From assembly GCF_000152985.1 (NCBI RefSeq), contig NZ_CH672395.1:2610461-2674460 (forward strand): a stretch of DNA of 64,000 nucleotides. The letters run 5' to 3'. Below, one piece after another: positions 1 through 64,000 of the stretch. The notes beneath the pieces are model-generated. The model saw nothing but the letters and a program-made list of their open reading frames with translations. It was not told where the DNA came from and ran no database searches. Made by a program: the position numbers and the translations under genes. Numbering within the stretch: position 1 is the stretch's first letter; every line of letters starts with the position of its first letter. Origin of the DNA: Leeuwenhoekiella blandensis MED217 (lineage in GTDB: Bacteria; Bacteroidota; Bacteroidia; Flavobacteriales; Flavobacteriaceae).

Positions 1-548
1 ATAAAGGAATTCGTGTGGTTCCTCACGCTGTTGCACGTCACGGTGCCTTTATTTCAAAAGGGGTTATTATGATGCCGAGTTATGTAAACATCGGTGCTTA
101 TGTAGATGAAGGCACCATGGTTGACACTTGGGCAACTGTAGGAAGCTGTGCACAGATTGGTAAAAACGTTCACCTGAGTGGTGGTGTAGGAATTGGTGGT
201 GTACTAGAGCCTTTACAAGCTGCTCCGGTAATTATTGAAGACAACGCATTTATAGGATCACGTTGTATCGTGGTTGAAGGGGTACGCGTAGGTAAAGAGG
301 CTGTTCTTGGAGCTAACGTAGTTCTTACTGCTTCTACTAAGATCATTGATGTAACCGGTGACGAACCTAAAGAAATGAAAGGTGCTGTGCCTCCACGTTC
401 GGTGGTGATCCCTGGAAGTTATACTAAGAAATTTGCCGCAGGAGAATACAATGTTCCTTGTGCATTGATCATTGGTACGCGTAAAGAAAGCACCAATAAA
501 AAGACTTCGCTTAACGACGCGCTACGTGAGTATGATGTAGCGGTGTAG
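1..548 (+). CDS. dapD: 2,3,4,5-tetrahydropyridine-2,6-dicarboxylate N-succinyltransferase (3' part)
   Basis: Truncated by the window edge; the reading frame is open from base 3, so the true start lies upstream. DapD transfers a succinyl group from succinyl-CoA to tetrahydrodipicolinate in the lysine/diaminopimelate pathway, in the cytoplasm as a trimer. The visible part is the left-handed beta-helix built of hexapeptide repeats, with the family signatures [20 protein letters not shown] and [20 protein letters not shown], followed by the C-terminal [10 protein letters not shown] loop. The missing N-terminus should be roughly 90-100 residues. The glycosyltransferase gene follows 17 bases later on the same strand. 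Identity is near certain from the motifs. Confidence 0.96.
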
Positions 549-565
549 TTTTCTAAATACAGAAA

Positions 566-1624
566 ATGAAAATTTTAGTGATTCAGCAAAAGATGATAGG
601 TGACGTTTTAACGTCATCTATCCTTTTTAGAGCCATACGTGAACAGTTTCCAGATGCTGAATTGCACTATTTAATTCAATCGCACACCTTACCTGTGGTT
701 GAAAACAATCCGTATATCGATCAGATAATTTTTGATCGCACAACTGCCGAAGCTACGAATGTAAGCCTTCCTGTTTTTGCAAAATACATGGCAGAAGCGC
801 GTTACGACTATATCCTTGATGTCTATTCAAAACTAGGTACTGCCTTTTTGTGTTTACCCAGCAGCGCAAAAAGTATTGGTTATAAAAAATGGTATACCCA
901 ATTTGTGTACAACAAAACTATAAGCTACCTAAAAAAGCCTAAAACCAATGCCGGTTTGGCTATCGAGAACCGACTTCGGTTACTTCAAATTTTACCGGGA
1001 AATTTCCCAGATTCTTTCAAACCTAAAATCTACCTCACTGCTGAAGAGAAAAATAAAGCGCTCCAGTTTTTACGCGAGGCTGAAGTAGCTATTGAAGCTC
1101 CAATTTTTATGATTGGTTTATTGGGTAGTGCTCCTAACAAAACTTACCCTCTGGAGTATTTGGCTCAATTATTAGAGGTGCTCGTTCAAGAAAAACCGGA
1201 AGCACAAATATTACTGAATTATATTCCCAGTCAAAAAGAAGCTGTAGATCAATTTTTAAACGTTTGCTCAGCCGAATTAAAAGCGAAAGTTTTTCCGAAA
1301 GTTTATACTGCAAATCTTCGTGAGTTTATTGCCGTTCTATCCCATTGTAAAGCCTTGATAGGTAATGAAGGTGGCGCTGTAAATATGGCTAAAGCACTTG
1401 ATGTGCCTACGTTTGCAATCTTCTCTCCGTGGATCAGTAAAGAAGCCTGGGCTCTTTTTGAAGATGAAAAAAATGTTGCAGTTCACCTAAGCGATTTCAA
1501 GCCGGAGTATTTTCAGAAGAAATCCAATAAGCACATCAAAAAAGAAACCGAAACCTTGTACAAACAGTTCGTACCAGACCTTATAAAGCCTCAACTAGCA
1601 ACATTTCTTAGGAATCTTTCTTGA
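566..1624 (+). CDS. Glycosyltransferase family 9 (heptosyltransferase-like)
   Basis: 352 residues, the usual GT9 length. The N-terminus (MKILVIQQKMIGDVLTSS) matches the ADP-heptose:LPS heptosyltransferase pattern of a short beta strand followed by an I/R-x-GD-V/I-L loop. Near residues 265-282 there is the GT9 donor-site motif GNEGGAVNMAKALDVP, in which the usual T/S-D-S-G is replaced by GNEGG. It probably adds a heptose or other sugar to LPS inner core at the cytoplasmic face of the inner membrane. It lies 17 bases after dapD. Its last 17 bases overlap the end of the convergent GT2 gene. Family is clear; the sugar transferred is inferred only. Confidence 0.85.
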   Translation: MKILVIQQKMIGDVLTSSILFRAIREQFPDAELHYLIQSHTLPVVENNPYIDQIIFDRTTAEATNVSLPVFAKYMAEARYDYILDVYSKLGTAFLCLPSSAKSIGYKKWYTQFVYNKTISYLKKPKTNAGLAIENRLRLLQILPGNFPDSFKPKIYLTAEEKNKALQFLREAEVAIEAPIFMIGLLGSAPNKTYPLEYLAQLLEVLVQEKPEAQILLNYIPSQKEAVDQFLNVCSAELKAKVFPKVYTANLREFIAVLSHCKALIGNEGGAVNMAKALDVPTFAIFSPWISKEAWALFEDEKNVAVHLSDFKPEYFQKKSNKHIKKETETLYKQFVPDLIKPQLATFLRNLS

Positions 1625-2435
1625 TCCCAAAAGCGGTGTAGGTTTTTTGTTGAGCTTTAGTTTCCTTTCTAATTTCAGCATTCTTTATAAGCATCTCTTC
1701 TTTCACGTAACCTCGAGCGTGATCGAGATGTACGCAAACTGCACTGTATCTAATTTGTTTTGACTTAATACCTTTATTAAAAAGGCGCTCTCCCAACTCG
1801 CGGTCTTCTCCCCCATATTGCATACGTTCATCAAAACCGTTGACTGCAAGTATTTCTTCTTTCCATCCACTAGAATTATGCCCGTTCCACGTAGGTTTAG
1901 TTGGCGTTACCGCATTAAGCAATCGCGCTTCTAAACCCCTTGCTGAAAGCTTTTTATTTTTGATAGAAGCTTTCAAGCCTTGTGCTTTAAGCCAGTTGAG
2001 ATCAAAACAGTGCTGCTGTTCAATGTCGTCTTTGGTAATCGCTTGGGAAATATGCATTGGCAATTTGAAGTACCCTCCAGAAAGAAAATATCCTTGTTCT
2101 CGATACTTGAGATGCACCTCGACAAAATCTGCCTTAGGTATACAATCGCCATCAGACATTAAAATATAATCAGCGCTACTCGCCTCGACAGCTTTATTTA
2201 AAATGATGGTTTTTCTAAAACCGATATCCTCGTGCCAAACATGAACAATAGGTCGCTCAAAAACAGTAGAGAATGCTTCGATTGCCGCTTTGGTTTGCGT
2301 ATCTGACCCGTCATCTGCGATGATAATTTCAAAATCTTTAAAGGTTTGAAAAGCATATCCCCATAGGGTTTTCTTCAGCCAGTCGACCGCATTGTAGGTA
2401 CTGATGATAATCGATAGCTCCGGTTTTTTCTCCAT
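1608..2435 (-). CDS. Glycosyltransferase family 2 with a C-terminal galactosyltransferase-type domain
   Basis: 275 residues. The N-terminal GT-A fold begins LSIIISTYNA and carries the nucleotide-binding ADDGSD near residues 41-46 and the metal-binding DGD motif (LMSDGDCIP, about residues 93-101). The C-terminal half has W-N-G-H near 183-186 and GGEDRELGERL near 208-218, the ED acid-base region typical of the glyco_transf_7C domain. A cytoplasmic sugar transferase for LPS or a cell-surface polysaccharide is likely. The gene runs opposite to its neighbours, overlaps the GT9 3' end by 17 bases and diverges from the next GT2. Acceptor and donor cannot be read from sequence. Confidence 0.85.
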   Translation of the reverse strand: MEKKPELSIIISTYNAVDWLKKTLWGYAFQTFKDFEIIIADDGSDTQTKAAIEAFSTVFERPIVHVWHEDIGFRKTIILNKAVEASSADYILMSDGDCIPKADFVEVHLKYREQGYFLSGGYFKLPMHISQAITKDDIEQQHCFDLNWLKAQGLKASIKNKKLSARGLEARLLNAVTPTKPTWNGHNSSGWKEEILAVNGFDERMQYGGEDRELGERLFNKGIKSKQIRYSAVCVHLDHARGYVKEEMLIKNAEIRKETKAQQKTYTAFGIKKDS

Positions 2436-2448
2436 AAATCAAAGAAAA

Positions 2449-2456
2449 CAAATTTA
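2449..2456 (-). promoter_or_regulatory. Candidate -7 box for the minus-strand GT2 gene
   Basis: The complement reads TAAATTTG, an exact match to the Bacteroidota TAnnTTTG -7 element, 13 bases before the ATG at 2435. No convincing -33 TTG lies at the expected distance. The divergent gene at 2497 has only a near match (TAGCTTTA, 2478-2485). Confidence 0.3.
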
Positions 2457-2496
2457 ATCTTAAAACCATATTTTAATTAGCTTTACGCTTCAGCAA

Positions 2497-3258
2497 TTGA
2501 TGGAAAAACTCACCGTAATCATACCCACGTTTAATGAAGCAGCTCATATTGAGGCCGCTATACAATCGGTATTATTTGCTGATGAGATTATAATCGTAGA
2601 TTCCTTCAGCACCGATGAAACGCTAGGAATTGCTCAAAAATTTCCGGTAAAAATACTTCAGCGAGAATATGAATATTCAGCTTCACAAAAGAATTGGGCA
2701 ATTCCGCAGGCTACACATAAATGGATTTTTATTCTAGACGCGGATGAACGTGTATTTCCTAGCTTAAAAGATGAAATTCTGAATATTCTTAAAAATCCAG
2801 ATCCAGAAATTGTCGCTTATTGGGTGTACCGCAACAACCATTTTATCAATAAAAAAATCAAGTACAGTGGCTGGCAAAACGATAAAGTAATTCGGCTTTT
2901 TAAGAAAGAATTTTGCAGCTATGAAGATAAAAGAGTGCACGCCGAAATTATACCTCAAGGACGTGTTTCATTTTTAAAAAATCTTTTAGATCATTATAGT
3001 TTTACTTCTATTCATCAGTTTACCACAAAACTCAACCGTTATGCGGTTTGGCAAGCGCAAGACTATGACTCACAAACCGGAAGCATCACAGCCTATCATT
3101 TTCTATTCAAACCGAGCTGGCGCTTTTTTAAACATTATGTTTTACAGCAAGGTTTTAGAGACGGGATTCCCGGTTTGACGATAAGTTATCTTCAAGCCTA
3201 CGCGGTTTTTATGCGATATGTAAATCTTTGGATTTTGAGAAATTCGAAGAAAAACTAA
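2497..3258 (+). CDS. Glycosyltransferase family 2, WaaE/KdtX-like LPS core glycosyltransferase
   Basis: 253 residues. It begins with the GT2 signature VIIPTFNEAAHIEAAI, followed by EIIIVDSFSTDET (about residues 30-42) and the DADER metal-binding motif near residue 87. The aromatic-rich middle (WQNDKVIRLFKKE) and the late R-F-x-K-x-Y region match the WaaE/KdtX group, which adds a sugar to the Kdo-heptose inner core of LPS. The next gene is a convergent LPS kinase homologue that ends 1 base away, supporting an LPS role. The start could be either of two adjacent ATG codons (2497 or 2500). Confidence 0.85.
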   Translation: MMEKLTVIIPTFNEAAHIEAAIQSVLFADEIIIVDSFSTDETLGIAQKFPVKILQREYEYSASQKNWAIPQATHKWIFILDADERVFPSLKDEILNILKNPDPEIVAYWVYRNNHFINKKIKYSGWQNDKVIRLFKKEFCSYEDKRVHAEIIPQGRVSFLKNLLDHYSFTSIHQFTTKLNRYAVWQAQDYDSQTGSITAYHFLFKPSWRFFKHYVLQQGFRDGIPGLTISYLQAYAVFMRYVNLWILRNSKKN

Positions 3259-3259
3259 A

Positions 3260-4018
3260 TCACTTTTTCCAGAATTTCACCTTCTTTTTGAAAGCCTGTT
3301 TTTTCGCAAAATGCTCTTGAAAATCCTGTGTTGCCTTCCACATCGCGACTTTGGTTTTAGCTTCATCGTAGTCTCCTACTCTGGCATATTCCTCAGCCAT
3401 AATATCAACCATTTCCTTCTTTGGGGTCAATCGGGCAAAATTTTGAATACGGGTTTCAAAATCCAGCGGCTTAAATTCCATTCGGTTTAAATCAACTAAA
3501 TAGAAATCATAGCCTTTTTCGGTTTGTACGATCAACGTATTTCCGGCAGAATGATCTAAAAAATGAATCTGTTTCTCGTGCATCTCATAGGTAAAGCGCG
3601 TGAAGGCTTTAAGAATCTCAATACGATTGGGAAAGTCCTCTTCGTTGATCAAGGTTCTAAAGGTTGCATCAGCTTCAACCAACTTACACGCGTAAAAACT
3701 TTTACCAAAAAAGATTCCGTTGGATTCTATTGCGTACCCTAAGGGAAAGGGCGTTAAAATACCTTTATCAAGCAATTTACACGCATACTCATACGATCGT
3801 TGTGCTTTTGATTTCCTGAAGTACTGGTACGCGATTTTATTGACCAGATTGGGAATTTTAAATCGTTTTACAGTGACTTTAGTTCCCTCAAGATCAAAGA
3901 CTTTAATCTGGTTACGGTTGCCGTCTGCCAAAATTTTTCCTTGATTTTCAAAATGAACAAAAAAGGCTTTTAGTTTTAAAAGACTATTTTTGACCGATTT
4001 GTGAACTATGATTTTCAT
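3260..4018 (-). CDS. Lipopolysaccharide kinase, Kdo/WaaP family (KdkA-like)
   Basis: 252 residues with a protein-kinase-like fold. Visible elements are the beta3 lysine region (KVTVKRFKIP, about residues 48-57), a catalytic loop HFLDHSAGNTLIV (about 153-165) in which D156 and N161 occupy the kinase HxD...N positions, and a DFG-equivalent LVDLNRM (about 174-180). The Kdo kinase/WaaP family phosphorylates Kdo or heptose in LPS inner core. The gene sits among LPS-type glycosyltransferases, which fits. It converges on the WaaE-like gene with a 1-base gap. The basic C-terminal tail ends in a run of lysines. The exact phosphate acceptor is inferred. Confidence 0.8.
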   Translation of the reverse strand: MKIIVHKSVKNSLLKLKAFFVHFENQGKILADGNRNQIKVFDLEGTKVTVKRFKIPNLVNKIAYQYFRKSKAQRSYEYACKLLDKGILTPFPLGYAIESNGIFFGKSFYACKLVEADATFRTLINEEDFPNRIEILKAFTRFTYEMHEKQIHFLDHSAGNTLIVQTEKGYDFYLVDLNRMEFKPLDFETRIQNFARLTPKKEMVDIMAEEYARVGDYDEAKTKVAMWKATQDFQEHFAKKQAFKKKVKFWKK

Positions 4019-4083
4019 TGAGGAAATTTAGATTGCAAAAGTAGTTTTAATTGAATAAGAACTCAACACGGATTCCTAAAAGA

Positions 4084-5145
4084 ATGAAGCAGGTTTTTCT
4101 CGAATCTCATAACATCAAAAATCTATGTTCTGGGCTAGGACAATTTAATTATCACCTCATCAAAGGTTTTTATGAATGTGCAGCTGATGATTTTAAGTTT
4201 GTTGTTCACGCCAAGAATATTAAAGGACTCAAAGCTGAGTTTGGTGATTTCTTTAAGTATCAGCCTTACTTTTCAATCACCCGGTACCGATATCTTAGAT
4301 TGCCAAATAAATACACCATCTGGCATTCTATGAACCAAAACACTAAGGTAGAACCTCGATTTGAGATGCCTTACGTGCTTACCATACATGATGTTCATTT
4401 TGCTGAAGAACAAGACAGTGACGAAAAAGCTTCAAGTGTCAAGCGCTTTAAAGAAAAATTAAAACGCGCAAATGCCATTGTCTACATTTCAAAATATGCT
4501 CAAAAGGCAACCCATCGTCATTTTGATACCTCAGGAATTCCCGAGTACATTATTTACAATGGGAACCCGATGGCAGACACTAGCATTCCTGAAAATTATA
4601 ATCCAGAACTAAAAATTTCAGGTCCTTATTTATTTACGATTGGTGAATTTGTTCCTCGAAAAAACTTTCACGTTTTGCTAGAAATGCTGAAGTACTTACC
4701 AGATTATAAATTGATCATTGCAGGAAACTCAGACCGTCCTTATTTACAAAAGATCAATGCATTGATCACGGAGCTTTCTTTAGAAGATCGCGTTTTTATT
4801 CCCGGAAAAATTTCAGAAACTGAAAAAAAATATCACCTCAAAAATTGTGAGGCTTTTGTGTTTCCTACACTTAAAGAAGGTTTTGGAATTCCTATTATCG
4901 AAGCTTTAAGTTATGGTACCGCTGTAATCACCTCAGACAACACTTCGCTTCCCGAAGTGGGACGTAGTTTTGCAACCTATTGGAAACATTATGAGCCGGA
5001 ATATATGGCGCAGAAAGTTTTAGAAGGAATTGATCGTTTTCAAGATCAGGAGTTCGTTGAGAACGCAAAAAAACACGCGCAATCCTTCAGTTGGAAAAAC
5101 ACCGCCAAACAATACCTTGAAGTGTATAACGATATACTGCAGTAA
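4084..5145 (+). CDS. Glycosyltransferase family 4
   Basis: About 353 residues from the ATG at 4084; the frame also permits a TTG at 4051, but the family-like sequence starts at MKQVFLESHN, so the ATG is preferred. GT-B fold: the acceptor half includes the G-x-G-Q-F loop near the N-terminus and YVLTIHDVHF, and the donor half includes FTIGEFVPRKNFHVLL. The classical E-x7-E motif is visible as EGFGIPIIEALSYGTAV, followed by SLPEVG. It is a retaining sugar transferase for LPS or polysaccharide. The next GT2 begins 2 bases after its stop, suggesting one transcript. Confidence 0.87.
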   Translation: MKQVFLESHNIKNLCSGLGQFNYHLIKGFYECAADDFKFVVHAKNIKGLKAEFGDFFKYQPYFSITRYRYLRLPNKYTIWHSMNQNTKVEPRFEMPYVLTIHDVHFAEEQDSDEKASSVKRFKEKLKRANAIVYISKYAQKATHRHFDTSGIPEYIIYNGNPMADTSIPENYNPELKISGPYLFTIGEFVPRKNFHVLLEMLKYLPDYKLIIAGNSDRPYLQKINALITELSLEDRVFIPGKISETEKKYHLKNCEAFVFPTLKEGFGIPIIEALSYGTAVITSDNTSLPEVGRSFATYWKHYEPEYMAQKVLEGIDRFQDQEFVENAKKHAQSFSWKNTAKQYLEVYNDILQ

Positions 5146-5147
5146 CT

Positions 5148-6041
5148 ATGAAAGATATTGCAGTAATTATCATCAATTTTAATACTTCAGCATACACCTT
5201 AAAGTGTGTTGAAAAGGTATTTGAAAAAACGAATCCAAAAATTTCGTTTGAGATTGTAGTCGTAGACAATAATTCAGAAAAGAAAGACTTTGAACACCTT
5301 TCTAAGAATCTGAGAAAAGCGGAAAATGTAACACTGATAAAAAGCGAAATCAATACCGGTTTTGGAGGGGGGAACAATCTTGGATTTTCACATTCAGATT
5401 CAAAATATATTCTATTCTTGAATAATGATGCTTTTTTGATCAATGACTGTTTACAACTCGCTATAAATTTTATGGAAGAGAATCCGCAAGCAGGCATTGC
5501 AGGCGCACAGAATTACGATGAACATAATCAATTTGTTTCTTCATTTGACCACGATAAAGGTTTGCGCAAATTACTCTTTGGCAGATCTTTTCTGCAAAAA
5601 TTAAATCCAGAAAAATATCCTTGCGTTAAAAAAAATTACACGTGTCCTGTTTGTGTGAATTGGGTGAATGGAGCTTTTATGTTTATGCGTGCTGAAGATT
5701 TTAAAAGAATAGGGAAATTTGATCCTGAGATTTTTCTGTATTTCGAAGAAATGGATCTTTCTCAACGCATGTTAAAGATCAATAAAAAAACTTTTTTGAT
5801 TCCTGGTGCTAAGATCAAGCATTATCAAGGCAAAAGCACAGGTAAGAATCACCTTCTAGCTCAGGAAGGACTTATTTCCTTTCTCTATGTATTGGAAAAA
5901 AACAAAGGTATTCTTAAACAAGTATTGATTCGACTGTATTTTATACTCACCTTTGCATTCAAACCAAAAAAATGGTGCTTCTTAAAAATAGTGCTCTCCC
6001 CAAATCCAAAGAAATTCTCACTTCGACCTAAAATTTCCTAA
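5148..6041 (+). CDS. Glycosyltransferase family 2, rhamnosyltransferase-like (WbbL type)
   Basis: 297 residues. Motifs in order: VIIINFNTSAYTLKCV at the start, VVVDNNS near residue 40, NTGFGGGNNLG near 68-78, FLNNDAF (the DxD-like metal site) near 92-98, NGAFMFMRAEDF near 176-187 and YFEEMDLSQRM near 202-212. This is the pattern of WbbL-type rhamnosyltransferases. The C-terminus is hydrophobic then basic, possibly membrane-associated. It lies 2 bases after the GT4 gene and 3 bases before tsaC, so these three probably share a transcript. Confidence 0.85.
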   Translation: MKDIAVIIINFNTSAYTLKCVEKVFEKTNPKISFEIVVVDNNSEKKDFEHLSKNLRKAENVTLIKSEINTGFGGGNNLGFSHSDSKYILFLNNDAFLINDCLQLAINFMEENPQAGIAGAQNYDEHNQFVSSFDHDKGLRKLLFGRSFLQKLNPEKYPCVKKNYTCPVCVNWVNGAFMFMRAEDFKRIGKFDPEIFLYFEEMDLSQRMLKINKKTFLIPGAKIKHYQGKSTGKNHLLAQEGLISFLYVLEKNKGILKQVLIRLYFILTFAFKPKKWCFLKIVLSPNPKKFSLRPKIS

Positions 6042-6044
6042 AGC

Positions 6045-6632
6045 ATGGCAACAAACAGATACGATCAAAATATCATCAACGAAGTTAATGAGTCACTGGG
6101 TGTGATTAAACGCGGTGGTCTGCTGCTCTATCCTACCGATACCGTCTGGGGAATAGGCTGTGACGCTACCAATGCCGATGCGATCGACAAGGTATATGCA
6201 CTTAAAAAACGTAAAGAAAGTAAAGCTTTGATTTGCCTAGTGAGCGATATGAAGATGCTTAATCAGTTTATAGAAGAAATTCCTGAAGTTGCTTACAACA
6301 TTCTCAAATATGCAGATCAGCCTACGACTATTATCTACGACAAACCCATACGTGTTGCCGAAAATCTTGTAGGCGAAGATAACACGCTGGGAATTCGTAT
6401 CGTTCAAGATGAATTTTGCCGAAGCCTCATCAAAAAAATGGGACGACCACTGGTTTCTACTTCTGCAAATATTAGTGGTGAAAAAACGCCTATGCGTTTC
6501 CCTGAAATAAGTAAACCTATTTTGGAAGGAGTAGACTATATCGTAAATTTGCAGCGCAAACATAAATCGACCAAATCGTCAACCATTATTAGGTTGAGCA
6601 ATGATGGTCAGGTTAAAGTTTTACGCAAATAA
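6045..6632 (+). CDS. tsaC: L-threonylcarbamoyladenylate synthase (Sua5/YciO/YrdC family)
   Basis: 195 residues, the single-domain length. Signature motifs are GGLLLYPTDTVWGIGCDATN (about 25-44), the KKRKESKAL loop that binds ATP and threonine (about 54-62) and PLVSTSANISGE (about 135-146). The enzyme makes threonylcarbamoyl-AMP from threonine, bicarbonate and ATP for t6A37 modification of ANN-decoding tRNAs. It lacks the Sua5 C-terminal domain. It follows the GT2 gene by 3 bases. Its TAA stop is embedded in a perfect 26-base palindrome. Confidence 0.93.
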   Translation: MATNRYDQNIINEVNESLGVIKRGGLLLYPTDTVWGIGCDATNADAIDKVYALKKRKESKALICLVSDMKMLNQFIEEIPEVAYNILKYADQPTTIIYDKPIRVAENLVGEDNTLGIRIVQDEFCRSLIKKMGRPLVSTSANISGEKTPMRFPEISKPILEGVDYIVNLQRKHKSTKSSTIIRLSNDGQVKVLRK

Positions 6633-6716
6633 TCTATAGCGTCGACGCTATAGATTTTAAATAGTCAACGTATTATTTCGGGTTTTGCCCGGAATATTTT
6701 AATCTCGATTATCGAG
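6631..6716. repeat. Three consecutive perfect or near-perfect hairpins between tsaC and cca
   Basis: Bases 6631-6656 form a perfect 26-base palindrome with GTCGAC at the centre, overlapping the tsaC stop codon. Bases 6676-6682 pair with 6688-6694 (7-bp stem with one G-T wobble, 5-base loop). Bases 6704-6709 pair with 6711-6716. No strong T-tract follows the first hairpin, so it is not a textbook terminator; it may still be a 3' end or RNA-stability structure separating tsaC from cca. Confidence 0.6.
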
Positions 6717-6729
6717 TAAATAAGAATAC

Positions 6730-8160
6730 ATGCCAGTTCCCAGTTTTCCGGAGGCTTTACAGCCAAAAATCTTTGATACGATCACGCAGGCTTCGGAAGA
6801 ATTAAATCTTGAAACCTATGTGATAGGTGGTTACGTACGCGACTTTCTTTTAAAAAGAGGTTCAGCAAAAGATATAGATATTGTCGCTCTAGGAAGCGGA
6901 ATCGAACTGGCTGAAAGAGTTGCCTCACTTCTTCCTCACAAACCTAAAGTTCAGGTTTTTAAAACCTATGGAACGGCGATGTTACGCGATGGAGATATCG
7001 AAGTGGAGTTTGTAGGCGCACGCAAAGAGTCATACAATGAAAACAGCCGCAATCCTGTGGTTGAAAATGGCAGTCTCGAAGATGATCAAAACCGTCGAGA
7101 TTTTACGATAAACGCGTTGGCCTTAAGTCTTAACAAAAGCACTTTAGGCAATCTTATTGATCCCTTTGAAGGTCTAGTAGACCTTGAACGCGAGATCATA
7201 AGAACGCCGCTGGATCCCGACATCACATATAGCGATGACCCGTTGCGTATGATGCGCGCCATACGGTTTGCTACACAACTCGATTTTATGATCGAACGCA
7301 AATCGCTTGAGGCAATTTCTGCAAACAAAGACCGAATTAAGATCATTACCAAAGAGCGTATCGTTGACGAGCTAAATAAAATAATGCTGAGCAAAACGCC
7401 TTCTAAAGGATTCTTACTTCTTGAAAAAACAGGCTTGCTCAACTACATTCTTCCAGAATTGACTGCGCTAAAAGGCATTGAAGAAAAAGAAGGTCAAAAG
7501 CATAAAGACAACTTTTACCACACACTAGAAGTGGTTGATAATATTTCTGAAAATACCGATGATCTCTGGTTACGCTGGGCTGCTTTGTTGCACGATATAG
7601 GCAAAGCGCCTACAAAGCGTTTTCATAAAAAAATAGGCTGGACGTTTCACGGACATGAATTTGTAGGTTCAAAAATGGTCTTCAAACTCTTCAAGCGTTT
7701 AAAAATGCCTTTGAATGAAAAAATGAAATTCGTTCAAAAATTGGTTTTGATGAGTTCGCGCCCAATCGTGATCGCTGAAGATTTTGTAACCGACAGCGCA
7801 GTGCGTCGCTTGATTTTTGATTCCGGAGATTATCTTGAAGATTTGATGACGCTGTGTGAAGCCGATATCACAACCAAAAATCCGAAACGTTATCGCAAAT
7901 ATCACAACAACTTCAAGACGGTTAGACAAAAGATCGAAGAGGTTGAGGAACGCGATCACGTACGCAATTTTCAACCGCCGGTAAGTGGTGAAGAAATTAT
8001 GAGCACATTCGACTTACAACCTTCCAAAGAAATTGGGATTATAAAAGAAGCGATTAAAGAAGCAATTCTTGAAGGTGAAATTCCTAATGAATACGAAGCT
8101 GCTCACGCTTTTATGTTGAAAAAAGGCGAAGAATTAGGCCTGGAAGCTGTAAAAAGTTAA
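6730..8160 (+). CDS. cca: CCA-adding enzyme / tRNA nucleotidyltransferase with HD domain
   Basis: 476 residues. The class II nucleotidyltransferase head shows VIGGYVRDFLL (about 31-41) and the catalytic DIDIV (about 48-52). The RRDFTINALAL motif (about 121-131) and DPLRMMRAIRFA (about 165-176) follow, as in poly(A) polymerase/CCA enzymes. An HD domain in the second half contains YHTLEVVDN and LLHDIGKAPTK. It repairs or builds the 3' CCA end of tRNAs. The following ctaA gene starts 20 bases later. Confidence 0.92.
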   Translation: MPVPSFPEALQPKIFDTITQASEELNLETYVIGGYVRDFLLKRGSAKDIDIVALGSGIELAERVASLLPHKPKVQVFKTYGTAMLRDGDIEVEFVGARKESYNENSRNPVVENGSLEDDQNRRDFTINALALSLNKSTLGNLIDPFEGLVDLEREIIRTPLDPDITYSDDPLRMMRAIRFATQLDFMIERKSLEAISANKDRIKIITKERIVDELNKIMLSKTPSKGFLLLEKTGLLNYILPELTALKGIEEKEGQKHKDNFYHTLEVVDNISENTDDLWLRWAALLHDIGKAPTKRFHKKIGWTFHGHEFVGSKMVFKLFKRLKMPLNEKMKFVQKLVLMSSRPIVIAEDFVTDSAVRRLIFDSGDYLEDLMTLCEADITTKNPKRYRKYHNNFKTVRQKIEEVEERDHVRNFQPPVSGEEIMSTFDLQPSKEIGIIKEAIKEAILEGEIPNEYEAAHAFMLKKGEELGLEAVKS

Positions 8161-8180
8161 TTACTCAATACGTTAAACTC

Positions 8181-9203
8181 GTGTATAGAAAGTCAATAAT
8201 TGTTTCGCTTATCCTTATTTATTTGGTAATCATTGCCGGGGCTGTTGTGCGTATGACCGGTAGCGGAATGGGATGTCCCGACTGGCCAAAATGTTTTGGC
8301 TATATCATACCACCAACTTCTGCAAGTGAATTAGAATGGACGCCTGAAAAAACCTATGAAAAAGGTCAGGTGATTATTGTAGATGAAACGCTGCGCGTTG
8401 CAAAAACCGACTTTACAACTACCGAAGCTTTCAATCCGCAAAACTGGAATGGGTATGATAAACACGATTATGCCATTTTTAACCCTTGGCATACGTGGAT
8501 CGAGTACGTTAATCGCTTGTTTGGCGCGCTTGCCGGTCTAGCCTTTCTAGTTATGCTGGGCGCTGCTATTTTTAAAGAGCGAAAGCGTAAACGCATTCTC
8601 CTTTCCATACTTGCAGTTTTTCTTATAGGTTTTCAAGGCTGGATTGGTGCGACCGTGGTTTACTCAGTGCTTTCTCCGGTGCGCATCACGATTCATATGG
8701 TCATTGCGCTGCTCATTGTAGCACTGTTAATCTATATGCTTTACGAAGCATCTGTTACGACAAACAAGTTCAAATTTGATAAGGCATTCAAAACAGGAAT
8801 GCTAATCGCAATTGTGCTTACGATGCTTCAAATCGTTTTGGGAACACAAGTGCGGCAACATATCGACGAGCAAGTAGATCTTGTGGGGTACGCAGCAAAA
8901 AACCTGTGGCTCAACAATCCTGAAATTACTTTTTACATTCACCGCTCCTTCTCTATCGTCGTATTTCTATTAAATGCGTGGTTGTTTATGCGCAATAGAA
9001 AATTGAATCTGGGACACCGCAGTTTCAATTGGGTGGTTCTTTTGATCTTAATCGAGATCGCAACCGGAGTTTTGATGAATTATTTTGAATTTCCGTTTTT
9101 AACGCAACCTATACACTTGGTTGTAGCCTCGTTACTCTTTGGAATTCAGTTTTATATTTTGCTTACCGCAAACAAAAAAGAAAACCTCAAAAAAGCCGTT
9201 TAA
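8181..9203 (+). CDS. ctaA: Heme A synthase (CtaA/COX15 family)
   Basis: 340 residues, a polytopic inner-membrane protein of about eight hydrophobic segments. It starts at GTG with a membrane segment followed by GAVVRMTGSGMGCPDWPKCF, the COX15/CtaA signature. HTWIEYVNRLFGALAG (about residues 97-112) provides a conserved His and the EYVNR motif. A later GTQVRQHID and a second-half HRSFS supply further conserved residues including a heme-ligand His. It oxidises the C8 methyl of heme O to heme A for cytochrome aa3 oxidase. A hydrophilic insert of about 35 residues (about 48-85) sits between the first two membrane segments. No other cytochrome oxidase genes are nearby. Confidence 0.9.
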   Translation: MYRKSIIVSLILIYLVIIAGAVVRMTGSGMGCPDWPKCFGYIIPPTSASELEWTPEKTYEKGQVIIVDETLRVAKTDFTTTEAFNPQNWNGYDKHDYAIFNPWHTWIEYVNRLFGALAGLAFLVMLGAAIFKERKRKRILLSILAVFLIGFQGWIGATVVYSVLSPVRITIHMVIALLIVALLIYMLYEASVTTNKFKFDKAFKTGMLIAIVLTMLQIVLGTQVRQHIDEQVDLVGYAAKNLWLNNPEITFYIHRSFSIVVFLLNAWLFMRNRKLNLGHRSFNWVVLLILIEIATGVLMNYFEFPFLTQPIHLVVASLLFGIQFYILLTANKKENLKKAV

Positions 9204-9300
9204 GCCTTTCTTGAAATTATATCTTTGCCGCCCTTTTGAAAATTTTCAATTGAGAGGATTTGATTTTAGATTTTTAGGACTATTACCTATTTTGAAGTTT

Positions 9301-9308
9301 TAACTTTG
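9301..9308 (+). promoter_or_regulatory. Candidate -7 box upstream of the pRiA4b ORF-3-like gene
   Basis: TAACTTTG matches TAnnTTTG exactly, 15 bases before the ATG at 9324. No TTG at a proper -33 distance is visible, so this rests on one element. Confidence 0.35.
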
Positions 9309-9323
9309 CTTAAAAATTAGATT

Positions 9324-9848
9324 ATGATTTACCGTTTTCGCGTTATTCTAGATACTGAAGAAGATATCTTTAGAGACATTGAGATCGAGCAAAATGCAAC
9401 TTGCGAAGATTTTCACAACTCGATCACCCAAAGTTTTGGGTTTGACGGCACAGAAATGGCTTCATTTTATGTGAGCGATGATGAGTGGCGTCAAGGAGAA
9501 GAAATTCCGCTTTTTGATATGAGCGAGTCTGATTCCCCACTACGTATGATGAATGAAACCTTGCTCGAAGATGTACTTTCTGAGGATCAAACGCGTTTGA
9601 TTTACGTTTATGACTTTTTAAATCTATGGACGTTCTTTGTAGAGCTTGCCGAAATCGCCGAGCCCCAAGACGGTACTTCTTATCCTAATTTGATGTATGT
9701 GCACGGCCAAATTCCGGCAGAAGCACCACCGGCAGATTTTTCAGGTGATGAAGATGATCTTGATGAGGACGATCCTTTTGCAGATGATGATGACGATTAT
9801 GATATCGAAGACTATGACGGTCTTGATTTTGATGAAAACTGGAATTAA
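9324..9848 (+). CDS. Plasmid pRiA4b ORF-3-like (IS1096 TnpR-like fold) protein
   Basis: 174 residues. The first about 120 residues resemble the pRiA4b ORF-3 family: MIYRFRVILDTEEDIFRDIE opening, a CEDFHNSITQSFGF helix, an ASFYVSDDEWRQGEEIPLFD strand pair and a LIYVYDFLNLWTFFVEL segment that matches the family's Y-x-YDFGDxWxxxxxLE. The last about 40 residues are almost entirely Asp/Glu. The family name comes from plasmid and transposon passengers, but no transposase or terminal repeat is present here. The function is unknown. It is followed 43 bases later by the nucleoid-associated protein gene. Confidence 0.75.
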   Translation: MIYRFRVILDTEEDIFRDIEIEQNATCEDFHNSITQSFGFDGTEMASFYVSDDEWRQGEEIPLFDMSESDSPLRMMNETLLEDVLSEDQTRLIYVYDFLNLWTFFVELAEIAEPQDGTSYPNLMYVHGQIPAEAPPADFSGDEDDLDEDDPFADDDDDYDIEDYDGLDFDENWN

Positions 9849-9891
9849 ATTAGGCTTCCAGAATTAGTTCTCCACTTAAACACAACAGCAA

Positions 9892-10950
9892 ATGATCAAT
9901 TTATATTCTGCTCAAATCGAGTCGCTTTCCATACATCGCATAGGTAATAAAAGCCGCAATGAAGGTGCTTTTTTATCTAAGGAGCGATACCATCTTAATG
10001 ACGAGATCACGCCTTTGATCAAAGAGTTTTTCTTTAAGCCTTTCCGTGATAAAGAAGAAAACTACTATCAATTTGTTCACGAGGCAGATTTAGAGTTTCA
10101 TTCGCTATCCAACCTTGTTGCATCGGTTTTTAATGACCCGAGACAATCGCACGAAATTTCAGTAGAAATTGCAAAGCTCTTGTATGAGCAGTCCAGTCAT
10201 CCCCACATTAAACCGGGTGAAGTTTATGTGGCCCATATTGAAAATGTGATGATGGATAATGAGAAAATGGATGCTATCGGGATTTTTAAATCAGAGCTTA
10301 AGCAGGATTTTCTTCAGTTTCAAGAAGGTGAAAGCAACCTGCAAATGCATCTAGAACAAGGTGTAAACCTCAGCAAACTTGACAAAGGCTGCTTGATTTT
10401 CAATAAAAATTCTGAAAACGGTTATAAAATTCTTTCCATCGATTCTAACCGCTACGACACCAAGTATTGGCTCGAGAATTTCTTAGGCGTTGATATTCTT
10501 GCTGATGAAAACTTCTACACCAAGAAGTACTTAAAATTCTGTCAGGATTTTGCCAAAGACGTTGTGCTTCCTGCTGAAGATAAAAAGGAAGAAGTGATGT
10601 TTATGAACCGTGCGGTGAATCACTTTGCTAAAAACGATGAGTTTGTAGAGCAAAACTTTATGAACGAAGTGATGGAAAACCCGGCTTTGATTCCTGAATT
10701 CAACAATTACAAAACTGAAAAAGCGCCTAAATATAAAATTGAAGATCTTACTACATTCCCAATATCAAACACTGCCGTAAGTGGTGCGCGTAAGCGTATT
10801 AAAAGTGTTATAGAATTGGATACCAACGTACAGATCAAACTGGACTTTGTAAATCCTGAAAGTGCAGAAAAGTTTGTAGAAAAAGGTTGGGATGAAGAAC
10901 GCCAGATGTACTATTACCTGGTTTATTTCAACAAAGAACAAAAAAGTTAG
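9892..10950 (+). CDS. Nucleoid-associated protein, YejK/NdpA (NA37) family
   Basis: 352 residues, the family length. It starts with the characteristic LYSAQIESLSIHRIGNKSR and continues with DEITPLIKEFFFKPF, GEVYVAHIENVMMDNEKMDAIGIFK split over about residues 104-128, and a basic segment ending SGARKRIKSVIELD near residue 300. In gamma-proteobacteria YejK is found on the nucleoid and inhibits topoisomerase IV and gyrase; the Bacteroidota version is not characterised. It is the last gene before a strong bidirectional terminator. Confidence 0.82.
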   Translation: MINLYSAQIESLSIHRIGNKSRNEGAFLSKERYHLNDEITPLIKEFFFKPFRDKEENYYQFVHEADLEFHSLSNLVASVFNDPRQSHEISVEIAKLLYEQSSHPHIKPGEVYVAHIENVMMDNEKMDAIGIFKSELKQDFLQFQEGESNLQMHLEQGVNLSKLDKGCLIFNKNSENGYKILSIDSNRYDTKYWLENFLGVDILADENFYTKKYLKFCQDFAKDVVLPAEDKKEEVMFMNRAVNHFAKNDEFVEQNFMNEVMENPALIPEFNNYKTEKAPKYKIEDLTTFPISNTAVSGARKRIKSVIELDTNVQIKLDFVNPESAEKFVEKGWDEERQMYYYLVYFNKEQKS

Positions 10951-10969
10951 ACAACTGTTTACTGTAAAA

Positions 10970-11011
10970 CACAAAAGCCGAATCCATCCAGATTCGGCTT
11001 TTGTGTTTTTT
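10970..11011 (+). terminator. Rho-independent bidirectional terminator
   Basis: A 15-bp perfect stem (10970-10984 with 10991-11005), 6-base loop and six T residues on the plus strand. It lies between the convergent nucleoid-protein gene and the small membrane-protein gene, and can serve both strands. Confidence 0.9.
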
Positions 11012-11019
11012 GAGGAGTA

Positions 11020-11364
11020 TTATTTCATCAAGTTTAAAATCAAGATAAAAAGTCGGCCAAAAATAAAAGTCACCAACCCAAAAACAGTAGTTAGAAATGC
11101 TATTTTAAGTCCGCCAGCCATCATTCCTTGAGAAACTTCGCCTAAACCTTCAATAGCATCAAAAGCTTGGATAAGACCAATGACACTTCCTAAAAATCCC
11201 CAGCTTAAAATAAATAAGCTGATGTTGCTTAATAAGGTTATGGTGTGTGCTTTATCTGCTTTGGTAATCATTTGTCTTACAAATAGTGCAACAATAATGA
11301 TAAATACGATCACAATAGGCCACATAAAAAATGGGCCGCCTTCTTGAATTCTGTCTAATAACAT
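11020..11364 (-). CDS. Small MotA/TolQ/ExbB-like membrane protein
   Basis: 114 residues with three predicted membrane segments (about 12-33, 43-66, 84-111). The stretch around SWGFLGSVIGLIQAF and GGLKIAFLTTVFGLVTF resembles the paired pore-lining helices of the MotA/TolQ/ExbB proton-channel family, including the GxxxT-type helix. It is half the length of ExbB and there is no adjacent ExbD/TolR partner, so whether it forms an energising channel is open. It is a single-gene unit, with a possible -7 box 28 bases upstream. Confidence 0.65.
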   Translation of the reverse strand: MLLDRIQEGGPFFMWPIVIVFIIIVALFVRQMITKADKAHTITLLSNISLFILSWGFLGSVIGLIQAFDAIEGLGEVSQGMMAGGLKIAFLTTVFGLVTFIFGRLFILILNLMK

Positions 11365-11392
11365 AATTTGGTTTTTAAGAATGAATAGGCTT

Positions 11393-11400
11393 CAAAAGTA
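11393..11400 (-). promoter_or_regulatory. Candidate -7 box for the ExbB-like gene
   Basis: The complement reads TACTTTTG, an exact TAnnTTTG match, 28 bases before the ATG at 11364. It overlaps a direct repeat of AAAAGTATTT (11394-11403 and 11409-11418). No -33 TTG seen. Confidence 0.35.
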
Positions 11401-11551
11401 TTTGAGATAAAAGTATTTAAAATTTATTTGCGATTGATAACCGATTTAGCCAGCGATTCTACATCAAAAACACTTATGTTAAATCGGGATGAGTTTCTGC
11501 AGTTCGTCTCAAAAACTATTCAATTTTGCCAAATTTTAGCATCTTGCATCC

Positions 11552-12607
11552 ATGGATTTATTGAAGTTTAACCAGACCCGCATTTTTGCTTCTCATACCC
11601 TGTTGTGGGTTGGAGTTTGGTTTTTCTTTGTGTACTTTTTCAGTTATAATTCTACAAACTCTCTTTACATCACTTGGTTCTCGAGCATTCTACTGCCGCT
11701 AACCATGCTCACGACCTACACCACTGCTTATTATTTGGTCCCAAAATATTTACTTCAACAGCGCTATCTATTATTCAGCCTGTATGCCATTTACGTATTG
11801 ATTTTTACTGCCTTTCTTGCTACTGTAACTATGATAGGTAGTTTTATTTTTCTTTCCAATCTAAGAGTTGCCGAAACACCACCTATGAGCCGCAACCTCA
11901 TTTTCATAATGATTCTCATTTATCTCGTGGTTGGACTGGTGAGTTTTGTGCATATTCTAAAGCATAATTTTAATATGCTTACCCAAAACAAGGCTTTAGA
12001 AAATAAAATATTAGATACGCAGTTGCATATCAAACAGCAAGAGTTGCACTATCTAAAAAAGCAAATACACCCGCATTTTTTGTTCAATACACTCAATACC
12101 ATTTACGGTTTTGCATTACGCCAATCCCAGCAAACGCCTGATATCATTCTAAAACTTTCTAATCTGCTTGATTATATTTTATATCAGGTACAAGAAAAAG
12201 AGGTTTCTCTAGAAGACGAGCTGAAACACATTGAAGAGTATTTGAGTCTTGAAGAAATTCGTTTTCAAGATACTTTGGAAGTTTCGGTAACTAAACAATA
12301 CAATAATCCATCGATTACCATTCCGCCGATGCTTTTTTTGCCTTTTGTTGAAAATGCATTTAAACATGGTGCTATTCTCGATGGAAAACTTCGAATTCTT
12401 ATCGATCTAAAAGCAGACGATCACGAGCTCAATTTTAAGATTAAAAATACGTTTCTAAATGCGTTACCTTCTGAAACACCACAAGGAATTGGCTTGCCCA
12501 ACATTCAGAAGCGACTCGATCTCCTTTTTGGAAAAAACTATACTTTAGAAGTTGATACTCAAGATTCTTGGTATTCTGTTGAATTAAATCTCAAACTCAA
12601 TGCATAA
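11552..12607 (+). CDS. Sensor histidine kinase, LytS/YehU (His_kinase) family
   Basis: 351 residues. The N-terminal about 140 residues form four membrane segments with little outside sequence, then a coiled coil (about 142-170) leads to the H-box QIHPHFLFNTLN with the phospho-acceptor His at about 173. The ATPase domain has the N-box PFVENAFKHG (about 264-273) and the G-box GIGLPNIQKRL (about 312-322). The kinase autophosphorylates and passes phosphate to the LytTR regulator encoded next, whose start overlaps this gene by 8 bases. No recognisable extracellular ligand domain, so the signal is unknown. Confidence 0.92.
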   Translation: MDLLKFNQTRIFASHTLLWVGVWFFFVYFFSYNSTNSLYITWFSSILLPLTMLTTYTTAYYLVPKYLLQQRYLLFSLYAIYVLIFTAFLATVTMIGSFIFLSNLRVAETPPMSRNLIFIMILIYLVVGLVSFVHILKHNFNMLTQNKALENKILDTQLHIKQQELHYLKKQIHPHFLFNTLNTIYGFALRQSQQTPDIILKLSNLLDYILYQVQEKEVSLEDELKHIEEYLSLEEIRFQDTLEVSVTKQYNNPSITIPPMLFLPFVENAFKHGAILDGKLRILIDLKADDHELNFKIKNTFLNALPSETPQGIGLPNIQKRLDLLFGKNYTLEVDTQDSWYSVELNLKLNA

Positions 12608-13319
12608 AAAACTCACCGCGATAATCGTAGATGATGAGCCCACAGCCAGAGCCATCTTGCTTACGCATTTGCGTCAAATCCCGCTGGTTGAAGTTCTAGG
12701 TGATTTTAAAAATGCGATTGAGGCACTAACATTTTTAAAAAACCAATCGGTGGATGTTGTATTTCTTGATATCAATATGCCTGAAGTCACCGGTCTTTCT
12801 TTAGGAAAACTTGTACATAATGATGTCAAAATTGTATTTACAACCGCGCATCGAGAGTATGCTGTAGAAGGTTTTGAACTGCAGGCAGTAGATTATTTAT
12901 TGAAACCTATTTCCTTTGACCGCTTATTGCAAGCTGTTTATAAATGTCTTGGTGAAACTGTCAAAACGGAGCCGGTCCCCCTTTCATTCGAAAAGGAAGT
13001 GCAGAATGATTTTGTGTTCATTCGTGCAGATCGAAAGATGATCAAAGTTGAATTTGATCAGATTATTTATGTTGAAAGCTTAAGTGACTATATTAAGATT
13101 CATACCCAAACAGCAACCTTAACCACGCGAGAAACGATATCTAATTTTGAAGCGAAATTACCTGTAAAAGAATTCCTGAGAATTCATCGGTCATTTATCG
13201 TGGCTGCTTCTGCGATTAAAGCGTATACAAACGAGCACGTGGAACTTGAAGAAAAATCGCTTCCCATAAGCCGAAGCTACAAGGAAGCTGTTCTAGATGT
13301 TTTAAGTAGATATGAATAA
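12600..13319 (+). CDS. LytTR-family response regulator
   Basis: 239 residues. The receiver domain opens with AIIVDDEPTAR, has the phospho-acceptor Asp at about 57 in VVFLDINMPEVTG, a T at TTAHREYAVEGF and the K in DYLLKPISFDRLL. A linker of about 20 residues leads to the LytTR DNA-binding domain (about 138-239), with FVFIRADRKMIKVEFDQI and RIHRSFIVAASAI. It is translationally coupled to the kinase gene by overlap. It ends one base before the convergent uvrB gene ends. The target genes are not evident. Confidence 0.93.
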   Translation: MHKKLTAIIVDDEPTARAILLTHLRQIPLVEVLGDFKNAIEALTFLKNQSVDVVFLDINMPEVTGLSLGKLVHNDVKIVFTTAHREYAVEGFELQAVDYLLKPISFDRLLQAVYKCLGETVKTEPVPLSFEKEVQNDFVFIRADRKMIKVEFDQIIYVESLSDYIKIHTQTATLTTRETISNFEAKLPVKEFLRIHRSFIVAASAIKAYTNEHVELEEKSLPISRSYKEAVLDVLSRYE

Positions 13320-15320
13320 TTAATTCAATTCTTTTACCTGCTCCTGATAATTTTTAATACGGTCTCGAAGCTTGGCAGCCTCCATAAAATCTAACTCTTT
13401 AGCTGCTGCTTCCATTTGCTTACGCGTATCACGGATGAGTTTCTCGAGTTTTGGCTTACTCATATAGGCAGTATCGGGCTCGGCTGCAACGTTAGTCAAT
13501 TCTTCAGCTTCAAATTTGAATTTCTCTTTCTTAGCCAATGCATTGTCTAACGACTTTTTGATCGCCATCGGTTTTAGACCGTGTTTCTCATTGTAAGCGA
13601 TTTGCTTTTGTCTTCTGTATTCTGAAGTATCAATGGTTTCCTGCATACTTCTGGTAATCGTATCAGCATACATTATCGCCAGCCCATTGATGTTACGCGC
13701 AGCTCTACCTATGGTTTGCGTAAGTGATCTATTACTACGTAAAAAGCCTTCTTTATCGGCGTCAAGAATAGCCACGAGCGAAACTTCGGGCAAATCAAGT
13801 CCCTCACGTAAAAGGTTCACTCCCACGAGGACATCAAAAATACCTTTACGCAAATCAGACATAATTTCTACACGCTCCAGAGTATCTACATCAGAGTGAA
13901 TATAGCGAGTTCTAATATCAACACGGGTTAAGTATTTGGTAAGTTCTTCAGCCATTCGTTTAGTCAAGGTAGTTACCAGCGTACGCTCGTCTTTTTCCAC
14001 ACGCTTCTGAATCTCTTCGATCAAATCGTCGATCTGATTTAAACTCGGTCGTACCTCAACAATAGGATCTAATAATCCCGTTGGTCTAATGATCTGCTCC
14101 ACATACGTACCTTCAGATTTCTGCAATTCATAATCTGCCGGAGTCGCACTCACATAGATCACTTGATTCTGAAGCGCTTCAAACTCTTCAAATTTCAACG
14201 GCCTGTTGTCCATTGCCGCCGGAAGTCTAAAGCCATATTCTACCAAATTTTCTTTACGACTTCGGTCTCCTCCATACATCGCGCTTACCTGAGAAACGGT
14301 AACGTGACTCTCATCAATCACCATCAAATAGTCATCAGGAAAATAATCTAAAAGACAGAAAGGACGCGTCCCGGGTTCTCTTCCGTCTAAATAACGTGAA
14401 TAGTTTTCGATTCCGCTACAGTAGCCGAGTTCGCGAATCATCTCCAGATCAAAATTGGTGCGCTCTTCTAAGCGTTTTGCCTCGAGGTGCTTCCCTATTT
14501 CCTTAAAATATTCGACCTGCTTAACCATATCAAAACCAATCTGATCAATGGCATTCTGCAATACATCCGGACTGGTAACAAACATATTGGCCGGATAGAT
14601 ATTCAAGCGATCGTACTTTTCTAAAACCTCATTGGTCGTCACATCAAAGGCTTCGATCTCCTCGATTTCATCACCAAAGAAATGCACGCGAAACGCGTGA
14701 TCGTCATATCCCGGATAAATATCTACCGTATCCCCTTTTATGCGGAAATTACCGCGGTTAAATTCAGCGGTCGTTCTGCTATATAAACTTTGTACAAGAC
14801 GTTTGAGAAGCTGAGTACGAGAAATTACCATATCCCGCTCCAGCGCGATCACATTTTTCTGAAATTCCACAGGATTCCCAATACCATACAAACAAGAAAC
14901 TGAAGCCACCACAATGATATCGCGACGTCCCGAAAGCAAAGACGAAGTTGTACTCAAACGCAACTTTTCGATCTCTTCATTGATCGAGAGATCCTTCTCA
15001 ATATACGTTCCTGAGGTTGGGATATACGCTTCCGGCTGGTAATAATCGTAATAGGAAACAAAATACTCTACCGCGTTATTGGGAAAAAAGGCTTTAAACT
15101 CACTATACAACTGTGCAGCCAAAGTCTTGTTATGCGCCAATACCAGCGTTGGCTTTTGCACCTCTTGCAGCACATTGGCCACGGTAAAGGTTTTACCACT
15201 ACCTGTAACCCCAAGTAAGGTTTGATAACGCTCACCGGCATCAATGCCGCCTACCAATTGCTCAATCGCACCGGGCTGGTCTCCTGTTGGTTTAAATTCT
15301 GACTGTATATTGAATTTCAA
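13320..15320 (-). CDS. uvrB: Excinuclease ABC subunit B
   Basis: 666 residues, normal UvrB length. N-terminal FKPTGDQPGAIEQLV, Walker A GVTGSGKTFTVAN (about 39-51), the beta-hairpin region SYYDYYQPEAYIP, the DEAD-type VIDESHVTVSQ (about 336-346), helicase motif VGVNLLREGLDLPEVSLVAI, QTIGRAARN, and a C-terminal UVR domain (about 620-660) for UvrC/UvrA contact. It verifies damage and loads UvrC in nucleotide excision repair. Its 3' end abuts the LytTR regulator with no gap. Confidence 0.98.
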   Translation of the reverse strand: MKFNIQSEFKPTGDQPGAIEQLVGGIDAGERYQTLLGVTGSGKTFTVANVLQEVQKPTLVLAHNKTLAAQLYSEFKAFFPNNAVEYFVSYYDYYQPEAYIPTSGTYIEKDLSINEEIEKLRLSTTSSLLSGRRDIIVVASVSCLYGIGNPVEFQKNVIALERDMVISRTQLLKRLVQSLYSRTTAEFNRGNFRIKGDTVDIYPGYDDHAFRVHFFGDEIEEIEAFDVTTNEVLEKYDRLNIYPANMFVTSPDVLQNAIDQIGFDMVKQVEYFKEIGKHLEAKRLEERTNFDLEMIRELGYCSGIENYSRYLDGREPGTRPFCLLDYFPDDYLMVIDESHVTVSQVSAMYGGDRSRKENLVEYGFRLPAAMDNRPLKFEEFEALQNQVIYVSATPADYELQKSEGTYVEQIIRPTGLLDPIVEVRPSLNQIDDLIEEIQKRVEKDERTLVTTLTKRMAEELTKYLTRVDIRTRYIHSDVDTLERVEIMSDLRKGIFDVLVGVNLLREGLDLPEVSLVAILDADKEGFLRSNRSLTQTIGRAARNINGLAIMYADTITRSMQETIDTSEYRRQKQIAYNEKHGLKPMAIKKSLDNALAKKEKFKFEAEELTNVAAEPDTAYMSKPKLEKLIRDTRKQMEAAAKELDFMEAAKLRDRIKNYQEQVKELN

Positions 15321-15438
15321 AATAGATCGTATTTGCGCTCAGACAAGAGCGATTAAAGAAAAAAATCCCTACGTAAAATTAAACTATTTGAAAGTCAGAG
15401 TAAAGTTTAGAAATCTTAGGATTCCCTTAAAATTACGG

Positions 15439-18159
15439 CTATCGCTTCAAGGTAAAATGTGATTTAAAAACACGGCCGTCTTCAAGGTTAACCTGAAACC
15501 AATAATCATCGGCCGGTAAGTTGGTTCCACTGAAAGTACCGTCCCAACCTTGACCTAAAGGATTCAATTCTTTTAAAAGCTTTCCGTAGCGATTGAAAAT
15601 ACGAATTACCGTCCCCGGCTGAACCATCGCACTTATTCCTTTTACTTGCCAATAGTCGTGATATCCATCCCCGTTGGGCGTAAAATATTTTGAAAAGCCG
15701 ATAATGCTGAACTCTTGAGATATTGCTGTACAAGCATTTTTTGAACGTACATACAAAGTATGAAACCCGGGGGTTAACCCATCAAAAAACAATTCATCCT
15801 GATAAGGCCCCGTCTCATCATCAATAGCCACTTCATAAGCCCCATTGCCGGAAAGTGTTATTGTAGCCGTATTGTTTTCGGTAGCATCAGTTACTTCAAT
15901 GTTATCAATAATCGGAATTTGTTCTTCAACAATTGTAATGGTTGCTTCTCTAAAACAGCCTGTGTTTACATCGGTTACGCGCAGGGTATGATCGCCTGAT
16001 AAATTGGTTTCTAAATACGGTGTAGTCTGCCCTTCGGGAAACCATTCGTAGGTGTAAATTCTTGAGGGATCTAGATCGCTATAATCTGGCGAATACGTCT
16101 GAGTTTCGGGATACGAAGCTTCGCAATAAATGGCTTCTGTTTCTAAAGAAAAATCAGGTCTCGGAATTAAAATTAAAGCTACAGTACTTATAGCAAAACA
16201 CGCATTATTATTTTCAACACGCGCATACACAGTTTCATTATAAGCGGTTTGATTGGTATACAACTGCGGAAGCTCTAATGCCGAATCCTCTAGCAAAGCA
16301 GCTTCTTCAGTAGGATAATAATGAATCTCATAATTTCCTGAAACACCGTCCAAAACCTGCGCATCTGCCTGAGAAAGGTCAAATTCGGCAAAGCCTGTAT
16401 CGTCAAGATCACAACCTTCTAAAACTGCTGTATTGGCTGCAGAACTGCTTACTATTAAATCAATAGGTACAGTAATACTACATCCGGCCGGATTGGTTAC
16501 CCGGGCATACACAGTTTCGGTAGGATTTGTATTCTCATAACCAACAGGATCAATAGCGTTGCTTTCTGTAGCAGCATCTGTAGCATTTAGGTGATAACTA
16601 ACCGTGAAATCTGTATCACCGCCGGTGAGCTCTTCCTGCACTTGGGTTAAATTAAAAATACTTAGACCATCAGCAGTCCCGGCATCTTCACATTGAGTAA
16701 GCGACAATCCTGTTGCAGCAGCTGGATATGCATAATACGTCACTTCTGCCACACCTACTTTCTCACAGCTTCCATCATTAGGATCGAGTCTAAATTCATA
16801 AGTTTCCGTATACGGTAAACTAACTCCGGCAGGCTGACTTATATTCAATTGATTATTGGTTTCTCCAGCTATTAAATTTCCATCTTTATACCAGGAATAA
16901 AGTGCTCCCGCCACAGGCTCATAGCCCAATACATAATTTTCACCATCACATAAGGTCAATTGGGTAGTACTGATGCTATTTTGAATGATATCTAATTCAT
17001 TAAAAAGGGATTGATTAAATGGAGGCAAACCCTGATAGCTCACACCTGTTCCTAAATCTATAGCTTGATCATTATAGTTTGCCGCAGTTCCTAACGCATT
17101 TGGATTTTCAATAACACCCAATGAATTTAAACCCTCTTCATACGCCAAACTTAAAGCTCGGTAAATTTTTCCATCAGGACCTAACTGTAAACTTCCTCTG
17201 TAATAGCCGCTTTCATCTAAAGAGACTTGGCTGGCATTAATATCCGCTGCCTCCAGATCGTACTGAATCAAGGATGAAAAATGATTTCCTGCTCCTAATC
17301 TTGAATCTTCATTATTAGAGCTGGCTGAATACAAAAATCTATTATTCGGTGAAAATTCAACTCCATAAGCAGCATAGTTAGCTGAGTTTATATTCAAGCG
17401 CTGCGTATTGGTTACGGTTCCAGACTCTGAGTCAAAATCGGCTAAGAATAGACCTCCGCTTGCATTTGCGATAGCTAGTTTGGTTCCGTCTGGTGAGAAT
17501 TTTAAGTTCCCTCTGGGATCTTCAACCACAAAACCTGCGCTGGAACGTACCGGGGTTGTATCTAGTCCGCTTGAACTCAACTGAAATGCATAAACCGTAT
17601 TGATAAAATTCTGATTCCCTGAAGCTGAAGATAAGGTAACGAGCCAAACGCTATTATCGGTACAGCTCTTGATCACCGCACTCAGCTTTTCTGCTGCGTA
17701 ATTCAACAAGGGTGTGTTTTTTTCACGCACAACACCAGCTGGATCTGAGGTAAAATCCACGATTGAATAATTGACACCTTCGTTGGTTTCCCCCTGTCTC
17801 GTAGTCGTATCTACGGTAAAAATATAGTAGATACCTGGTGTATCTGGTTGCGGAATTATAATCGCAGATTGCGTACTGGAAGGATTCCCAAACAATCCTG
17901 TTCCGTTGGTAAGGATGCTGTGATTTGCACCATAAACGGTGATTCCGTCGGTGTAAAATAGCAAGTTTCCGTCATCATCAGAAATTGTCGCACAACCTTC
18001 AAGTGTATATAAGCTTCCATCGGTTAAAGCTCTGGGCGATCCTGTACTAAAGTTCAGTCCAGCACCGTATCCAAAATACCAATTATTTGCCTGTCCTTGA
18101 GCACAAACGTTAAGCATTCCTAAAAGAAACACGCCTGTAAGCAGTACTATTTTATGCAT
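15439..18159 (-). CDS. Secreted protein with type B T9SS / gliding-motility-associated C-terminal domain
   Basis: About 906 residues from the preferred ATG at 18159, which places the signal peptide (MHKIVLLTGVFLLGMLNVCA) at the N-terminus; an ATG at 18180 would add 7 residues. The first about 400 residues, starting NNWYFGYGAGLNFSTGSP, look like a beta-propeller of WD40/YVTN type with repeats such as KFSPDGTKLAIAN and EFSPNNRFLYSAS. Ig/PKD-like beta segments rich in Thr/Ala and YARVTNPAGC/YARVENNNAC repeats follow (about 480-810). The last about 90 residues (SKYFTPNGDGYHDYW ... IFNRYGKLLKEL ... GWDGTFSG ... PADDYWFQV) are the CHU_C / T9SS type B signal. It should be exported by the type IX system to the surface or medium. 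Function beyond adhesion-like structure is unknown. Confidence 0.88.
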   Translation of the reverse strand: MHKIVLLTGVFLLGMLNVCAQGQANNWYFGYGAGLNFSTGSPRALTDGSLYTLEGCATISDDDGNLLFYTDGITVYGANHSILTNGTGLFGNPSSTQSAIIIPQPDTPGIYYIFTVDTTTRQGETNEGVNYSIVDFTSDPAGVVREKNTPLLNYAAEKLSAVIKSCTDNSVWLVTLSSASGNQNFINTVYAFQLSSSGLDTTPVRSSAGFVVEDPRGNLKFSPDGTKLAIANASGGLFLADFDSESGTVTNTQRLNINSANYAAYGVEFSPNNRFLYSASSNNEDSRLGAGNHFSSLIQYDLEAADINASQVSLDESGYYRGSLQLGPDGKIYRALSLAYEEGLNSLGVIENPNALGTAANYNDQAIDLGTGVSYQGLPPFNQSLFNELDIIQNSISTTQLTLCDGENYVLGYEPVAGALYSWYKDGNLIAGETNNQLNISQPAGVSLPYTETYEFRLDPNDGSCEKVGVAEVTYYAYPAAATGLSLTQCEDAGTADGLSIFNLTQVQEELTGGDTDFTVSYHLNATDAATESNAIDPVGYENTNPTETVYARVTNPAGCSITVPIDLIVSSSAANTAVLEGCDLDDTGFAEFDLSQADAQVLDGVSGNYEIHYYPTEEAALLEDSALELPQLYTNQTAYNETVYARVENNNACFAISTVALILIPRPDFSLETEAIYCEASYPETQTYSPDYSDLDPSRIYTYEWFPEGQTTPYLETNLSGDHTLRVTDVNTGCFREATITIVEEQIPIIDNIEVTDATENNTATITLSGNGAYEVAIDDETGPYQDELFFDGLTPGFHTLYVRSKNACTAISQEFSIIGFSKYFTPNGDGYHDYWQVKGISAMVQPGTVIRIFNRYGKLLKELNPLGQGWDGTFSGTNLPADDYWFQVNLEDGRVFKSHFTLKR

Positions 18160-18258
18160 TAAATGTGAGTTCGCCTTCATTATACGCCCACAATTTAAAG
18201 TATTCCAAGTGCTTATTGAAATACTATCGGTGAATCCAACGAAATAATCGAGAAACTT

Positions 18259-19089
18259 TTATAAATCGCGTTTTTTAAGCAATGCGTAAGCGCTGTAAAT
18301 AAATAAGAAAATCCATACTGAAACAATTGCTACTTCATACCAATGTACCGCATAATCTATTTGAATATCTGCCTGCAGTTGATTGGCTGCGGTTTCAATA
18401 AAATTCAAACGTTGAAACGGCAAATTGATCAGGTTTTTCATTGATTCCAGCGGAAAAAATTGAATGACTGCATCTGCAGTTTCGGCACTGGTTTGCCAGC
18501 GGAGAATACCGTAGAGAATGTTTTCAAAAATCCACCAAACAAATAAAAACCCTAAAGCAAACGCTGAACGTTTTACCAAAACACCCAAGAAAAGACAGAA
18601 TGAAAAGAAGCCTACTAGCTTGAAAAAGTATGCCAATAGAAATTCCATCTCTCGCGTTACAATACTAAACTCAGTATAATCTGAAAAAGAGTAGCCTAAG
18701 ATCAAGGTCATCACAAAGATGAAAAGTGTAGATAGCGCAGCAAAAGCAATGACCGTATAAAACTTAGACAGCATAAATTCTTTCTTGCTTAAACCGTCGA
18801 TTAAATTTTGTTTAAGTGTTCTATTGCTGTATTCGTTAGAGATCATTGAAACGATGACGATCGCCAAGAAAAACTTAAGTGTCGCAGCAACCCAAGTATT
18901 AAAATGCCAAATAAACGGGAAATTGAAAATTCCCTGATCTGCAATGCGAATTTGAAAATCACCCAGATTAAATTCTATCGATGCAATGAGTGCGATAAAA
19001 GATAAAATCACAAAATAGGCGATGCTCAGCACTTTTGAAGAGCGGCTGTGTTTTAATTTATAAAATTCTATAGTGAGTAATCGTAGCAT
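18259..19089 (-). CDS. ABC-2 type transporter permease
   Basis: 276 residues from the ATG at 19089 (MLRLLTIEFYKLKHSRSSKV), chosen because it fits the family start and leaves a 7-base gap after the ATPase gene; an in-frame ATG at 19137 would add 16 residues that overlap that gene. Six membrane segments are visible, with the amphipathic first helix LTIEFYKLKHSRSSK typical of ABC-2 permeases and the SNEYSNRTLKQNLIDGLSK cytoplasmic loop. It is the membrane partner of the upstream ATPase. The substrate is unknown. Confidence 0.85.
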   Translation of the reverse strand: MLRLLTIEFYKLKHSRSSKVLSIAYFVILSFIALIASIEFNLGDFQIRIADQGIFNFPFIWHFNTWVAATLKFFLAIVIVSMISNEYSNRTLKQNLIDGLSKKEFMLSKFYTVIAFAALSTLFIFVMTLILGYSFSDYTEFSIVTREMEFLLAYFFKLVGFFSFCLFLGVLVKRSAFALGFLFVWWIFENILYGILRWQTSAETADAVIQFFPLESMKNLINLPFQRLNFIETAANQLQADIQIDYAVHWYEVAIVSVWIFLFIYSAYALLKKRDL

Positions 19090-19096
19090 GAAAATC

Positions 19097-20029
19097 TTAG
19101 TTAAGGTTGGCAGTAAGTTGTAAAAATTGTTCTTCAAGGCTTTCTTTACGCTTCACCATATGTGATAGCACAATCCCTTGAGTAAAAAGAAGCGTGTTGA
19201 GTTCTTCTGCAGTAAGCGGATTTTTCAAAAACGCGGTTACGAGTCCGTTTTCTTCTTTTATCGAAGCAAAATCCTGATGACTTTCTAAAACGCTAATAAG
19301 CTCAGCTTGCTTCTCACAACGCAATTCAAAAAAGCCGTGACTTGCATTCAACTCGTCTACCGGTCCTGCATACAGTTTTACTCCTTTTCTAATAATTACA
19401 ACATGCGAACACACTTTTTCAACTTCGTCAAGTAAATGTGAAGCCAATAAAATAGTGGTTCCGCCAGATGCAATGGTTTTAATGATCTCTCGTATTTGAT
19501 GAATTCCCTGAGGGTCCAAACCGTTTGTTGGTTCGTCTAAAATTAAAATCTCAGGGTCATTTAAAAGCGCCGAAGCGATAGCCAAACGCTGCTTCATCCC
19601 CAAAGAAAACGTACTGAATTTACTATCCTTTCGGTCTAGTAGATGAACGATTTCTAGCTTTTCTTCAATCTTACCGGGATCTACATCCTTTATCGTACAC
19701 ACCAATTCCAAATTTTGAGCAGCCGTCATATAAGGGTAAAAATTAGGGCGCTCGATGATCGCTCCAACTTTTTTAAGAGCATTGTGCGTAGTGTCACTTC
19801 CGTCAAACCACTGGAAAGCTCCTGAAGTCGCATTGACCACATTGAGCACCATTCCTAGAGTTGTAGATTTTCCACTTCCGTTGGGGCCCAAAATACCGTA
19901 GACGTTGCCTTTTTCTATAGTAAAGCTCAAGTCGTTTACCGCTTTTACTTTTCCGTAATGTTTGGTGAGATTATTTAGTGTAAGAATTGTTTCCAAAAGC
20001 GTATTTTTAGAATTAACGTTCTCTAACAA
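19097..20029 (-). CDS. ABC transporter ATP-binding protein
   Basis: 310 residues. Walker A LGPNGSGKSTT (about 47-57), Q-loop region GAIIERPNFYPYMTAAQNL, signature FSLGMKQRLAIA (about 141-152), Walker B LLNDPEILILDEPTNGLDP (about 155-173) and switch His in LASHLLDEVEKV. The C-terminal domain (about 220-310) is like that of gliding/bacitracin-type ABC-2 exporters. The ATG at 20029 is used, but a TTG before ETILTLNNLTKHYG would also fit the family start. It forms an exporter with the permease encoded 7 bases downstream. Confidence 0.9.
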   Translation of the reverse strand: MLENVNSKNTLLETILTLNNLTKHYGKVKAVNDLSFTIEKGNVYGILGPNGSGKSTTLGMVLNVVNATSGAFQWFDGSDTTHNALKKVGAIIERPNFYPYMTAAQNLELVCTIKDVDPGKIEEKLEIVHLLDRKDSKFSTFSLGMKQRLAIASALLNDPEILILDEPTNGLDPQGIHQIREIIKTIASGGTTILLASHLLDEVEKVCSHVVIIRKGVKLYAGPVDELNASHGFFELRCEKQAELISVLESHQDFASIKEENGLVTAFLKNPLTAEELNTLLFTQGIVLSHMVKRKESLEEQFLQLTANLN

Positions 20030-20134
20030 GACGGGTAAGCTTCTGTTTTGTTACATCACATTAGTACCTTTACACCTGAATCAAACTAGAAAATCAGTAG
20101 ATTTTCTTTATTTAATTCAACAAAATTACACGCT

Positions 20135-21208
20135 ATGGAAGATAAATTAATGTCTCGTAAAAAGCCTACATATCCCATTGGGGAGCGCTTAGAAGAGTAT
20201 TTAAATAAATACAATCGCCTGACGCAAATCCCCGTTTTTTATGATGATTTATTACGGTTTTCCGGCGGAATAAATATTTACGATAAAAACGATAAAGACA
20301 CCTTATGGATCAGTGTGTACTACCCCGAACACGAGCGCAAAGAAATTGAAGAAAGCCTTAAACGGGTTTATGCCATTTTGCATTCTGACGGAAACGAGAA
20401 TGTGCTTCCGTTCTTAAGTGTGACCGCTATTGACTATTGTACGTTTGGAAACTCGAAGCCCTTCCGCATAAAAGTCAACAATATTTTTAACGATAACTAC
20501 ACCTATTTCTACGTAAAAAAAGCTGATGCAAGTCGTATTTATGGCTTGGATCTCGAGCACATTTTATCTCCAAACCGTATTAACTTTTTAGTCTATAAAG
20601 ACACGCTTATTGAAGAACATATTGTAGGCATTCCCGGTGACGTTTTTATTTCAGATTATCTTGAAGAATGTGATGATGTGGGAAAAGCACAACTGGCCAA
20701 GGAGTTTGTAAAGTTTAATGAACGCTGCACCATTTTGCTATTAGGAGATATGCGCTCGTATAATTATGTGGTGATCCCAACGCATGATTTTGATCACATC
20801 AAATATAAAATACGCGCTATTGATTTTGACCAGCAAGCCTATGAAGGGAATTTTAAGGTCTATAAGCCACACATTTTTAAGGAAAACTTCAGAATGGTTG
20901 AATTAGTTTCCAATAGACTTCGAGATAAATCTATCGAGCAATACCGCGAGGAAGAACGCGCGGTGTTAGCAAAACGAATTATCACCTCAAAAAACAGACT
21001 ACGCCGACTTTTAAAATGTATGAGCCACGATCACATTTCTACCGAAGAAAACCTCAAAGAACTGCGCAGTCAGTTGTACGATTACACGATGGATATGAAA
21101 TTTAAGCGTGCAAAGTCTATGGGACAAATTGTAAAAACCGCCTTAGCCTTTGTAAAACGAAATTATGAAGATGTAAGTATGAAACGTATTATGGAGGCGA
21201 GACAATAA
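20135..21208 (+). CDS. Conserved hypothetical protein with a protein-kinase-like catalytic loop
   Basis: 357 residues, no signal peptide or membrane segment. I do not recognise a named family, but the order of motifs resembles a kinase/aminoglycoside-phosphotransferase fold: YFYVKKADASR with candidate Lys128/129, a possible alpha-C Glu at 160-161 (LIEEHIVG), LLLGDMRSYNYVV with D205 and N210 in G-D-x4-N spacing, then IRAIDFDQQ with D230-F-D232 in the DFG-like position. The C-terminal about 90 residues are basic and helical. Neighbours (ABC exporter, MazEF) give no pathway clue. Kinase-like activity is an inference from motif order. The alternative start is ATG at 20150. Confidence 0.6.
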   Translation: MEDKLMSRKKPTYPIGERLEEYLNKYNRLTQIPVFYDDLLRFSGGINIYDKNDKDTLWISVYYPEHERKEIEESLKRVYAILHSDGNENVLPFLSVTAIDYCTFGNSKPFRIKVNNIFNDNYTYFYVKKADASRIYGLDLEHILSPNRINFLVYKDTLIEEHIVGIPGDVFISDYLEECDDVGKAQLAKEFVKFNERCTILLLGDMRSYNYVVIPTHDFDHIKYKIRAIDFDQQAYEGNFKVYKPHIFKENFRMVELVSNRLRDKSIEQYREEERAVLAKRIITSKNRLRRLLKCMSHDHISTEENLKELRSQLYDYTMDMKFKRAKSMGQIVKTALAFVKRNYEDVSMKRIMEARQ

Positions 21209-21279
21209 ATTAGCGGTTAAAACAATGAGTAGTCGTTTAGTCCTAGATTAAGTGTAAAAAAAACGTGATAAATATTATT

Positions 21280-21603
21280 TTAATCCACAAAGGTTTCTTT
21301 TATCACCTCTTTGCATTTTTTAATTTCCGATTTTGACAGATCTTCAAAAACTCGGATTATTCTTGTTTTATCAACGGTTCGAATTTGGTCAATTGCTATC
21401 ATACCCTTTTTACCGTTGTGTTTTACCGGAACTCTGGTTGGGTAATTTTTTAGATTTGTTGTCATGGGAGCAAGCACGATTGTACTTAAATATTTGTTCA
21501 TTTCATTTGGCGAAATGACAACACAAGGTCTTGTCTTTTTTATTTCACTCCCAATTGTTGGATCTAGATTTACAAGAACGACTGCGTATTGATTTAACTC
21601 CAT
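21280..21603 (-). CDS. mazF: MazF/PemK-type endoribonuclease toxin
   Basis: 107 residues, typical toxin length. The family motifs are LNQYAVVLVNLDPTIGSEIKKTRP near the N-terminus (given here in part: the G-SEI-K-T-RP-CVVIS run), LAPMTTNLKNYPTRVPV in the middle and the GMIAIDQIRTVDKTRI strand that carries conserved Asp/Gln/Arg. MazF cuts single-stranded mRNA at short specific sites and is blocked by its antitoxin. The gene overlaps the antitoxin gene by 10 bases, the usual coupled arrangement. Sequence specificity cannot be read. Confidence 0.9.
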   Translation of the reverse strand: MELNQYAVVLVNLDPTIGSEIKKTRPCVVISPNEMNKYLSTIVLAPMTTNLKNYPTRVPVKHNGKKGMIAIDQIRTVDKTRIIRVFEDLSKSEIKKCKEVIKETFVD

Positions 21604-21839
21604 TCCTCAATGTTTTCGTCATCAAAAACGTCATTCATCAATAACTTATCGTCTCCATTCTCACTCATCTTTTTAAATTCTTTTTCCCAATTTTTTCTCG
21701 GTAATTCGATAGGTTTAAGAATTATTTGTCCCTTTTCAAGTATAAGTTCAACCTTGTCCTTAATATTATATTTTTCCAAAATGGTTTTACTTAAGCGAAG
21801 TCCTTTTGAATTTCCGATTTTGATTATTGATACTTCCAT
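21594..21839 (-). CDS. mazE: MazE/AbrB-type antitoxin
   Basis: 81 residues. The N-terminal swapped-hairpin AbrB domain shows IIKIGNSKGLRLSKTILEKY (about 5-24) and VELILEKGQIILKPI (about 30-44). The C-terminal half is acidic and would be the flexible toxin-binding tail. The protein neutralises MazF and most likely represses its own promoter. It precedes and overlaps the toxin gene. Confidence 0.88.
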   Translation of the reverse strand: MEVSIIKIGNSKGLRLSKTILEKYNIKDKVELILEKGQIILKPIELPRKNWEKEFKKMSENGDDKLLMNDVFDDENIEEWS

Positions 21840-21856
21840 AATTACAGATGTTATTA

Positions 21857-21888
21857 CAAAGTAAATACATATAACTTATATTTCAAAA
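21857..21888 (-). promoter_or_regulatory. Candidate mazEF promoter
   Basis: On the minus strand TTTTG (complement of 21884-21888) is followed after 19 bases by TTACTTTG (complement of 21857-21864), close to the TTTG / TAnnTTTG pair of Bacteroidota. It ends 17 bases before the mazE ATG. The -7 box has one mismatch. Confidence 0.4.
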
Positions 21889-21938
21889 TTCGTTCCGTAC
21901 TAAGACCTAGTCATTACTAAACCTTTGACTACGACATT

Positions 21939-21966
21939 AAAAAAGCGGCTCAAAGGCCGCTTTTTT
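21939..21966 (-). terminator. Rho-independent terminator after the GH15 gene
   Basis: 11-bp perfect stem AAAAAAGCGGC / GCCGCTTTTTT with a 6-base loop, 24 bases past the end of the minus-strand GH15 gene. The A/T ends supply a U-tract on either strand. Confidence 0.88.
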
Positions 21967-21989
21967 ATTATTATATATTTAGCATTTTT

Positions 21990-23801
21990 CTAATACAAAA
22001 TAGGTTTAAACTGTGTTTCTTCTTCATCTTCCTGACCATATTTTGCAAAATTGGTCGCCGTCTCGATCAACGCAAGATGTGAGTATGCCTGCGGAAAATT
22101 TCCCAGTAGACGCTTGGTTTTAAAATCGATATCCTCACTGAATAAGCCTAAATGGTTACTATAGGACAACAATTGATCAAAATATTTGATTGCTTTTTGC
22201 TTCTGCCCTACCTTGAATAAACTGTCAATAAACCAAAAAGTACAAATGGTAAAAGATGAACTCGGTTCACCAAAATCATCTTCATTTTTATAACGATACA
22301 TCAAACCATCTTTACACAATTCGCGTTCGGTGGCTTCAACGGTAGAAACAAATCGGGGATCTTTTGCATCGATAAAACCATACTGCTCCATCAGCAATGT
22401 TGAAGCGTCCATATCTTTTGAACCGTAGTATTGTGTATACGCCTGCATATCTTCATTCCAAGCGTTGTCGTGAATCTCATCGTGAATCTCCTTACGCAAT
22501 GTGCCCCACTCTTCAAGATGACGTCTTCGGTTTAAAACCTCAGCGATTTTAATCGCACGATCTACTGCCACCCAGCAAAGTAATTTTGAGAACGTAAAGT
22601 GACGATCTTCGGTACGCAATTCCCAGATTCCTTTATCGGGTTCCTGCCAGTGTCGTCTTACGATTTTCACAATTCCTAAAACAACCGTCCACAGTTCCTC
22701 ACTGTTTTCAAGAGTAGTTTCAAACTGAATGAACTGCTGATAGATCACTTCCATCAGAATTCCGTAGATATCATTCTGTTTTTGAACGTAGGCTGCATTA
22801 CCTATGCGCACCGGAGCCGAATTTTTATAGCCTGAAAGATGATCTAATGTATGCTCGGTAAGTTCTTTCTCTCCATTGATACCATACATAATTTGCATTT
22901 TCTCATCTTTATCTGGAAGCGTGTCTATGATAAACTGAAGAAAATTCTGTGCATACTTAGTATGACCCAAATTGGAAATCACCCGAATCACCATCGAAGC
23001 ATCACGCACCCAACAAAAACGATAATCCCAATTGCGCACTTCGCCAATGGTCTCTGGCAACGAGGTAGTCGCTGCAGCGAGAACGGCTCCTGACTTTTCA
23101 AACGTAAGGGCCTTTAGAGTAAGTGCGCTTCGCATAATTTCGTTTTGATATAAAGGATATTTTGTAGTGACCTCACTCCAATTCATCCAATAAACTTTCG
23201 TACGCTGAAATTTTAAATACGCTCTATCCAGCGTTTGCTCCATCAATTTCTCGTGATAAGACATCAAGAGAAATGCGTTTCCGTCTAGGGTTATTTCTTT
23301 CTTATTAAGAATAGATTCCTTTTCAAGATTCGTGTATAAATAGAGTGAATCATACTTTCCGTCATCGGTGTAACTCTCGATATACTCTCCTTTATTTACC
23401 GTTATCGTTTCGGTACTGGCATATTCTAATTTAGGATCATAGTTACACACAAACTTTGGAGCTCCTTTAACCAATCGTACAAAACGAATAATATCTGGCG
23501 GTGCGTAGAATGCTCCACTTCGCTTTTCGTATCTGGGCATAAAATCAAACACTTCAAAAGCATCGGTACCATTATCATACATTGTGCGTAGGATATTGGT
23601 CTGCCACATATATTTTTGAGTAATGGTATACTCATCTGAAACCTCAAAACTCTGAGAACCTCCTTTTTCTTCATCTAAAAGTTTGGCGAAGACCGAAGGC
23701 GAGTCAAAAATAGGCAGGCAACACCAATCTAATGAGCCTTTGTCTGAGATAAGGGCTGCACTCTTGCAGTTCCCGATGATTCCATAATTTAAATTGTCCA
23801 T
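21990..23801 (-). CDS. Glycoside hydrolase family 15 (glucoamylase/trehalase-like)
   Basis: 603 residues, no signal peptide, so cytoplasmic. The N-terminal beta-sandwich starts YGIIGNCKSAALISDKGSLD, and the (alpha/alpha)6 barrel contains EVRNWDYRFCWVRDASM (about 258-274), GYKNSAPVRIGNAAY, KGIWELRTEDRHFTFSKLL with the general-acid Glu in GIWE, and LFSEDID ... NFPQAYSHLALI with the likely general-base Glu near 556. GH15 covers glucoamylase, glucodextranase and trehalase. Because it is divergent from the trehalose-6-phosphate synthase/phosphatase fusion, trehalase activity is the most likely, but this is inferred from context. Confidence 0.87.
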   Translation of the reverse strand: MDNLNYGIIGNCKSAALISDKGSLDWCCLPIFDSPSVFAKLLDEEKGGSQSFEVSDEYTITQKYMWQTNILRTMYDNGTDAFEVFDFMPRYEKRSGAFYAPPDIIRFVRLVKGAPKFVCNYDPKLEYASTETITVNKGEYIESYTDDGKYDSLYLYTNLEKESILNKKEITLDGNAFLLMSYHEKLMEQTLDRAYLKFQRTKVYWMNWSEVTTKYPLYQNEIMRSALTLKALTFEKSGAVLAAATTSLPETIGEVRNWDYRFCWVRDASMVIRVISNLGHTKYAQNFLQFIIDTLPDKDEKMQIMYGINGEKELTEHTLDHLSGYKNSAPVRIGNAAYVQKQNDIYGILMEVIYQQFIQFETTLENSEELWTVVLGIVKIVRRHWQEPDKGIWELRTEDRHFTFSKLLCWVAVDRAIKIAEVLNRRRHLEEWGTLRKEIHDEIHDNAWNEDMQAYTQYYGSKDMDASTLLMEQYGFIDAKDPRFVSTVEATERELCKDGLMYRYKNEDDFGEPSSSFTICTFWFIDSLFKVGQKQKAIKYFDQLLSYSNHLGLFSEDIDFKTKRLLGNFPQAYSHLALIETATNFAKYGQEDEEETQFKPILY

Positions 23802-23907
23802 AAGGGAATTAAAATTCTAAAGTTCTATTAAACGGCTAGCTTAACCGCTACGATTTTCCGAAATTTAAGCATTAACAAAAAATCTAACCCTCCGATTACG
23901 TGTTTTT

Positions 23908-26112
23908 ATGAGTAAAACTATCATTATTTCAAATCGACTGCCCTTACAATTACAAATTGACAACAATACCATCAAAGCAACACCCAGCGTAGGTGGATTA
24001 GCAACCGGAATGAAATCTGTACATAGAGACAGTAATGGTGTCTGGATCGGTTGGACCGGTTTAACCGAAGAAGAAACTCCTGAAGAACTTGTAGATGATG
24101 TGGCTAAAGCTGCCCAGGATGCGCAGTGTGTTCCTGTTTCTTTAACCGAAGAAGATATTGACGGTTTCTACTACGGCTTTTCTAACCGTACGATTTGGCC
24201 GCTATTCCATTATTTTATGGAGTATACCGAATTTGAAAAGGAAAGCTACCAGACCTATGTAGAAGTTAATAAAAAGTATGCTGAAGTTGTACTTGAAAAT
24301 ATTGAAGAGGGCGATACGGTTTGGGTTCACGATTATCAATTAATGCTTCTCCCGGAACTTATTAAAAAAGAGCGTCCTGATGTTCAGATAGGATTCTTTT
24401 TACACATTCCGTTTCCTTCTTATGAAGTTTTTAGGACGCTTCCTTGGAGAGAAGAAATATTAAAAGGGCTGCTGGGATCAGACCTAATTGGTTTTCATAC
24501 CTATGATTATCAACGTCACTTTTTAAGTTCGGTTTCTCGTATTCTAAGACACGAAGTGAGCTTTAACGAGATCACTTTAAAAGATCGTATCGTCACTGTG
24601 AACTCCTACCCTATGGGTATTGATTACGACAAGTTTGCCGATGCTGCTGCAAAACACGATGCTGCAAAAAATCAATCGGAATTACAACGCCGTTTAGACT
24701 TGCATATCGATTCTACTCCAGATGCAAAAATGATCCTTTCCATAGATCGTTTAGATTACAGTAAAGGAATTGCAAACCGCATTCGTGCATATGAGTATTT
24801 CCTAGAAAAGTATCCGGAATTTAAAGAGAAAGTACGTTTAGTGATGTTGGCCGTACCATCTCGATCAAACGTTCCGCAATATCAATTGCTGAAAAAAGAA
24901 GTAGACGAACTCGTGGGTAGAATCAACGGAAAATTTGCATCGGTGAGTTGGACACCAATTTGGTATTTCTACCGCTCGATGCCTTTTGAAAATCTGATCG
25001 ATTTATATACGACTTGTGAAGTAGCGCTTCTTACTCCAATTAGAGATGGAATGAATCTCGTTGCAAAAGAATATGTTGCTACCCGAACTGATAAAACAGG
25101 TGTGCTTATTCTGAGTGAAATGGCCGGTGCTGCGCAAGAAATGAGTGAAGCCCTGATCATCAACCCTAATAATTTTGAAGAGATCGCCGATGCCTTAAAA
25201 CAAGCGATGGAAATGCCGGAAGCTGAGCAAATCAAAAGGAACAAATTCCTTCAAAAACGCTTAAAACGCTATAATGTTGAGAAATGGGCTGACGATTTTA
25301 TGCACTCTTTACACGACACCACACACAAATCTGATATTGTAAAAGCAATTCGTATGCGTCAAGATCAAGAAGATGAAATGTTTGATGCGTATAAAAAATC
25401 AGAAAAGCGCATTCTGTTCTTAGATTATGATGGAACCTTAAGAGGATTTGTCAATAACCCTGAAGATGCAAGTCCTGATGACGAACTTATCGAACTAATT
25501 CGTAGCATACACAGTCAGGAAAATACAGAAGTAGTGATCATAAGTGGCCGCGATCGCCATACCTTAGGAACCTGGTGGCAAGATGTGCCCATCACTTTGA
25601 TCGCAGAACACGGCGTATGGAAACGTCCTGTTGGCGGAGAATGGGCCGTAACTGAAAATCTTAAAAATGACTGGATGGAGACCGTGCGTCCTATTCTTGA
25701 AAAATATGTAGACCGCACTGCAGGTACTTTTATTGAAGAGAAGAATTATTCACTGGCGTGGCATTACCGTAATGCCGATCCTGACCTTGGAGAAAAGCGT
25801 GCCAGCGAACTTTCAACTGTTTTAAAAGAACTTTCAGCAAATAATGAACTTGGTGTTCTTGACGGAAATAAAGTTCTGGAAATTAAAGACAGTACCATTC
25901 ATAAAGGGAAAGCGGTAACCAAACATATTTTCGGCAAAGACTATACGTTTAAATTTGCCATAGGTGATGATTGGACCGATGAATATATGTTCCAAGATCT
26001 ACCCGATGAAGCATTTACGATCAAAGTGGGACTTCAAAAAACAGCTGCAAAATATTATGTAGACGATACCGACAGAGTACGCGACTTGCTTAAAAAGTTT
26101 GCTGCATCTTAG
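23908..26112 (+). CDS. otsA/otsB fusion: Bifunctional trehalose-6-phosphate synthase / trehalose-phosphatase
   Basis: 734 residues. Residues 1 to about 470 are a GT20 trehalose-6-phosphate synthase: SNRLPLQLQ at the start, VGGLATGM loop, WVHDYQLMLLP, FFLHIPFPSYEVFRTLPWR (one residue short of the full run), RLDYSKGI and RDGMNLVAKEY. Residues about 500-734 are an HAD phosphatase: RILFLDYDGTL (motif I), IISGRDR (motif II), KAVTKHIF and the IGDDWTDEYMF acidic motif. It makes trehalose from UDP-glucose (or a similar donor) and glucose 6-phosphate without releasing the intermediate gene-wise. It diverges from GH15 across 106 bases and ends in a hairpin-rich trailer. Confidence 0.96.
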   Translation: MSKTIIISNRLPLQLQIDNNTIKATPSVGGLATGMKSVHRDSNGVWIGWTGLTEEETPEELVDDVAKAAQDAQCVPVSLTEEDIDGFYYGFSNRTIWPLFHYFMEYTEFEKESYQTYVEVNKKYAEVVLENIEEGDTVWVHDYQLMLLPELIKKERPDVQIGFFLHIPFPSYEVFRTLPWREEILKGLLGSDLIGFHTYDYQRHFLSSVSRILRHEVSFNEITLKDRIVTVNSYPMGIDYDKFADAAAKHDAAKNQSELQRRLDLHIDSTPDAKMILSIDRLDYSKGIANRIRAYEYFLEKYPEFKEKVRLVMLAVPSRSNVPQYQLLKKEVDELVGRINGKFASVSWTPIWYFYRSMPFENLIDLYTTCEVALLTPIRDGMNLVAKEYVATRTDKTGVLILSEMAGAAQEMSEALIINPNNFEEIADALKQAMEMPEAEQIKRNKFLQKRLKRYNVEKWADDFMHSLHDTTHKSDIVKAIRMRQDQEDEMFDAYKKSEKRILFLDYDGTLRGFVNNPEDASPDDELIELIRSIHSQENTEVVIISGRDRHTLGTWWQDVPITLIAEHGVWKRPVGGEWAVTENLKNDWMETVRPILEKYVDRTAGTFIEEKNYSLAWHYRNADPDLGEKRASELSTVLKELSANNELGVLDGNKVLEIKDSTIHKGKAVTKHIFGKDYTFKFAIGDDWTDEYMFQDLPDEAFTIKVGLQKTAAKYYVDDTDRVRDLLKKFAAS

Positions 26113-26181
26113 TGGTAAACCACAGCAAGCCCTAAGTATTTCGACGCTTTGGCGATGCCAATAAATTAGCATAAATTTATC

Positions 26182-26219
26182 ACGAGCAGTATTTTTAACG
26201 ATACTGCTCGTCCTTTTTT
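26182..26219 (+). terminator. Rho-independent terminator after the trehalose synthase fusion
   Basis: 11-bp perfect stem (26182-26192 with 26201-26211), 8-base loop, then CC and six T. It is preceded by two smaller hairpins at 26112-26123 and 26149-26161. Confidence 0.88.
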
Positions 26220-26235
26220 AACCCTAATTAATGAT

Positions 26236-27585
26236 ATGAAATTAAAATTTACACTTGTATTCCTTTCTTGTTTCGGGGCTCTTTTCGCTCAGAATAATGT
26301 GCCTTCAGAAACAGATTTACGCATTTACGATATTATCGATGCTGTTTCGGCAGACCGTATTGAGCAAGATGTGCGCACGCTTGCCGGTTTTGGTACGCGC
26401 AACACCTTTAGCGATACGCTAAGCGATACCCGCGGAATAGGAGCCGCACGTCGCTTTATCAAAGAAGAATTCGACAAAACGTCTGCAAAGTGTGGTGACT
26501 GTCTTGAGGTTTTTTACCAGAAAGATTTAGTTACACCAGAAATGGGAAGCCGTATTCCTAAAGAAACCTACGTGGTAAATGTTGTCGCGATTCAAAGAGG
26601 CACAAAATATCCTAACCGCTTTATCATAATGAGTGGTGATATCGATTCTCGCGCGAGTAGTGCAACCGATTTTACCACCGATGCTCCCGGAGCAAATGAC
26701 AATGCGAGCGGTATGGCAGGAACTATGGAAGCTGCCCGCGTACTTTCAAAATACAAATTTGAAAACAGCATCATTTATGTTGGTTTATCTGGAGAAGAAC
26801 AAGGCCTTTTTGGAGGAAAAGGTCTTGCTGAATATGCTGTAAAAAAAGGATGGGATATCATCGGAATTTTAAACAACGATATGATCGGAAATATCACCGG
26901 TGTAGATGGTGTGGTAAGCAATCGTGATTTTAGAATTTTCTCAGAACCTGTTCCTGCAAATGAAACCGAACGTCAGCGCAATGCACGCCGTTTTTACGGA
27001 GGTGAAGTCGATGGTAATTCACGACAATTAGCACGCTACATTCATAAAAATGTAGAAAAGTATATGCCAGAGATGAACCCGATGATGATCTATCGTCTGG
27101 ATCGTTTTGGTCGTGGTGGGCATCACAGACCTTTTAATGACTTAGGTTTTGCTGGAGTTCGCATTATGGAAGCGCACGAAAATTACACCCAGCAGCACCA
27201 AGACATCCGTACTGAAGATGGTATCGCTTATGGAGATGTGGTAGAACACGTAAACTTCTCGTATGCAGCAAAACTTACAGCGGTAAACGCGATCAACCTT
27301 GCGAGCTTAGCTTGGGCTCCGCCGGCACCGGAGACGGTTAAAATTGGTGGAATTGTTGAAGCAGATGCTAAATTAGCTTGGTCAAAAGTAGACGGAGCAT
27401 TTGGTTACAAAGTATACTGGAGAGACACCACTTCGCCTACCTGGGACCATAGCCGTTATGTGGGGGATGTTTCAGAAATTACTTTAGACGGAATTGTAAT
27501 TGATAATTCATTCTTCGGAGTTTCAGCGGTTGGAGCTAACGGTCACGAGAGTCCGGTAGTTTTCCCTAATGCGATTATGCGTTAA
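26236..27585 (+). CDS. Secreted M28-family zinc metallopeptidase
   Basis: 449 residues with a signal peptide (MKLKFTLVFLSCFGALFAQ). The M28 domain (about 110-370) shows GANDNASG with the bridging Asp, GLSGEEQGLFG with catalytic and ligand Glu, and ILNNDMIGN with another Asp ligand; ENYTQQHQD supplies a late His. The first ligand motif reads SGDIDSR instead of the usual GxHxDS, so an Asp or another residue must replace the first His. The C-terminal about 90 residues (KIGGIVEADAKLAWSK ... YKVYWRDT) are a fibronectin-type beta domain. It is likely an aminopeptidase exported to the periplasm or beyond. The M1 gene follows 46 bases later. Confidence 0.88.
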   Translation: MKLKFTLVFLSCFGALFAQNNVPSETDLRIYDIIDAVSADRIEQDVRTLAGFGTRNTFSDTLSDTRGIGAARRFIKEEFDKTSAKCGDCLEVFYQKDLVTPEMGSRIPKETYVVNVVAIQRGTKYPNRFIIMSGDIDSRASSATDFTTDAPGANDNASGMAGTMEAARVLSKYKFENSIIYVGLSGEEQGLFGGKGLAEYAVKKGWDIIGILNNDMIGNITGVDGVVSNRDFRIFSEPVPANETERQRNARRFYGGEVDGNSRQLARYIHKNVEKYMPEMNPMMIYRLDRFGRGGHHRPFNDLGFAGVRIMEAHENYTQQHQDIRTEDGIAYGDVVEHVNFSYAAKLTAVNAINLASLAWAPPAPETVKIGGIVEADAKLAWSKVDGAFGYKVYWRDTTSPTWDHSRYVGDVSEITLDGIVIDNSFFGVSAVGANGHESPVVFPNAIMR

Positions 27586-27631
27586 TCCATTTTTTGGAAC
27601 GACATTTGAACTTCAGTCTTAAAACAAAAGC

Positions 27632-29257
27632 ATGCATAAACTAATCACAGCGCTTTTAGGTATGATATGCCTAACTGCATTTGCTCAAGAAAAGCAATTT
27701 ACACATCAGGATACACTCAAAGGCAGCATCACTCCTGAACGCGCTTGGTGGGATGTCACCCATTACGATCTGAAAGTTGACATAGATCCTGAGCAAGAAT
27801 TCATTTCAGGAACTAACACGATCACCTACAAGGTGCTTGATCCGTATCAAACCCTGCAAGTAGATCTGCAAGAACCTATGAAACTCCTGAGCGCTACTCA
27901 GAATGGACAGAAACTAAAGATCAAAAAAGATGGCGCAGCCTATTTTATAGCACTTCAAGAGCAACAAGAAAAAGGTGCTGTAAACACAGTCGATGTAAAA
28001 TTTGAAGGAAAACCTGTGGTTGGTGATCGCTTACCTTGGGACGGTGGCTGGACGTGGCAAGAAGACGCCAATGGTAACGTCTTCGCTGCAAACGCCAATC
28101 AAGGCATTGGTTCATCGATCTGGTGGCCAAACAAGGATATTCCTTACGACGAAGTAGAAAGCCTAGATTTCTTTATTACGGTTCCTAAAGGCTTGACAGC
28201 GGTAGGTAATGGGAAACTTATTAATTCAACTTCTACTCAGGACAAAACTACCTTTCATTGGGCTGTTGAGAATCCTATTAATAATTACGGAGTAAGCGCT
28301 GATATTGCAGATTACGCACATTTTTCTGATACTTTTAATGGTGAAAAAGGTGAACTCGACATAAACTTTTACGTGCTAAAAGAAAATCTTGAGAAAGCTA
28401 AAAAGCAGTTCAAGCAGGTGCCAAAAATGCTGGAAGCTTTTGAGCATTGGTTCGGCCCCTATCCATTTTATGAAGATGGCTATAAACTGGTTGAAGTCCC
28501 TTATCTGGGGATGGAGCACCAAAGCAACGTGACTTATGGCAATGCATACGGAAATGGCTATTTAGGTCGTGATCTTTCGGGAAGCGGCTGGGGAATGAAA
28601 TTTGACTACATCATTATTCACGAAAGCGGTCACGAGTGGTTCGCCAATAATATCACCAATAAAGATGTGGCAGATATGTGGGTTCACGAGAGTTTCACCA
28701 CCTATTCTGAAAATTTATTCATTGATTATTTCTACGGAAAAGAAGCGGCTTCAGACTATGTGGTCGGGATGCGCAGATCAATTCGTAATGATCGCCCGAT
28801 CATCGGGACTTATGGTGTAGATCACGAAGGAAGCGGCGATATGTATTTTAAAGGAGCCAATATTCTACACACCGTACGCCAACTAGTTGAAGATGATGAA
28901 AAGTGGCGGCAAATTCTGCGCGGACTCAACAAAGAATTTTATCATCAAACAGTGACGACTGCTCAGGTTGAAAATTATATTAGCGAGCAAAGCGGAATTG
29001 ACCTGACTCAATTTTGGGATCAATACCTGCGAACTACGATGATTCCGGAGTTGGAATACACGATTGATGGGAACACGTTAAAATTCCGATATACCGCTAT
29101 TGTTGAAGGTTTTGATATGCCTATTCAGGTTCACGTAAATAATACAACTGAATGGATCTACCCTTCAGCAGCTTGGAAAACAAAGTCATTTGATGCGCCA
29201 ATTACCGATTTTAAAGTTGATCGTAACTTCTATATTGAAGCGGAAGAAATCAAGTAA
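27632..29257 (+). CDS. Secreted M1-family aminopeptidase
   Basis: 541 residues with a signal peptide (MHKLITALLGMICLTAFAQ). The beta-sandwich N-domain (about 40-230) precedes a thermolysin-like catalytic domain with the exopeptidase motif LGMEHQSN (GxMEN variant), zinc motif HESGHEWFANNIT (HExxH) and a downstream Glu exactly 18 residues after the second His (WVHESFTTYSE). A C-terminal segment (about 460-541) is beta-rich. It is shorter than the 800-900 residue M1 enzymes, lacking the large helical ERAP1-type domain. Together with the M28 gene upstream it suggests peptide scavenging. The next gene starts 2 bases after its stop. Confidence 0.93.
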   Translation: MHKLITALLGMICLTAFAQEKQFTHQDTLKGSITPERAWWDVTHYDLKVDIDPEQEFISGTNTITYKVLDPYQTLQVDLQEPMKLLSATQNGQKLKIKKDGAAYFIALQEQQEKGAVNTVDVKFEGKPVVGDRLPWDGGWTWQEDANGNVFAANANQGIGSSIWWPNKDIPYDEVESLDFFITVPKGLTAVGNGKLINSTSTQDKTTFHWAVENPINNYGVSADIADYAHFSDTFNGEKGELDINFYVLKENLEKAKKQFKQVPKMLEAFEHWFGPYPFYEDGYKLVEVPYLGMEHQSNVTYGNAYGNGYLGRDLSGSGWGMKFDYIIIHESGHEWFANNITNKDVADMWVHESFTTYSENLFIDYFYGKEAASDYVVGMRRSIRNDRPIIGTYGVDHEGSGDMYFKGANILHTVRQLVEDDEKWRQILRGLNKEFYHQTVTTAQVENYISEQSGIDLTQFWDQYLRTTMIPELEYTIDGNTLKFRYTAIVEGFDMPIQVHVNNTTEWIYPSAAWKTKSFDAPITDFKVDRNFYIEAEEIK

Positions 29258-29259
29258 AT

Positions 29260-29835
29260 ATGACAAAAGGTAAGCGCCCACTACTCTATTTTAAAAATGC
29301 TGAAGAATGGCGCGCTTGGCTTCATGAAAATCATCATTTAGAGAGCGGTGTCGATCTAGTTTTTTACAAAGTAGCTGCCGAAGAACCTAGTATGCGTTGG
29401 GAAGAAGCCGTGCAAGTCGCCATTTGTTATGGTTGGATTGACAGCACTGTGAGAAAAATTGATGACGATAGACGCAAGCAATACTTCTGTAAGCGCAACG
29501 CAAAAAACGTTTGGAGCGCAGTTAACAAAGCTTACATTGAACGATTAGAGAAGGAAGGCCTAATTCACGATAGTGGTTATAAATCCATTGAAATCGCAAA
29601 AGAAAACGGTTCGTGGAGTGCTTTAGACGATGTAGAAAACGGAATCATCCCAGAAGATCTACAAACGGCGTTCAATAACAATCCCAAAGCTTTTGAGAAC
29701 TATGAGAATTTTGCCCGCGGCTATCGCAAAAGCTATTTGTATTGGCTTAATCAAGCTAAAAGAGAAGCAACGAGGCAGAAGCGCATTGAACAAATCGTCG
29801 CGCTCTGCGAACAAAATTTAAAGCAACGCTCATAA
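29260..29835 (+). CDS. YdeI/OmpD-associated family protein
   Basis: 191 residues, cytoplasmic. Family features are LYFKNAEEWRAWLHENH at the N-terminus, EAVQVAICYGWIDSTVRKID (about 49-68), the FCKRNAKNVWSAVNKAY motif (about 76-92, matching the family R-x4-WS-x-N) and a C-terminal RKSYLYWLNQAKREATRQKR. The family includes E. coli YdeI and 'bacteriocin-protection' annotated proteins; the biochemical role is unknown. It lies 2 bases after the M1 peptidase and ends before a strong terminator. Confidence 0.85.
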   Translation: MTKGKRPLLYFKNAEEWRAWLHENHHLESGVDLVFYKVAAEEPSMRWEEAVQVAICYGWIDSTVRKIDDDRRKQYFCKRNAKNVWSAVNKAYIERLEKEGLIHDSGYKSIEIAKENGSWSALDDVENGIIPEDLQTAFNNNPKAFENYENFARGYRKSYLYWLNQAKREATRQKRIEQIVALCEQNLKQRS

Positions 29836-29840
29836 ACAAC

Positions 29841-29873
29841 AAAAAGCCCAATGTAAATTACATTGGGCTTTTT
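29841..29873. terminator. Bidirectional terminator between ydeI-like and the arabinose operon
   Basis: A 16-bp perfect stem AAAAAGCCCAATGTAA / complementary arm around one unpaired base (realistically a 7-base loop), with T/A-rich ends on both strands. It closes the plus-strand peptidase group and the minus-strand arabinose operon, whose last stop is at 29902. Confidence 0.9.
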
Positions 29874-29901
29874 CATCTAAACACAAATGCTCAAGGCATT
29901 T

Positions 29902-31086
29902 TTATTTTACTGAAAACTTAAAGCTTGTAGTTGTGTTATAGGTTTCTCCCGGTTTTAAAAGTGTCGATGGAAATTCAGACTGATTAGGAGAATCTGGATA
30001 ATGTTGTGTTTCTAAACAGAAACCACTTCTCAAAGCATAAGTGCCTTCACCTCCTTTTTGCGGTAAGGTTCCGTCTAAGAAATTCCCGGTATAAAACTGA
30101 ATTGCAGGCTCTGTAGTCATCACTTCTAAGAATCTTCCACTACGTGGATCATAAGCTGTAGCGGCTAAATGCATCGCTCCGCTTTCATCATTCAAAACCC
30201 AGCAGTGATCATAACCCTGCCCTTTTTTAAGCTGATCGTTTTCAGCTTCAATTTCTGCTCCAATCGCTTTCGCTTCTCGGAAATCAAAAGGAGTACCTTC
30301 AACAGCACGCAACTCTCCTGTTGGAATCAAGGTTTCATCAACCGGTAAATATTGATCTGCATTCAGCATTACTTCGGTATCTAAAATAGTGTTGTCAAAA
30401 TCACCAGATAAATTGAAGTACGAATGCTGTGTAAGGTTCACAACCGTTGTCTTATCTGTTGTTGCCTCATAGTCTACTTTAAGCGTATTGTCTGCTAATA
30501 AGGTATAGGTCACAGTAGTTTCTAAATTTCCGGGATAGCCTTGATCACCATCAGGACTGGTGTAGGTCAACTTTAAGCCTACGTTGTCTCCATCTTCAAT
30601 TTCTTCAGCCGTCCAAACTACTTTATCAAAACCTTTTCCACCGTGCAGACTGTTTGGTCCGTCGTTAGTTGGTAATTGATATTCTTCACCATCGATGGAA
30701 AATTTACCGTTGGCAATACGGTTTCCATAGCGTCCGATCAAAGCTCCAAAAAAAGTTGGATTTCCGGTCGTAGTATATTCCTCTAAAGTATCATAACCGA
30801 GTACCACATCTTGAAATGTGCTGTCTTGGCTAGGCGCTTTTAAGCTGGTAATGATACCGCCATACGTGATGATATCAACTTCCATCCCATTTGCGTTAAC
30901 AAGGCTGTATTTTTCAACAGCAATGCTATCTGGCGTCATTCCAAAGTCTGACTTGGTGATGGTTGCTTCAGGCATTTCTGCAACAACCGCAGTTTCTTCT
31001 TTCTTAGGCTCATTTTTACAATTTACCATCGAAAGGGCCATCCCTAATACAACAGGAACAACTAAAAGATTTTTATTTAATTTCAT
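29902..31086 (-). CDS. galM: Aldose 1-epimerase lipoprotein (galactose mutarotase family)
   Basis: 394 residues. The N-terminus is a lipoprotein signal ending LSMVNC, so mature protein is lipid-anchored, probably in the periplasm. Catalytic residues are visible in LTQHSYFNLSG (His), GYDHCWVLND (His) and the C-terminal FCLETQHYPDSPNQ (general-base Glu). It interconverts alpha and beta anomers of an aldose; here the likely substrate is L-arabinose released by the arabinosidases, giving the anomer preferred by the symporter or isomerase. It is the last gene of the arabinan operon, 19 bases after araA. Confidence 0.93.
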   Translation of the reverse strand: MKLNKNLLVVPVVLGMALSMVNCKNEPKKEETAVVAEMPEATITKSDFGMTPDSIAVEKYSLVNANGMEVDIITYGGIITSLKAPSQDSTFQDVVLGYDTLEEYTTTGNPTFFGALIGRYGNRIANGKFSIDGEEYQLPTNDGPNSLHGGKGFDKVVWTAEEIEDGDNVGLKLTYTSPDGDQGYPGNLETTVTYTLLADNTLKVDYEATTDKTTVVNLTQHSYFNLSGDFDNTILDTEVMLNADQYLPVDETLIPTGELRAVEGTPFDFREAKAIGAEIEAENDQLKKGQGYDHCWVLNDESGAMHLAATAYDPRSGRFLEVMTTEPAIQFYTGNFLDGTLPQKGGEGTYALRSGFCLETQHYPDSPNQSEFPSTLLKPGETYNTTTSFKFSVK

Positions 31087-31105
31087 AATTCGTCTGTTTT
31101 TAAAC

Positions 31106-32617
31106 TTACATACGGTGTTGAAAGATGTGATAGTAGGCTTCGTTAGCGTTTATCGTATCCTTAAAGTCACGAACTCGGGTTTGATCATCGATCACAAGTA
31201 ATTCGATACCTGCTATGTCTGCAAAATCTTCCATAAATTCTGTAGTTACCGCCTGGCTGTATACCGTATGGTGCGCACCTCCTGCGTGAATCCAGCTTGT
31301 TGCTGCGATATCAAGATTCGGTTTACAATCCCAAAGTACACGCGCTACCGGCAAATGCGGAAGATCTGCTTCTGGCTTAACGGCTTCAACTTCGTTCACA
31401 ATTAAACGGAAACGGTTACCCATATCTACTAAAGAGGCGTTGATCGCCGGACCTTCTGGTGAATTGAACACCAAACGCGCCGGATCTTCTTTACCACCAA
31501 TTCCTAACGGATGTACTTCACATTTTGGCTTGGCATCAGCAATAGATGGACAAATCTCCAGCATATGCGAACCTAACACGTAAGAACCTTGTGGTGTGAA
31601 ATGATAGGTATAATCTTCCATAAATGAAGTTCCTCCCTCAAGACCAATGGCCATCACTTTCATCGCGCGCGTTAAAGCAGCTGTTTTCCAATCTCCTTCT
31701 CCACCAAAACCGTAACCATCTGCCATAAGGCGCTGCGTTGCGATTCCCGGTAATTGTTTCAGTTCGCCAAGATTCTCAAACGTATCTGTAAACGCACCAA
31801 AACCACCTTCTTCTAAAAAGGCTCTCAAGCCTAATTCAATTTTTGCTGCATCAACTAAAGACTGGCGCTTCTCGCCACCTTCTTTTATAGAATCGTGCAG
31901 TTCGTATTCAGTCTCATAGGTTTTCAATAAAGCGTCAAGATCCTCTTGCTTGATCTCATTGATTTTTGCCACAATGTCTGAAGAATCAAATCCGTTTACG
32001 GTAAAACCAAAGCGAATTTGTGCTTCTACCTTATCACCTTCAGTTACGGCAACCTCACGCATATTGTCACCAATACGCGCTACTTTTAAGTTTTGGAATT
32101 CATTCCATCCTAAAGCAACACGGGTAAACACACCCAGTTTAGTCTGTACGCGAGCATCTTGCCAATGACCTACAACGACCTTGCGCTTTTTACGCATACG
32201 CGACATCATAAAACCAAATTCACGATCACCGTGGGCAGATTGATTTAGATTCATAAAATCCATATCAATCTCGCCCCATGGAATTTCTGCATTAAATTGT
32301 GTGTGTAAATGGCAGACCGGTTTTTGAAGAATATTCAATCCCTTAATCCACATTTTCGCCGGTGAAAATGTATGCATCCATAAAATTAAACCGATGCAAT
32401 TTTTAGTACTATTGGCCTCAAGACACAAGTCTGTGATCTCGTTAGGCGTTTTTACTAGATCTTTATAAACAATTTTTACAGGAATCGCTGCAGATGCATT
32501 AAGTCCTTTTGCAATCTCCTGAGAGTGTCCTGCTACTTGTTTTAGCGTTTCTTCCCCGTATAAATGCTGGGTTCCTGTTACAAACCAAACCTCGTACTGG
32601 TCAATGTTATAATTCAT
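31106..32617 (-). CDS. araA: L-arabinose isomerase
   Basis: 503 residues, the standard AraA length. It starts [19 protein letters not shown], has the [12 protein letters not shown] metal-site region, the [20 protein letters not shown] segment (quoted in part: [11 protein letters not shown]), [18 protein letters not shown] with a ligand Glu, and the EDYTYHF and [11 protein letters not shown] motifs that complete the Mn site. It converts L-arabinose to L-ribulose in the cytoplasm. Between the sugar symporter and the epimerase genes; 40 bases after the symporter stop. Confidence 0.98.
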
Positions 32618-32657
32618 AGCCTTGATTGTGCTTCTATTTTTAAATGATTAAGTGTTT

Positions 32658-34307
32658 TTATGAAAAGTAGATGTAAATACTCACCACCGCGATGCAGATA
32701 ACTACACCAGCCGGTTTTAAATATTTCCAAGGTGTAATGTCCACCTGACGTGTGTATTCTTCAAGATAATCTGTTTGACGTGGAAAGAATTTACTCACCG
32801 TAAACAAGATGAAAAGAACCATTACAAATATGATTCCCATAATATGTAAGAAACTTGGGAATGCATCTTTTGCTACCATTGCAAGTTCTGAAGCATCGGT
32901 AACGCCAGAGAGCTCTGCTGCTGCAACTGCATTGTCTGCGATAATTGGTTTTACCACATATAAGGTCACTAAATAGGTAACTACCGCAAAAACAATAGCG
33001 ATATTAGCTGCTTTTCCTGAAACGCGTTTTGAGAAATAACCTACTAAAATGATCGCCAAGATAGGCACACTAAAAGAACCGTTTAATTCCTGTAAATAGT
33101 TGAAAATACCACCTTCTACTCCGTATAATAATGGTGCGATAGCCATCGAAAAGATCGCTAAGAATATACCGAAAGTTTTACCTGCGCGTACAACCTGCTT
33201 TTCTGATGCATTTGCATTAAAATATTGTTTATATAAGTCAAGACCAAATAAGGTTACCGAACTGTTTAATGCCGAGTTGAACGAACTCAAAATCGCACCA
33301 AAAAGTACCGCTGCAAAGAATCCTACAAAAGCAGTTGGAAGAACAGCTTTTACAAGCATTGGGTATGCTTCATCAGCATTGTCAAGATTTCCGTTAAAAT
33401 ATTCAAAAGCAATAACCCCCGGAAGTACAACAATGATAGGACCTAAAATCTTAATGATCGCTGCAAGACATAATCCCTTTTGTCCTTCAGCTAGGTTTTT
33501 TGCTCCCAGCGCACGCTGAATGATCGCTTGGTTTGTACCCCAATAATAGAAATTCACGATAAGCATTCCTGTAAATAAGGTCGTCCAAGGCACCGAAGAA
33601 TTAGGTCCACCTAGAATTTCAAATTTCTCAGGAAGATTTGTGGTGACTACATTCAATCCTTCAAAAACGCTTCCGTTACCTACAGCCATAAGACCGAAAA
33701 CAGGAATTAGAAGACCTCCCACGATCAAACCAACAGCGTTGATCGAGTCAGAAACTGCTACTGCTTTAAGTCCACCAAAAATCGCATAAATAGAGCCAAT
33801 GATTCCAATTCCCCAAACCGTAACCCAAAGAGCAGATTCAGGATCGAGTCCCATACGCTCCGGGATATCAAACATCGTATTGATCGCCAAAGCTCCAGAA
33901 TACAATACCGTTGGCAGCATCGAAATCGCGTAAGCCATTAAGAATAGGATTGACACAATCGTTTTCGTAAGTTTTCCGTAGCGTTTTTCCAAAAATTGAG
34001 GAATCGTCGATATTCCACCTTTCAGGTATTTTGGTAAAAGCACAAAAGCTGTAAAGACCATCGCTACAGCTGCAACGATTTCATACGCTGCAATTAAAAT
34101 ACCTTCACTAAAACCAACACCGTTTGTACCTATAATCTGTTCCGTAGAAAGGTTGGTTAACAAAAGGGAACCGGCGATTACCGGTCCTGTTAGACTACGC
34201 CCTCCTAAAAAGTAACCATCTGAAGTGGTCTCATCTGTTTTACGCGAAGCGAAATACGAAATCACCGCTACCAAAAGTGTAAATGCGGCAAATGTGATTA
34301 ATCCCAT
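32658..34307 (-). CDS. Sodium:solute (SSS/SGLT-type) symporter, probably for L-arabinose
   Basis: 549 residues with about 13-14 membrane segments. The SSS signature is seen in the N-terminal SDGYFLGGRSLTGPVIAGSL and LSTEQIIGTNGVGFSEG, with YAIFGGLKAVAVSDSINAVG typical of the sugar-transporting SGLT group and ALNSSVTLFGLDLYK in the second half. It would import L-arabinose (or galactose-like monosaccharide) across the inner membrane with sodium. The position between araD and araA supports arabinose. Substrate is inferred from context. Confidence 0.9.
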   Translation of the reverse strand: MGLITFAAFTLLVAVISYFASRKTDETTSDGYFLGGRSLTGPVIAGSLLLTNLSTEQIIGTNGVGFSEGILIAAYEIVAAVAMVFTAFVLLPKYLKGGISTIPQFLEKRYGKLTKTIVSILFLMAYAISMLPTVLYSGALAINTMFDIPERMGLDPESALWVTVWGIGIIGSIYAIFGGLKAVAVSDSINAVGLIVGGLLIPVFGLMAVGNGSVFEGLNVVTTNLPEKFEILGGPNSSVPWTTLFTGMLIVNFYYWGTNQAIIQRALGAKNLAEGQKGLCLAAIIKILGPIIVVLPGVIAFEYFNGNLDNADEAYPMLVKAVLPTAFVGFFAAVLFGAILSSFNSALNSSVTLFGLDLYKQYFNANASEKQVVRAGKTFGIFLAIFSMAIAPLLYGVEGGIFNYLQELNGSFSVPILAIILVGYFSKRVSGKAANIAIVFAVVTYLVTLYVVKPIIADNAVAAAELSGVTDASELAMVAKDAFPSFLHIMGIIFVMVLFILFTVSKFFPRQTDYLEEYTRQVDITPWKYLKPAGVVICIAVVSIYIYFS

Positions 34308-34338
34308 AATTTGAAAATGTAATTGATTAGTTTATTGA

Positions 34339-35037
34339 TTAGCAGCCCTGGCCGTAATAAGCATCTTTTCCGTGCTTACGCTCATAATGTTTTTTAATAA
34401 GCGAATCTTTAAGTCTTGGTGCATTTGGATTAATCTGAAGTGTCAATTGTGCCATACGCGCTACTTCTTCTAAAACCTTACTGTTATAAACCGCTTTTGC
34501 AGCCGTTTCTCCCCAAGCAAAAGGACCGTGGTTACCCAAAAGTACCATATTTACTTCGTTATAATCCAAACCTTTGTCTTTAAAACAGTCAAGAATTTGG
34601 ATTCCTGTATTATGCTCATAATTTCCTGAGATCAAATCATCGTGCATGGGTGGCGCACAAGGAATATCTGCTGTGAGGTGATCGGCATGTGTCGTTCCAA
34701 AAATCGGAATATCCATCTGTGCCTGAGCCCAAGCTACAGAATACGTAGCGTGCGTATGTGCAATACCGCCAACACCTTCCCAATGTTTGTATAAATACGC
34801 ATGTGTTTTTGTATCTGACGATGGACGCTTATCTCCTTCTACAATGTTGTTATCATAATCAACGATAACAATATCTTCCGGTTTCAAGGTTTCATAAGGC
34901 ACACCGCTAGGTTTAATAGCAAATACGCCGTTTTTACGATCTACTGCGCTTACGTTACCAAAAGTATAAATAACCAGACCTAAAGCGTCTAGTTCCATAT
35001 TAGCTTCGTAGCATTCTTCCTTTAAAGACTTATACAT
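34339..35037 (-). CDS. araD: L-ribulose-5-phosphate 4-epimerase
   Basis: 232 residues, class II aldolase/adducin fold. Zinc ligands are in IAHTHATYS (two His, about 95-97) and LLGNHGPFAWG (third His, about 170). FGNVSAVDRKNGVFAIKPSG near the N-terminus is the phosphate-binding region, and the C-terminal YYGQ is typical of AraD. It converts L-ribulose 5-phosphate into D-xylulose 5-phosphate, which enters the pentose phosphate pathway. Its start overlaps the end of araB by 8 bases. Confidence 0.98.
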   Translation of the reverse strand: MYKSLKEECYEANMELDALGLVIYTFGNVSAVDRKNGVFAIKPSGVPYETLKPEDIVIVDYDNNIVEGDKRPSSDTKTHAYLYKHWEGVGGIAHTHATYSVAWAQAQMDIPIFGTTHADHLTADIPCAPPMHDDLISGNYEHNTGIQILDCFKDKGLDYNEVNMVLLGNHGPFAWGETAAKAVYNSKVLEEVARMAQLTLQINPNAPRLKDSLIKKHYERKHGKDAYYGQGC

Positions 35038-36727
35038 GTTCTTTTATGTTCTTTTTCGGTTTGGTTATAGTATTTTCTACAAAGTCACTCAAGACTTCAT
35101 AGCGCTGCATCAAAGTTGCAAATTCTTCTAAATACTCTTCCTGCGGAAGGTATTCTGCCTCATAATCACTGCCTAAGGTTTTGCTCGCTTCAATCACATT
35201 AGGATACAATCCTGCAGCAACAGCAGCATAAACCGCCGCTCCTAAAGCTGGCGCCTGATCTGAAGCTGCTACTTTAATCGGTACGTTAAGTGTATTTGCC
35301 AGCGACTGCATAATAAATTTAGATTTACGCGCTACACCGCCAATCCCAACCACCGACTTGATCTCGATGCCTTCATCTTCAAAACGATCTAAAATCTTTT
35401 TAGAACCAAAGCAAATCGCATTTACTAAGGCTTTAAAGATATGCGGAGCACGCGTTCCCATATTCAGGTTGGTGATCGCAGCCTCAAGCTCTTGATTTGC
35501 ATCTGGAGTCCTTCTTCCGTTGATCCAATCTAAAGCAACGGGAATCGCTTCACTATGCGGAATCGCTTCGGCAGCATCAGATAATTTTCTTATAAAATCA
35601 GCTTCTATTTCTTCTTTTAGTTGCTCCTTTTGCTCTGCAGAAAGAATATCTGAAGTAAGCACAAGGTTATCAATGGGCCAACTCAATACATCTTTGAACC
35701 ATGCCAATAGATCCCCAAAAGCAGATTGACCGGCCTCAAGACCTACAGCCCCGGGAATGACAGAACCATCTACCTGACCACAAATACCTCTTACGGTTTT
35801 ATTAGCCACTACCTCTGGTGAAGAAACACTTATATCACAAGTAGAAGTTCCCATTACGCGAACGAGCGTGTGCTCTTCTACTTTAGCACCTACAGCCCCT
35901 GCGTGTGCATCAAAAGTTCCTACTGCGATTTTAGTTTCAGTCGTAAGTCCTAATTTTTCTGCCCAGGCAGCGCTAAGATTTCCGGCTACTTCATCAGACG
36001 TGTACGTTTCAGAATATAATCGTGAACGCAACGCTGCTAAATATGGATCTAATTTACCTAGGAATTCTTCTGGCGGTAATCCTCCCCAGCTTTCGTGCCA
36101 CATCGCTTTATGACCTGCTGCACATCGACTGCGTTTAAACGTTTCTAACGAAGTATTTTCAAGCAAAAGATAAGTGATCCAGTCACAATGCTCCATCCAG
36201 GAGTATGCAGCTTGTTTTACTGCGTCATCTTCACGCACCACGTGTAAAATTTTTGCCCAAAACCATTCAGAAGAATAGATTCCTCCTTCATATTTTGTAA
36301 AATCTTCACCTCCCCAGGTGCGTGCAAGGTGATTGATCTCGTTAGCTTCTGCAATTGCGGTGTGATCTTTCCACAACACCATCATCGCATTAGGGTTTTC
36401 TTCAAAACCATCTGTTAGTGATAAAGGCACACCTTCCGCATTAACCGGAATAGGTGAAGAACCTGTAGTATCGATACAAATTCCTTTTACCGATTCTGCT
36501 GAAACTCCGCTTCGGGTAACAACAGCTTTTATGGTTGCTTCAAGCCCTTCGATCAAATCTAAAGGATGCTGGCGAAAACGATTTTCTGAAGCGTCACAAT
36601 ATAGACGCTCTTTCCAACGTCTATAATAACTTACTTCTGCTTCTATCTCTGCTCCTGTAGCTGCATCTATCAAAACCGCTCTAACAGAATCTGAGCCGTA
36701 ATCAAGCCCAATCACATAATCTTTCAT
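35030..36727 (-). CDS. araB: Ribulokinase
   Basis: 565 residues, FGGY kinase family. It starts YVIGLDYGSDSVRAVLIDA (phosphate-1), has GICIDTTGSSPIPV, LWKDHTAIAEA, the Asp general base in VGTFDAHAGAVGAK (about 272-285), VRVMGTSTCDIS and ADP-binding GGVARKSKFIMQSLAN (about 455-470). It phosphorylates L-ribulose with ATP. It heads the catabolic half of the operon: a 90-base gap separates it from the GH51 gene upstream, the largest gap in the operon, and that gap has a candidate promoter. Confidence 0.97.
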   Translation of the reverse strand: MKDYVIGLDYGSDSVRAVLIDAATGAEIEAEVSYYRRWKERLYCDASENRFRQHPLDLIEGLEATIKAVVTRSGVSAESVKGICIDTTGSSPIPVNAEGVPLSLTDGFEENPNAMMVLWKDHTAIAEANEINHLARTWGGEDFTKYEGGIYSSEWFWAKILHVVREDDAVKQAAYSWMEHCDWITYLLLENTSLETFKRSRCAAGHKAMWHESWGGLPPEEFLGKLDPYLAALRSRLYSETYTSDEVAGNLSAAWAEKLGLTTETKIAVGTFDAHAGAVGAKVEEHTLVRVMGTSTCDISVSSPEVVANKTVRGICGQVDGSVIPGAVGLEAGQSAFGDLLAWFKDVLSWPIDNLVLTSDILSAEQKEQLKEEIEADFIRKLSDAAEAIPHSEAIPVALDWINGRRTPDANQELEAAITNLNMGTRAPHIFKALVNAICFGSKKILDRFEDEGIEIKSVVGIGGVARKSKFIMQSLANTLNVPIKVAASDQAPALGAAVYAAVAAGLYPNVIEASKTLGSDYEAEYLPQEEYLEEFATLMQRYEVLSDFVENTITKPKKNIKEHV

Positions 36728-36747
36728 ATTCTAAAATCTTACTTGCT

Positions 36748-36771
36748 AACAAATCTACTATAATCTGTTTA
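36748..36771 (-). promoter_or_regulatory. Candidate internal promoter/operator upstream of araB
   Basis: The complement of 36750-36757 reads TAGATTTG, an exact TAnnTTTG -7 match, 22 bases before the araB ATG. It lies inside an imperfect inverted repeat (AACAAAT at 36748-36754, ATCTGTT at 36763-36769). A TTG on the minus strand at 36784-36786 is 26 bases away, longer than usual for a -33 element. Confidence 0.4.
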
Positions 36772-36817
36772 AAAATGTAGATTCAACACTTAATATTTTT
36801 AGTTTTTTATTAAGAAT

Positions 36818-38812
36818 TTATTTTAGTGGTATTCTAATGATATTCAACGAATAAGCCGAAACTTCATAGGTTGCAACATCTTTTTTAACTTTTAACTCCT
36901 CGGTTACAGGGGCAATTTCCTGCGTTGATTCAAACGAATTTTCCTGAGTCAAATCTGCTTCTTTTAAAACAATTATGCTGCCCTTACTCTTTAAACGCTT
37001 GCCTTCAAAATTCAACTGAATTTCTTGAGCTTCGCTTGAAGTATTAACCACTTTCACCACAACCTCATTAGCTTCTGAATCTAAAGTCGCTGAAGCGTAA
37101 AGTTCTTCTTGTCCAACCAAGTTTTCACCATCTTGGGTTACCGAGATCAAATCGGTTCCTTTATTGGTTGAATATAATTTTTGAACGTAATAATTCGGCG
37201 TTCCGTAAGACTCTAAGTTATTGAACCAGATCATATCTGGTGTCCACTGCCAACCTTCGGCGTGTGCCATCAACGGTGCATACGAAGTAAGCTGAACCAC
37301 CTCTGCATTACGCTCTAAACCGGTCATAAATGCAGCTTCAGAAAGTGCAGTCTCCCAGTTATTTTTGTTATCCGGACTTGCAATAGCAACGCTTTGTGCT
37401 GCGTATTCTCCTGCGAAAATTTTTGGACCATTACGGTCATAGCTATAATAACGGGTTGCATTTTCTCTAAACCACTCCGGACTTCTGTAATAATGCTCAT
37501 CGATGATCTCTGCTCCTATTTTCTTGAGTTCTTTCATACCGTATTCAAAGTAGTCTCCGTCAGGAAATGGTCCGCTTCCTGAAACAATAATGATCTCAGG
37601 ATACTTTTCTGCAATTGCTTCATTAAATACTTTGTATCGCTCGATATATTCTGGTCCCCATTGTTCGTTTCCTACTCCAATATATTTCATATTGAAAGGC
37701 TCAGGATGTCCCATATCTGCACGTACTTTTCCCCAAGGAGTATCTGTCGATCCATTTGCAAATTCGATTAAATCCAATGCGTCTTGCACATAAGAATCCA
37801 GTTCGTCCATAGGCACTAATTCGCCGGTATTGAATTGACACGCGATACCACAACTCAAAATAGGAAGCGGCTCTGCCCCTAGATCTTCAGACAACTGAAA
37901 ATATTCAAAGAAACCTAAACCAAACGACTGGTAATAATCTGGAGTCAAACGGTGATCAAACTCCGTATTCCAACGGTTCACTAAACTAGGGCGCTCGTCA
38001 ACAGGACCCACGGTTTTTTTCCATTGGTAACGACGCGCCAGCGTGCGGCCTTCCACAATACAACCACCCGGAAATCTTAAAAATCCAGGATCAAGATCAT
38101 ACAATAATTGCACTAGATCTTTACGTAAACCATTCTCACGACCATTCCACGTATCTGTTGGAAACAACGAAATCATATCAAGACCTAATTCACCGGTACC
38201 TTCAAAGGTTAACTTTAAAGAACCTTTCATCACGGTTTTATTCGGAACGATTTCAGCTTTATAATTTGCCCATTCTGAACCAGAAACCGGAATTGAAGCT
38301 TCAGCGATCGTATTTCCTTCCTCATCCAAAAGTTCAGCCTTCACTGCAGAAACTGCACCTTCCATTTGTTTGGCATCAAAAGTAAAACGATAGGTATCTC
38401 CTTCTTTGATTCCCATTCCTCGGAAGCCTTCATTGTGCAATTCGTAACCTTTAGCATTCTTAATCTGAACGCGTAAAAAGTTTAAATTACCTTCTCCTTC
38501 AAAGTATTTTACGGGCAATGCATAGCCAGATTCATTGTTATACGAATGCCTGTCACTATTAGGCTGCGACCAACCCATCATTGAGATCGTAAATTCAAAC
38601 GAACGGTTTTTGATCATCTCTGCATACAAACCACCATCGGCAGCAAAGTTGATATCTTCAAAGAAAATTCCGTACATCGTAGGTTGAATGGGTGCGATGG
38701 TCTCGCTCATATCAACCGTTAATTCCTTTTGAGCAAAAAGCGTATTGCCTGCCAGAAAAGTTCCGGCTAGTACAGCGGCTAGTCCTGCTTTTTTAATTGT
38801 TTGTGTGATCAT
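36818..38812 (-). CDS. GH51 alpha-L-arabinofuranosidase with inserted beta-domain
   Basis: 664 residues with a signal peptide ending near TLFAQ. The mature start (MYGIFFEDINFAADGGLYAEMI, in part) is the GH51 opening. Residues about 100-215 form a CBM4-like beta-sandwich insert; the barrel follows with FLRFPGGCIVEG, the acid/base Glu in IGVGNEQWGPE (about 385) and the nucleophile Glu in KIFAGEYAAQS (about 460). A C-terminal beta-domain closes the protein. It removes terminal alpha-L-arabinofuranosyl groups, probably in the periplasm. The paralogue at 44755 lacks the insert, so the two GH51 enzymes probably differ in linkage preference. Confidence 0.92.
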   Translation of the reverse strand: MITQTIKKAGLAAVLAGTFLAGNTLFAQKELTVDMSETIAPIQPTMYGIFFEDINFAADGGLYAEMIKNRSFEFTISMMGWSQPNSDRHSYNNESGYALPVKYFEGEGNLNFLRVQIKNAKGYELHNEGFRGMGIKEGDTYRFTFDAKQMEGAVSAVKAELLDEEGNTIAEASIPVSGSEWANYKAEIVPNKTVMKGSLKLTFEGTGELGLDMISLFPTDTWNGRENGLRKDLVQLLYDLDPGFLRFPGGCIVEGRTLARRYQWKKTVGPVDERPSLVNRWNTEFDHRLTPDYYQSFGLGFFEYFQLSEDLGAEPLPILSCGIACQFNTGELVPMDELDSYVQDALDLIEFANGSTDTPWGKVRADMGHPEPFNMKYIGVGNEQWGPEYIERYKVFNEAIAEKYPEIIIVSGSGPFPDGDYFEYGMKELKKIGAEIIDEHYYRSPEWFRENATRYYSYDRNGPKIFAGEYAAQSVAIASPDNKNNWETALSEAAFMTGLERNAEVVQLTSYAPLMAHAEGWQWTPDMIWFNNLESYGTPNYYVQKLYSTNKGTDLISVTQDGENLVGQEELYASATLDSEANEVVVKVVNTSSEAQEIQLNFEGKRLKSKGSIIVLKEADLTQENSFESTQEIAPVTEELKVKKDVATYEVSAYSLNIIRIPLK

Positions 38813-38835
38813 TATATAAGTGTGTTTATGCGTTT

Positions 38836-41202
38836 TTATTCTTTAGTTGCGGGTATGCTCAATAAGCGTACGCCGTAAATTCCGGCTGTGGTTGAACCTG
38901 CTTCAGCTTCAAAGCGCACGGTTAGAATTTCATTAGTTGCGGCAAGTTCTTGCGGAATCGTATAATCGACTTCAAAAAAGTCATTGCCACGAGTTCCTTT
39001 TAAATGTGGTTCGGCAATTGTTGTCTCGTTTACCATAATCTTAAACTTGCGACCAGCGTCTTTACCAAAATAGGTCACACGCAAGGTTTTGGCCTTAGCT
39101 TCTTTATTTCTAAGATCGTAACTAAACCAACCTGCAGCGTCGCGCCAGTGCTTATTTTGATTTAAGCCACTGTTTGAATTTTCAGATAAAATTCCGTGAT
39201 CAGACTCTGGTTGTTGTTCTCCCGGAGCCACAAAATCTAATGTGATCTCACGCAAATAAGCTTCTGCCTTTTGCTTTTCTTCAAGCTTGCGTTGCTCTTC
39301 AGCTAAGCCTTCAGGAGTTTGTTTTTTAAAGTAAATCGAATAGCGCTTCTCGTGAATTTTATAAAACGGCTGAAGCACCAAATCTGAATACGTTTCAGGG
39401 TAAAATAAATCTGGCGCTTTAAAGTGTAACGGCTCGCCTTCAACCGGTTTGATCTCATTTAAAAGATTTTCACCGCTTTCAGTAAGAAACATCGGCGCTT
39501 CAGTTAAAGGTAAAAATGGACCGTCTGCGATATGACCCCCTCGACTATCATCTGCAAAAAGTCCGTCTTGATTTGCTTCACCTGTCACTGCGGCCAAAAC
39601 AATTGGACCGTATTTCACAGAAACATAGCCTGAATCATCAGGCAATTCTTCTAAACTTAAATGCATTGGCAATTCCATCTTAATGCGATCGCCATTTTTC
39701 CATTTGCGTTCTAAGGAAACATAAGAACCCGGAGTCGCATCTATTTTCTCTAGTTTATCATTCACATAAACCTTCAGTTCACCGGCATTTACCCATTGTG
39801 GATAGCGCAACATTAAAGTTGCCTTAGTTTTCTTTCTGCTATTCCAAATAAGTTCAGTTAATGCTTCTTCAGGAAAGTTTGTTTTTTGAGTAAGTGTAGC
39901 GTTTTTCTCTTCCCAGTTCACTTCCGAAGGAATAAACAAATTCACATAAAGTTTATCCTCTTTTTTGGCATAAATGAGTTCGTTATACTTGGTGTGATTT
40001 TCCATTCCCGAACCTACACAACACCAAAAACTGGTTTCCGGCTGCGAATACACGCGATAATGACCGGGGCGAATGGGCGTGAAATACACAAACCCGCCAT
40101 CAGGGTTTTGAGAAGACAGAATGTGATTGTACAAACCGCGCTCGTAAAAATCTATGTAATGCTCTTCTGAAGTATCTTCAAACAAGAGTTTGCTCAACTT
40201 GAGCATATTGTAGGTATTGCAACTTTCTGGTCCTTGCTCGCTGCTCACCACCGATGAAAAATCATCAACGGGATTAAAATGCTCGCGCACGCTATTCCCA
40301 CCAATGCTTATGGAACGCCGTGTTGTGACATTATCGAAGAAATTAGATGCGGCATCGTGGTAATCTTTAGCCTCTTCCAACTGACTGATGCGCTCAAAAC
40401 CAATAAACTTAGGAATTTGCGTATTAGCATGCATTCCGGTTAATATGTCTTCATTTGCCGCTAGTGGTTTCAACAAAGCGTGCTGCGAAAAATCTTCAGC
40501 GAGTTTTAGGTATTTTTTATCGCTTGTAATTGCGTAAACCTCAGCAAAAACTTCGTTGAGTCCGCCGTGTTCTGAACGCAGCATATCTTGAATTTGCGCC
40601 TCACTTAGATCGGCTGTAATGTCCAGAAACCAATCGGTTAACTCAATGAGCATACGCTTTGCCTGCGGAAGTTCTGCGTGAATCCACGCGTCTTTTAAAC
40701 CATTAAAGGTTTTATGGATGTTATACAGCGGCACCCATTTATCATTTAGACTGAAGCTTCCCGCGTTGATCTTTCCTGCTTTAATTTCCGCCCAAAGCGC
40801 ATCGCTTCCGGGTACGCCACCAATGTAACCGTTCCCATTTGATTTTTGCACGCGATCTAATTCAGCTAAAGCATATTCAAGCATCTCTTTGGCTTTTGGA
40901 TCACCGGTAGAAGCATAATACATCGACAATGCAGAAATATAGTGTCCTGCAGTATGGCCGTCGAGTCCTGTATTTTCCCAATTGGTGTAGGAATCCGCTT
41001 TAGGTTCAAGACCGGCTTCACGCAAAAACGGAGCGAGTAAGCGGTCTGCATCAAGCGCTTGTATGTAGTTAAAATCGGTTAATGCTGCTTCTTTAAAAAC
41101 TCCGGATTCTACCGAAACCGCATTCAATGGAAAAAGCGAAACCTTCTCCTGCGCTTTGGCAAAAGCACTTAGTAGAAACAGACTAACAACAATATATTTC
41201 AT
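38836..41202 (-). CDS. GH127-type beta-L-arabinofuranosidase (DUF1680 family)
   Basis: About 788 residues from the ATG at 41202, which puts the signal peptide (MKYIVVSLFLLSAFAKAQ) at the terminus; an ATG at 41217 would overlap the preceding stop. (alpha/alpha)6 barrel opening with LDGHTAGHYISALSMYYA and NGYIGGVPG. The catalytic Glu and zinc-site cysteines of the family are visible: GPESCNTYNMLKL (Glu and Cys) and SFWCCVGSGMENHTKY (Cys-Cys). The C-terminal about 130 residues form an added beta-domain. The enzymes use a cysteine nucleophile to release beta-L-arabinofuranose. GH127 versus GH146 cannot be settled by eye. Secreted to the periplasm. Confidence 0.9.
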   Translation of the reverse strand: MKYIVVSLFLLSAFAKAQEKVSLFPLNAVSVESGVFKEAALTDFNYIQALDADRLLAPFLREAGLEPKADSYTNWENTGLDGHTAGHYISALSMYYASTGDPKAKEMLEYALAELDRVQKSNGNGYIGGVPGSDALWAEIKAGKINAGSFSLNDKWVPLYNIHKTFNGLKDAWIHAELPQAKRMLIELTDWFLDITADLSEAQIQDMLRSEHGGLNEVFAEVYAITSDKKYLKLAEDFSQHALLKPLAANEDILTGMHANTQIPKFIGFERISQLEEAKDYHDAASNFFDNVTTRRSISIGGNSVREHFNPVDDFSSVVSSEQGPESCNTYNMLKLSKLLFEDTSEEHYIDFYERGLYNHILSSQNPDGGFVYFTPIRPGHYRVYSQPETSFWCCVGSGMENHTKYNELIYAKKEDKLYVNLFIPSEVNWEEKNATLTQKTNFPEEALTELIWNSRKKTKATLMLRYPQWVNAGELKVYVNDKLEKIDATPGSYVSLERKWKNGDRIKMELPMHLSLEELPDDSGYVSVKYGPIVLAAVTGEANQDGLFADDSRGGHIADGPFLPLTEAPMFLTESGENLLNEIKPVEGEPLHFKAPDLFYPETYSDLVLQPFYKIHEKRYSIYFKKQTPEGLAEEQRKLEEKQKAEAYLREITLDFVAPGEQQPESDHGILSENSNSGLNQNKHWRDAAGWFSYDLRNKEAKAKTLRVTYFGKDAGRKFKIMVNETTIAEPHLKGTRGNDFFEVDYTIPQELAATNEILTVRFEAEAGSTTAGIYGVRLLSIPATKE

Positions 41203-41203
41203 T

Positions 41204-42184
41204 TTAATCAAGGACATTATCTTTTAAAGTTGGCCAGTCTTCAGCATCCCACTGAAGCTCAGCAATTTTTAATTTTGGTGCGCCATTATCATTAGCATCA
41301 TACGCGTGAAAAATGATGTAATCCTTTCCGTCGAACGTGTAAGTACTGTTGTGCCCCGCGCCATACCAATTTTCATTTCCTTCGATGATCAAGGTTCCGC
41401 CACCGTTATTTAAGGCAACACCTTCTTTATCTACATAAGGACCGGTCGCGCTTTTAGATCGCCCAACCACTACTTTGTAGGTGCTGTTTTCACCGCGACA
41501 GCATAAATCCCAAGACAAAAACTCATAATACCAATCTCCTTTTTTGAAGATGAAAGGCGCTTCTAGCGCTGCATCTCCGGGATTGGCATCTGCCAGATCA
41601 AAAGAACGTTCCCGGCGCGCAATCGTATGCCATTCTTGCGGCTGCGCGATAGCTTTCAAATCCTCTGAAAGCTTTACCATTTTTAATCCTTCCCAAAAGG
41701 AACCAAATGCCAGATACGGCGTATCATTCTCGTCAAAAATCAAATTAGGATCAATGGCATTCCATAAATCGCGATTAGGAACCGACTGGATCACGATACC
41801 CTGATCTTCCCATTTGTAATTAGGATCATCTGCATCAAGGGTCGTATTGATCGTCAAACCGATGGCCGAAGTATTCTTTGCAAAAGCAGAAACCGAATAA
41901 TATAAATAGTATTTGCCGTTGTGAAACGTAATATCCGGAGCCCAAATATGATTATTGAAATCTGCCGCAACATCATCTGCCCAAACCGGTTCTTCCGTAA
42001 ATACTTGAGGTTCTTTTTCCCAGTTTTTTAAATCGGGCGAACTGAATACTGAAATTCCTCTTCCGGTGCAAAAGAGATAATAGGTATCACCCTGCTTGAT
42101 CGCAACCGGATCGTGAACGCGGATGTCTTGTGCAAAAAGGCTGTTGAGAACTAAAAAACTAAAAAAGGTAAAGAGCGTTTTCAT
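41204..42184 (-). CDS. GH43 arabinan endo-1,5-alpha-L-arabinosidase-like enzyme
   Basis: 326 residues, signal peptide MKTLFTFFSFLVLNSLFAQ. Five-bladed propeller with the three GH43 carboxylates: general-base Asp in IRVHDPVAIK, pKa-tuning Asp in WNAIDPNLIFDE and general-acid Glu in AALEAPFIFKKGDWYYEF. HIWAPDITFHNGKYYLYYS and GAGHNSTYTFDG are typical of endo-arabinanases (GH43_5-like). No lipobox, so likely periplasmic. It stands 1 base upstream of the GH127 start and 3 bases after the preceding GH43. Confidence 0.9.
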   Translation of the reverse strand: MKTLFTFFSFLVLNSLFAQDIRVHDPVAIKQGDTYYLFCTGRGISVFSSPDLKNWEKEPQVFTEEPVWADDVAADFNNHIWAPDITFHNGKYYLYYSVSAFAKNTSAIGLTINTTLDADDPNYKWEDQGIVIQSVPNRDLWNAIDPNLIFDENDTPYLAFGSFWEGLKMVKLSEDLKAIAQPQEWHTIARRERSFDLADANPGDAALEAPFIFKKGDWYYEFLSWDLCCRGENSTYKVVVGRSKSATGPYVDKEGVALNNGGGTLIIEGNENWYGAGHNSTYTFDGKDYIIFHAYDANDNGAPKLKIAELQWDAEDWPTLKDNVLD

Positions 42185-42187
42185 AGT

Positions 42188-43201
42188 TTAGTTTTCTGGT
42201 TGAATTCCTTCTGAAGTCATCACGATGCGTTTGATCGTCCCGTCTTCGTTGTAGTATAAACGATCTACACATACCGAACGGTGAAAACTACTACCGTGTG
42301 TTGGAATGCTTCCGTTATGATAAACGAAATACCACTTGTCTTTAAATTCAATAATCGACTGATGATTGGTATTGCTGTTACCCGCAACTTCATTTAAAAT
42401 CCCTTTATATTCCCACGGACCGGTAATTGATTTTGACATTGCATAGGCGGTTTTCTCAGGAAAATCATAAGCATAAGAAAGATAATACCAGTCGCCACGT
42501 TTATGAATGTATGGTGCTTCAGTAAATTTAGGAAGGTCAACTGTCTGGATAGGACCGTCCATCTCGATCATATTGTCTTTTAACTTTACGTATTTACACA
42601 CTTGATTTCCCCAATATAAATACGGAGTGCCATCATCATCAATAAAAACTGTTGGATCAATATCATCCCAACTAATTTTTGTTTGTGTGGTCATATCGTT
42701 AGTGATCAAAGCTTTGCCTATAGCGTCTTTCCAAGGTCCCTCCGGACTGTCTGCCACGGCTACACCAATTGCTTTACCGTGTTTTGACTCATTATGTTGA
42801 ACCGTTACAAACCAGTAAAACTTACCATCCTTCTCCACCACTTCCGCAGCCCAAGCTGAATGAATTGCCCAGTCAAAATCGGTAGGTTTTAGCGGCACGG
42901 GATGTTCTTTCCAGTTGACCATATCATCTGAAGAAAACAGCAACCACTCATTCATAATGTAACGTTCCTGATCGTCTGGCGCCTGATCGTGACCGGCATA
43001 AATATACACACGACCATCGTGAACCAAAGCAGCAGGATCTGCAGTGTATTTGTCTTTTATAATCGGATTGTTATAAGAAGCTTCAAGCTCTTCAAAAAGT
43101 GCCTGACCACGTTCTACACTTACTTCTTCTGTTTGTGCTGTGGTTTTACAGCTTGTGAAAAGTGCAGCTGCTGCACAAAGTGAATAAAAATATCCTTTCA
43201 T
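42188..43201 (-). CDS. GH43 family lipoprotein (arabinofuranosidase-type)
   Basis: 337 residues with a lipoprotein signal ending ALFTSC; the residues after Cys (KTTAQ) are not acidic, so it probably stays periplasmic. Catalytic residues: Asp in DKYTADPAALVHDG, Asp in WDDIDPTVFIDDDGTPYLYWG (in part) and Glu in KFTEAPYIHKRGDWYYLSYA. The single propeller has no carbohydrate-binding module. The family members most like this act on arabinose or xylose side chains; arabinofuranosidase is inferred from the operon. Next genes lie 1 and 3 bases away. Confidence 0.88.
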   Translation of the reverse strand: MKGYFYSLCAAAALFTSCKTTAQTEEVSVERGQALFEELEASYNNPIIKDKYTADPAALVHDGRVYIYAGHDQAPDDQERYIMNEWLLFSSDDMVNWKEHPVPLKPTDFDWAIHSAWAAEVVEKDGKFYWFVTVQHNESKHGKAIGVAVADSPEGPWKDAIGKALITNDMTTQTKISWDDIDPTVFIDDDGTPYLYWGNQVCKYVKLKDNMIEMDGPIQTVDLPKFTEAPYIHKRGDWYYLSYAYDFPEKTAYAMSKSITGPWEYKGILNEVAGNSNTNHQSIIEFKDKWYFVYHNGSIPTHGSSFHRSVCVDRLYYNEDGTIKRIVMTSEGIQPEN

Positions 43202-43202
43202 T

Positions 43203-44744
43203 TTAGTTTATTTTTTTGCCCCAAATGGCAGTTCCTTCATTATTTAATCCTGAAAGTAAAATGGTAGATTCTACTTCATTTTCCCAATCACGGCCACGTT
43301 CAACATAGAGTTTATCTACAAAGGTTCCGTCACCAAAATTTAAAGTTAACCAAGGTGCATCATAACTCCACACATCATTGGCGTTAGAATTGATACTTCC
43401 GTCAGCATTTAACGTGAGATCTATCGAGTTTTGAAAATCAGGATAGCGCTGTTCATCAGCATATCCCGGCGTAACAGTGTAACCAAAAATGATCTGCTCA
43501 TAGTTTCCGACTAGATCCTCTTTGTTTATCGCTGTCTGTGCTACATTGGCAAAACGCTCTGGTGAAACAAGAGGCCAACCATCTTCGGTCCAATGGATTT
43601 TACGCACGTGCAATACCATAAAGAAACTATTTTCACCTGGTCTTCCTTGATGCGCCATATAATATTGACCACTATCATCTTTAAAAACGCCGGGATGCGA
43701 AACTCCTTGCCAACCTGAGTGCTCATCAAAACGATAAGGCGCCAGAATCATGGGACCGTTATCTTCTTCAGTGTTAATATCTAAACCATTATAATCGTAA
43801 AATGGCCCGTCTGGAGAATCGCTTCGGCCTACGCGCACGTTGTACTTGGTTTGCAACCAGTCGTAGGCAATAAACATATAATACTTGTTCTGATCTTCAT
43901 TATAGATCACCTCGGGCCCTTCGATATTTCCGTTTACGATACCGTTAGTAAAACCGCGTTGTGCGACTCTACTGCCTTTATCTCCGGGATTTGCAGCCAG
44001 ACCGGTTTCTGGATTTAATTTCAATTTGTAGATTCCATCGTAAGCAGAACCGTAGTAGAACCAATGTTCGCCTTCTGGCGTCACCACAACAGAAGGATCT
44101 ATCGCATTGGTTTGCACGGCACCTCCAGGTTCTGAAGAAACCACTAAATCTTTTTCTACCCAAGGTCCTTCAGGATTGTCTGAAGTAGCAAGTCCCATCG
44201 TACTCAATCTTCCGGTAGATGAGGATAACGAATAATATAAACGATACTCCTCACCAACTTTCATCACATACGGCGCCCAAAGCGCTTGAAAAGGTGTCCC
44301 GCCTTTGCTTCTGATGTAGGCAGCCCCTTTTGCCGGTAACCCGCTAAAAGCCCAACCGATCCATTCCCAGTTGATCAAATCTTCTGATTTACGAATCTGG
44401 ATTCCGGGACGCACTTCTGAACCAAAAGACACGTCTGTATTATAACAATAATACGTATTACCCACTTTGATCACCGAAGGATCGTGCACGTTATAGGGAC
44501 CCCAGTTTGCAATGTTCTCAACGCCGGCAACATCATAATACGTATCTGTAATATTGTCTACCGTATAGACTTTTGCCGCTACAGGCTCCTCGGGCTCTTC
44601 AGGTTCTTCAGGAGACGTTGGTTTTTCAGGCTCTTCACCCGTTTCTTCAACCGGTGAATCTGATGAGCAAGAAATTGCCAATGCACACCAAAAGACAAAA
44701 AGCCCCTTATACAGTATACTTGTAATTTCTTTATTCTTTTTCAT
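43203..44744 (-). CDS. GH43 endo-arabinanase-like lipoprotein with C-terminal beta-domain, probably surface-exposed
   Basis: 513 residues. Lipobox ALAISC is followed by SSDSPVEETGEEPEKP and a Pro/Glu linker (about 30-60), an acidic start like the surface-export signal of Bacteroidota lipoproteins. GH43 carboxylates are in YNVHDPSVIKVG (Asp), TNAIDPSVVVTPEG (Asp) and GNIEGPEVIYNEDQ (Glu). The C-terminal about 110 residues (QIIFGYTVTPGYADEQRYPD onward) are the GH43_C-type lipocalin-like domain of extended endo-arabinanases. It is the best candidate for the first, cell-surface cut of arabinan. Confidence 0.9.
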   Translation of the reverse strand: MKKNKEITSILYKGLFVFWCALAISCSSDSPVEETGEEPEKPTSPEEPEEPEEPVAAKVYTVDNITDTYYDVAGVENIANWGPYNVHDPSVIKVGNTYYCYNTDVSFGSEVRPGIQIRKSEDLINWEWIGWAFSGLPAKGAAYIRSKGGTPFQALWAPYVMKVGEEYRLYYSLSSSTGRLSTMGLATSDNPEGPWVEKDLVVSSEPGGAVQTNAIDPSVVVTPEGEHWFYYGSAYDGIYKLKLNPETGLAANPGDKGSRVAQRGFTNGIVNGNIEGPEVIYNEDQNKYYMFIAYDWLQTKYNVRVGRSDSPDGPFYDYNGLDINTEEDNGPMILAPYRFDEHSGWQGVSHPGVFKDDSGQYYMAHQGRPGENSFFMVLHVRKIHWTEDGWPLVSPERFANVAQTAINKEDLVGNYEQIIFGYTVTPGYADEQRYPDFQNSIDLTLNADGSINSNANDVWSYDAPWLTLNFGDGTFVDKLYVERGRDWENEVESTILLSGLNNEGTAIWGKKIN

Positions 44745-44754
44745 AGCAATAGGT

Positions 44755-46305
44755 TTATTTTCCTTCTAAAACCACTACCGAAAATGCCGGTAACGTAACT
44801 TCTAGCACACCTTTTTTAAATTTAAAATCCTTAAATCCTTCAGGCATGATATGCTCAGGGTCTTCAAAAGAATTGTGGTCCTGTAGTTTATCTGAAGCTA
44901 AAATTTCAGCAGAAAAATCTTTGATATTCAATGCGCTAAGATCGATGCTCACGGTGTTTTCTTTATGTGCATCTATGTTTACCAGCGAAATGTGCGTTTT
45001 GCCTTCAGCATCTTTTGAAGCCGAAGCTGAAATTGCAGGAAGCGTATCGCCATTATACTCATAATCTGGCGTATCTAAATCTAGCGGAATAAGCTGTGCA
45101 TCGTGATGTACTGTGTACATTTTTAAGATATGATACGTTGGCGTTAAGATCATTTGCTCACCTTTAGTCAAAGCAACTGCCTGAAGTACATTTACCGTTT
45201 GCGCAAGGTTTGCCATTTTAACACGATCACTGTGATTATTAAAAATGTTCAAAGTTGTACCAGCGATCATCGCATCACGCATCGTATTTTGTTGATACAA
45301 AAATCCGGGATTTGTACCTTCTTGCACTTCGTACCATCCACCCCACTCGTCAACAACAAGATCTACTTCTTTCTTCTTGTCATATTTATCCATAATCGCC
45401 ACGTGCTTGGTGATCAATTGATCCATAAACAGGCTCGACTTCATTGTGGTGAAATAATGATCTTCGGTAAAATCAACATCCGGTCCTTTCTTATTCCAAT
45501 CAATTACAGAATAGTGATGTAATGCAACACCATCTAACAAGCTTTTAGGGATGTTTTTCATCAACACCTCGGTCCAGTTGTAATCTGCGCTATTCGCTCC
45601 AGATGCGATTCGGTATAAACCGGCTTCATTATTCCAGCTGCCCATAAATGTTGCATACTGGCGGTATAAGTTTGCGTAGAACTCCGGCTCCATATTTCCG
45701 CCACAGCCCCACATTTCATTTCCTACACCCCAATAGGTAACGCCCCAGGATTTCTCGCGGCCATTTTGTTTACGCAAGTCGGCCATCGGGCTTGTACCGT
45801 CGTGATTTACATATTGAACCCAATCTGCCAATTCTTTAACAGTACCACTACCTACATTTCCTGCCAAGTACGGCTCAGTTTCCAGTACTTCACAAAGGTT
45901 CAAGAAGTCGTGGGTACCAAAACTGTTGTCTTCGGTCACGCCACCCCACCACGTATTTACGATTGTAGGACGATCTTCTTGTGGCCCAATACCATCTTTC
46001 CAATGATACGTATCTGCAAAACAACCTCCGGGCCATCTCAGGTTAGGAATTTTGATCTCTTTTAAAGCTTCAATCAAATCATTACGTACGCCGTCTGTAT
46101 TTGGAATAGGACTATCTTTCCCAACAAAAAAGCCATCATAAATAGAACGTCCTAAGTGTTCTGCAAAATGCCCATAAATATGTTTACTAATCGTAGGCGC
46201 ATCCTTTGAAGGTTTTACGGTGATGGTCGCATCCTGAGCATTAAGCAACGAAACGCTGCAAAATGCAATTACAAATGCACCAATAATTTGTAGTTTGTTC
46301 ATCAT
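44755..46305 (-). CDS. GH51 alpha-L-arabinofuranosidase
   Basis: 516 residues, signal peptide MMNKLQIIGAFVIAFCSVS...NAQ. Classical GH51 architecture: SKHIYGHFAEHLGRSIYDGF (opening), LRWPGGCFADTYHW, acid/base Glu in WGVGNEMWGCGGNM (about 195-208), HHYSVID, and nucleophile Glu in VVDEWGGWYEV (about 316-326). C-terminal beta-domain ends with SVVVLEG. It releases alpha-L-arabinofuranose from arabinan oligosaccharides in the periplasm. It follows the VCBS protein by 7 bases and precedes the surface GH43 by 10. Confidence 0.95.
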   Translation of the reverse strand: MMNKLQIIGAFVIAFCSVSLLNAQDATITVKPSKDAPTISKHIYGHFAEHLGRSIYDGFFVGKDSPIPNTDGVRNDLIEALKEIKIPNLRWPGGCFADTYHWKDGIGPQEDRPTIVNTWWGGVTEDNSFGTHDFLNLCEVLETEPYLAGNVGSGTVKELADWVQYVNHDGTSPMADLRKQNGREKSWGVTYWGVGNEMWGCGGNMEPEFYANLYRQYATFMGSWNNEAGLYRIASGANSADYNWTEVLMKNIPKSLLDGVALHHYSVIDWNKKGPDVDFTEDHYFTTMKSSLFMDQLITKHVAIMDKYDKKKEVDLVVDEWGGWYEVQEGTNPGFLYQQNTMRDAMIAGTTLNIFNNHSDRVKMANLAQTVNVLQAVALTKGEQMILTPTYHILKMYTVHHDAQLIPLDLDTPDYEYNGDTLPAISASASKDAEGKTHISLVNIDAHKENTVSIDLSALNIKDFSAEILASDKLQDHNSFEDPEHIMPEGFKDFKFKKGVLEVTLPAFSVVVLEGK

Positions 46306-46312
46306 AATTGAA

Positions 46313-49300
46313 TTATTTGGTGTTTAAATTGTGTGTGTTTGTATTTTTAAATTTAAAGGTCGTCAAGGTTTCACCGTTGCGGCCAACAAGTATCAAGTTG
46401 CTGTCCTTTGTTGAAACTTTCACTATACTTTTTGAATCTCCTGCCACTGTAAAACCAGATTTTTTACGAGATACTTCTGTAAAATTTCCATCTTTGGTAT
46501 TTATCAAAGTCGTACCGAATGAAGCATCATAGCGTCCTCCATTGACTTCGGCACTATAATCATTACCTACTAGTAAAAGATCTGGAAATCCATCTTGGTT
46601 TAAGTCTTCGACTAGAATACTATTAACAGGTGCTAGCTGCACGGCATTTGGTAGTGGTAAAACTTCAAAACCCGTATCCTTTTGTTCTATAAAAATACTA
46701 CGTAATTCTTTTGCTTCTAAGGTCTTGAAAGGAGTTTTTAAGAGCTGAAGCAACTCACTTGTGGTTGCTTGTGCAAATTTGTGATAATACAAGAAGTTCT
46801 TTTTCAATTGCGGCAACTGCTGGGTAAGTTGGTCTAGCGTTGCTATCGGAAAATAAGCACCTTCCTCATACTTCGAGAAGATAGGATCTACATAGCCATT
46901 GTTATCAAAATCGGCATAATCGACCTTTAATGCTTTATTTTGACCCGAATTTAGCATGGTATTTAATCCTATATTTCCTGCTACAAAATCTATATCTCCA
47001 TCATTATCAAAGTCGGCTGCAGCAATGCTATTCCATAAACCTGTTGTTTTGCTCAGTCCGAGTGCTTCGGTTTTATTTTCAAACGTATTACCTGTATTTT
47101 CCAGTACAGTTATTGGCATAAATTCGCCCGCAAGAATGAGATCGATATTTCCGTCCTTGTTGTAATCACTAAAAGCAGCGTCAGTTACCATTCCCGCATT
47201 TTGAAGCAACGGACAAACCTCAGCCGTCACATCTACAAAATTTCCACCCTTATTTTTCAGAATATAACTCTCTGGTGTCGTCGGAAATTTCCCGGGAACG
47301 ACGCGTCCTCCCACAAAAAGATCTACAAACCCATCGTTATCAAAATCTGCAGCTGCTACAGCATATGTGCTCGTAAGCATCTCCGGCAGTGGCTGCGCTA
47401 CAAAACCTGAAGCGGTATTGAAATACAAGCGATCTTGATAAGCCTTGTGACCGGCATAGCGCTCAGATCCACCGCTGGTGACATAAAGATCTAATTTACC
47501 GTCATTGTTTGCATCAAAAATAACAGCCTCCCCATCTTCAAAAAGTTCTGTTTCCGGGAGTTCTTGCTTTTTAAAAGTGTAATCCTTTTGTTGATATAAA
47601 ATAGTAGAATTTTCACCGTAGCTTCCGCCGATGAATACATCTTCGAGACCATCTCCGTTTAAATCTCCTACTGCCAGACTTGGACCTTGCTCTGAGTATT
47701 TATGCATAAGCAAAGGTTGTGTAGCATAATCGTTATTGAAACGGTCTTTATGCTCATAATCAATGGCTTCAACACGCGTTAAAAAACTAGCTTGATCAGT
47801 TGTATCTTGAGGAATATAATTTGCCTCATCATAAGATACTGTCAAGAGCCCATTGACTTTAATATTGCGTTCAATAGACTTTTTACCATCTGGCCATTGC
47901 ACGATCAAACTGTCTATAGTTCTATGATCTTTCAATCCGAAGTGTAAGGTAGTACTCACCGTACTTTGAAAACCGCGCACCGGATTATTGACTCTTATCC
48001 TTTCAGTACTGCCTGAATAAACACGTACAGTTGCGCCAATTCCTTTTAAATTATTTTTTGAACCTTGTAGATCCACTTTTAAATAGTTAGTCTGCAGTCC
48101 TAAACTATCATTGAGGGTATTTTTATAAACAAAAGCCGGAGCGTTAATATTGCTTGCCATAAGGTCAAGATCCCCATCATTATCAAAATCGGCATACACC
48201 GCACCACTTGAAATAGAAGCTTCTTCAAAACCCCAGGCTTCAATATTTTTAGTAAATGACTGCCCATCTACATTTTTAAATGCATAGTTGGCTACTTTAA
48301 TTGCCGGGCGTGTGGTTAGACAATCTTTAACTGCTTTTTGCAATTCACCACCACTACCAAAAGACGAACTTTTGCTTTCTCTGAATTTCACAAAATCCAT
48401 ATCGGTAATGTCTTTGCCAAAACCGTTTGTTATGTAAAGATCATTAAACCCATCGTTGTCAAAATCTGCAAGCAGTGGAGCCCAACTCCAATCTGTTTTA
48501 TCTATACCGGCAAACTGACCTATCTCGCTATAGGTCCCGTCACCGTTATTATGCTGAAGCATATTACGCATATACTGATGCCCGTAGCCATAGCGCAAGG
48601 CAATCTGAAATATGTCGTAAGAATTTGCTCCAGACATTAATTTTCTTCGTTTTAAATCTTCGGGCAACATATCTACGGTAATTACATCTGTAAAACCGTC
48701 GTTATCAATATCTGCTACATCATTCCCCATAGAAAAGTGACTCATATGCCCAAAATATGTCAAGCCCTCTTCGTTAAATGTTCCATTTTGTTGATTTACA
48801 TAGAGTAAATCTCTTGATAAGTAATCATTAGAAATATAAAGGTCTGGCCAGTTGTCGTTATTGGCATCTAATACCGAAACGCCTAATCCAAAACCTTCAA
48901 AAGTGATTCCGGCTTCTGCCGAAACATTTGTAAAAACCGGATGTCCCAGTTTCTCATTGTAATCATTGCGATATAAACGATCTGTGTTTCTTGCAGTTCC
49001 ATTGGTCTGCATAGCTCTAACGCTAATCGCTGAATTTTCAAATCCACCACCGGTTAATAAATACATATCCAGATCTCCGTCCAGATCATAATCAAAGAAT
49101 ACGGCTTGAATGGATTCTCCCTGATCTGCCAAGCCATATTCTGCTGCAGCTTCAGTAAAAGTTAAATCTCCGTTATTAATGTAAAGCAGATTGGGGAACT
49201 CGCTTTTGTTCCCCATTCCGCCCACACTTAAATAAACATCATCATAACCATCCTGATTCACATCAATAACACTTACCCCGGTTGTCCACTTTCCGGAAGT

Positions 49301-49621
49301 ATTTATACCAGAAGCAGACGTGATATCTTCAAACTTTAAAGCTCCTTTATTGAGATAAAGTTTACCCGAAGTAAGATTGCCACTGAAGAAAACATCAGGC
49401 AGGTTATCCTTATTAAAATCACCAACTCCTACTCCGCCTCCATTATAGAGATACTCATAATTGAGTATGTTGATCGAGTCGTTTGTGGTTATTGTATTCT
49501 CAAAATCAATACCTGTATAAGAAGCACTGAGACGCTCAAAGAGCGTCTCAGATTTTTTATTATCTGCACAAGAACTTACCACAAGGGCAAATACTAAAAC
49601 AAATAGATTATTGATTTTCAA
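46313..49621 (-). CDS. Large VCBS/FG-GAP repeat lipoprotein with ASPIC/UnbV domain
   Basis: 1102 residues, lipobox VVSSC at the N-terminus. I count fourteen DxDxDG-type calcium-binding loops, for example DVNQDGYDD, DYDLDGDLD, DFDNDGFND, DLNGDGLED, DYNKDGNID and DLNQDGFPD. Seven precede and seven follow a central ASPIC/UnbV segment (about 530-610, with LHFGLKDHRTIDSLIVQW and PDGKKS), suggesting two seven-bladed beta-propellers. The N-terminal NYLYN-type motif (EYLYNGGGVGVGDFN) is that of CRTAC1-like proteins. It lies directly after SusD, the position where other loci have surface glycan-binding proteins, so a glycan-binding or surface-scaffold role is plausible but unproven. It stays in the operon (11 and 7 base gaps). 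Confidence 0.85.
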   Translation of the reverse strand: MKINNLFVLVFALVVSSCADNKKSETLFERLSASYTGIDFENTITTNDSINILNYEYLYNGGGVGVGDFNKDNLPDVFFSGNLTSGKLYLNKGALKFEDITSASGINTSGKWTTGVSVIDVNQDGYDDVYLSVGGMGNKSEFPNLLYINNGDLTFTEAAAEYGLADQGESIQAVFFDYDLDGDLDMYLLTGGGFENSAISVRAMQTNGTARNTDRLYRNDYNEKLGHPVFTNVSAEAGITFEGFGLGVSVLDANNDNWPDLYISNDYLSRDLLYVNQQNGTFNEEGLTYFGHMSHFSMGNDVADIDNDGFTDVITVDMLPEDLKRRKLMSGANSYDIFQIALRYGYGHQYMRNMLQHNNGDGTYSEIGQFAGIDKTDWSWAPLLADFDNDGFNDLYITNGFGKDITDMDFVKFRESKSSSFGSGGELQKAVKDCLTTRPAIKVANYAFKNVDGQSFTKNIEAWGFEEASISSGAVYADFDNDGDLDLMASNINAPAFVYKNTLNDSLGLQTNYLKVDLQGSKNNLKGIGATVRVYSGSTERIRVNNPVRGFQSTVSTTLHFGLKDHRTIDSLIVQWPDGKKSIERNIKVNGLLTVSYDEANYIPQDTTDQASFLTRVEAIDYEHKDRFNNDYATQPLLMHKYSEQGPSLAVGDLNGDGLEDVFIGGSYGENSTILYQQKDYTFKKQELPETELFEDGEAVIFDANNDGKLDLYVTSGGSERYAGHKAYQDRLYFNTASGFVAQPLPEMLTSTYAVAAADFDNDGFVDLFVGGRVVPGKFPTTPESYILKNKGGNFVDVTAEVCPLLQNAGMVTDAAFSDYNKDGNIDLILAGEFMPITVLENTGNTFENKTEALGLSKTTGLWNSIAAADFDNDGDIDFVAGNIGLNTMLNSGQNKALKVDYADFDNNGYVDPIFSKYEEGAYFPIATLDQLTQQLPQLKKNFLYYHKFAQATTSELLQLLKTPFKTLEAKELRSIFIEQKDTGFEVLPLPNAVQLAPVNSILVEDLNQDGFPDLLLVGNDYSAEVNGGRYDASFGTTLINTKDGNFTEVSRKKSGFTVAGDSKSIVKVSTKDSNLILVGRNGETLTTFKFKNTNTHNLNTK

Positions 49622-49632
49622 CAGAAAGGATT

Positions 49633-51183
49633 TTATTGATTAGCTGAATTTCCTATCAAATTAGGGTTTCTATCTAGCTCATTCTGAGGAATAGGTTGAA
49701 ACTTTCTATTTGATGAATAGGTAGCAAAATCAGAATCATTGTCCTGAAGCTCACTCAATTTTGCAGGATCATCTAAATAACCCCATCTTTTTATATCATA
49801 CCAACGTAAACCTTCAATCGATAATTCAGTGATTCGCTCGTGATCTAACTGCTCCATAAATTGAGAAAGGTTATAACCTGCAAATTCTGCTTCACGATCC
49901 GGAAGATTCACGCGGTCTCTTACACGCTGAACTTGAGACGCCGCAAGAGGAATATTGCCTGTATTCGCTAAACATTCAGCATACATTAGCAAGACATCTG
50001 CAAAACGTATGATATGATAATTTATACCACAGGTAAAAGGATCTCCTCCTGTATTAGCCAACGTATACTTGGCAATGTAATTTTCATTTTGATCTAAGAA
50101 GAATTCTCTACCATAAGCTTGAGTCAAACCTTCTTCTGGAAGATAAGATAAGATTGTAGCAGGATATCTTGGATCTAGTTCGTCATCAACGGTTCTTTCT
50201 TGTTTCATTTCATTCACTAAGAATTGAGTAGGAAAGAAGTCGTAAAAATCTGCTCCAGAATATGTAGGTGCGATTGCAGAAAACTGTCTCCAGTTGACCG
50301 TAGGGTCTCCACCCCAGTTAAAGTCAACGTTTTGGCTTTGTGTAAATTCTGCCCAGAATATTCTACCCGGGTTAGCATTTTCTAGTGCCGGATCTTGAGA
50401 AAATAAATCCCCATAATTAGGCGCTAGATCATATACATTAGAATTTACTACGCTTTCAAAATACGGCAACGCTCCTTCGTAATCACCTTGATACAATTTA
50501 AGCTTACCCATTAATGAATTCGCAGCACCCAAAGTAGCACGCGCATCCTGACCAAAATCTGGCCAAGAAGGATCATCGTAATTTACCGGTAGTCGCTCAA
50601 TTGCCATATTTAAATCTGCCTCAACCTGCGCATAAATATCTGCTTGAGTTGTTTCTTGATTTGAAGGGAAAAAACTTTCAGATCCTGATTGTACTTCTAA
50701 CACCAGAGGGACATTATCAAAAATATTAGTAGCGTTGAAATAGGTCAAAGCTCTTAAGAAATAAGCTTGTCCTATAAGACGTTCTCTAAGCTCCGGATCA
50801 ATATCCTCGATACGGTCTATAGCCGCAAGCGCTTGATTGGCTCTATTGATAACAGTATAAAAACCTAAATAGGCAATTTGTACATCTGGCTGTGTAGGAG
50901 GAATTGTAAAATTTGCAGTCCCGATCAAAAATGCCCACGGACTTCTTGATCTTGTTTCATCTCCTCTGGCATCATTAATTGCCGGAATCATTCTCTGATA
51001 ATTCCCGTCTATAATAAGTCCATTATAAATGGCATCTACTGTAGCTTGGGCCTCTGCTTCGGTCTGATAATATTCTTCCTCAGCAAGCCTGTTTGTGTTC
51101 TCGATGTCTAGTTGATCATCACAAGAAATAAATGCGGTGATACCAACTACAAGAAACAATGATTTTATAAAATTTGTTTTCAT
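49633..51183 (-). CDS. SusD/RagB-family surface glycan-binding lipoprotein
   Basis: 516 residues, signal ending AFISC with DDQLDIENTN after the Cys, an acidic surface-export-like start. Tetratricopeptide-like helices: EEEYYQTEAEAQATVDAIYNG opening (in part), RLIGQAYFLRALTYFNATNIFDNVPLV (quoted in part as LRALTYFN) and the late RFADVLLMYAECLANTGN, followed by QVRDRVNLP and ELSIEGLRWYDIKRWG typical of RagB/SusD. It caps the SusC channel and binds arabino-oligosaccharides. It is encoded 12 bases after SusC, the invariant pairing. Confidence 0.97.
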   Translation of the reverse strand: MKTNFIKSLFLVVGITAFISCDDQLDIENTNRLAEEEYYQTEAEAQATVDAIYNGLIIDGNYQRMIPAINDARGDETRSRSPWAFLIGTANFTIPPTQPDVQIAYLGFYTVINRANQALAAIDRIEDIDPELRERLIGQAYFLRALTYFNATNIFDNVPLVLEVQSGSESFFPSNQETTQADIYAQVEADLNMAIERLPVNYDDPSWPDFGQDARATLGAANSLMGKLKLYQGDYEGALPYFESVVNSNVYDLAPNYGDLFSQDPALENANPGRIFWAEFTQSQNVDFNWGGDPTVNWRQFSAIAPTYSGADFYDFFPTQFLVNEMKQERTVDDELDPRYPATILSYLPEEGLTQAYGREFFLDQNENYIAKYTLANTGGDPFTCGINYHIIRFADVLLMYAECLANTGNIPLAASQVQRVRDRVNLPDREAEFAGYNLSQFMEQLDHERITELSIEGLRWYDIKRWGYLDDPAKLSELQDNDSDFATYSSNRKFQPIPQNELDRNPNLIGNSANQ

Positions 51184-51195
51184 TTTTCTAAGCTT

Positions 51196-54100
51196 TTAAA
51201 ATTTTAATTGAACCCCTAACATGGTTGTCATAGGTCTTGGATAGGTACCAAAATCAAAACCAGGATTTAAGACACCAGCTTGAAAATCTGGATTATATCC
51301 TTTGTATTTTGAAAGAACAGCAACATTCTGCAAAGTCACATAAAACCTTGCGCTAGACATTGAAATTTTACTGATAAAATCATTAGGAAGACTGTATCCT
51401 AAAGAAATCGTATTGATTCTAAAGTAATCTCCGTCTTGTAACCATCCCGGTCTGTTAGAGTTTCGGCCATTTTGGTTAGGATCTCCAAACACTACTCGTG
51501 GCACAGTGGTATTGGTATTATCTGGCGTCCAACGATTTAAAATATCCTCGTGCCAGTTAGTATATCCAGAAGTAGGCATTAGACCGCGATATAAGTTACT
51601 GTTGATCAAGTTACCTCCACTTCCTTGTCCGAAAATGGTAAAGTCAAAGTTTTTATATCTGGCCGTAATATTGATCCCGTAATAATAGGTTGGCAAGCCC
51701 TGACCTAAGAAGGTACGGTCTGCATCATTAATTACGCCATCAGGAGTTCCGTCAGGTCCGCTTATATCTCTAAATTTGATATCTCCAGGACGTGTACCAG
51801 GCTGTTGCGTTGGTGAATTTGCTATTTCATCATTTGTTTGAAATATACCGTCATACACCCAACCATAATGTTCACCTAAAGAACGACCAACGATATTTCT
51901 CGAGCCTGTACCGCTAATAAAATCTTGGTTACCTATATCTAGTATTTCATTCTTTACGGTATAGAAGTTTGGAGCGATTTCAAATGAGAAATCATCACCA
52001 ATGAACTGTCTGTAAACCGCAGATAATTCTATACCTGAGTTTCTAATAGATCCTGCATTTGACAAAATCTCAGAGTTAAATGCACCCACAATATTTGTAA
52101 AAGGAACCGGAATATTTACCAAAACGTCTTCTGAAGTGTTTCTGTAGTATTCTGCTGTAAAATCTAGACCTCCATTAAACAACGAAGCATCAAGACCAAT
52201 ACTGCTAGTTCTTCTGGTTTCCCATCTGATGTCCTCATCAATAAGTTGGGTTACAGCAGAACCAATAACCGTTGGACCTCCAGAAAATTGATAAGGAATA
52301 CCTCTGTTAACAGTTCTTTGGAATAGGTAGTTTCCAATTTCTTGGTTACCTACTTCACCCCAACCACCTCTTAATTTAAGGCTTGTAATAAAGTCTGGTA
52401 ATTCAAATTCATTGTGAATTTTCCAAGCAGCAGAAACCGATGGGAAAAATTCATAACGCACATCAGGGTTGAATCTTGACGAACCATCATATCGTATGTT
52501 ACCTGTAAAGAAATACTTGTCATCAAAAGAGTAATTCACCCTTCCTAAATAAGAATACAAAGCAGACTCCTGAATATTGTCAAAAACACTAAAGTCTGTA
52601 GCGTTTTCCAAGTTCTTGATATAAGGCGCTGTCAAACCTCCACCTACTGTTGTAATGGCTCTAAAATTATCTTTTTGATACGTTTGCCCTACTAATACAG
52701 ATAGGTTGTGCTTGTCAAATTCCTTGTTGAAGTTAATCGTGTTTTCGATCAAAAATCGATCTATGTTAGTATTAACCACACGTAACTGCGCCAATGGATT
52801 TGGGAAAAAATACCCCAAGTCATATTCCGGAACAAATAATTGCCCTTCAATATTAGTTGTGTTATAAGATGCACTAGACTTTAGAGCTAAACCTTCGATT
52901 GGTTCAAATTGCAAATACAAATTGGCATTTAATCTATTTACCTTAGATTCATTCTCAACTAATGTATTTATACCTGGTACGTTAAGCGTGATAGACTGAT
53001 GTACGGTTGCATCTGCACCTCCAAATCCTCCTAAACGATTTGGATCTCTTAATGGTATAGTTGGCGCTGCTTGTAATAAGTCGTTCACTAATGTTGGTCT
53101 ACCTCCAGGTAAATTGATAGAAGCAGTGTTGAATAAAGGATTTTCGTCTGAACGCACAAAGAACATATTCTCACCAATAGTAAATTTACCAACTTCAGCT
53201 TCAGTATTTACTCTAAAAGAGTAGCGTGTATAATTTGGACCTTGTCCTACTAACGTTCCTTGGTTGTCTAAGTAATCGAGAGAGACAAAATAGGTTGTGT
53301 TCTCAGTACCACCGGCAGCATTAAGGTTATGATTCTGAATAAAACCTGAAGTATAACCTTCATCTTGCCAATCTGTATTAATATCATCTATAAAACTTGG
53401 CGAGTTAGGATCATTCCCTAAAGGAATTGGTGTTAATGCTGCACCAGCAGGAAGTTGTGCATTACCATTATTAATCAACTCTCTATTGATAGTCTGATAT
53501 CCTTCTCTATCAAGAAGCGGAAGCTTCTGCGTGATGTTCTGAACACCATAGTAAGATGAAAGATTAAAGGTGAGTTTTTGTCCTTTTTTTCCACCCTTAG
53601 TGGTAATAATGATAACACCATTACCTGCTCTGTTACCATAAATAGCACCTGCAGATGCATCTTTCAATACCTGAATTGACTCGATATCGTTAGGGTTAAC
53701 ATCTCTAATCCCGTCTACAGGAACGCCATCAACAACATATAAAGGCTCTGCACTCGCGCCTATACCAAAAGTTGCCACACCTCTAATACGAACACTAGGA
53801 GCTGCACCTGGCTGACCATCACTGGTAATAGTTACACCAGCAACACGACCTTGCATCATTTGAGTCACATCATTTGAGGCTTGCTTGGTCATTTCCTCAG
53901 TATCTACAACGCTCACGGCACCGGTTAGATCTGACTTTCGCTGTGTACCATATCCAACTACAACGACTTCGTCAAGATTTGACAAAGCTTCTTCGAGGGT
54001 AACGGTAAGCGAGGTTTGATCCCCTACAGTAATGCGTTGTTCTTGAAATCCAAGGTAGGTAAACACTAATACATCGTTTGCGCTAGCTTGAATAGAAAAA

Positions 54101-54327
54101 TTACCGTCAAAATCGGTAACAGCACCGGTAGTAGTCCCCTCTACAAGAACGTTTACTCCGGGAATAGGCATATTACCATTTGAAGACAGGACAGTACCTG
54201 TAATGGTCTTGCTTTCTTGTGCTTGAGCACTCACCAAAGGTGCTAAAACAACTGCGAGAAGAAATATCCCTTTCTTAAAGAGAAATTTAAAAACGCAAAG
54301 ACAATCATAAAGTTTGTTTTGCTTCAT
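51196..54327 (-). CDS. SusC/RagA-family TonB-dependent outer membrane transporter
   Basis: 1043 residues. A long N-region with a membrane segment and cleavage near VSAQAQ is followed by a carboxypeptidase-D-like N-terminal extension (TGTVLSSNGNMPIPGVNVLV to LDEVVVVGYGTQ, about 40-130), where DEVVVVGYGTQ is the SusC signature before the plug. The plug (about 130-245) has RIRGVATFG and DASAGAIYGNRAGNG. A 22-strand barrel follows, ending in the aromatic C-terminus (MLGVQLKF). It imports arabinan oligosaccharides across the outer membrane with energy from TonB. It is the first gene of the operon. Confidence 0.97.
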   Translation of the reverse strand: MKQNKLYDCLCVFKFLFKKGIFLLAVVLAPLVSAQAQESKTITGTVLSSNGNMPIPGVNVLVEGTTTGAVTDFDGNFSIQASANDVLVFTYLGFQEQRITVGDQTSLTVTLEEALSNLDEVVVVGYGTQRKSDLTGAVSVVDTEEMTKQASNDVTQMMQGRVAGVTITSDGQPGAAPSVRIRGVATFGIGASAEPLYVVDGVPVDGIRDVNPNDIESIQVLKDASAGAIYGNRAGNGVIIITTKGGKKGQKLTFNLSSYYGVQNITQKLPLLDREGYQTINRELINNGNAQLPAGAALTPIPLGNDPNSPSFIDDINTDWQDEGYTSGFIQNHNLNAAGGTENTTYFVSLDYLDNQGTLVGQGPNYTRYSFRVNTEAEVGKFTIGENMFFVRSDENPLFNTASINLPGGRPTLVNDLLQAAPTIPLRDPNRLGGFGGADATVHQSITLNVPGINTLVENESKVNRLNANLYLQFEPIEGLALKSSASYNTTNIEGQLFVPEYDLGYFFPNPLAQLRVVNTNIDRFLIENTINFNKEFDKHNLSVLVGQTYQKDNFRAITTVGGGLTAPYIKNLENATDFSVFDNIQESALYSYLGRVNYSFDDKYFFTGNIRYDGSSRFNPDVRYEFFPSVSAAWKIHNEFELPDFITSLKLRGGWGEVGNQEIGNYLFQRTVNRGIPYQFSGGPTVIGSAVTQLIDEDIRWETRRTSSIGLDASLFNGGLDFTAEYYRNTSEDVLVNIPVPFTNIVGAFNSEILSNAGSIRNSGIELSAVYRQFIGDDFSFEIAPNFYTVKNEILDIGNQDFISGTGSRNIVGRSLGEHYGWVYDGIFQTNDEIANSPTQQPGTRPGDIKFRDISGPDGTPDGVINDADRTFLGQGLPTYYYGINITARYKNFDFTIFGQGSGGNLINSNLYRGLMPTSGYTNWHEDILNRWTPDNTNTTVPRVVFGDPNQNGRNSNRPGWLQDGDYFRINTISLGYSLPNDFISKISMSSARFYVTLQNVAVLSKYKGYNPDFQAGVLNPGFDFGTYPRPMTTMLGVQLKF

Positions 54328-54549
54328 GTTAATAAAAGTTTAAAGTTAATTATAAGTGTGTATTTTACATTTCCAAATGTAAGTAAAGATATCTCAATCA
54401 AACAAATTTATTTTAAGGAAATTTTAAACATTGTTTATATTTTTTCTGTTTTCGGTAATTCGATATCGATTTTTATTATTGTATTATTAACATTTATTTT
54501 ATTTTTACCCTTAAATCATATCTTTACTTTTATTCTATAGCGTTCCAAA
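54328..54549. promoter_or_regulatory. Divergent control region between susC-like and araR with palindromes
   Basis: 222 bases, AT-rich. The complement of 54403-54410 is TAAATTTG, an exact -7 box for the susC transcript with a leader of about 70 nt. Perfect palindromes: TAAACA-T-TGTTTA at 54425-54437, which sits at the expected -33 position, TTACATTT-CC-AAATGTAA at 54365-54382 in the leader, and TCGATATCGA at 54460-54469. One of them probably is the AraR operator. On the plus strand TATCTTTA (54520-54527) is a near match to a -7 box for araR. Confidence 0.5.
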
Positions 54550-55248
54550 ATGACTGATGTTCTTAATAATTACAATTCTGAAGACAAAGTACTTCTTGCC
54601 GTAGATTGTATCATTTTTGGATTTGACCAGGAAGACTTAAAAATCTTGTTGGTTAAGCGGGATTTTGAACCCGAAAAAGGCAAATGGTCTTTGATAGGTG
54701 GATTTCTAAAAAGAACAGAAACACTTGACGACGCTGCCAACCGCATTTTGCACCATCTTACAGGTATTGATAAAATCTACATGGAGCAGCTTTACAACTT
54801 TAGTAAGGTAGATCGTGATCCGGCTGAACGTACACTTTCTGTTGCTTATTATGCGCTTATCAATATAGAAGACCACGACAAAGATTTGATTGAACAATAT
54901 TCTGCAAAATGGTTCAGTATAGACAAAGCTCCGTCGCTCATCTTTGACCATGATGCGATGGTAAACAAGGCGATCTTAAGATTACGCAGACGTGCAATTT
55001 CAAAACCTATCGGTTTTGAATTACTTCCAGAAAAATTTACGATGCGCCAGCTACAGAAACTTTATGAGTCCATTCTTAATGAAAAACTAGATAAGCGTAA
55101 CTTTATCAATAAAGTTAATGGTCTCGATGTCCTCGTTAAGCTTGAAGAGAAAGACATGTCTTCTTCCAGAAAAGGCTCGTATCTCTATCAATTTGATAAA
55201 GAAAAATACGATCGTAATGTAGAAGACGGCATTACATTTAAAATTTAG
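54550..55248 (+). CDS. araR: Nudix-fold transcriptional regulator of arabinose use (AraR/NrtR type)
   Basis: 232 residues. Residues 1-145 form a Nudix domain: KVLLAVDCIIFGFD, then a Nudix box G51-x5-E57-x7-R65 in which the three catalytic Glu of REUXEE are I66, H69 and L70, so hydrolysis is not expected. Residues 150-232 are a winged-helix domain (PEKFTMRQLQKLYESILNEK, then RKGSYLYQFDKEKYD). In Bacteroides, AraR of this type represses arabinose genes and is released by L-arabinose; that is established for that family. It is divergent from the 14-gene operon it would control. Confidence 0.9.
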   Translation: MTDVLNNYNSEDKVLLAVDCIIFGFDQEDLKILLVKRDFEPEKGKWSLIGGFLKRTETLDDAANRILHHLTGIDKIYMEQLYNFSKVDRDPAERTLSVAYYALINIEDHDKDLIEQYSAKWFSIDKAPSLIFDHDAMVNKAILRLRRRAISKPIGFELLPEKFTMRQLQKLYESILNEKLDKRNFINKVNGLDVLVKLEEKDMSSSRKGSYLYQFDKEKYDRNVEDGITFKI

Positions 55249-55312
55249 TCTCCATTTATATTCAACTTTCCTCGCTGTTTTTTGACTTTCTTAAAGCAAT
55301 GCTAAAGTTTTC

Positions 55313-55360
55313 GTTTTGTTGAAGTTTTTACAAATTCTATTAAACAAAACTGTACTTTTG
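55313..55360 (+). promoter_or_regulatory. Candidate promoter and operator for the carotenoid operon
   Basis: TACTTTTG at 55353-55360 is an exact TAnnTTTG -7 box, 28 bases before the ATG at 55389. Just upstream a perfect 8-bp inverted repeat GTTTTGTT (55313-55320) / AACAAAAC (55343-55350) has a centre-to-centre distance of 30 bases, about three DNA turns. It is a plausible binding site for the MerR/B12 regulator. Confidence 0.45.
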
Positions 55361-55388
55361 ATATTATAAGATTTAGTCAAAAGACATT

Positions 55389-56294
55389 ATGAATACGGTA
55401 AAATCAACGTTTAGCATCAAAGACCTAGAAAGTTTTGGTGGCATAAAAGCCCATACGATTAGAATGTGGGAACGTCGATACAACCTTTTAGAACCGGAGC
55501 GAACTCCTACCAACATTCGCACCTATTCTCTCGAAGATCTTCAAAAATTGCTCAACGTGACCTTCTTACTGGATCACAATTTTAAAATTTCGAAGATTGC
55601 AAAAAACTCGAGTGATGAAATCGCTTCTTTAGTTGCAGAAATTGTTGAAGAGAAAGATCTGGGAACTAATCATCACGCAATCAATTCGTTTAACATCGCG
55701 ATGATGAATTTCGATCAGCGCTTGTTTTCTCAGACCTATAATCAATTGCGAAAAACCCTTGATTTTAGGTCCGTATTTTTTGAGGTTTTCATTCCGCTTT
55801 TAGAAAAAATCGGGCTTTTATGGCAGGCCGGAGTTGTTAATCCTGCACACGAGCATTTCATTTCAAATCTTATTAAACAGAAGATTTTGATCAATCTTGA
55901 TGCCTGTTCAGAAACAACTTCAAAAGAGACTGACAAGATATTTATTTTGTTTCTCCCTGAAAATGAAATTCACGATTTGGGATTGATGTTCCTCAATTAT
56001 GAGCTTGAATCCAGAGGTTATAAGTGTGTTTATCTGGGACAGAATATGCACATTGAAAATCTGAAATACATCGTAAACACACAGCACAATCCACACTTCA
56101 TTTCCTATCTTACGGTAAATCCTTGTGATACAAGCGTAAAACAGTTTGCTGAAGATTTTAACAAAACGATTGAAGAAGAAAATATCCCCTTATATCTAAT
56201 GGGAAGAATTGTTCAGAAAGTTGATCAAAAAGAACTTCCTGCTAATGTTCAAATTTTAAAAACTATAGACGCTTTAACTGCGACGCTCAACTGA
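55389..56294 (+). CDS. MerR-type regulator with adenosylcobalamin-binding domain (CarH-like)
   Basis: 301 residues. The N-terminal MerR helix-turn-helix shows KAHTIRMWERRYNLLEPERT (about 20-39) and RTYSLEDLQKL. A helical cap domain (about 95-170) contains W145-x9-E155-H156, the Wx9EH motif that cups the upper cobalamin face in CarH. A Rossmann B12 domain (about 182-300) has E193-x-H195-x-x-G198, the lower axial His motif. CarH-type proteins repress carotenoid genes in the dark as AdoCbl tetramers and release DNA in light. It sits 5 bases before crtI, in the same transcript, so autoregulation by light is likely here. Confidence 0.88.
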   Translation: MNTVKSTFSIKDLESFGGIKAHTIRMWERRYNLLEPERTPTNIRTYSLEDLQKLLNVTFLLDHNFKISKIAKNSSDEIASLVAEIVEEKDLGTNHHAINSFNIAMMNFDQRLFSQTYNQLRKTLDFRSVFFEVFIPLLEKIGLLWQAGVVNPAHEHFISNLIKQKILINLDACSETTSKETDKIFILFLPENEIHDLGLMFLNYELESRGYKCVYLGQNMHIENLKYIVNTQHNPHFISYLTVNPCDTSVKQFAEDFNKTIEEENIPLYLMGRIVQKVDQKELPANVQILKTIDALTATLN

Positions 56295-56299
56295 TATTT

Positions 56300-57760
56300 A
56301 TGCCAAAAAAAATCACCATACTAGGATCTGGATTTTCTTCACTTGCCGCTGCAAGTTATCTGGCGCAAGCCGGTCACGAGGTTCACGTCTATGAGAAAAA
56401 CAGCAGTTTAGGAGGGAGAGCCAGACAATATAAACGAGACGGATTCACGTTTGATATGGGGCCGTCCTGGTATTGGATGCCTGATGTTTTTGATAGGTTT
56501 TTTGCAGATTTTAATAAGAAGACCTCGGATTTTTATGCGTTAGAAAAGCTCAATCCTGCATACCGCGTTTACTTCGGTGAGAACGATTCGATACTTATCG
56601 AAGATTCTCTAGAAAAAATCAAAAAGACTTTTGAAGCTATTGAGCCCGGAAGTGCACAAAAGCTTCAGGAATTTATAGATGATGCGGCAGATCATTATGA
56701 GGTTGCCATTAAAGACTTAGTATATCGTCCGGGCGTCTCTCCTCTAGAACTTGTTACTCCGGCAACGATCAAAAGAATTGGAAGCTTTTTTAGTACGATT
56801 AGCAAAGATGTGCGTAAAGCTTTCAAAAACCCCAAATTAATTGAAATACTAGAATTTCCGGTGCTCTTTTTAGGTGCTAAGCCTAGCGACACCCCTTCCT
56901 TTTACAGTTTTATGAACTTTGCCGATTTTGGCATAGGCACCTTTCATCCACAAAAAGGAATGCACGCCGTCATTGAAGGTATGGTACAACTTGCCAAAGA
57001 ATTAGGTGTGCATTTGTACACAGACAGTCCTGTAGAACGCATTTTAACCGAAAATAAAAAAGCTATTGGAGTTCAGATCAATGGAGAAGAAATTCTTTCT
57101 GACATCGTATTGAGCGGCGCAGATTATCACCATACAGAAACCTTACTTCCAGAAGCACTGCGTCAATATTCTGAAAGTTATTGGGATTCAAAGACATTTG
57201 CTCCATCTTCATTATTATTTTACGTAGGCTTTGATAAAAAATTAGAACGTGTTAATCATCATACGCTCTTTTTTGATACCGACTTTGAAAAGCATGCAGT
57301 TGAAATATACGACAAACCAAAGTGGCCAGAAGCCCCACTTTTCTATGCTAATTTCCCTTCGATAACCGATGCCAGTATGGCTCCCGAAGGAAAAGAAGCG
57401 GGATTCTTTCTTATACCCTTAGCTCCGGGAATTGAAGATTCTGAAGCACTTAGAGCGCAATATTTTGAAATTATAATGAACAGGCTTGAAAAGCTTACCG
57501 GACAAACGGTCAAAAAAAACATTATATTTAAAGAGTCCTTTTGTGTCAAAGACTTTGTAGAACAGTACAATTCATACAAGGGTAACGCTTACGGATTAGC
57601 AAATACGTTATTACAGACTGCGTTTTTAAGACCAAAATTAAAAAGTAAAAAGGTAGACAACTTATACTTTACAGGTCAGTTAACGGTTCCCGGTCCGGGA
57701 GTGCCTCCTGCACTGATTTCCGGTAAACTTGTGGCCGGTCTAATAACAAAAAATGACTAA
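56300..57760 (+). CDS. crtI: Phytoene desaturase (CrtI-type)
   Basis: 486 residues. FAD-binding dinucleotide fold at the start: ILGSGFSSLAAASYLAQAGH, followed by VYEKNSSLGGRA and the phytoene motif FTFDMGPSWYWMP. The C-terminal CrtI signature is NLYFTGQLTVPGPGVPPALI followed by SGKLVAGL. The enzyme introduces four double bonds into 15-cis-phytoene to give lycopene at the membrane. Its position right after the regulator and 9 bases before crtB is the usual flavobacterial order. Other flavoprotein desaturases (ketolases) share motifs, but crtB next door favours CrtI. Confidence 0.92.
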   Translation: MPKKITILGSGFSSLAAASYLAQAGHEVHVYEKNSSLGGRARQYKRDGFTFDMGPSWYWMPDVFDRFFADFNKKTSDFYALEKLNPAYRVYFGENDSILIEDSLEKIKKTFEAIEPGSAQKLQEFIDDAADHYEVAIKDLVYRPGVSPLELVTPATIKRIGSFFSTISKDVRKAFKNPKLIEILEFPVLFLGAKPSDTPSFYSFMNFADFGIGTFHPQKGMHAVIEGMVQLAKELGVHLYTDSPVERILTENKKAIGVQINGEEILSDIVLSGADYHHTETLLPEALRQYSESYWDSKTFAPSSLLFYVGFDKKLERVNHHTLFFDTDFEKHAVEIYDKPKWPEAPLFYANFPSITDASMAPEGKEAGFFLIPLAPGIEDSEALRAQYFEIIMNRLEKLTGQTVKKNIIFKESFCVKDFVEQYNSYKGNAYGLANTLLQTAFLRPKLKSKKVDNLYFTGQLTVPGPGVPPALISGKLVAGLITKND

Positions 57761-57769
57761 GAAAAAGAA

Positions 57770-58609
57770 ATGAAACAAATTTTTGACAATGTATCGCAAG
57801 CCTGTTCGGAAACGGTAACACGATCCTACAGCACATCATTTTCAACAGCAACCCGAATGCTGGCTCCCAGCATCAGACAACACATACATAACATTTATGG
57901 CTTTGTACGTTTTGCTGATGAGATCGTAGACACGTTTCATGCATATGATAAAGAAACGCTCTTCAATCGTTTTGAGCAGGATCTTGAAAATGCTCTAAAT
58001 GATAAGATCAGTCTTAATCCTATTCTCAATTCATTTCAGTATACTTTTCATAAGTTCAAAATAGAAAAACACTTGGTTGATGCTTTTATGCACAGTATGC
58101 GACTCGATCTTTCTAAAAGCAAATACCTTACTCAGGAAGAGTATAATAACTATATCTACGGTTCTGCTGATGTCGTTGGACTTATGTGTCTCACAGTTTT
58201 TGTGAAAGGTGATCGTCAAAAATATGAAGAGCTTAAAGAAAGTGCGATGAGTTTAGGCTCTGCTTTTCAAAAAGTTAATTTCCTTAGGGATCTAAAAGCA
58301 GATTTTGAGGAGTTGAGTAGAACCTATTTTCCTAATACCGATCTCAACGAATTAGACGAAGTTTCAAAACAAAAAATTATTGAAGAAATTGAGGCAGATT
58401 TTGCAAAAGGTCTTTCGGGGATTTGTAAATTGCCTGTAGAAGCTAAATTTGGCGTCTACACGGCATACCGTTACTACCGAAAATTACTGAGTAAATTAAA
58501 AAGTACGCCTTCTTTAGAAATCAAAAATGCGCGCATACGTGTTCCTAATTATGTTAAGGCTTCACTTTTAGCACGCAGCTATGTAAAATACAGACTAAAC
58601 CTAATTTAA
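57770..58609 (+). CDS. crtB: Phytoene/squalene synthase (CrtB)
   Basis: 279 residues. The two Asp-rich substrate motifs of trans-isoprenyl diphosphate synthases are present: FVRFADEIVDTFH (DEIVD, about 41-53) and VNFLRDLKADFEEL (DLKAD, about 167-180). RSYSTSFSTATRML near the N-terminus and YGSADVVGLMCL in the middle are typical of CrtB. It condenses two geranylgeranyl diphosphates to phytoene. It is 9 bases downstream of crtI and 1 base upstream of crtZ. Confidence 0.95.
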   Translation: MKQIFDNVSQACSETVTRSYSTSFSTATRMLAPSIRQHIHNIYGFVRFADEIVDTFHAYDKETLFNRFEQDLENALNDKISLNPILNSFQYTFHKFKIEKHLVDAFMHSMRLDLSKSKYLTQEEYNNYIYGSADVVGLMCLTVFVKGDRQKYEELKESAMSLGSAFQKVNFLRDLKADFEELSRTYFPNTDLNELDEVSKQKIIEEIEADFAKGLSGICKLPVEAKFGVYTAYRYYRKLLSKLKSTPSLEIKNARIRVPNYVKASLLARSYVKYRLNLI

Positions 58610-58610
58610 A

Positions 58611-59063
58611 ATGCAAACCCTTCTTTGGATCGTAGTTTTCCTGCTTACCTTCACGATTATGGAATTTATGGCTTGGTTTACCCATAAGTACGTCATGCAC
58701 GGTTTTTTATGGGTGTTGCACCGCGATCATCACCATAAAGATCACGGCTCGTGGTGGGAGCGCAATGATTTTTTCTTCATCTTTTATGCGCTTATAAGTA
58801 TAGGATGTTTTCTCCTGTGGCAATACGAAAATGTTTGGATAGGCTTGCCAATTGGTCTTGGTATCTTTGCTTACGGCTTTACCTATTTTATGGTTCACGA
58901 TATCTTTATTCATCAGCGCTTTAAACTTTTTAGAAATGCCAATAACTGGTACGCCAAAGGCATTCGTCGCGCACACAAAATACATCACAAGCATTTAGGT
59001 AAAGAGGATGGAGAGTGTTTTGGAATGTTGCTTCCTCCTACAAAATACTTCAAAACTAAATGA
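58611..59063 (+). CDS. crtZ: Beta-carotene 3-hydroxylase (CrtZ)
   Basis: 150 residues, membrane-bound fatty acid hydroxylase superfamily. The di-iron His boxes are visible: FTHKYVMHG, LHRDHHHKDHG, VHDIFIHQRF and IRRAHKIHHKHLGKEDGE. Four hydrophobic stretches span the membrane. It hydroxylates beta-ionone rings to make zeaxanthin, so the strain is expected to be yellow-orange. Its last 4 bases overlap the next gene. The cyclase (crtY) that must act before it is not in this window. Confidence 0.95.
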   Translation: MQTLLWIVVFLLTFTIMEFMAWFTHKYVMHGFLWVLHRDHHHKDHGSWWERNDFFFIFYALISIGCFLLWQYENVWIGLPIGLGIFAYGFTYFMVHDIFIHQRFKLFRNANNWYAKGIRRAHKIHHKHLGKEDGECFGMLLPPTKYFKTK

Positions 59064-59776
59064 GTTTTCTCACAGCATCTTGGAAGAAACTCTGCTTTGT
59101 CAATTATGCTATTGATCCGGCTATTTTAGAGCCTTATGTACCTGCGCACACCGAGCTTGATTTTTTTGAAGGTAAGTGCTATGTAAGTCTCGTAGGTTTT
59201 TTGTTTGATGATGTAAAACTGAAAGGAATTACCATCCCTTTTCATAAACGTTTTGAAGAGATTAATTTGCGTTTTTACGTCAAGCATTTTGACGGCTCTC
59301 AATGGAAACGCGGCACGGTATTCATTTCAGAAATTGTTGAAAAACCCGCTATTGCTTGGGTTGCTAATACACTGTATAATGAGAAATACAGCGTGCATAA
59401 AATGCACTATAAACACGATTTGACCGAAGAGGAAAATTTTATCAGCTATGGTCTGGATCTAGAAGAGAACTGGCAGCTTATTCAAGTTGCGACAAGCCCG
59501 GAACCCGAACCCTATGAGCAAGGAAGCATCACCCAATTTATTACCGAACATTTCTGGGGTTACAGCTACAAAACACCTACAACAAGCTGGGAATATGAAG
59601 TACGACATCCGCTATGGAAATCTTATAAAATCCTTGATCACGAAATCGTTTTCGACTTTGCAAAACTCTATGGAGATGATTTTCAAGACTTAACCACTGC
59701 TCAACCTGACAGTATTCAATGTATGGATGGTTCTGCGATAAGTATTGAAGGTAAAAAGTTGATCAAAGGCAATTAG
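59060..59776 (+). CDS. DUF2071 (YqjF-like) protein
   Basis: 238 residues, no signal peptide. The DUF2071 pattern is seen as LTASWKKLCFVNYAIDPAIL, LEPYVPAHTELDFFEGKCYV (in part), SLVGFLFDDVKL, INLRFYVKH and the FWGYSYK segment near 185. The family is widespread and has no established reaction; its fold is acetoacetate-decarboxylase-like, so lipid or small-molecule binding is a possibility. Overlap with crtZ by 4 bases (ATGA) means translation coupling and suggests a role linked to the carotenoid genes. It ends 2 bases before the convergent bshC end. Confidence 0.85.
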   Translation: MSFLTASWKKLCFVNYAIDPAILEPYVPAHTELDFFEGKCYVSLVGFLFDDVKLKGITIPFHKRFEEINLRFYVKHFDGSQWKRGTVFISEIVEKPAIAWVANTLYNEKYSVHKMHYKHDLTEEENFISYGLDLEENWQLIQVATSPEPEPYEQGSITQFITEHFWGYSYKTPTTSWEYEVRHPLWKSYKILDHEIVFDFAKLYGDDFQDLTTAQPDSIQCMDGSAISIEGKKLIKGN

Positions 59777-59778
59777 AA

Positions 59779-61383
59779 CTATTTTGAGAGAATCGTAAAT
59801 CTATAATCTAACGGATCTAGCGCCTCGAACAAATCTTCAAGTAAACGATCTCCATACTCCAGGTAAAATTCAGAAAAATTGGTCGTACGCTCCTGCAAAT
59901 TCTCTTGCGGAAACAATTCATTTTGTATAGCTACAAACCGCTTTACGTGATCGCTCAATTTTTTCTTTTGAGCTTTTAAAAGCCGTTTTTCTAAGTGTTC
60001 TAAACCTTTTAACTGTTTTACTTCCTGAGCTTTTACAGCACCAATAAAGGAAGCATCGGTTTCTTCTGCTATGTTATAAAGCGCTTCAAACTGACGTACT
60101 AAATGTTGTTTTTGAGGAGAAAAATCAATATCGATATTAGAAATCTTTCTGATCTTTCGGTTCACCAAGTCATTTTGATCAAGAAATAGATCGGCGATAG
60201 ACAGGTCGAGTTTCTCTAATTTTTGTTGCTGCTTATCTGTGATGAGTAAGGCTGAATTGCGCAGCATCAACATTGGAAACTGCACTTCAACCTCATCAAA
60301 AAAGGTCTTTAACTCCAGCCAATATGCCAACTCTCCTCCTCCTCCAATGTAAGCCAAATTGGGAAGTATGACTTCTTGATATAATGGTCGCATAATCACA
60401 TTGGGACTAAAACGCTCAGGATGATTCTCCAACTCTAAGAGCAACTCTTCTTTTGAAAATTTAAGTTCTGTGTCGTTAACAAAGAAGCTTCCTTCCTTTT
60501 CAATAATTCGCTCACGTAAGCCATCAGCCAGGTAAAACAGGTTGATCTCTCTAGCATTTACTTGAACTCCATAACCTGCTTTTTGCAAAGCTTCAGCTTG
60601 TTTTTGAACGGTATCAAATGCTTTTTGTTCAAGTAACTCCTGCTTCAGGTAAGGCATAAATACACGCTTCAAATCGGCATCGTTTCCATCAACGATAATC
60701 AATCCGTATGCTGCGAATAAGCTATTGGCTAAAAACCGGGTAGCTTCGGTTAAATTATCGTGCTTGAGATAAGCTTCTTCAAAAAGGGTACACAAGGATG
60801 TGCCCATTTTGGTCGTTCCAAATTCAGAACAAATAAGTTGGTAAACCTCGCTTAATCCTTCAGTTGAAAGTTCGCCTACAGCACCTTTATCATTATCCTG
60901 AATATCTGCTCTGTTCCATTTGATTTTCTTTCCGCGGAAATTAAAATAATTGATTTCCTCAAAATCGTGATCTTCGGTAGCCATCCAATATACCGGCACA
61001 AAATCTTGTTCAGGATAAGTTCTGCTTAATTGTTTGGCTAAATTGATCGTACTTACAATCTTGTATAAAAAATACAATGGCCCTGTAAATAAGTTAAGTT
61101 GATGTCCCGTGGTTACAGTAAACGTGTTGGGTAGTGCTAGCCGGTTTAGCGCATTATCTACGGCATCATGTAAATCAATATTTTTGTACTGATTTCGTAC
61201 TGCCTTTACTAAAACTTCGCGGTTTTCCTCTGCAAATTGCTTTTGCTCGATCTGCTCCTTAAAATTTTCAAGATTCGGAAAATTGCCATAAAAAGATTTT
61301 AATGCATCTTTTTGTTCCAGATAATCACAAATAAGTTTAGAATAATAACCGGTCTCTTGATACGGAATATGATGTATAGACAT
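59779..61383 (-). CDS. bshC: Bacillithiol biosynthesis cysteine-adding enzyme
   Basis: 534 residues, the normal BshC length. N-terminal half shows TVTTGHQLNLFTGPLYFLYK (about 94-113), YPEQDFVPVYWMATEDHDF (the HD/ATEDHDF nucleotidyltransferase-type motif, about 126-144) and INYFNFRGKKIKWN. A second half has RPLYQEVILPNLAYIGGGGELAYWLELK (quoted in part as LAYIGGGGELAYW) followed by a coiled coil (about 430-500). BshC attaches cysteine to glucosaminyl malate to give bacillithiol, the main low-molecular-weight thiol of many Bacteroidota. bshA and bshB are not in the window. Confidence 0.93.
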   Translation of the reverse strand: MSIHHIPYQETGYYSKLICDYLEQKDALKSFYGNFPNLENFKEQIEQKQFAEENREVLVKAVRNQYKNIDLHDAVDNALNRLALPNTFTVTTGHQLNLFTGPLYFLYKIVSTINLAKQLSRTYPEQDFVPVYWMATEDHDFEEINYFNFRGKKIKWNRADIQDNDKGAVGELSTEGLSEVYQLICSEFGTTKMGTSLCTLFEEAYLKHDNLTEATRFLANSLFAAYGLIIVDGNDADLKRVFMPYLKQELLEQKAFDTVQKQAEALQKAGYGVQVNAREINLFYLADGLRERIIEKEGSFFVNDTELKFSKEELLLELENHPERFSPNVIMRPLYQEVILPNLAYIGGGGELAYWLELKTFFDEVEVQFPMLMLRNSALLITDKQQQKLEKLDLSIADLFLDQNDLVNRKIRKISNIDIDFSPQKQHLVRQFEALYNIAEETDASFIGAVKAQEVKQLKGLEHLEKRLLKAQKKKLSDHVKRFVAIQNELFPQENLQERTTNFSEFYLEYGDRLLEDLFEALDPLDYRFTILSK

Positions 61384-61649
61384 TAACGTTCTTATTTAGG
61401 GTAAATAGCCTTAAAAATATAAGGTTAAATGAAATAGTTCTTATTTGGATTTTCCCGAATTGGGAATTTAATAAATTTTCAACCCAAATATTCAACGCAT
61501 TCTTAAAGAATACTCGTTTAATTTCTAAAAATTTAAAACAAGCAAAAATAAGAGTCCTAGCGCGATGTGAGGCCCAAATTTACGTTAATTCAACGACAAC
61601 ACTTAGGTTCAATTTTAGTAGATTTACTGTTTACTAACCCTATTATTGT
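61384..61649. other. Divergent intergenic region between bshC and the M14 peptidase
   Basis: 266 bases with no ORF that I can support. A 15-base inverted repeat TTCCC-GAATT-GGGAA is at 61452-61466. The complement of 61575-61582 is TAAATTTG, a -7-like box pointing towards bshC but nearly 190 bases from its ATG. Nothing else stands out. Confidence 0.4.
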
Positions 61650-64000
61650 ATGCAGAAATTTACCTTTTTCGTCGCTTTTATTTTCAGCAGCTTGTGCTTT
61701 GCTCAAGATGTTAAATCTCCGGAAGAATTTTTAGGTTATACCGTTGGAACTCAATTTTCAAGACACGCCGATGTGGTGGCCTATTTTGAGCATGTAGCTC
61801 AAAATTCTGATTGGGTAACTTATAAAGAATATGGTCGCACCAATGAACGCCGACCGCTCACCTACGCAATTGTTACTAGTCCGCAGAATCAAGCGAATAT
61901 TGAAAGCATTCGTACCGATCACTTAAAAAACACAGGGATTCAAGAAGGAACAGCCAACCCCGATAAAGCAATCGTATGGCTTAGTTATAACGTGCACGGA
62001 AACGAGGCGAGCAGTACCGAAGCTTCTATGCTCACTTTATATGAACTCATTACCGAAAAAAAAGATTGGCTAGAAAATACGGTGGTTATTATTGATCCGT
62101 GTATCAATCCTGATGGTCGTGATCGCTATGCCAACTGGTACAATAAAGTAAAAGCTACACCTTACGATACCAATCCTAATGCTGCTGAGCACAACGAACC
62201 TTGGCCTGGCGGGCGTGCTAATCATTATTTATTTGACTTAAACCGCGATTGGGCTTGGGCTACGCAAAAAGAAACACAACAACGCTTAAAAGTCTATAAC
62301 CGTTGGATGCCCCACATTCATGTTGATTTTCACGAACAAGGAATCAACAGTCCGTATTATTTTGCTCCGGCAGCCAAGCCATATCACGAGATCATTACTC
62401 CTTTCCAGTTTGAATTTCAGCAAGAAATAGGAACCAATCACGCCAAGTATTTTGATCAAAACGGCTGGTTATTCTTCACCCGCGAAGTTTTTGACCTCCT
62501 CTACCCGAGTTATGGCGATACCTACCCTACTTACACAGGAACCATTGGAATGACCTATGAGCAAGCCGGCGGTGGCCGCGCAGGTCTAGGGATTAAAAAA
62601 GCAGATGGAACTGTTTTAACCTTAGTAGACCGGGTGGCACATCACTTTACTACAGGAATTTCTACCGTAGAAATGGCTACCAACAACGTTGATCGTCTCA
62701 ACACAGAATTCAAAAAATACTACAGCAATCCTGATGTAACCTACAAAACCTTCACCCTAACCGGCGAACAAGATCATCTTAATGCTTTAGCAAGCTTACT
62801 CGATGTACACGAAATAGAATATCAGCTAAGCGGAAACGGTACCAGTTCAGGATATGCTTACGACACCCAAGAAAACGGAAGTTTATCTTATGAACAAGCG
62901 TTGAGTGTGAGTACAGACCAACCTAAAGGTAAATTGGTTCATGTACTTTTTGAACCCGAAGCAGCACTTTCTACTCCGCTTACATATGACATCACTGCCT
63001 GGAGTTTACCTTATGCTTATGGTCTTAATGCGGTCGCTAGTACTAAGGCGGTAAATACTCAAGAAGCAGTAACTAAAACTCCAAAGCGAAACACCATCTC
63101 AAAGACTGCTGCAGGATACATTTCAAAATGGAACAGTATGACAGATGCTCGCTTTTTGAGTGCATTGCTTCAAGCTAAGATTAAAGTACGCTTTTCTGAA
63201 AAACCGTTTACAAACTCAGGAGTTGCATATCCAAGCGGCTCCTTGATTGTTACACGCAGTGACAATCCAAATGCTGATTTTGATACAAAGCTTATTGAAA
63301 TTGCCAATGAATTTGATCGAACGCTTACCGCTGTTCCTACAAGTTTTGCTTCAGCCGGACCTGATTTTGGTTCATCTTCGGTAAAACTTATCAATAAAGC
63401 TAAAATTGGTTTGTTAACGGGAGAACAAACTTCATCTTTGAGTTATGGTGCCACGTGGCATTTCTTTGAGCAGCAATTAGAATATCCTGTTACCTCGATC
63501 AACGTTGATGATCTGGGTCGTGTTAATTTTAGTGATTATGATGTTTTGGTTTTTCCTAGCGGAAGATACCGCATCGACAATAATGTACTTGATCAACTAA
63601 AGTCTTGGGTGCGCAGCGGCGGAAACATCATTGCACTTGACAACGCGCTCAATGTTTTTGCTGATAAAGAAGGCTTTCAGCTAAAACGCATTCCATCTGA
63701 ACAAAATGAAGACAGTCTTGCAGATAAAATTATCCCTTACGCTGATCGTGAGCAACAAATTGCTAAAAATTTGATAAGTGGAAGCATTTTTAAAACCAAT
63801 GTAGATGCAACACATCCATTAGCTTTTGGATATGACGACACCTATTACAGTTTAAAAATAGGAAGCGACGCCTATGCGCTGCTAGACCGCGGTTACAACG
63901 TAGCGTATCTTGACGAAACTCCGCAGCGTGTATCAGGCTTTGCCGGCGCTGATGCTTTAAAGCATTTGAGCAACAGTCTTGTGTTTGGAGTAGAACCTAT
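61650..64000 (+). CDS. Secreted M14-family zinc carboxypeptidase (5' part)
   Basis: Truncated by the window end; 783 codons are visible from the ATG at 61650. Signal peptide MQKFTFFVAFIFSSLCFAQ. The M14 domain (about 25-360) has the HxxE zinc motif in LSYNVHGNEASSTE, the DFNRDW-like FDLNRDWAW, the third ligand in HIHVDFHEQG and GMTYEQAGG as a candidate catalytic Glu. Residues about 590-700 (KIGLLTGEQ ... FEQQLEYPVTSINVDDL ... YDVLVFPSG ... WVRSGGNIIALDN) resemble a class I glutamine-amidotransferase-like domain, often found behind such peptidases. It may release C-terminal residues outside the cell. The end of the protein is unknown. Confidence 0.9.
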   Translation, partial: MQKFTFFVAFIFSSLCFAQDVKSPEEFLGYTVGTQFSRHADVVAYFEHVAQNSDWVTYKEYGRTNERRPLTYAIVTSPQNQANIESIRTDHLKNTGIQEGTANPDKAIVWLSYNVHGNEASSTEASMLTLYELITEKKDWLENTVVIIDPCINPDGRDRYANWYNKVKATPYDTNPNAAEHNEPWPGGRANHYLFDLNRDWAWATQKETQQRLKVYNRWMPHIHVDFHEQGINSPYYFAPAAKPYHEIITPFQFEFQQEIGTNHAKYFDQNGWLFFTREVFDLLYPSYGDTYPTYTGTIGMTYEQAGGGRAGLGIKKADGTVLTLVDRVAHHFTTGISTVEMATNNVDRLNTEFKKYYSNPDVTYKTFTLTGEQDHLNALASLLDVHEIEYQLSGNGTSSGYAYDTQENGSLSYEQALSVSTDQPKGKLVHVLFEPEAALSTPLTYDITAWSLPYAYGLNAVASTKAVNTQEAVTKTPKRNTISKTAAGYISKWNSMTDARFLSALLQAKIKVRFSEKPFTNSGVAYPSGSLIVTRSDNPNADFDTKLIEIANEFDRTLTAVPTSFASAGPDFGSSSVKLINKAKIGLLTGEQTSSLSYGATWHFFEQQLEYPVTSINVDDLGRVNFSDYDVLVFPSGRYRIDNNVLDQLKSWVRSGGNIIALDNALNVFADKEGFQLKRIPSEQNEDSLADKIIPYADREQQIAKNLISGSIFKTNVDATHPLAFGYDDTYYSLKIGSDAYALLDRGYNVAYLDETPQRVSGFAGADALKHLSNSLVFGVEP

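Follow-up and report, generated by a model that had tools for sequence, protein, structure and literature searches.

CarH of Thermus thermophilus, Bacillus megaterium and Myxococcus xanthus, the class I LitR proteins, joins a MerR domain to helical and Rossmann cobalamin domains, as does the regulator described here. In Thermus CarH (TtCarH), His132 is the second His ligand and caps the cobalt after photolysis. A terminal GG belongs to the published definition of the B12 motif, and the Thermus CarH repeat has a TnnACA core (PMC8156234). A TtCarH H132A variant is mostly still tetrameric after light (PMC10442372). In flavobacteria, crt clusters that begin with a "MerR family regulator" have a gene order similar to that reported below (PMC4732338, PMC5887021, PMC11855829); the portions of these papers available to us name the MerR gene only, with no B12, operator or regulon.

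The crt operon and its regulator

We analyzed a window of 64,000 nt from Leeuwenhoekiella blandensis MED217 (contig NZ_CH672395.1, positions 2,610,461 to 2,674,460, forward strand), the whole stretch of DNA to which the positions below refer. The locus contains the following features.

55315..55323, + strand: predicted operator arm 1, TTTGTTGAA (promoter comparison, pattern scan)
55340..55348, + strand: predicted operator arm 2, TTAAACAAA (promoter comparison, pattern scan)
55353..55360, + strand: -7 box TAnnTTTG, Bacteroidota promoter type (column block conserved at 13 own-genus loci)
55389..56294, + strand: CarH-type MerR/B12-binding regulator, 301 aa (ORF, Pfam, PDB match, alignment, fold)
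56300..57760, + strand: crtI, phytoene desaturase (Pfam; above the NCBIfam CrtID cut-off)
57770..58609, + strand: crtB, phytoene synthase (Pfam SQS_PSY, 4.2e-45)
58611..59063, + strand: crtZ-like beta-carotene hydroxylase (His clusters, position)
59060..59776, + strand: DUF2071 protein, final gene of the apparent operon (ORF, Pfam)

As a preliminary description of this DNA had stated, the regulator lies 5 bases upstream of crtI-crtB-crtZ, its ORF ending at 56294 and crtI beginning at 56300. CrtI scores 731 against the NCBIfam "bifunctional phytoene desaturase/3,4-desaturase" model (CrtID, cut-off 640). The crtZ-like protein has no Pfam and no NCBIfam match, and its His clusters are what we take to be the mark of a beta-carotene hydroxylase. 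Clusters of crtI-crtB-crtZ have been reported (PMC7064467 and, in the part available to us, PMC5887021), and crtI is directly 3' of the regulator gene in 78 of 80 named relatives.

The motifs first pointed out in the regulator, Wx9EH (W145, E155, H156) and ExHxxG (E193, H195, G198), are all present in the 301-aa ORF; both are motifs of CarH, the second containing the lower axial His. Among 81 aligned regulator sequences, this one included, W145 and E155 are conserved in 81, H156 in 77, E193 in 80 and H195 in 78, and because of this conservation we do not regard the residues as chance matches. Pfam models for MerR_1 (E 5.8e-13) and the B12-binding_2 helical domain (E 9.7e-10) matched the protein; PF02310, which we take to be the Rossmann B12-binding model and equivalent to IPR006158, did not match it at E <= 1e-3. 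The NCBIfam CarH model NF052513 gave 80.8 bits, far below its curated cut-off of 400, and the best PDB sequence match was TtCarH, in an alignment reaching residue 228 only. In the AlphaFold model (pLDDT 86), residues 184 to 301 form a Rossmann half, and residues 93 to 301 match the TtCarH cobalamin domain with Z 20.7 and an rmsd of 2.4 over 195 to 197 residues. Pfam and the model together thus give the MerR domain, helical bundle and Rossmann fold of CarH. Methionine synthase and AppA are also among the structural matches (VIA-align). A common fold such as the modeled one is in itself no proof of function.

By its sequence, the regulator is CarH-type, yet not textbook. Where the rest of the CarH B12 motif reads x41-SxV/T-x22-27-GG, it has x40, S-x-L, x30 and Gly-Arg, the GG occurring in 3 of the 81 aligned sequences, and its Gln146 occupies the position of TtCarH His132. 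The earlier statement that the key AdoCbl contacts of CarH are kept applies to Wx9EH and ExHxxG but is incomplete: the regulator lacks the GG and carries Gln where TtCarH has its second His ligand. Gln146, the Gly-Arg, the CrtID score of CrtI and the operator-like repeat described below were absent from the preliminary description.

The genome encodes a PduO-type adenosyltransferase and MetH, and a cobalamin riboswitch precedes a TonB receptor gene adjoining FecCD, ABC and periplasmic genes, likely an uptake cluster. An adenosyltransferase was found in 77/80 regulator-positive versus 26/39 regulator-negative genomes; in one regulator-positive genome that is 99% complete (G020), none of the PduO type was found.

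The protein might instead bind B12 but work without it, light acting through a partner protein and B12 not being the chromophore, as in CarA of Myxococcus and class II LitR of Pseudomonas. The lost GG, the Gln in place of His132 and the unmatched PF02310 agree with that, and there are precedents in CarA, which binds B12 without needing it (PMC8156234), and class II LitR, which is driven by a LOV partner (PMC9758184). However, a missing Wx9EH can largely explain the B12 independence of CarA (review, PMC8156234), and this motif, absent from the CarA-like paralogue, is present here, with W and E invariant and H156 nearly so in the alignment. Class II LitR is a four-helix bundle only, with LOV partners, whereas the regulator model has both halves and falls outside that class; in addition, there is no LOV gene within the crt operon. 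We regard B12-independent action as unlikely. The CarH-like reading, with its presumed cobalamin binding and light response, is supported, the residues, modeled fold, B12 supply and own-promoter repeat mostly agreeing with it.

The predicted operator across promoters and genomes

The regulator promoter carries a spaced inverted repeat, TTTGTTGAA-N16-TTAAACAAA, at 55315 to 55348, and this arm pair is the sole 0-mismatch match within the 64-kb window. In the own genus, the repeat is followed by a separate TAnnTTTG, which we take to be the Bacteroidota -7 box consensus. An N16 inverted repeat with at least 15/18 matches was found at 13/13 own-genus and 28/40 other regulator loci (shuffle mean, 0.17), and TTTGTTTA occurs in 42 of 53 regulator promoters (shuffle mean, 2.84). 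Across 80 named regulator loci, the spacing is 16 in 64 versus a shuffle mean of 0.95, and 15 to 17 in 67 versus 2.15. Autoregulation, as previously proposed, fits with this conserved repeat at the regulator's own promoter. In control scans, direct half-site pairs with an 11-base period occurred at 0/13 own-genus and 6/40 other loci and those with a 10-base period at 11/40 non-genus loci (shuffles, at most 3); among direct and everted half-sites, no arrangement came close to the N16 inverted repeat. On the complementary strand, the half-site core TGTnnA reads TnnACA, as in the Thermus CarH repeat. Two distant clades have other recognition helices, and upstream of their regulators we found TGTCTAA at 5/7 loci in one (shuffle mean, 0.18) and TGTATAA at 5/6 in the other (shuffle mean, 0.96, reaching 5), which weakly suggests that upstream motif and recognition helix changed together.

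Strict operator sites numbered 92 in 119 genomes, against 6 for a reversed-pattern control; 90 lie in the 80 regulator-positive genomes and 2 in the 39 regulator-negative ones, which are often small. At least one strict site was present in 44/80 regulator-positive versus 2/39 regulator-negative genomes (P 2.7e-8, although P values here overstate independence because the genomes are related). The 13 genomes of the own genus hold 29 strict sites versus 1 control site, and no strict site was found in 36 of the 80 regulator-positive genomes, 3 of the own genus among them. Enrichment over the control was limited to the strict, fixed-spacing form: with up to 2 mismatches, the own genome gave 51/55 versus 42/42 for the reversed control, which is little enrichment. 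A perfect own-genome site at C1:3714104 and the sites L144, L207, L217 and L219 were rejected as operators, all being inside coding genes; L217 and L219 occur in genes of one kind, which makes shared codons likely.

Genes downstream of the sites, including proteorhodopsin

The genes that recur 3' of the sites belong to crt, photolyase, cryptochrome-DASH and TetR-ABC1 operons or encode fasciclin proteins. All 29 own-genus sites were classed, 26 preceding these recurrent genes and 3 being judged chance (L144, L156, L157). Outside the own genus, 22 of 40 sites fetched precede fasciclin, TetR-ABC1, photolyase or cryptochrome genes; of the remaining 18, 2 stand before genes that we named DUF2452-like by eye, 3 are in coding genes and 13 have no assigned target, and 16 of the 40 lie within coding genes or before genes lacking an evident light role. 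Candidate targets in the own genome beyond crt, cryptochrome-DASH and fasciclin genes have one-mismatch sites; the one-mismatch site at C1:185217 (L117) has no assigned target, and msrA-folE, with a single own-genome site, is a candidate target but not a recurrent one. The preliminary description had confined the regulator to a carotenoid operon. The crt operon does carry the repeat, but that scope is too narrow, as further light-related genes are marked by this repeat.

PF01036 had no match in the own genome; the rhodopsin claim therefore concerns relatives. Matches were found in 69 of 299 genomes and 66 were counted, with G126 dropped for its short upstream region, G163 for a partial gene and G243 for a gene at a contig edge, whereas genes having a single in-frame stop (G196, G223, G307, G353) were retained; L188, a partial match below the cut-off, was excluded from the first rhodopsin sample. 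A predicted operator of at least 16/18 stands before proton-pump rhodopsin genes in 35/53 regulator-positive versus 3/13 regulator-negative genomes (P 0.010), the negative status of 9 of the 13 being taken from absence among the 242 matches listed and the three exceptions being assemblies 73 to 81% complete. The upstream score was below 16 in the other 18/53 regulator-positive genomes. Two rhodopsins with an NQ-type motif, presumably sodium pumps, had no operator upstream (2/2). In families f6, f8, f11 and f14, the f1-type repeat was not clearly present before rhodopsin genes (best 15/18, P 0.03), and the motif there may, by eye only, be TGTATAA. In the parts of the literature available to us, light-enhanced proteorhodopsin expression is reported for Dokdonia MED134 (PMC3380642) and constitutive expression for Dokdonia PRO95 (PMC3380642, PMC3587595). 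As far as those parts go, the 2012 paper knew a proteorhodopsin regulator in no organism but its Vibrio (PMC3380642), and the 2013 PRO95 paper said that regulation needed further work (PMC3587595).

Could another protein bind the repeat, such as the TetR encoded in the TetR-ABC1 operon, with the CarH-type gene merely one of its targets? That operon carries sites outside the own genus, and TetR is encoded in 56 of the same 119 genomes. However, sites persist where the regulator is present and TetR absent (15 sites, in 8/27 genomes), the figure for TetR without the regulator is 1 site in 3 genomes, and the half-site core equals that of TtCarH, making this quite improbable. That the motif is just an A+T-rich promoter element (a -7 box followed by T/A-rich DNA) is the least credible proposal, for although TTTG is common to arm 1 and the -7 box in many genera and TAnnTTTG sits between the arms in many rhodopsin promoters, the own-genus -7 box is separate, the spacing of 16 is fixed well beyond shuffles and the sites track the regulator across genomes.

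The proposed light switch and comparison with known systems

We consider it likely that the regulator acts as a light-dependent repressor of the CarH type on its own crt operon and on a sunlight regulon that includes the proteorhodopsin of relatives. Carrying adenosylcobalamin in the dark, it would assemble and occupy TTTGTTTAA-N16-TTAAACAAA; the occupied repeat, overlapping or flanking the -7 element, would switch off the regulator's own crt operon. Light would break the Co-C bond, the oligomer would fall apart and the genes would come on, and without B12 they would be on whatever the light.

From the repeat, its fixed spacing, the own-promoter site, the co-occurrence with the regulator and the recurrence before photolyase, cryptochrome-DASH, TetR-ABC1, fasciclin and, where present, proteorhodopsin genes, we infer that this one protein probably controls a sunlight regulon in Flavobacteriaceae. 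The recurrence of its own-promoter mark before DNA-repair and proton-pump genes of relatives suggests one B12-dependent sunlight switch. We lean only slightly toward the broader proposal that the GG-less CarH clade is a B12-dependent master light switch of the family, coupling carotenoids, photoreactivation and proteorhodopsin via one 34-base inverted repeat, with vitamin supply setting whether light-driven energy capture is light gated or always on in these B12 scavengers. If true, marine phototrophy would be tied to B12, and the regulator would be a natural CarH without two features considered to matter for binding cobalamin and for photoswitching. With a candidate operator and regulator defined, the light regulation of proteorhodopsin is directly testable. 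Among the matches listed in the literature searched, in the parts available to us, we found no report of this B12-dependent light regulon.

With class I LitR/CarH, the regulator shares Wx9EH, ExHxxG, a promoter-overlapping predicted operator with the TnnACA core and the link to carotenoid genes; unlike them, it has no terminal GG and has Gln for the second His ligand. Its predicted operator is mainly an N16 inverted repeat, whereas Thermus and Bacillus CarH have 11-base direct repeats, typical rather than defining (PMC8156234). CtMerR of Chloracidobacterium and the photocobilins likewise have no His beside the Trp, so the Gln has precedent; the residue is Arg in CtMerR and Gln in SasPcob (SignatureFinder, PMC11796333), and the structural matches to these proteins gave Z 18.5 and 18.9. 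The published signature GxxH is NxxH in the regulator, with N192 in 57/81 aligned sequences, and the survey behind it mined IPR006158 proteins, whereas the regulator does not match PF02310 (PMC11796333). Class II LitR of Pseudomonas (PplR, PmlR) governs a similar light regulon of photolyase, cryptochrome, folE and SDR genes (PMC9758184), to which the regulon predicted here adds proteorhodopsin and fasciclin genes.

A CarH-type regulator heading the carotenoid genes

The preliminary description had proposed a CarH-like B12 photoreceptor in front of crtI, crtB and crtZ, and that arrangement was confirmed.

55389-56294, + strand: regulator of 301 aa (MerR domain at the N-terminus; helical B12-binding domain)

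The regulator directly heads the crt genes, with crtI beginning 5 bases on, crtB 9 bases after crtI and crtZ 1 base after crtB; a DUF2071 gene overlaps crtZ by 4 bases and is followed by a convergent bshC. CrtI matches the NCBIfam model 'bifunctional phytoene desaturase/3,4-desaturase' above its cut-off. CrtZ has no match in Pfam or NCBIfam and was identified from His clusters and from its place among the genes. The regulator is 82% identical to that of Leeuwenhoekiella palythoae DSM 19859. Just upstream lies the gene for an NrtR/AraR-like Nudix regulator (54550-55248), divergent from a 1043-aa SusC-like-looking ORF (51196-54327); a relative falls within the fetched 1.5 kb upstream at 8 of 13 genus loci. 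Flavobacterial-type regulator genes also occur in records titled Klebsiella pneumoniae, Rhizobium sp. and Bifidobacterium breve MAGs (fetched loci L247, L262 and L288), with crtI adjoining the regulator in two of the three, and these record labels look wrong.

The proposed cobalamin contacts (W145, E155, H156, E193, H195 and G198) are present in the regulator. An alignment of 81 sequences, this one among them, shows no variation at W145 or E155; H156 is retained in 77 sequences and H195 in 78. One review defines CarH through two motifs, Wx9EH and ExHx2Gx41SxV/Tx22-27GG (PMC8156234). The earlier claim that the CarH contacts are kept holds for Wx9EH and for the ExHx2G part of the second motif, but not for the remainder: the spacings are x40 and x30, and the motif ends in Gly-Arg (GG occurs in 3/81 aligned sequences). 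Nor does it hold for His132 of Thermus thermophilus CarH (TtCarH), which caps cobalt as a ligand after photolysis (PMC10442372) and is replaced by Gln in the regulator. Gln follows the Trp in 57 of the 81 aligned sequences and in 78 of 80 named relatives; SasPcob shares it and CtMerR has Arg, both being reported photoreceptors (PMC11796333).

TtCarH was the top PDB match of the relatives' profile, but only up to profile position 231. In an AlphaFold model built from 33 rows (the regulator itself plus 32 named relatives; pLDDT 86), residues 93-301 superposed on the TtCarH cobalamin domain with Z 20.7 and rmsd 2.4 over 195-197 residues, and full-length TtCarH topped the Foldseek list. The NCBIfam CarH cut-off was not reached by the regulator; strict CarH membership fails on this cut-off and on the GG feature. 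We use the name 'CarH-type' because the motif is only partly present, yet the fold and residues match and the Gln has precedent. The regulator probably works like CarH. Following the CarH literature, its AdoCbl-bound oligomer would repress in the dark, and light or B12 shortage would lead to release.

A predicted operator at regulator promoters

Upstream of 42 of 53 regulator genes we found TTTGTTTA on either strand (shuffles: mean 2.84, largest 6). When half-site pairs were scanned over spacings 0 to 40 with a threshold of 15/18 matches, inverted TTTGTTTAA/TTAAACAAA at spacer 16 reached at least 15/18 at 13/13 genus loci and 28/40 others (shuffle mean 0.17). Among 80 named loci, which partly overlap the first set of 53, 64 had the pair with a 16-base spacer, and the number rose to 67 when spacers of 15 to 17 were allowed; shuffles averaged 0.95 and 2.15, respectively. 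Direct pairs with an 11-base period, as in known CarH operators, occurred at 0/13 genus loci and 6/40 others, and those with a 10-base period at 11 of the 40 non-genus loci. The half-site core TGTnnA is the complement of TnnACA in the Thermus repeat, as the same review presents it (PMC8156234).

55315-55348: predicted operator, TTTGTTGAA-N16-TTAAACAAA

This operator ends 4 bases upstream of a predicted -7 box, TACTTTTG, and is the sole 0-mismatch copy within the 64-kb window, where looser matches are no more frequent than expected by chance. Arm 1 has TTTG in common with the -7 box in many other genera, and in many of loci L015-L053 and L233-L310 arm 2 overlaps the regulator start codon, ATGAACAA; the operator therefore spans the promoter and first codons, and the overlap of arm 2 would couple N-terminal residues to recognition of the DNA. 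In two genera (G048:C2:63367 and G054:C5:79629, genome:contig:position), the coordinates place a further copy where the regulator gene meets crtI, which suggests a second regulated promoter. In two distant clades whose recognition helices differ, TGTCTAA replaces TGTTTAA upstream in 5/7 loci (L064-L070), and TGTATAA is found in 5/6 (L073, L077-L081), but shuffles reach 5 there too.

A candidate sunlight regulon

Across 13 genus genomes, TTTGTTNAAN{10,22}TTNAACAAA occurred at 29 places in 10 genomes; the reversed-pattern control occurred once.

Genus sites (of 29) by what follows them
7: crt operons
7: fasciclin-domain proteins (L114, L145, L148, L151, L155, L159, L161)
4: flavin reductase/cryptochrome-DASH/photolyase-related operon
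3: SRPBCC/photolyase operon
3: ~205-aa membrane-like protein (L146, L150, L160; the L150 copy without Pfam match)
2: rhodopsin/blh pair
3: judged chance

One-mismatch sites in the strain's own genome precede msrA-folE, an SRPBCC/SDR/photolyase operon and a TetR-ABC1 operon; as single weak sites they carry little weight alone, and folE/msrA was no recurrent target. In 119 relatives, the spacing-16/17 form gave 92 sites, 90 in 80 regulator-positive and 2 in 39 regulator-negative genomes, and the control pattern gave 6 (4 and 2). Of 40 non-genus fetched sites, 22 precede fasciclin (15), TetR-ABC1 (4), photolyase (2) or cryptochrome (1) genes and 18 precede none of these. Sites were also present in 8 of 27 regulator-positive genomes lacking TetR. 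Fasciclin-domain genes are the commonest after the operator (15 loci within L195-L230 plus 7 genus loci). A small protein following it in two genera (L196, L218) is presumably DUF2452.

Among 299 family genomes, 69 encode a rhodopsin closely related to that of the genus, and 66 of them have usable upstream DNA. Rhodopsin promoters scored at least 16/18 in 35 of 53 regulator-positive versus 3 of 13 regulator-negative genomes (P 0.010, a value that overstates independence among kindred genomes) and at least 15 in 43/53 and 6/13; the three regulator-negative genomes at 16 or more are assemblies 73-81% complete. In the first sample, 11/14 proton-pump genes of regulator-positive genomes in families f1 and f7 beat shuffles (P <= 0.02), as did 0/2 NQ-type rhodopsin promoters. 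One perfect site belongs to the rhodopsin of genome G068. Pumping in native cells is reported for Sediminicola sp. YIK13 (cited in PMC4732338). In two genus members (L153:3051-4763 and L147), the genes for rhodopsin (Bac_rhodopsin) and blh (beta-carotene dioxygenase) are divergent, with a single operator in between. Against rhodopsin control, Dokdonia PRO95 proteorhodopsin is reported as constitutive (PMC3380642, PMC3587595).

Taken together, residue conservation, predicted fold, the repeat and its spacing, co-occurrence and recurrent neighbours make it likely that this is a CarH-type light-dependent repressor of its own crt operon and of a candidate sunlight regulon in Flavobacteriaceae. That the GG-less CarH clade is a B12-dependent master light switch coupling carotenoids, photoreactivation and proteorhodopsin is a broader proposal, towards which we lean only slightly.

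B12 supply and comparison with known light regulons

The strain's own genome encodes a PduO-type adenosyltransferase and MetH. Its one cobalamin riboswitch lies 5' of a TonB receptor gene and next to genes for periplasmic, FecCD permease and ABC proteins, in what is likely a B12 uptake locus.

L121:230-6440 (own genome, C1:1693729-1699939): riboswitch, with TonB receptor and DUF5074 protein downstream

An adenosyltransferase is present in 77 of 80 regulator-positive versus 26 of 39 regulator-negative relatives; the PduO-type model found none in regulator-positive genome G020 (99% complete).

A MerR gene before or with flavobacterial crt genes has been noted (PMC4732338, PMC5887021, PMC11855829), and in Chryseobacterium lacus carotenoids are produced under light but not in darkness, through a mechanism that the authors describe as unknown (PMC7064467). 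Our literature search, with subscription papers (two Dokdonia light studies among them) outside its reach, returned no B12 photoreceptor study in Flavobacteriaceae and no link between CarH and rhodopsin. Pseudomonas class II LitR regulons include photolyase, cryptochrome and folE (PMC9758184), and the target list here therefore fits a LitR/CarH light regulon. Relative to those regulons, rhodopsin and fasciclins are additions in the predicted one.
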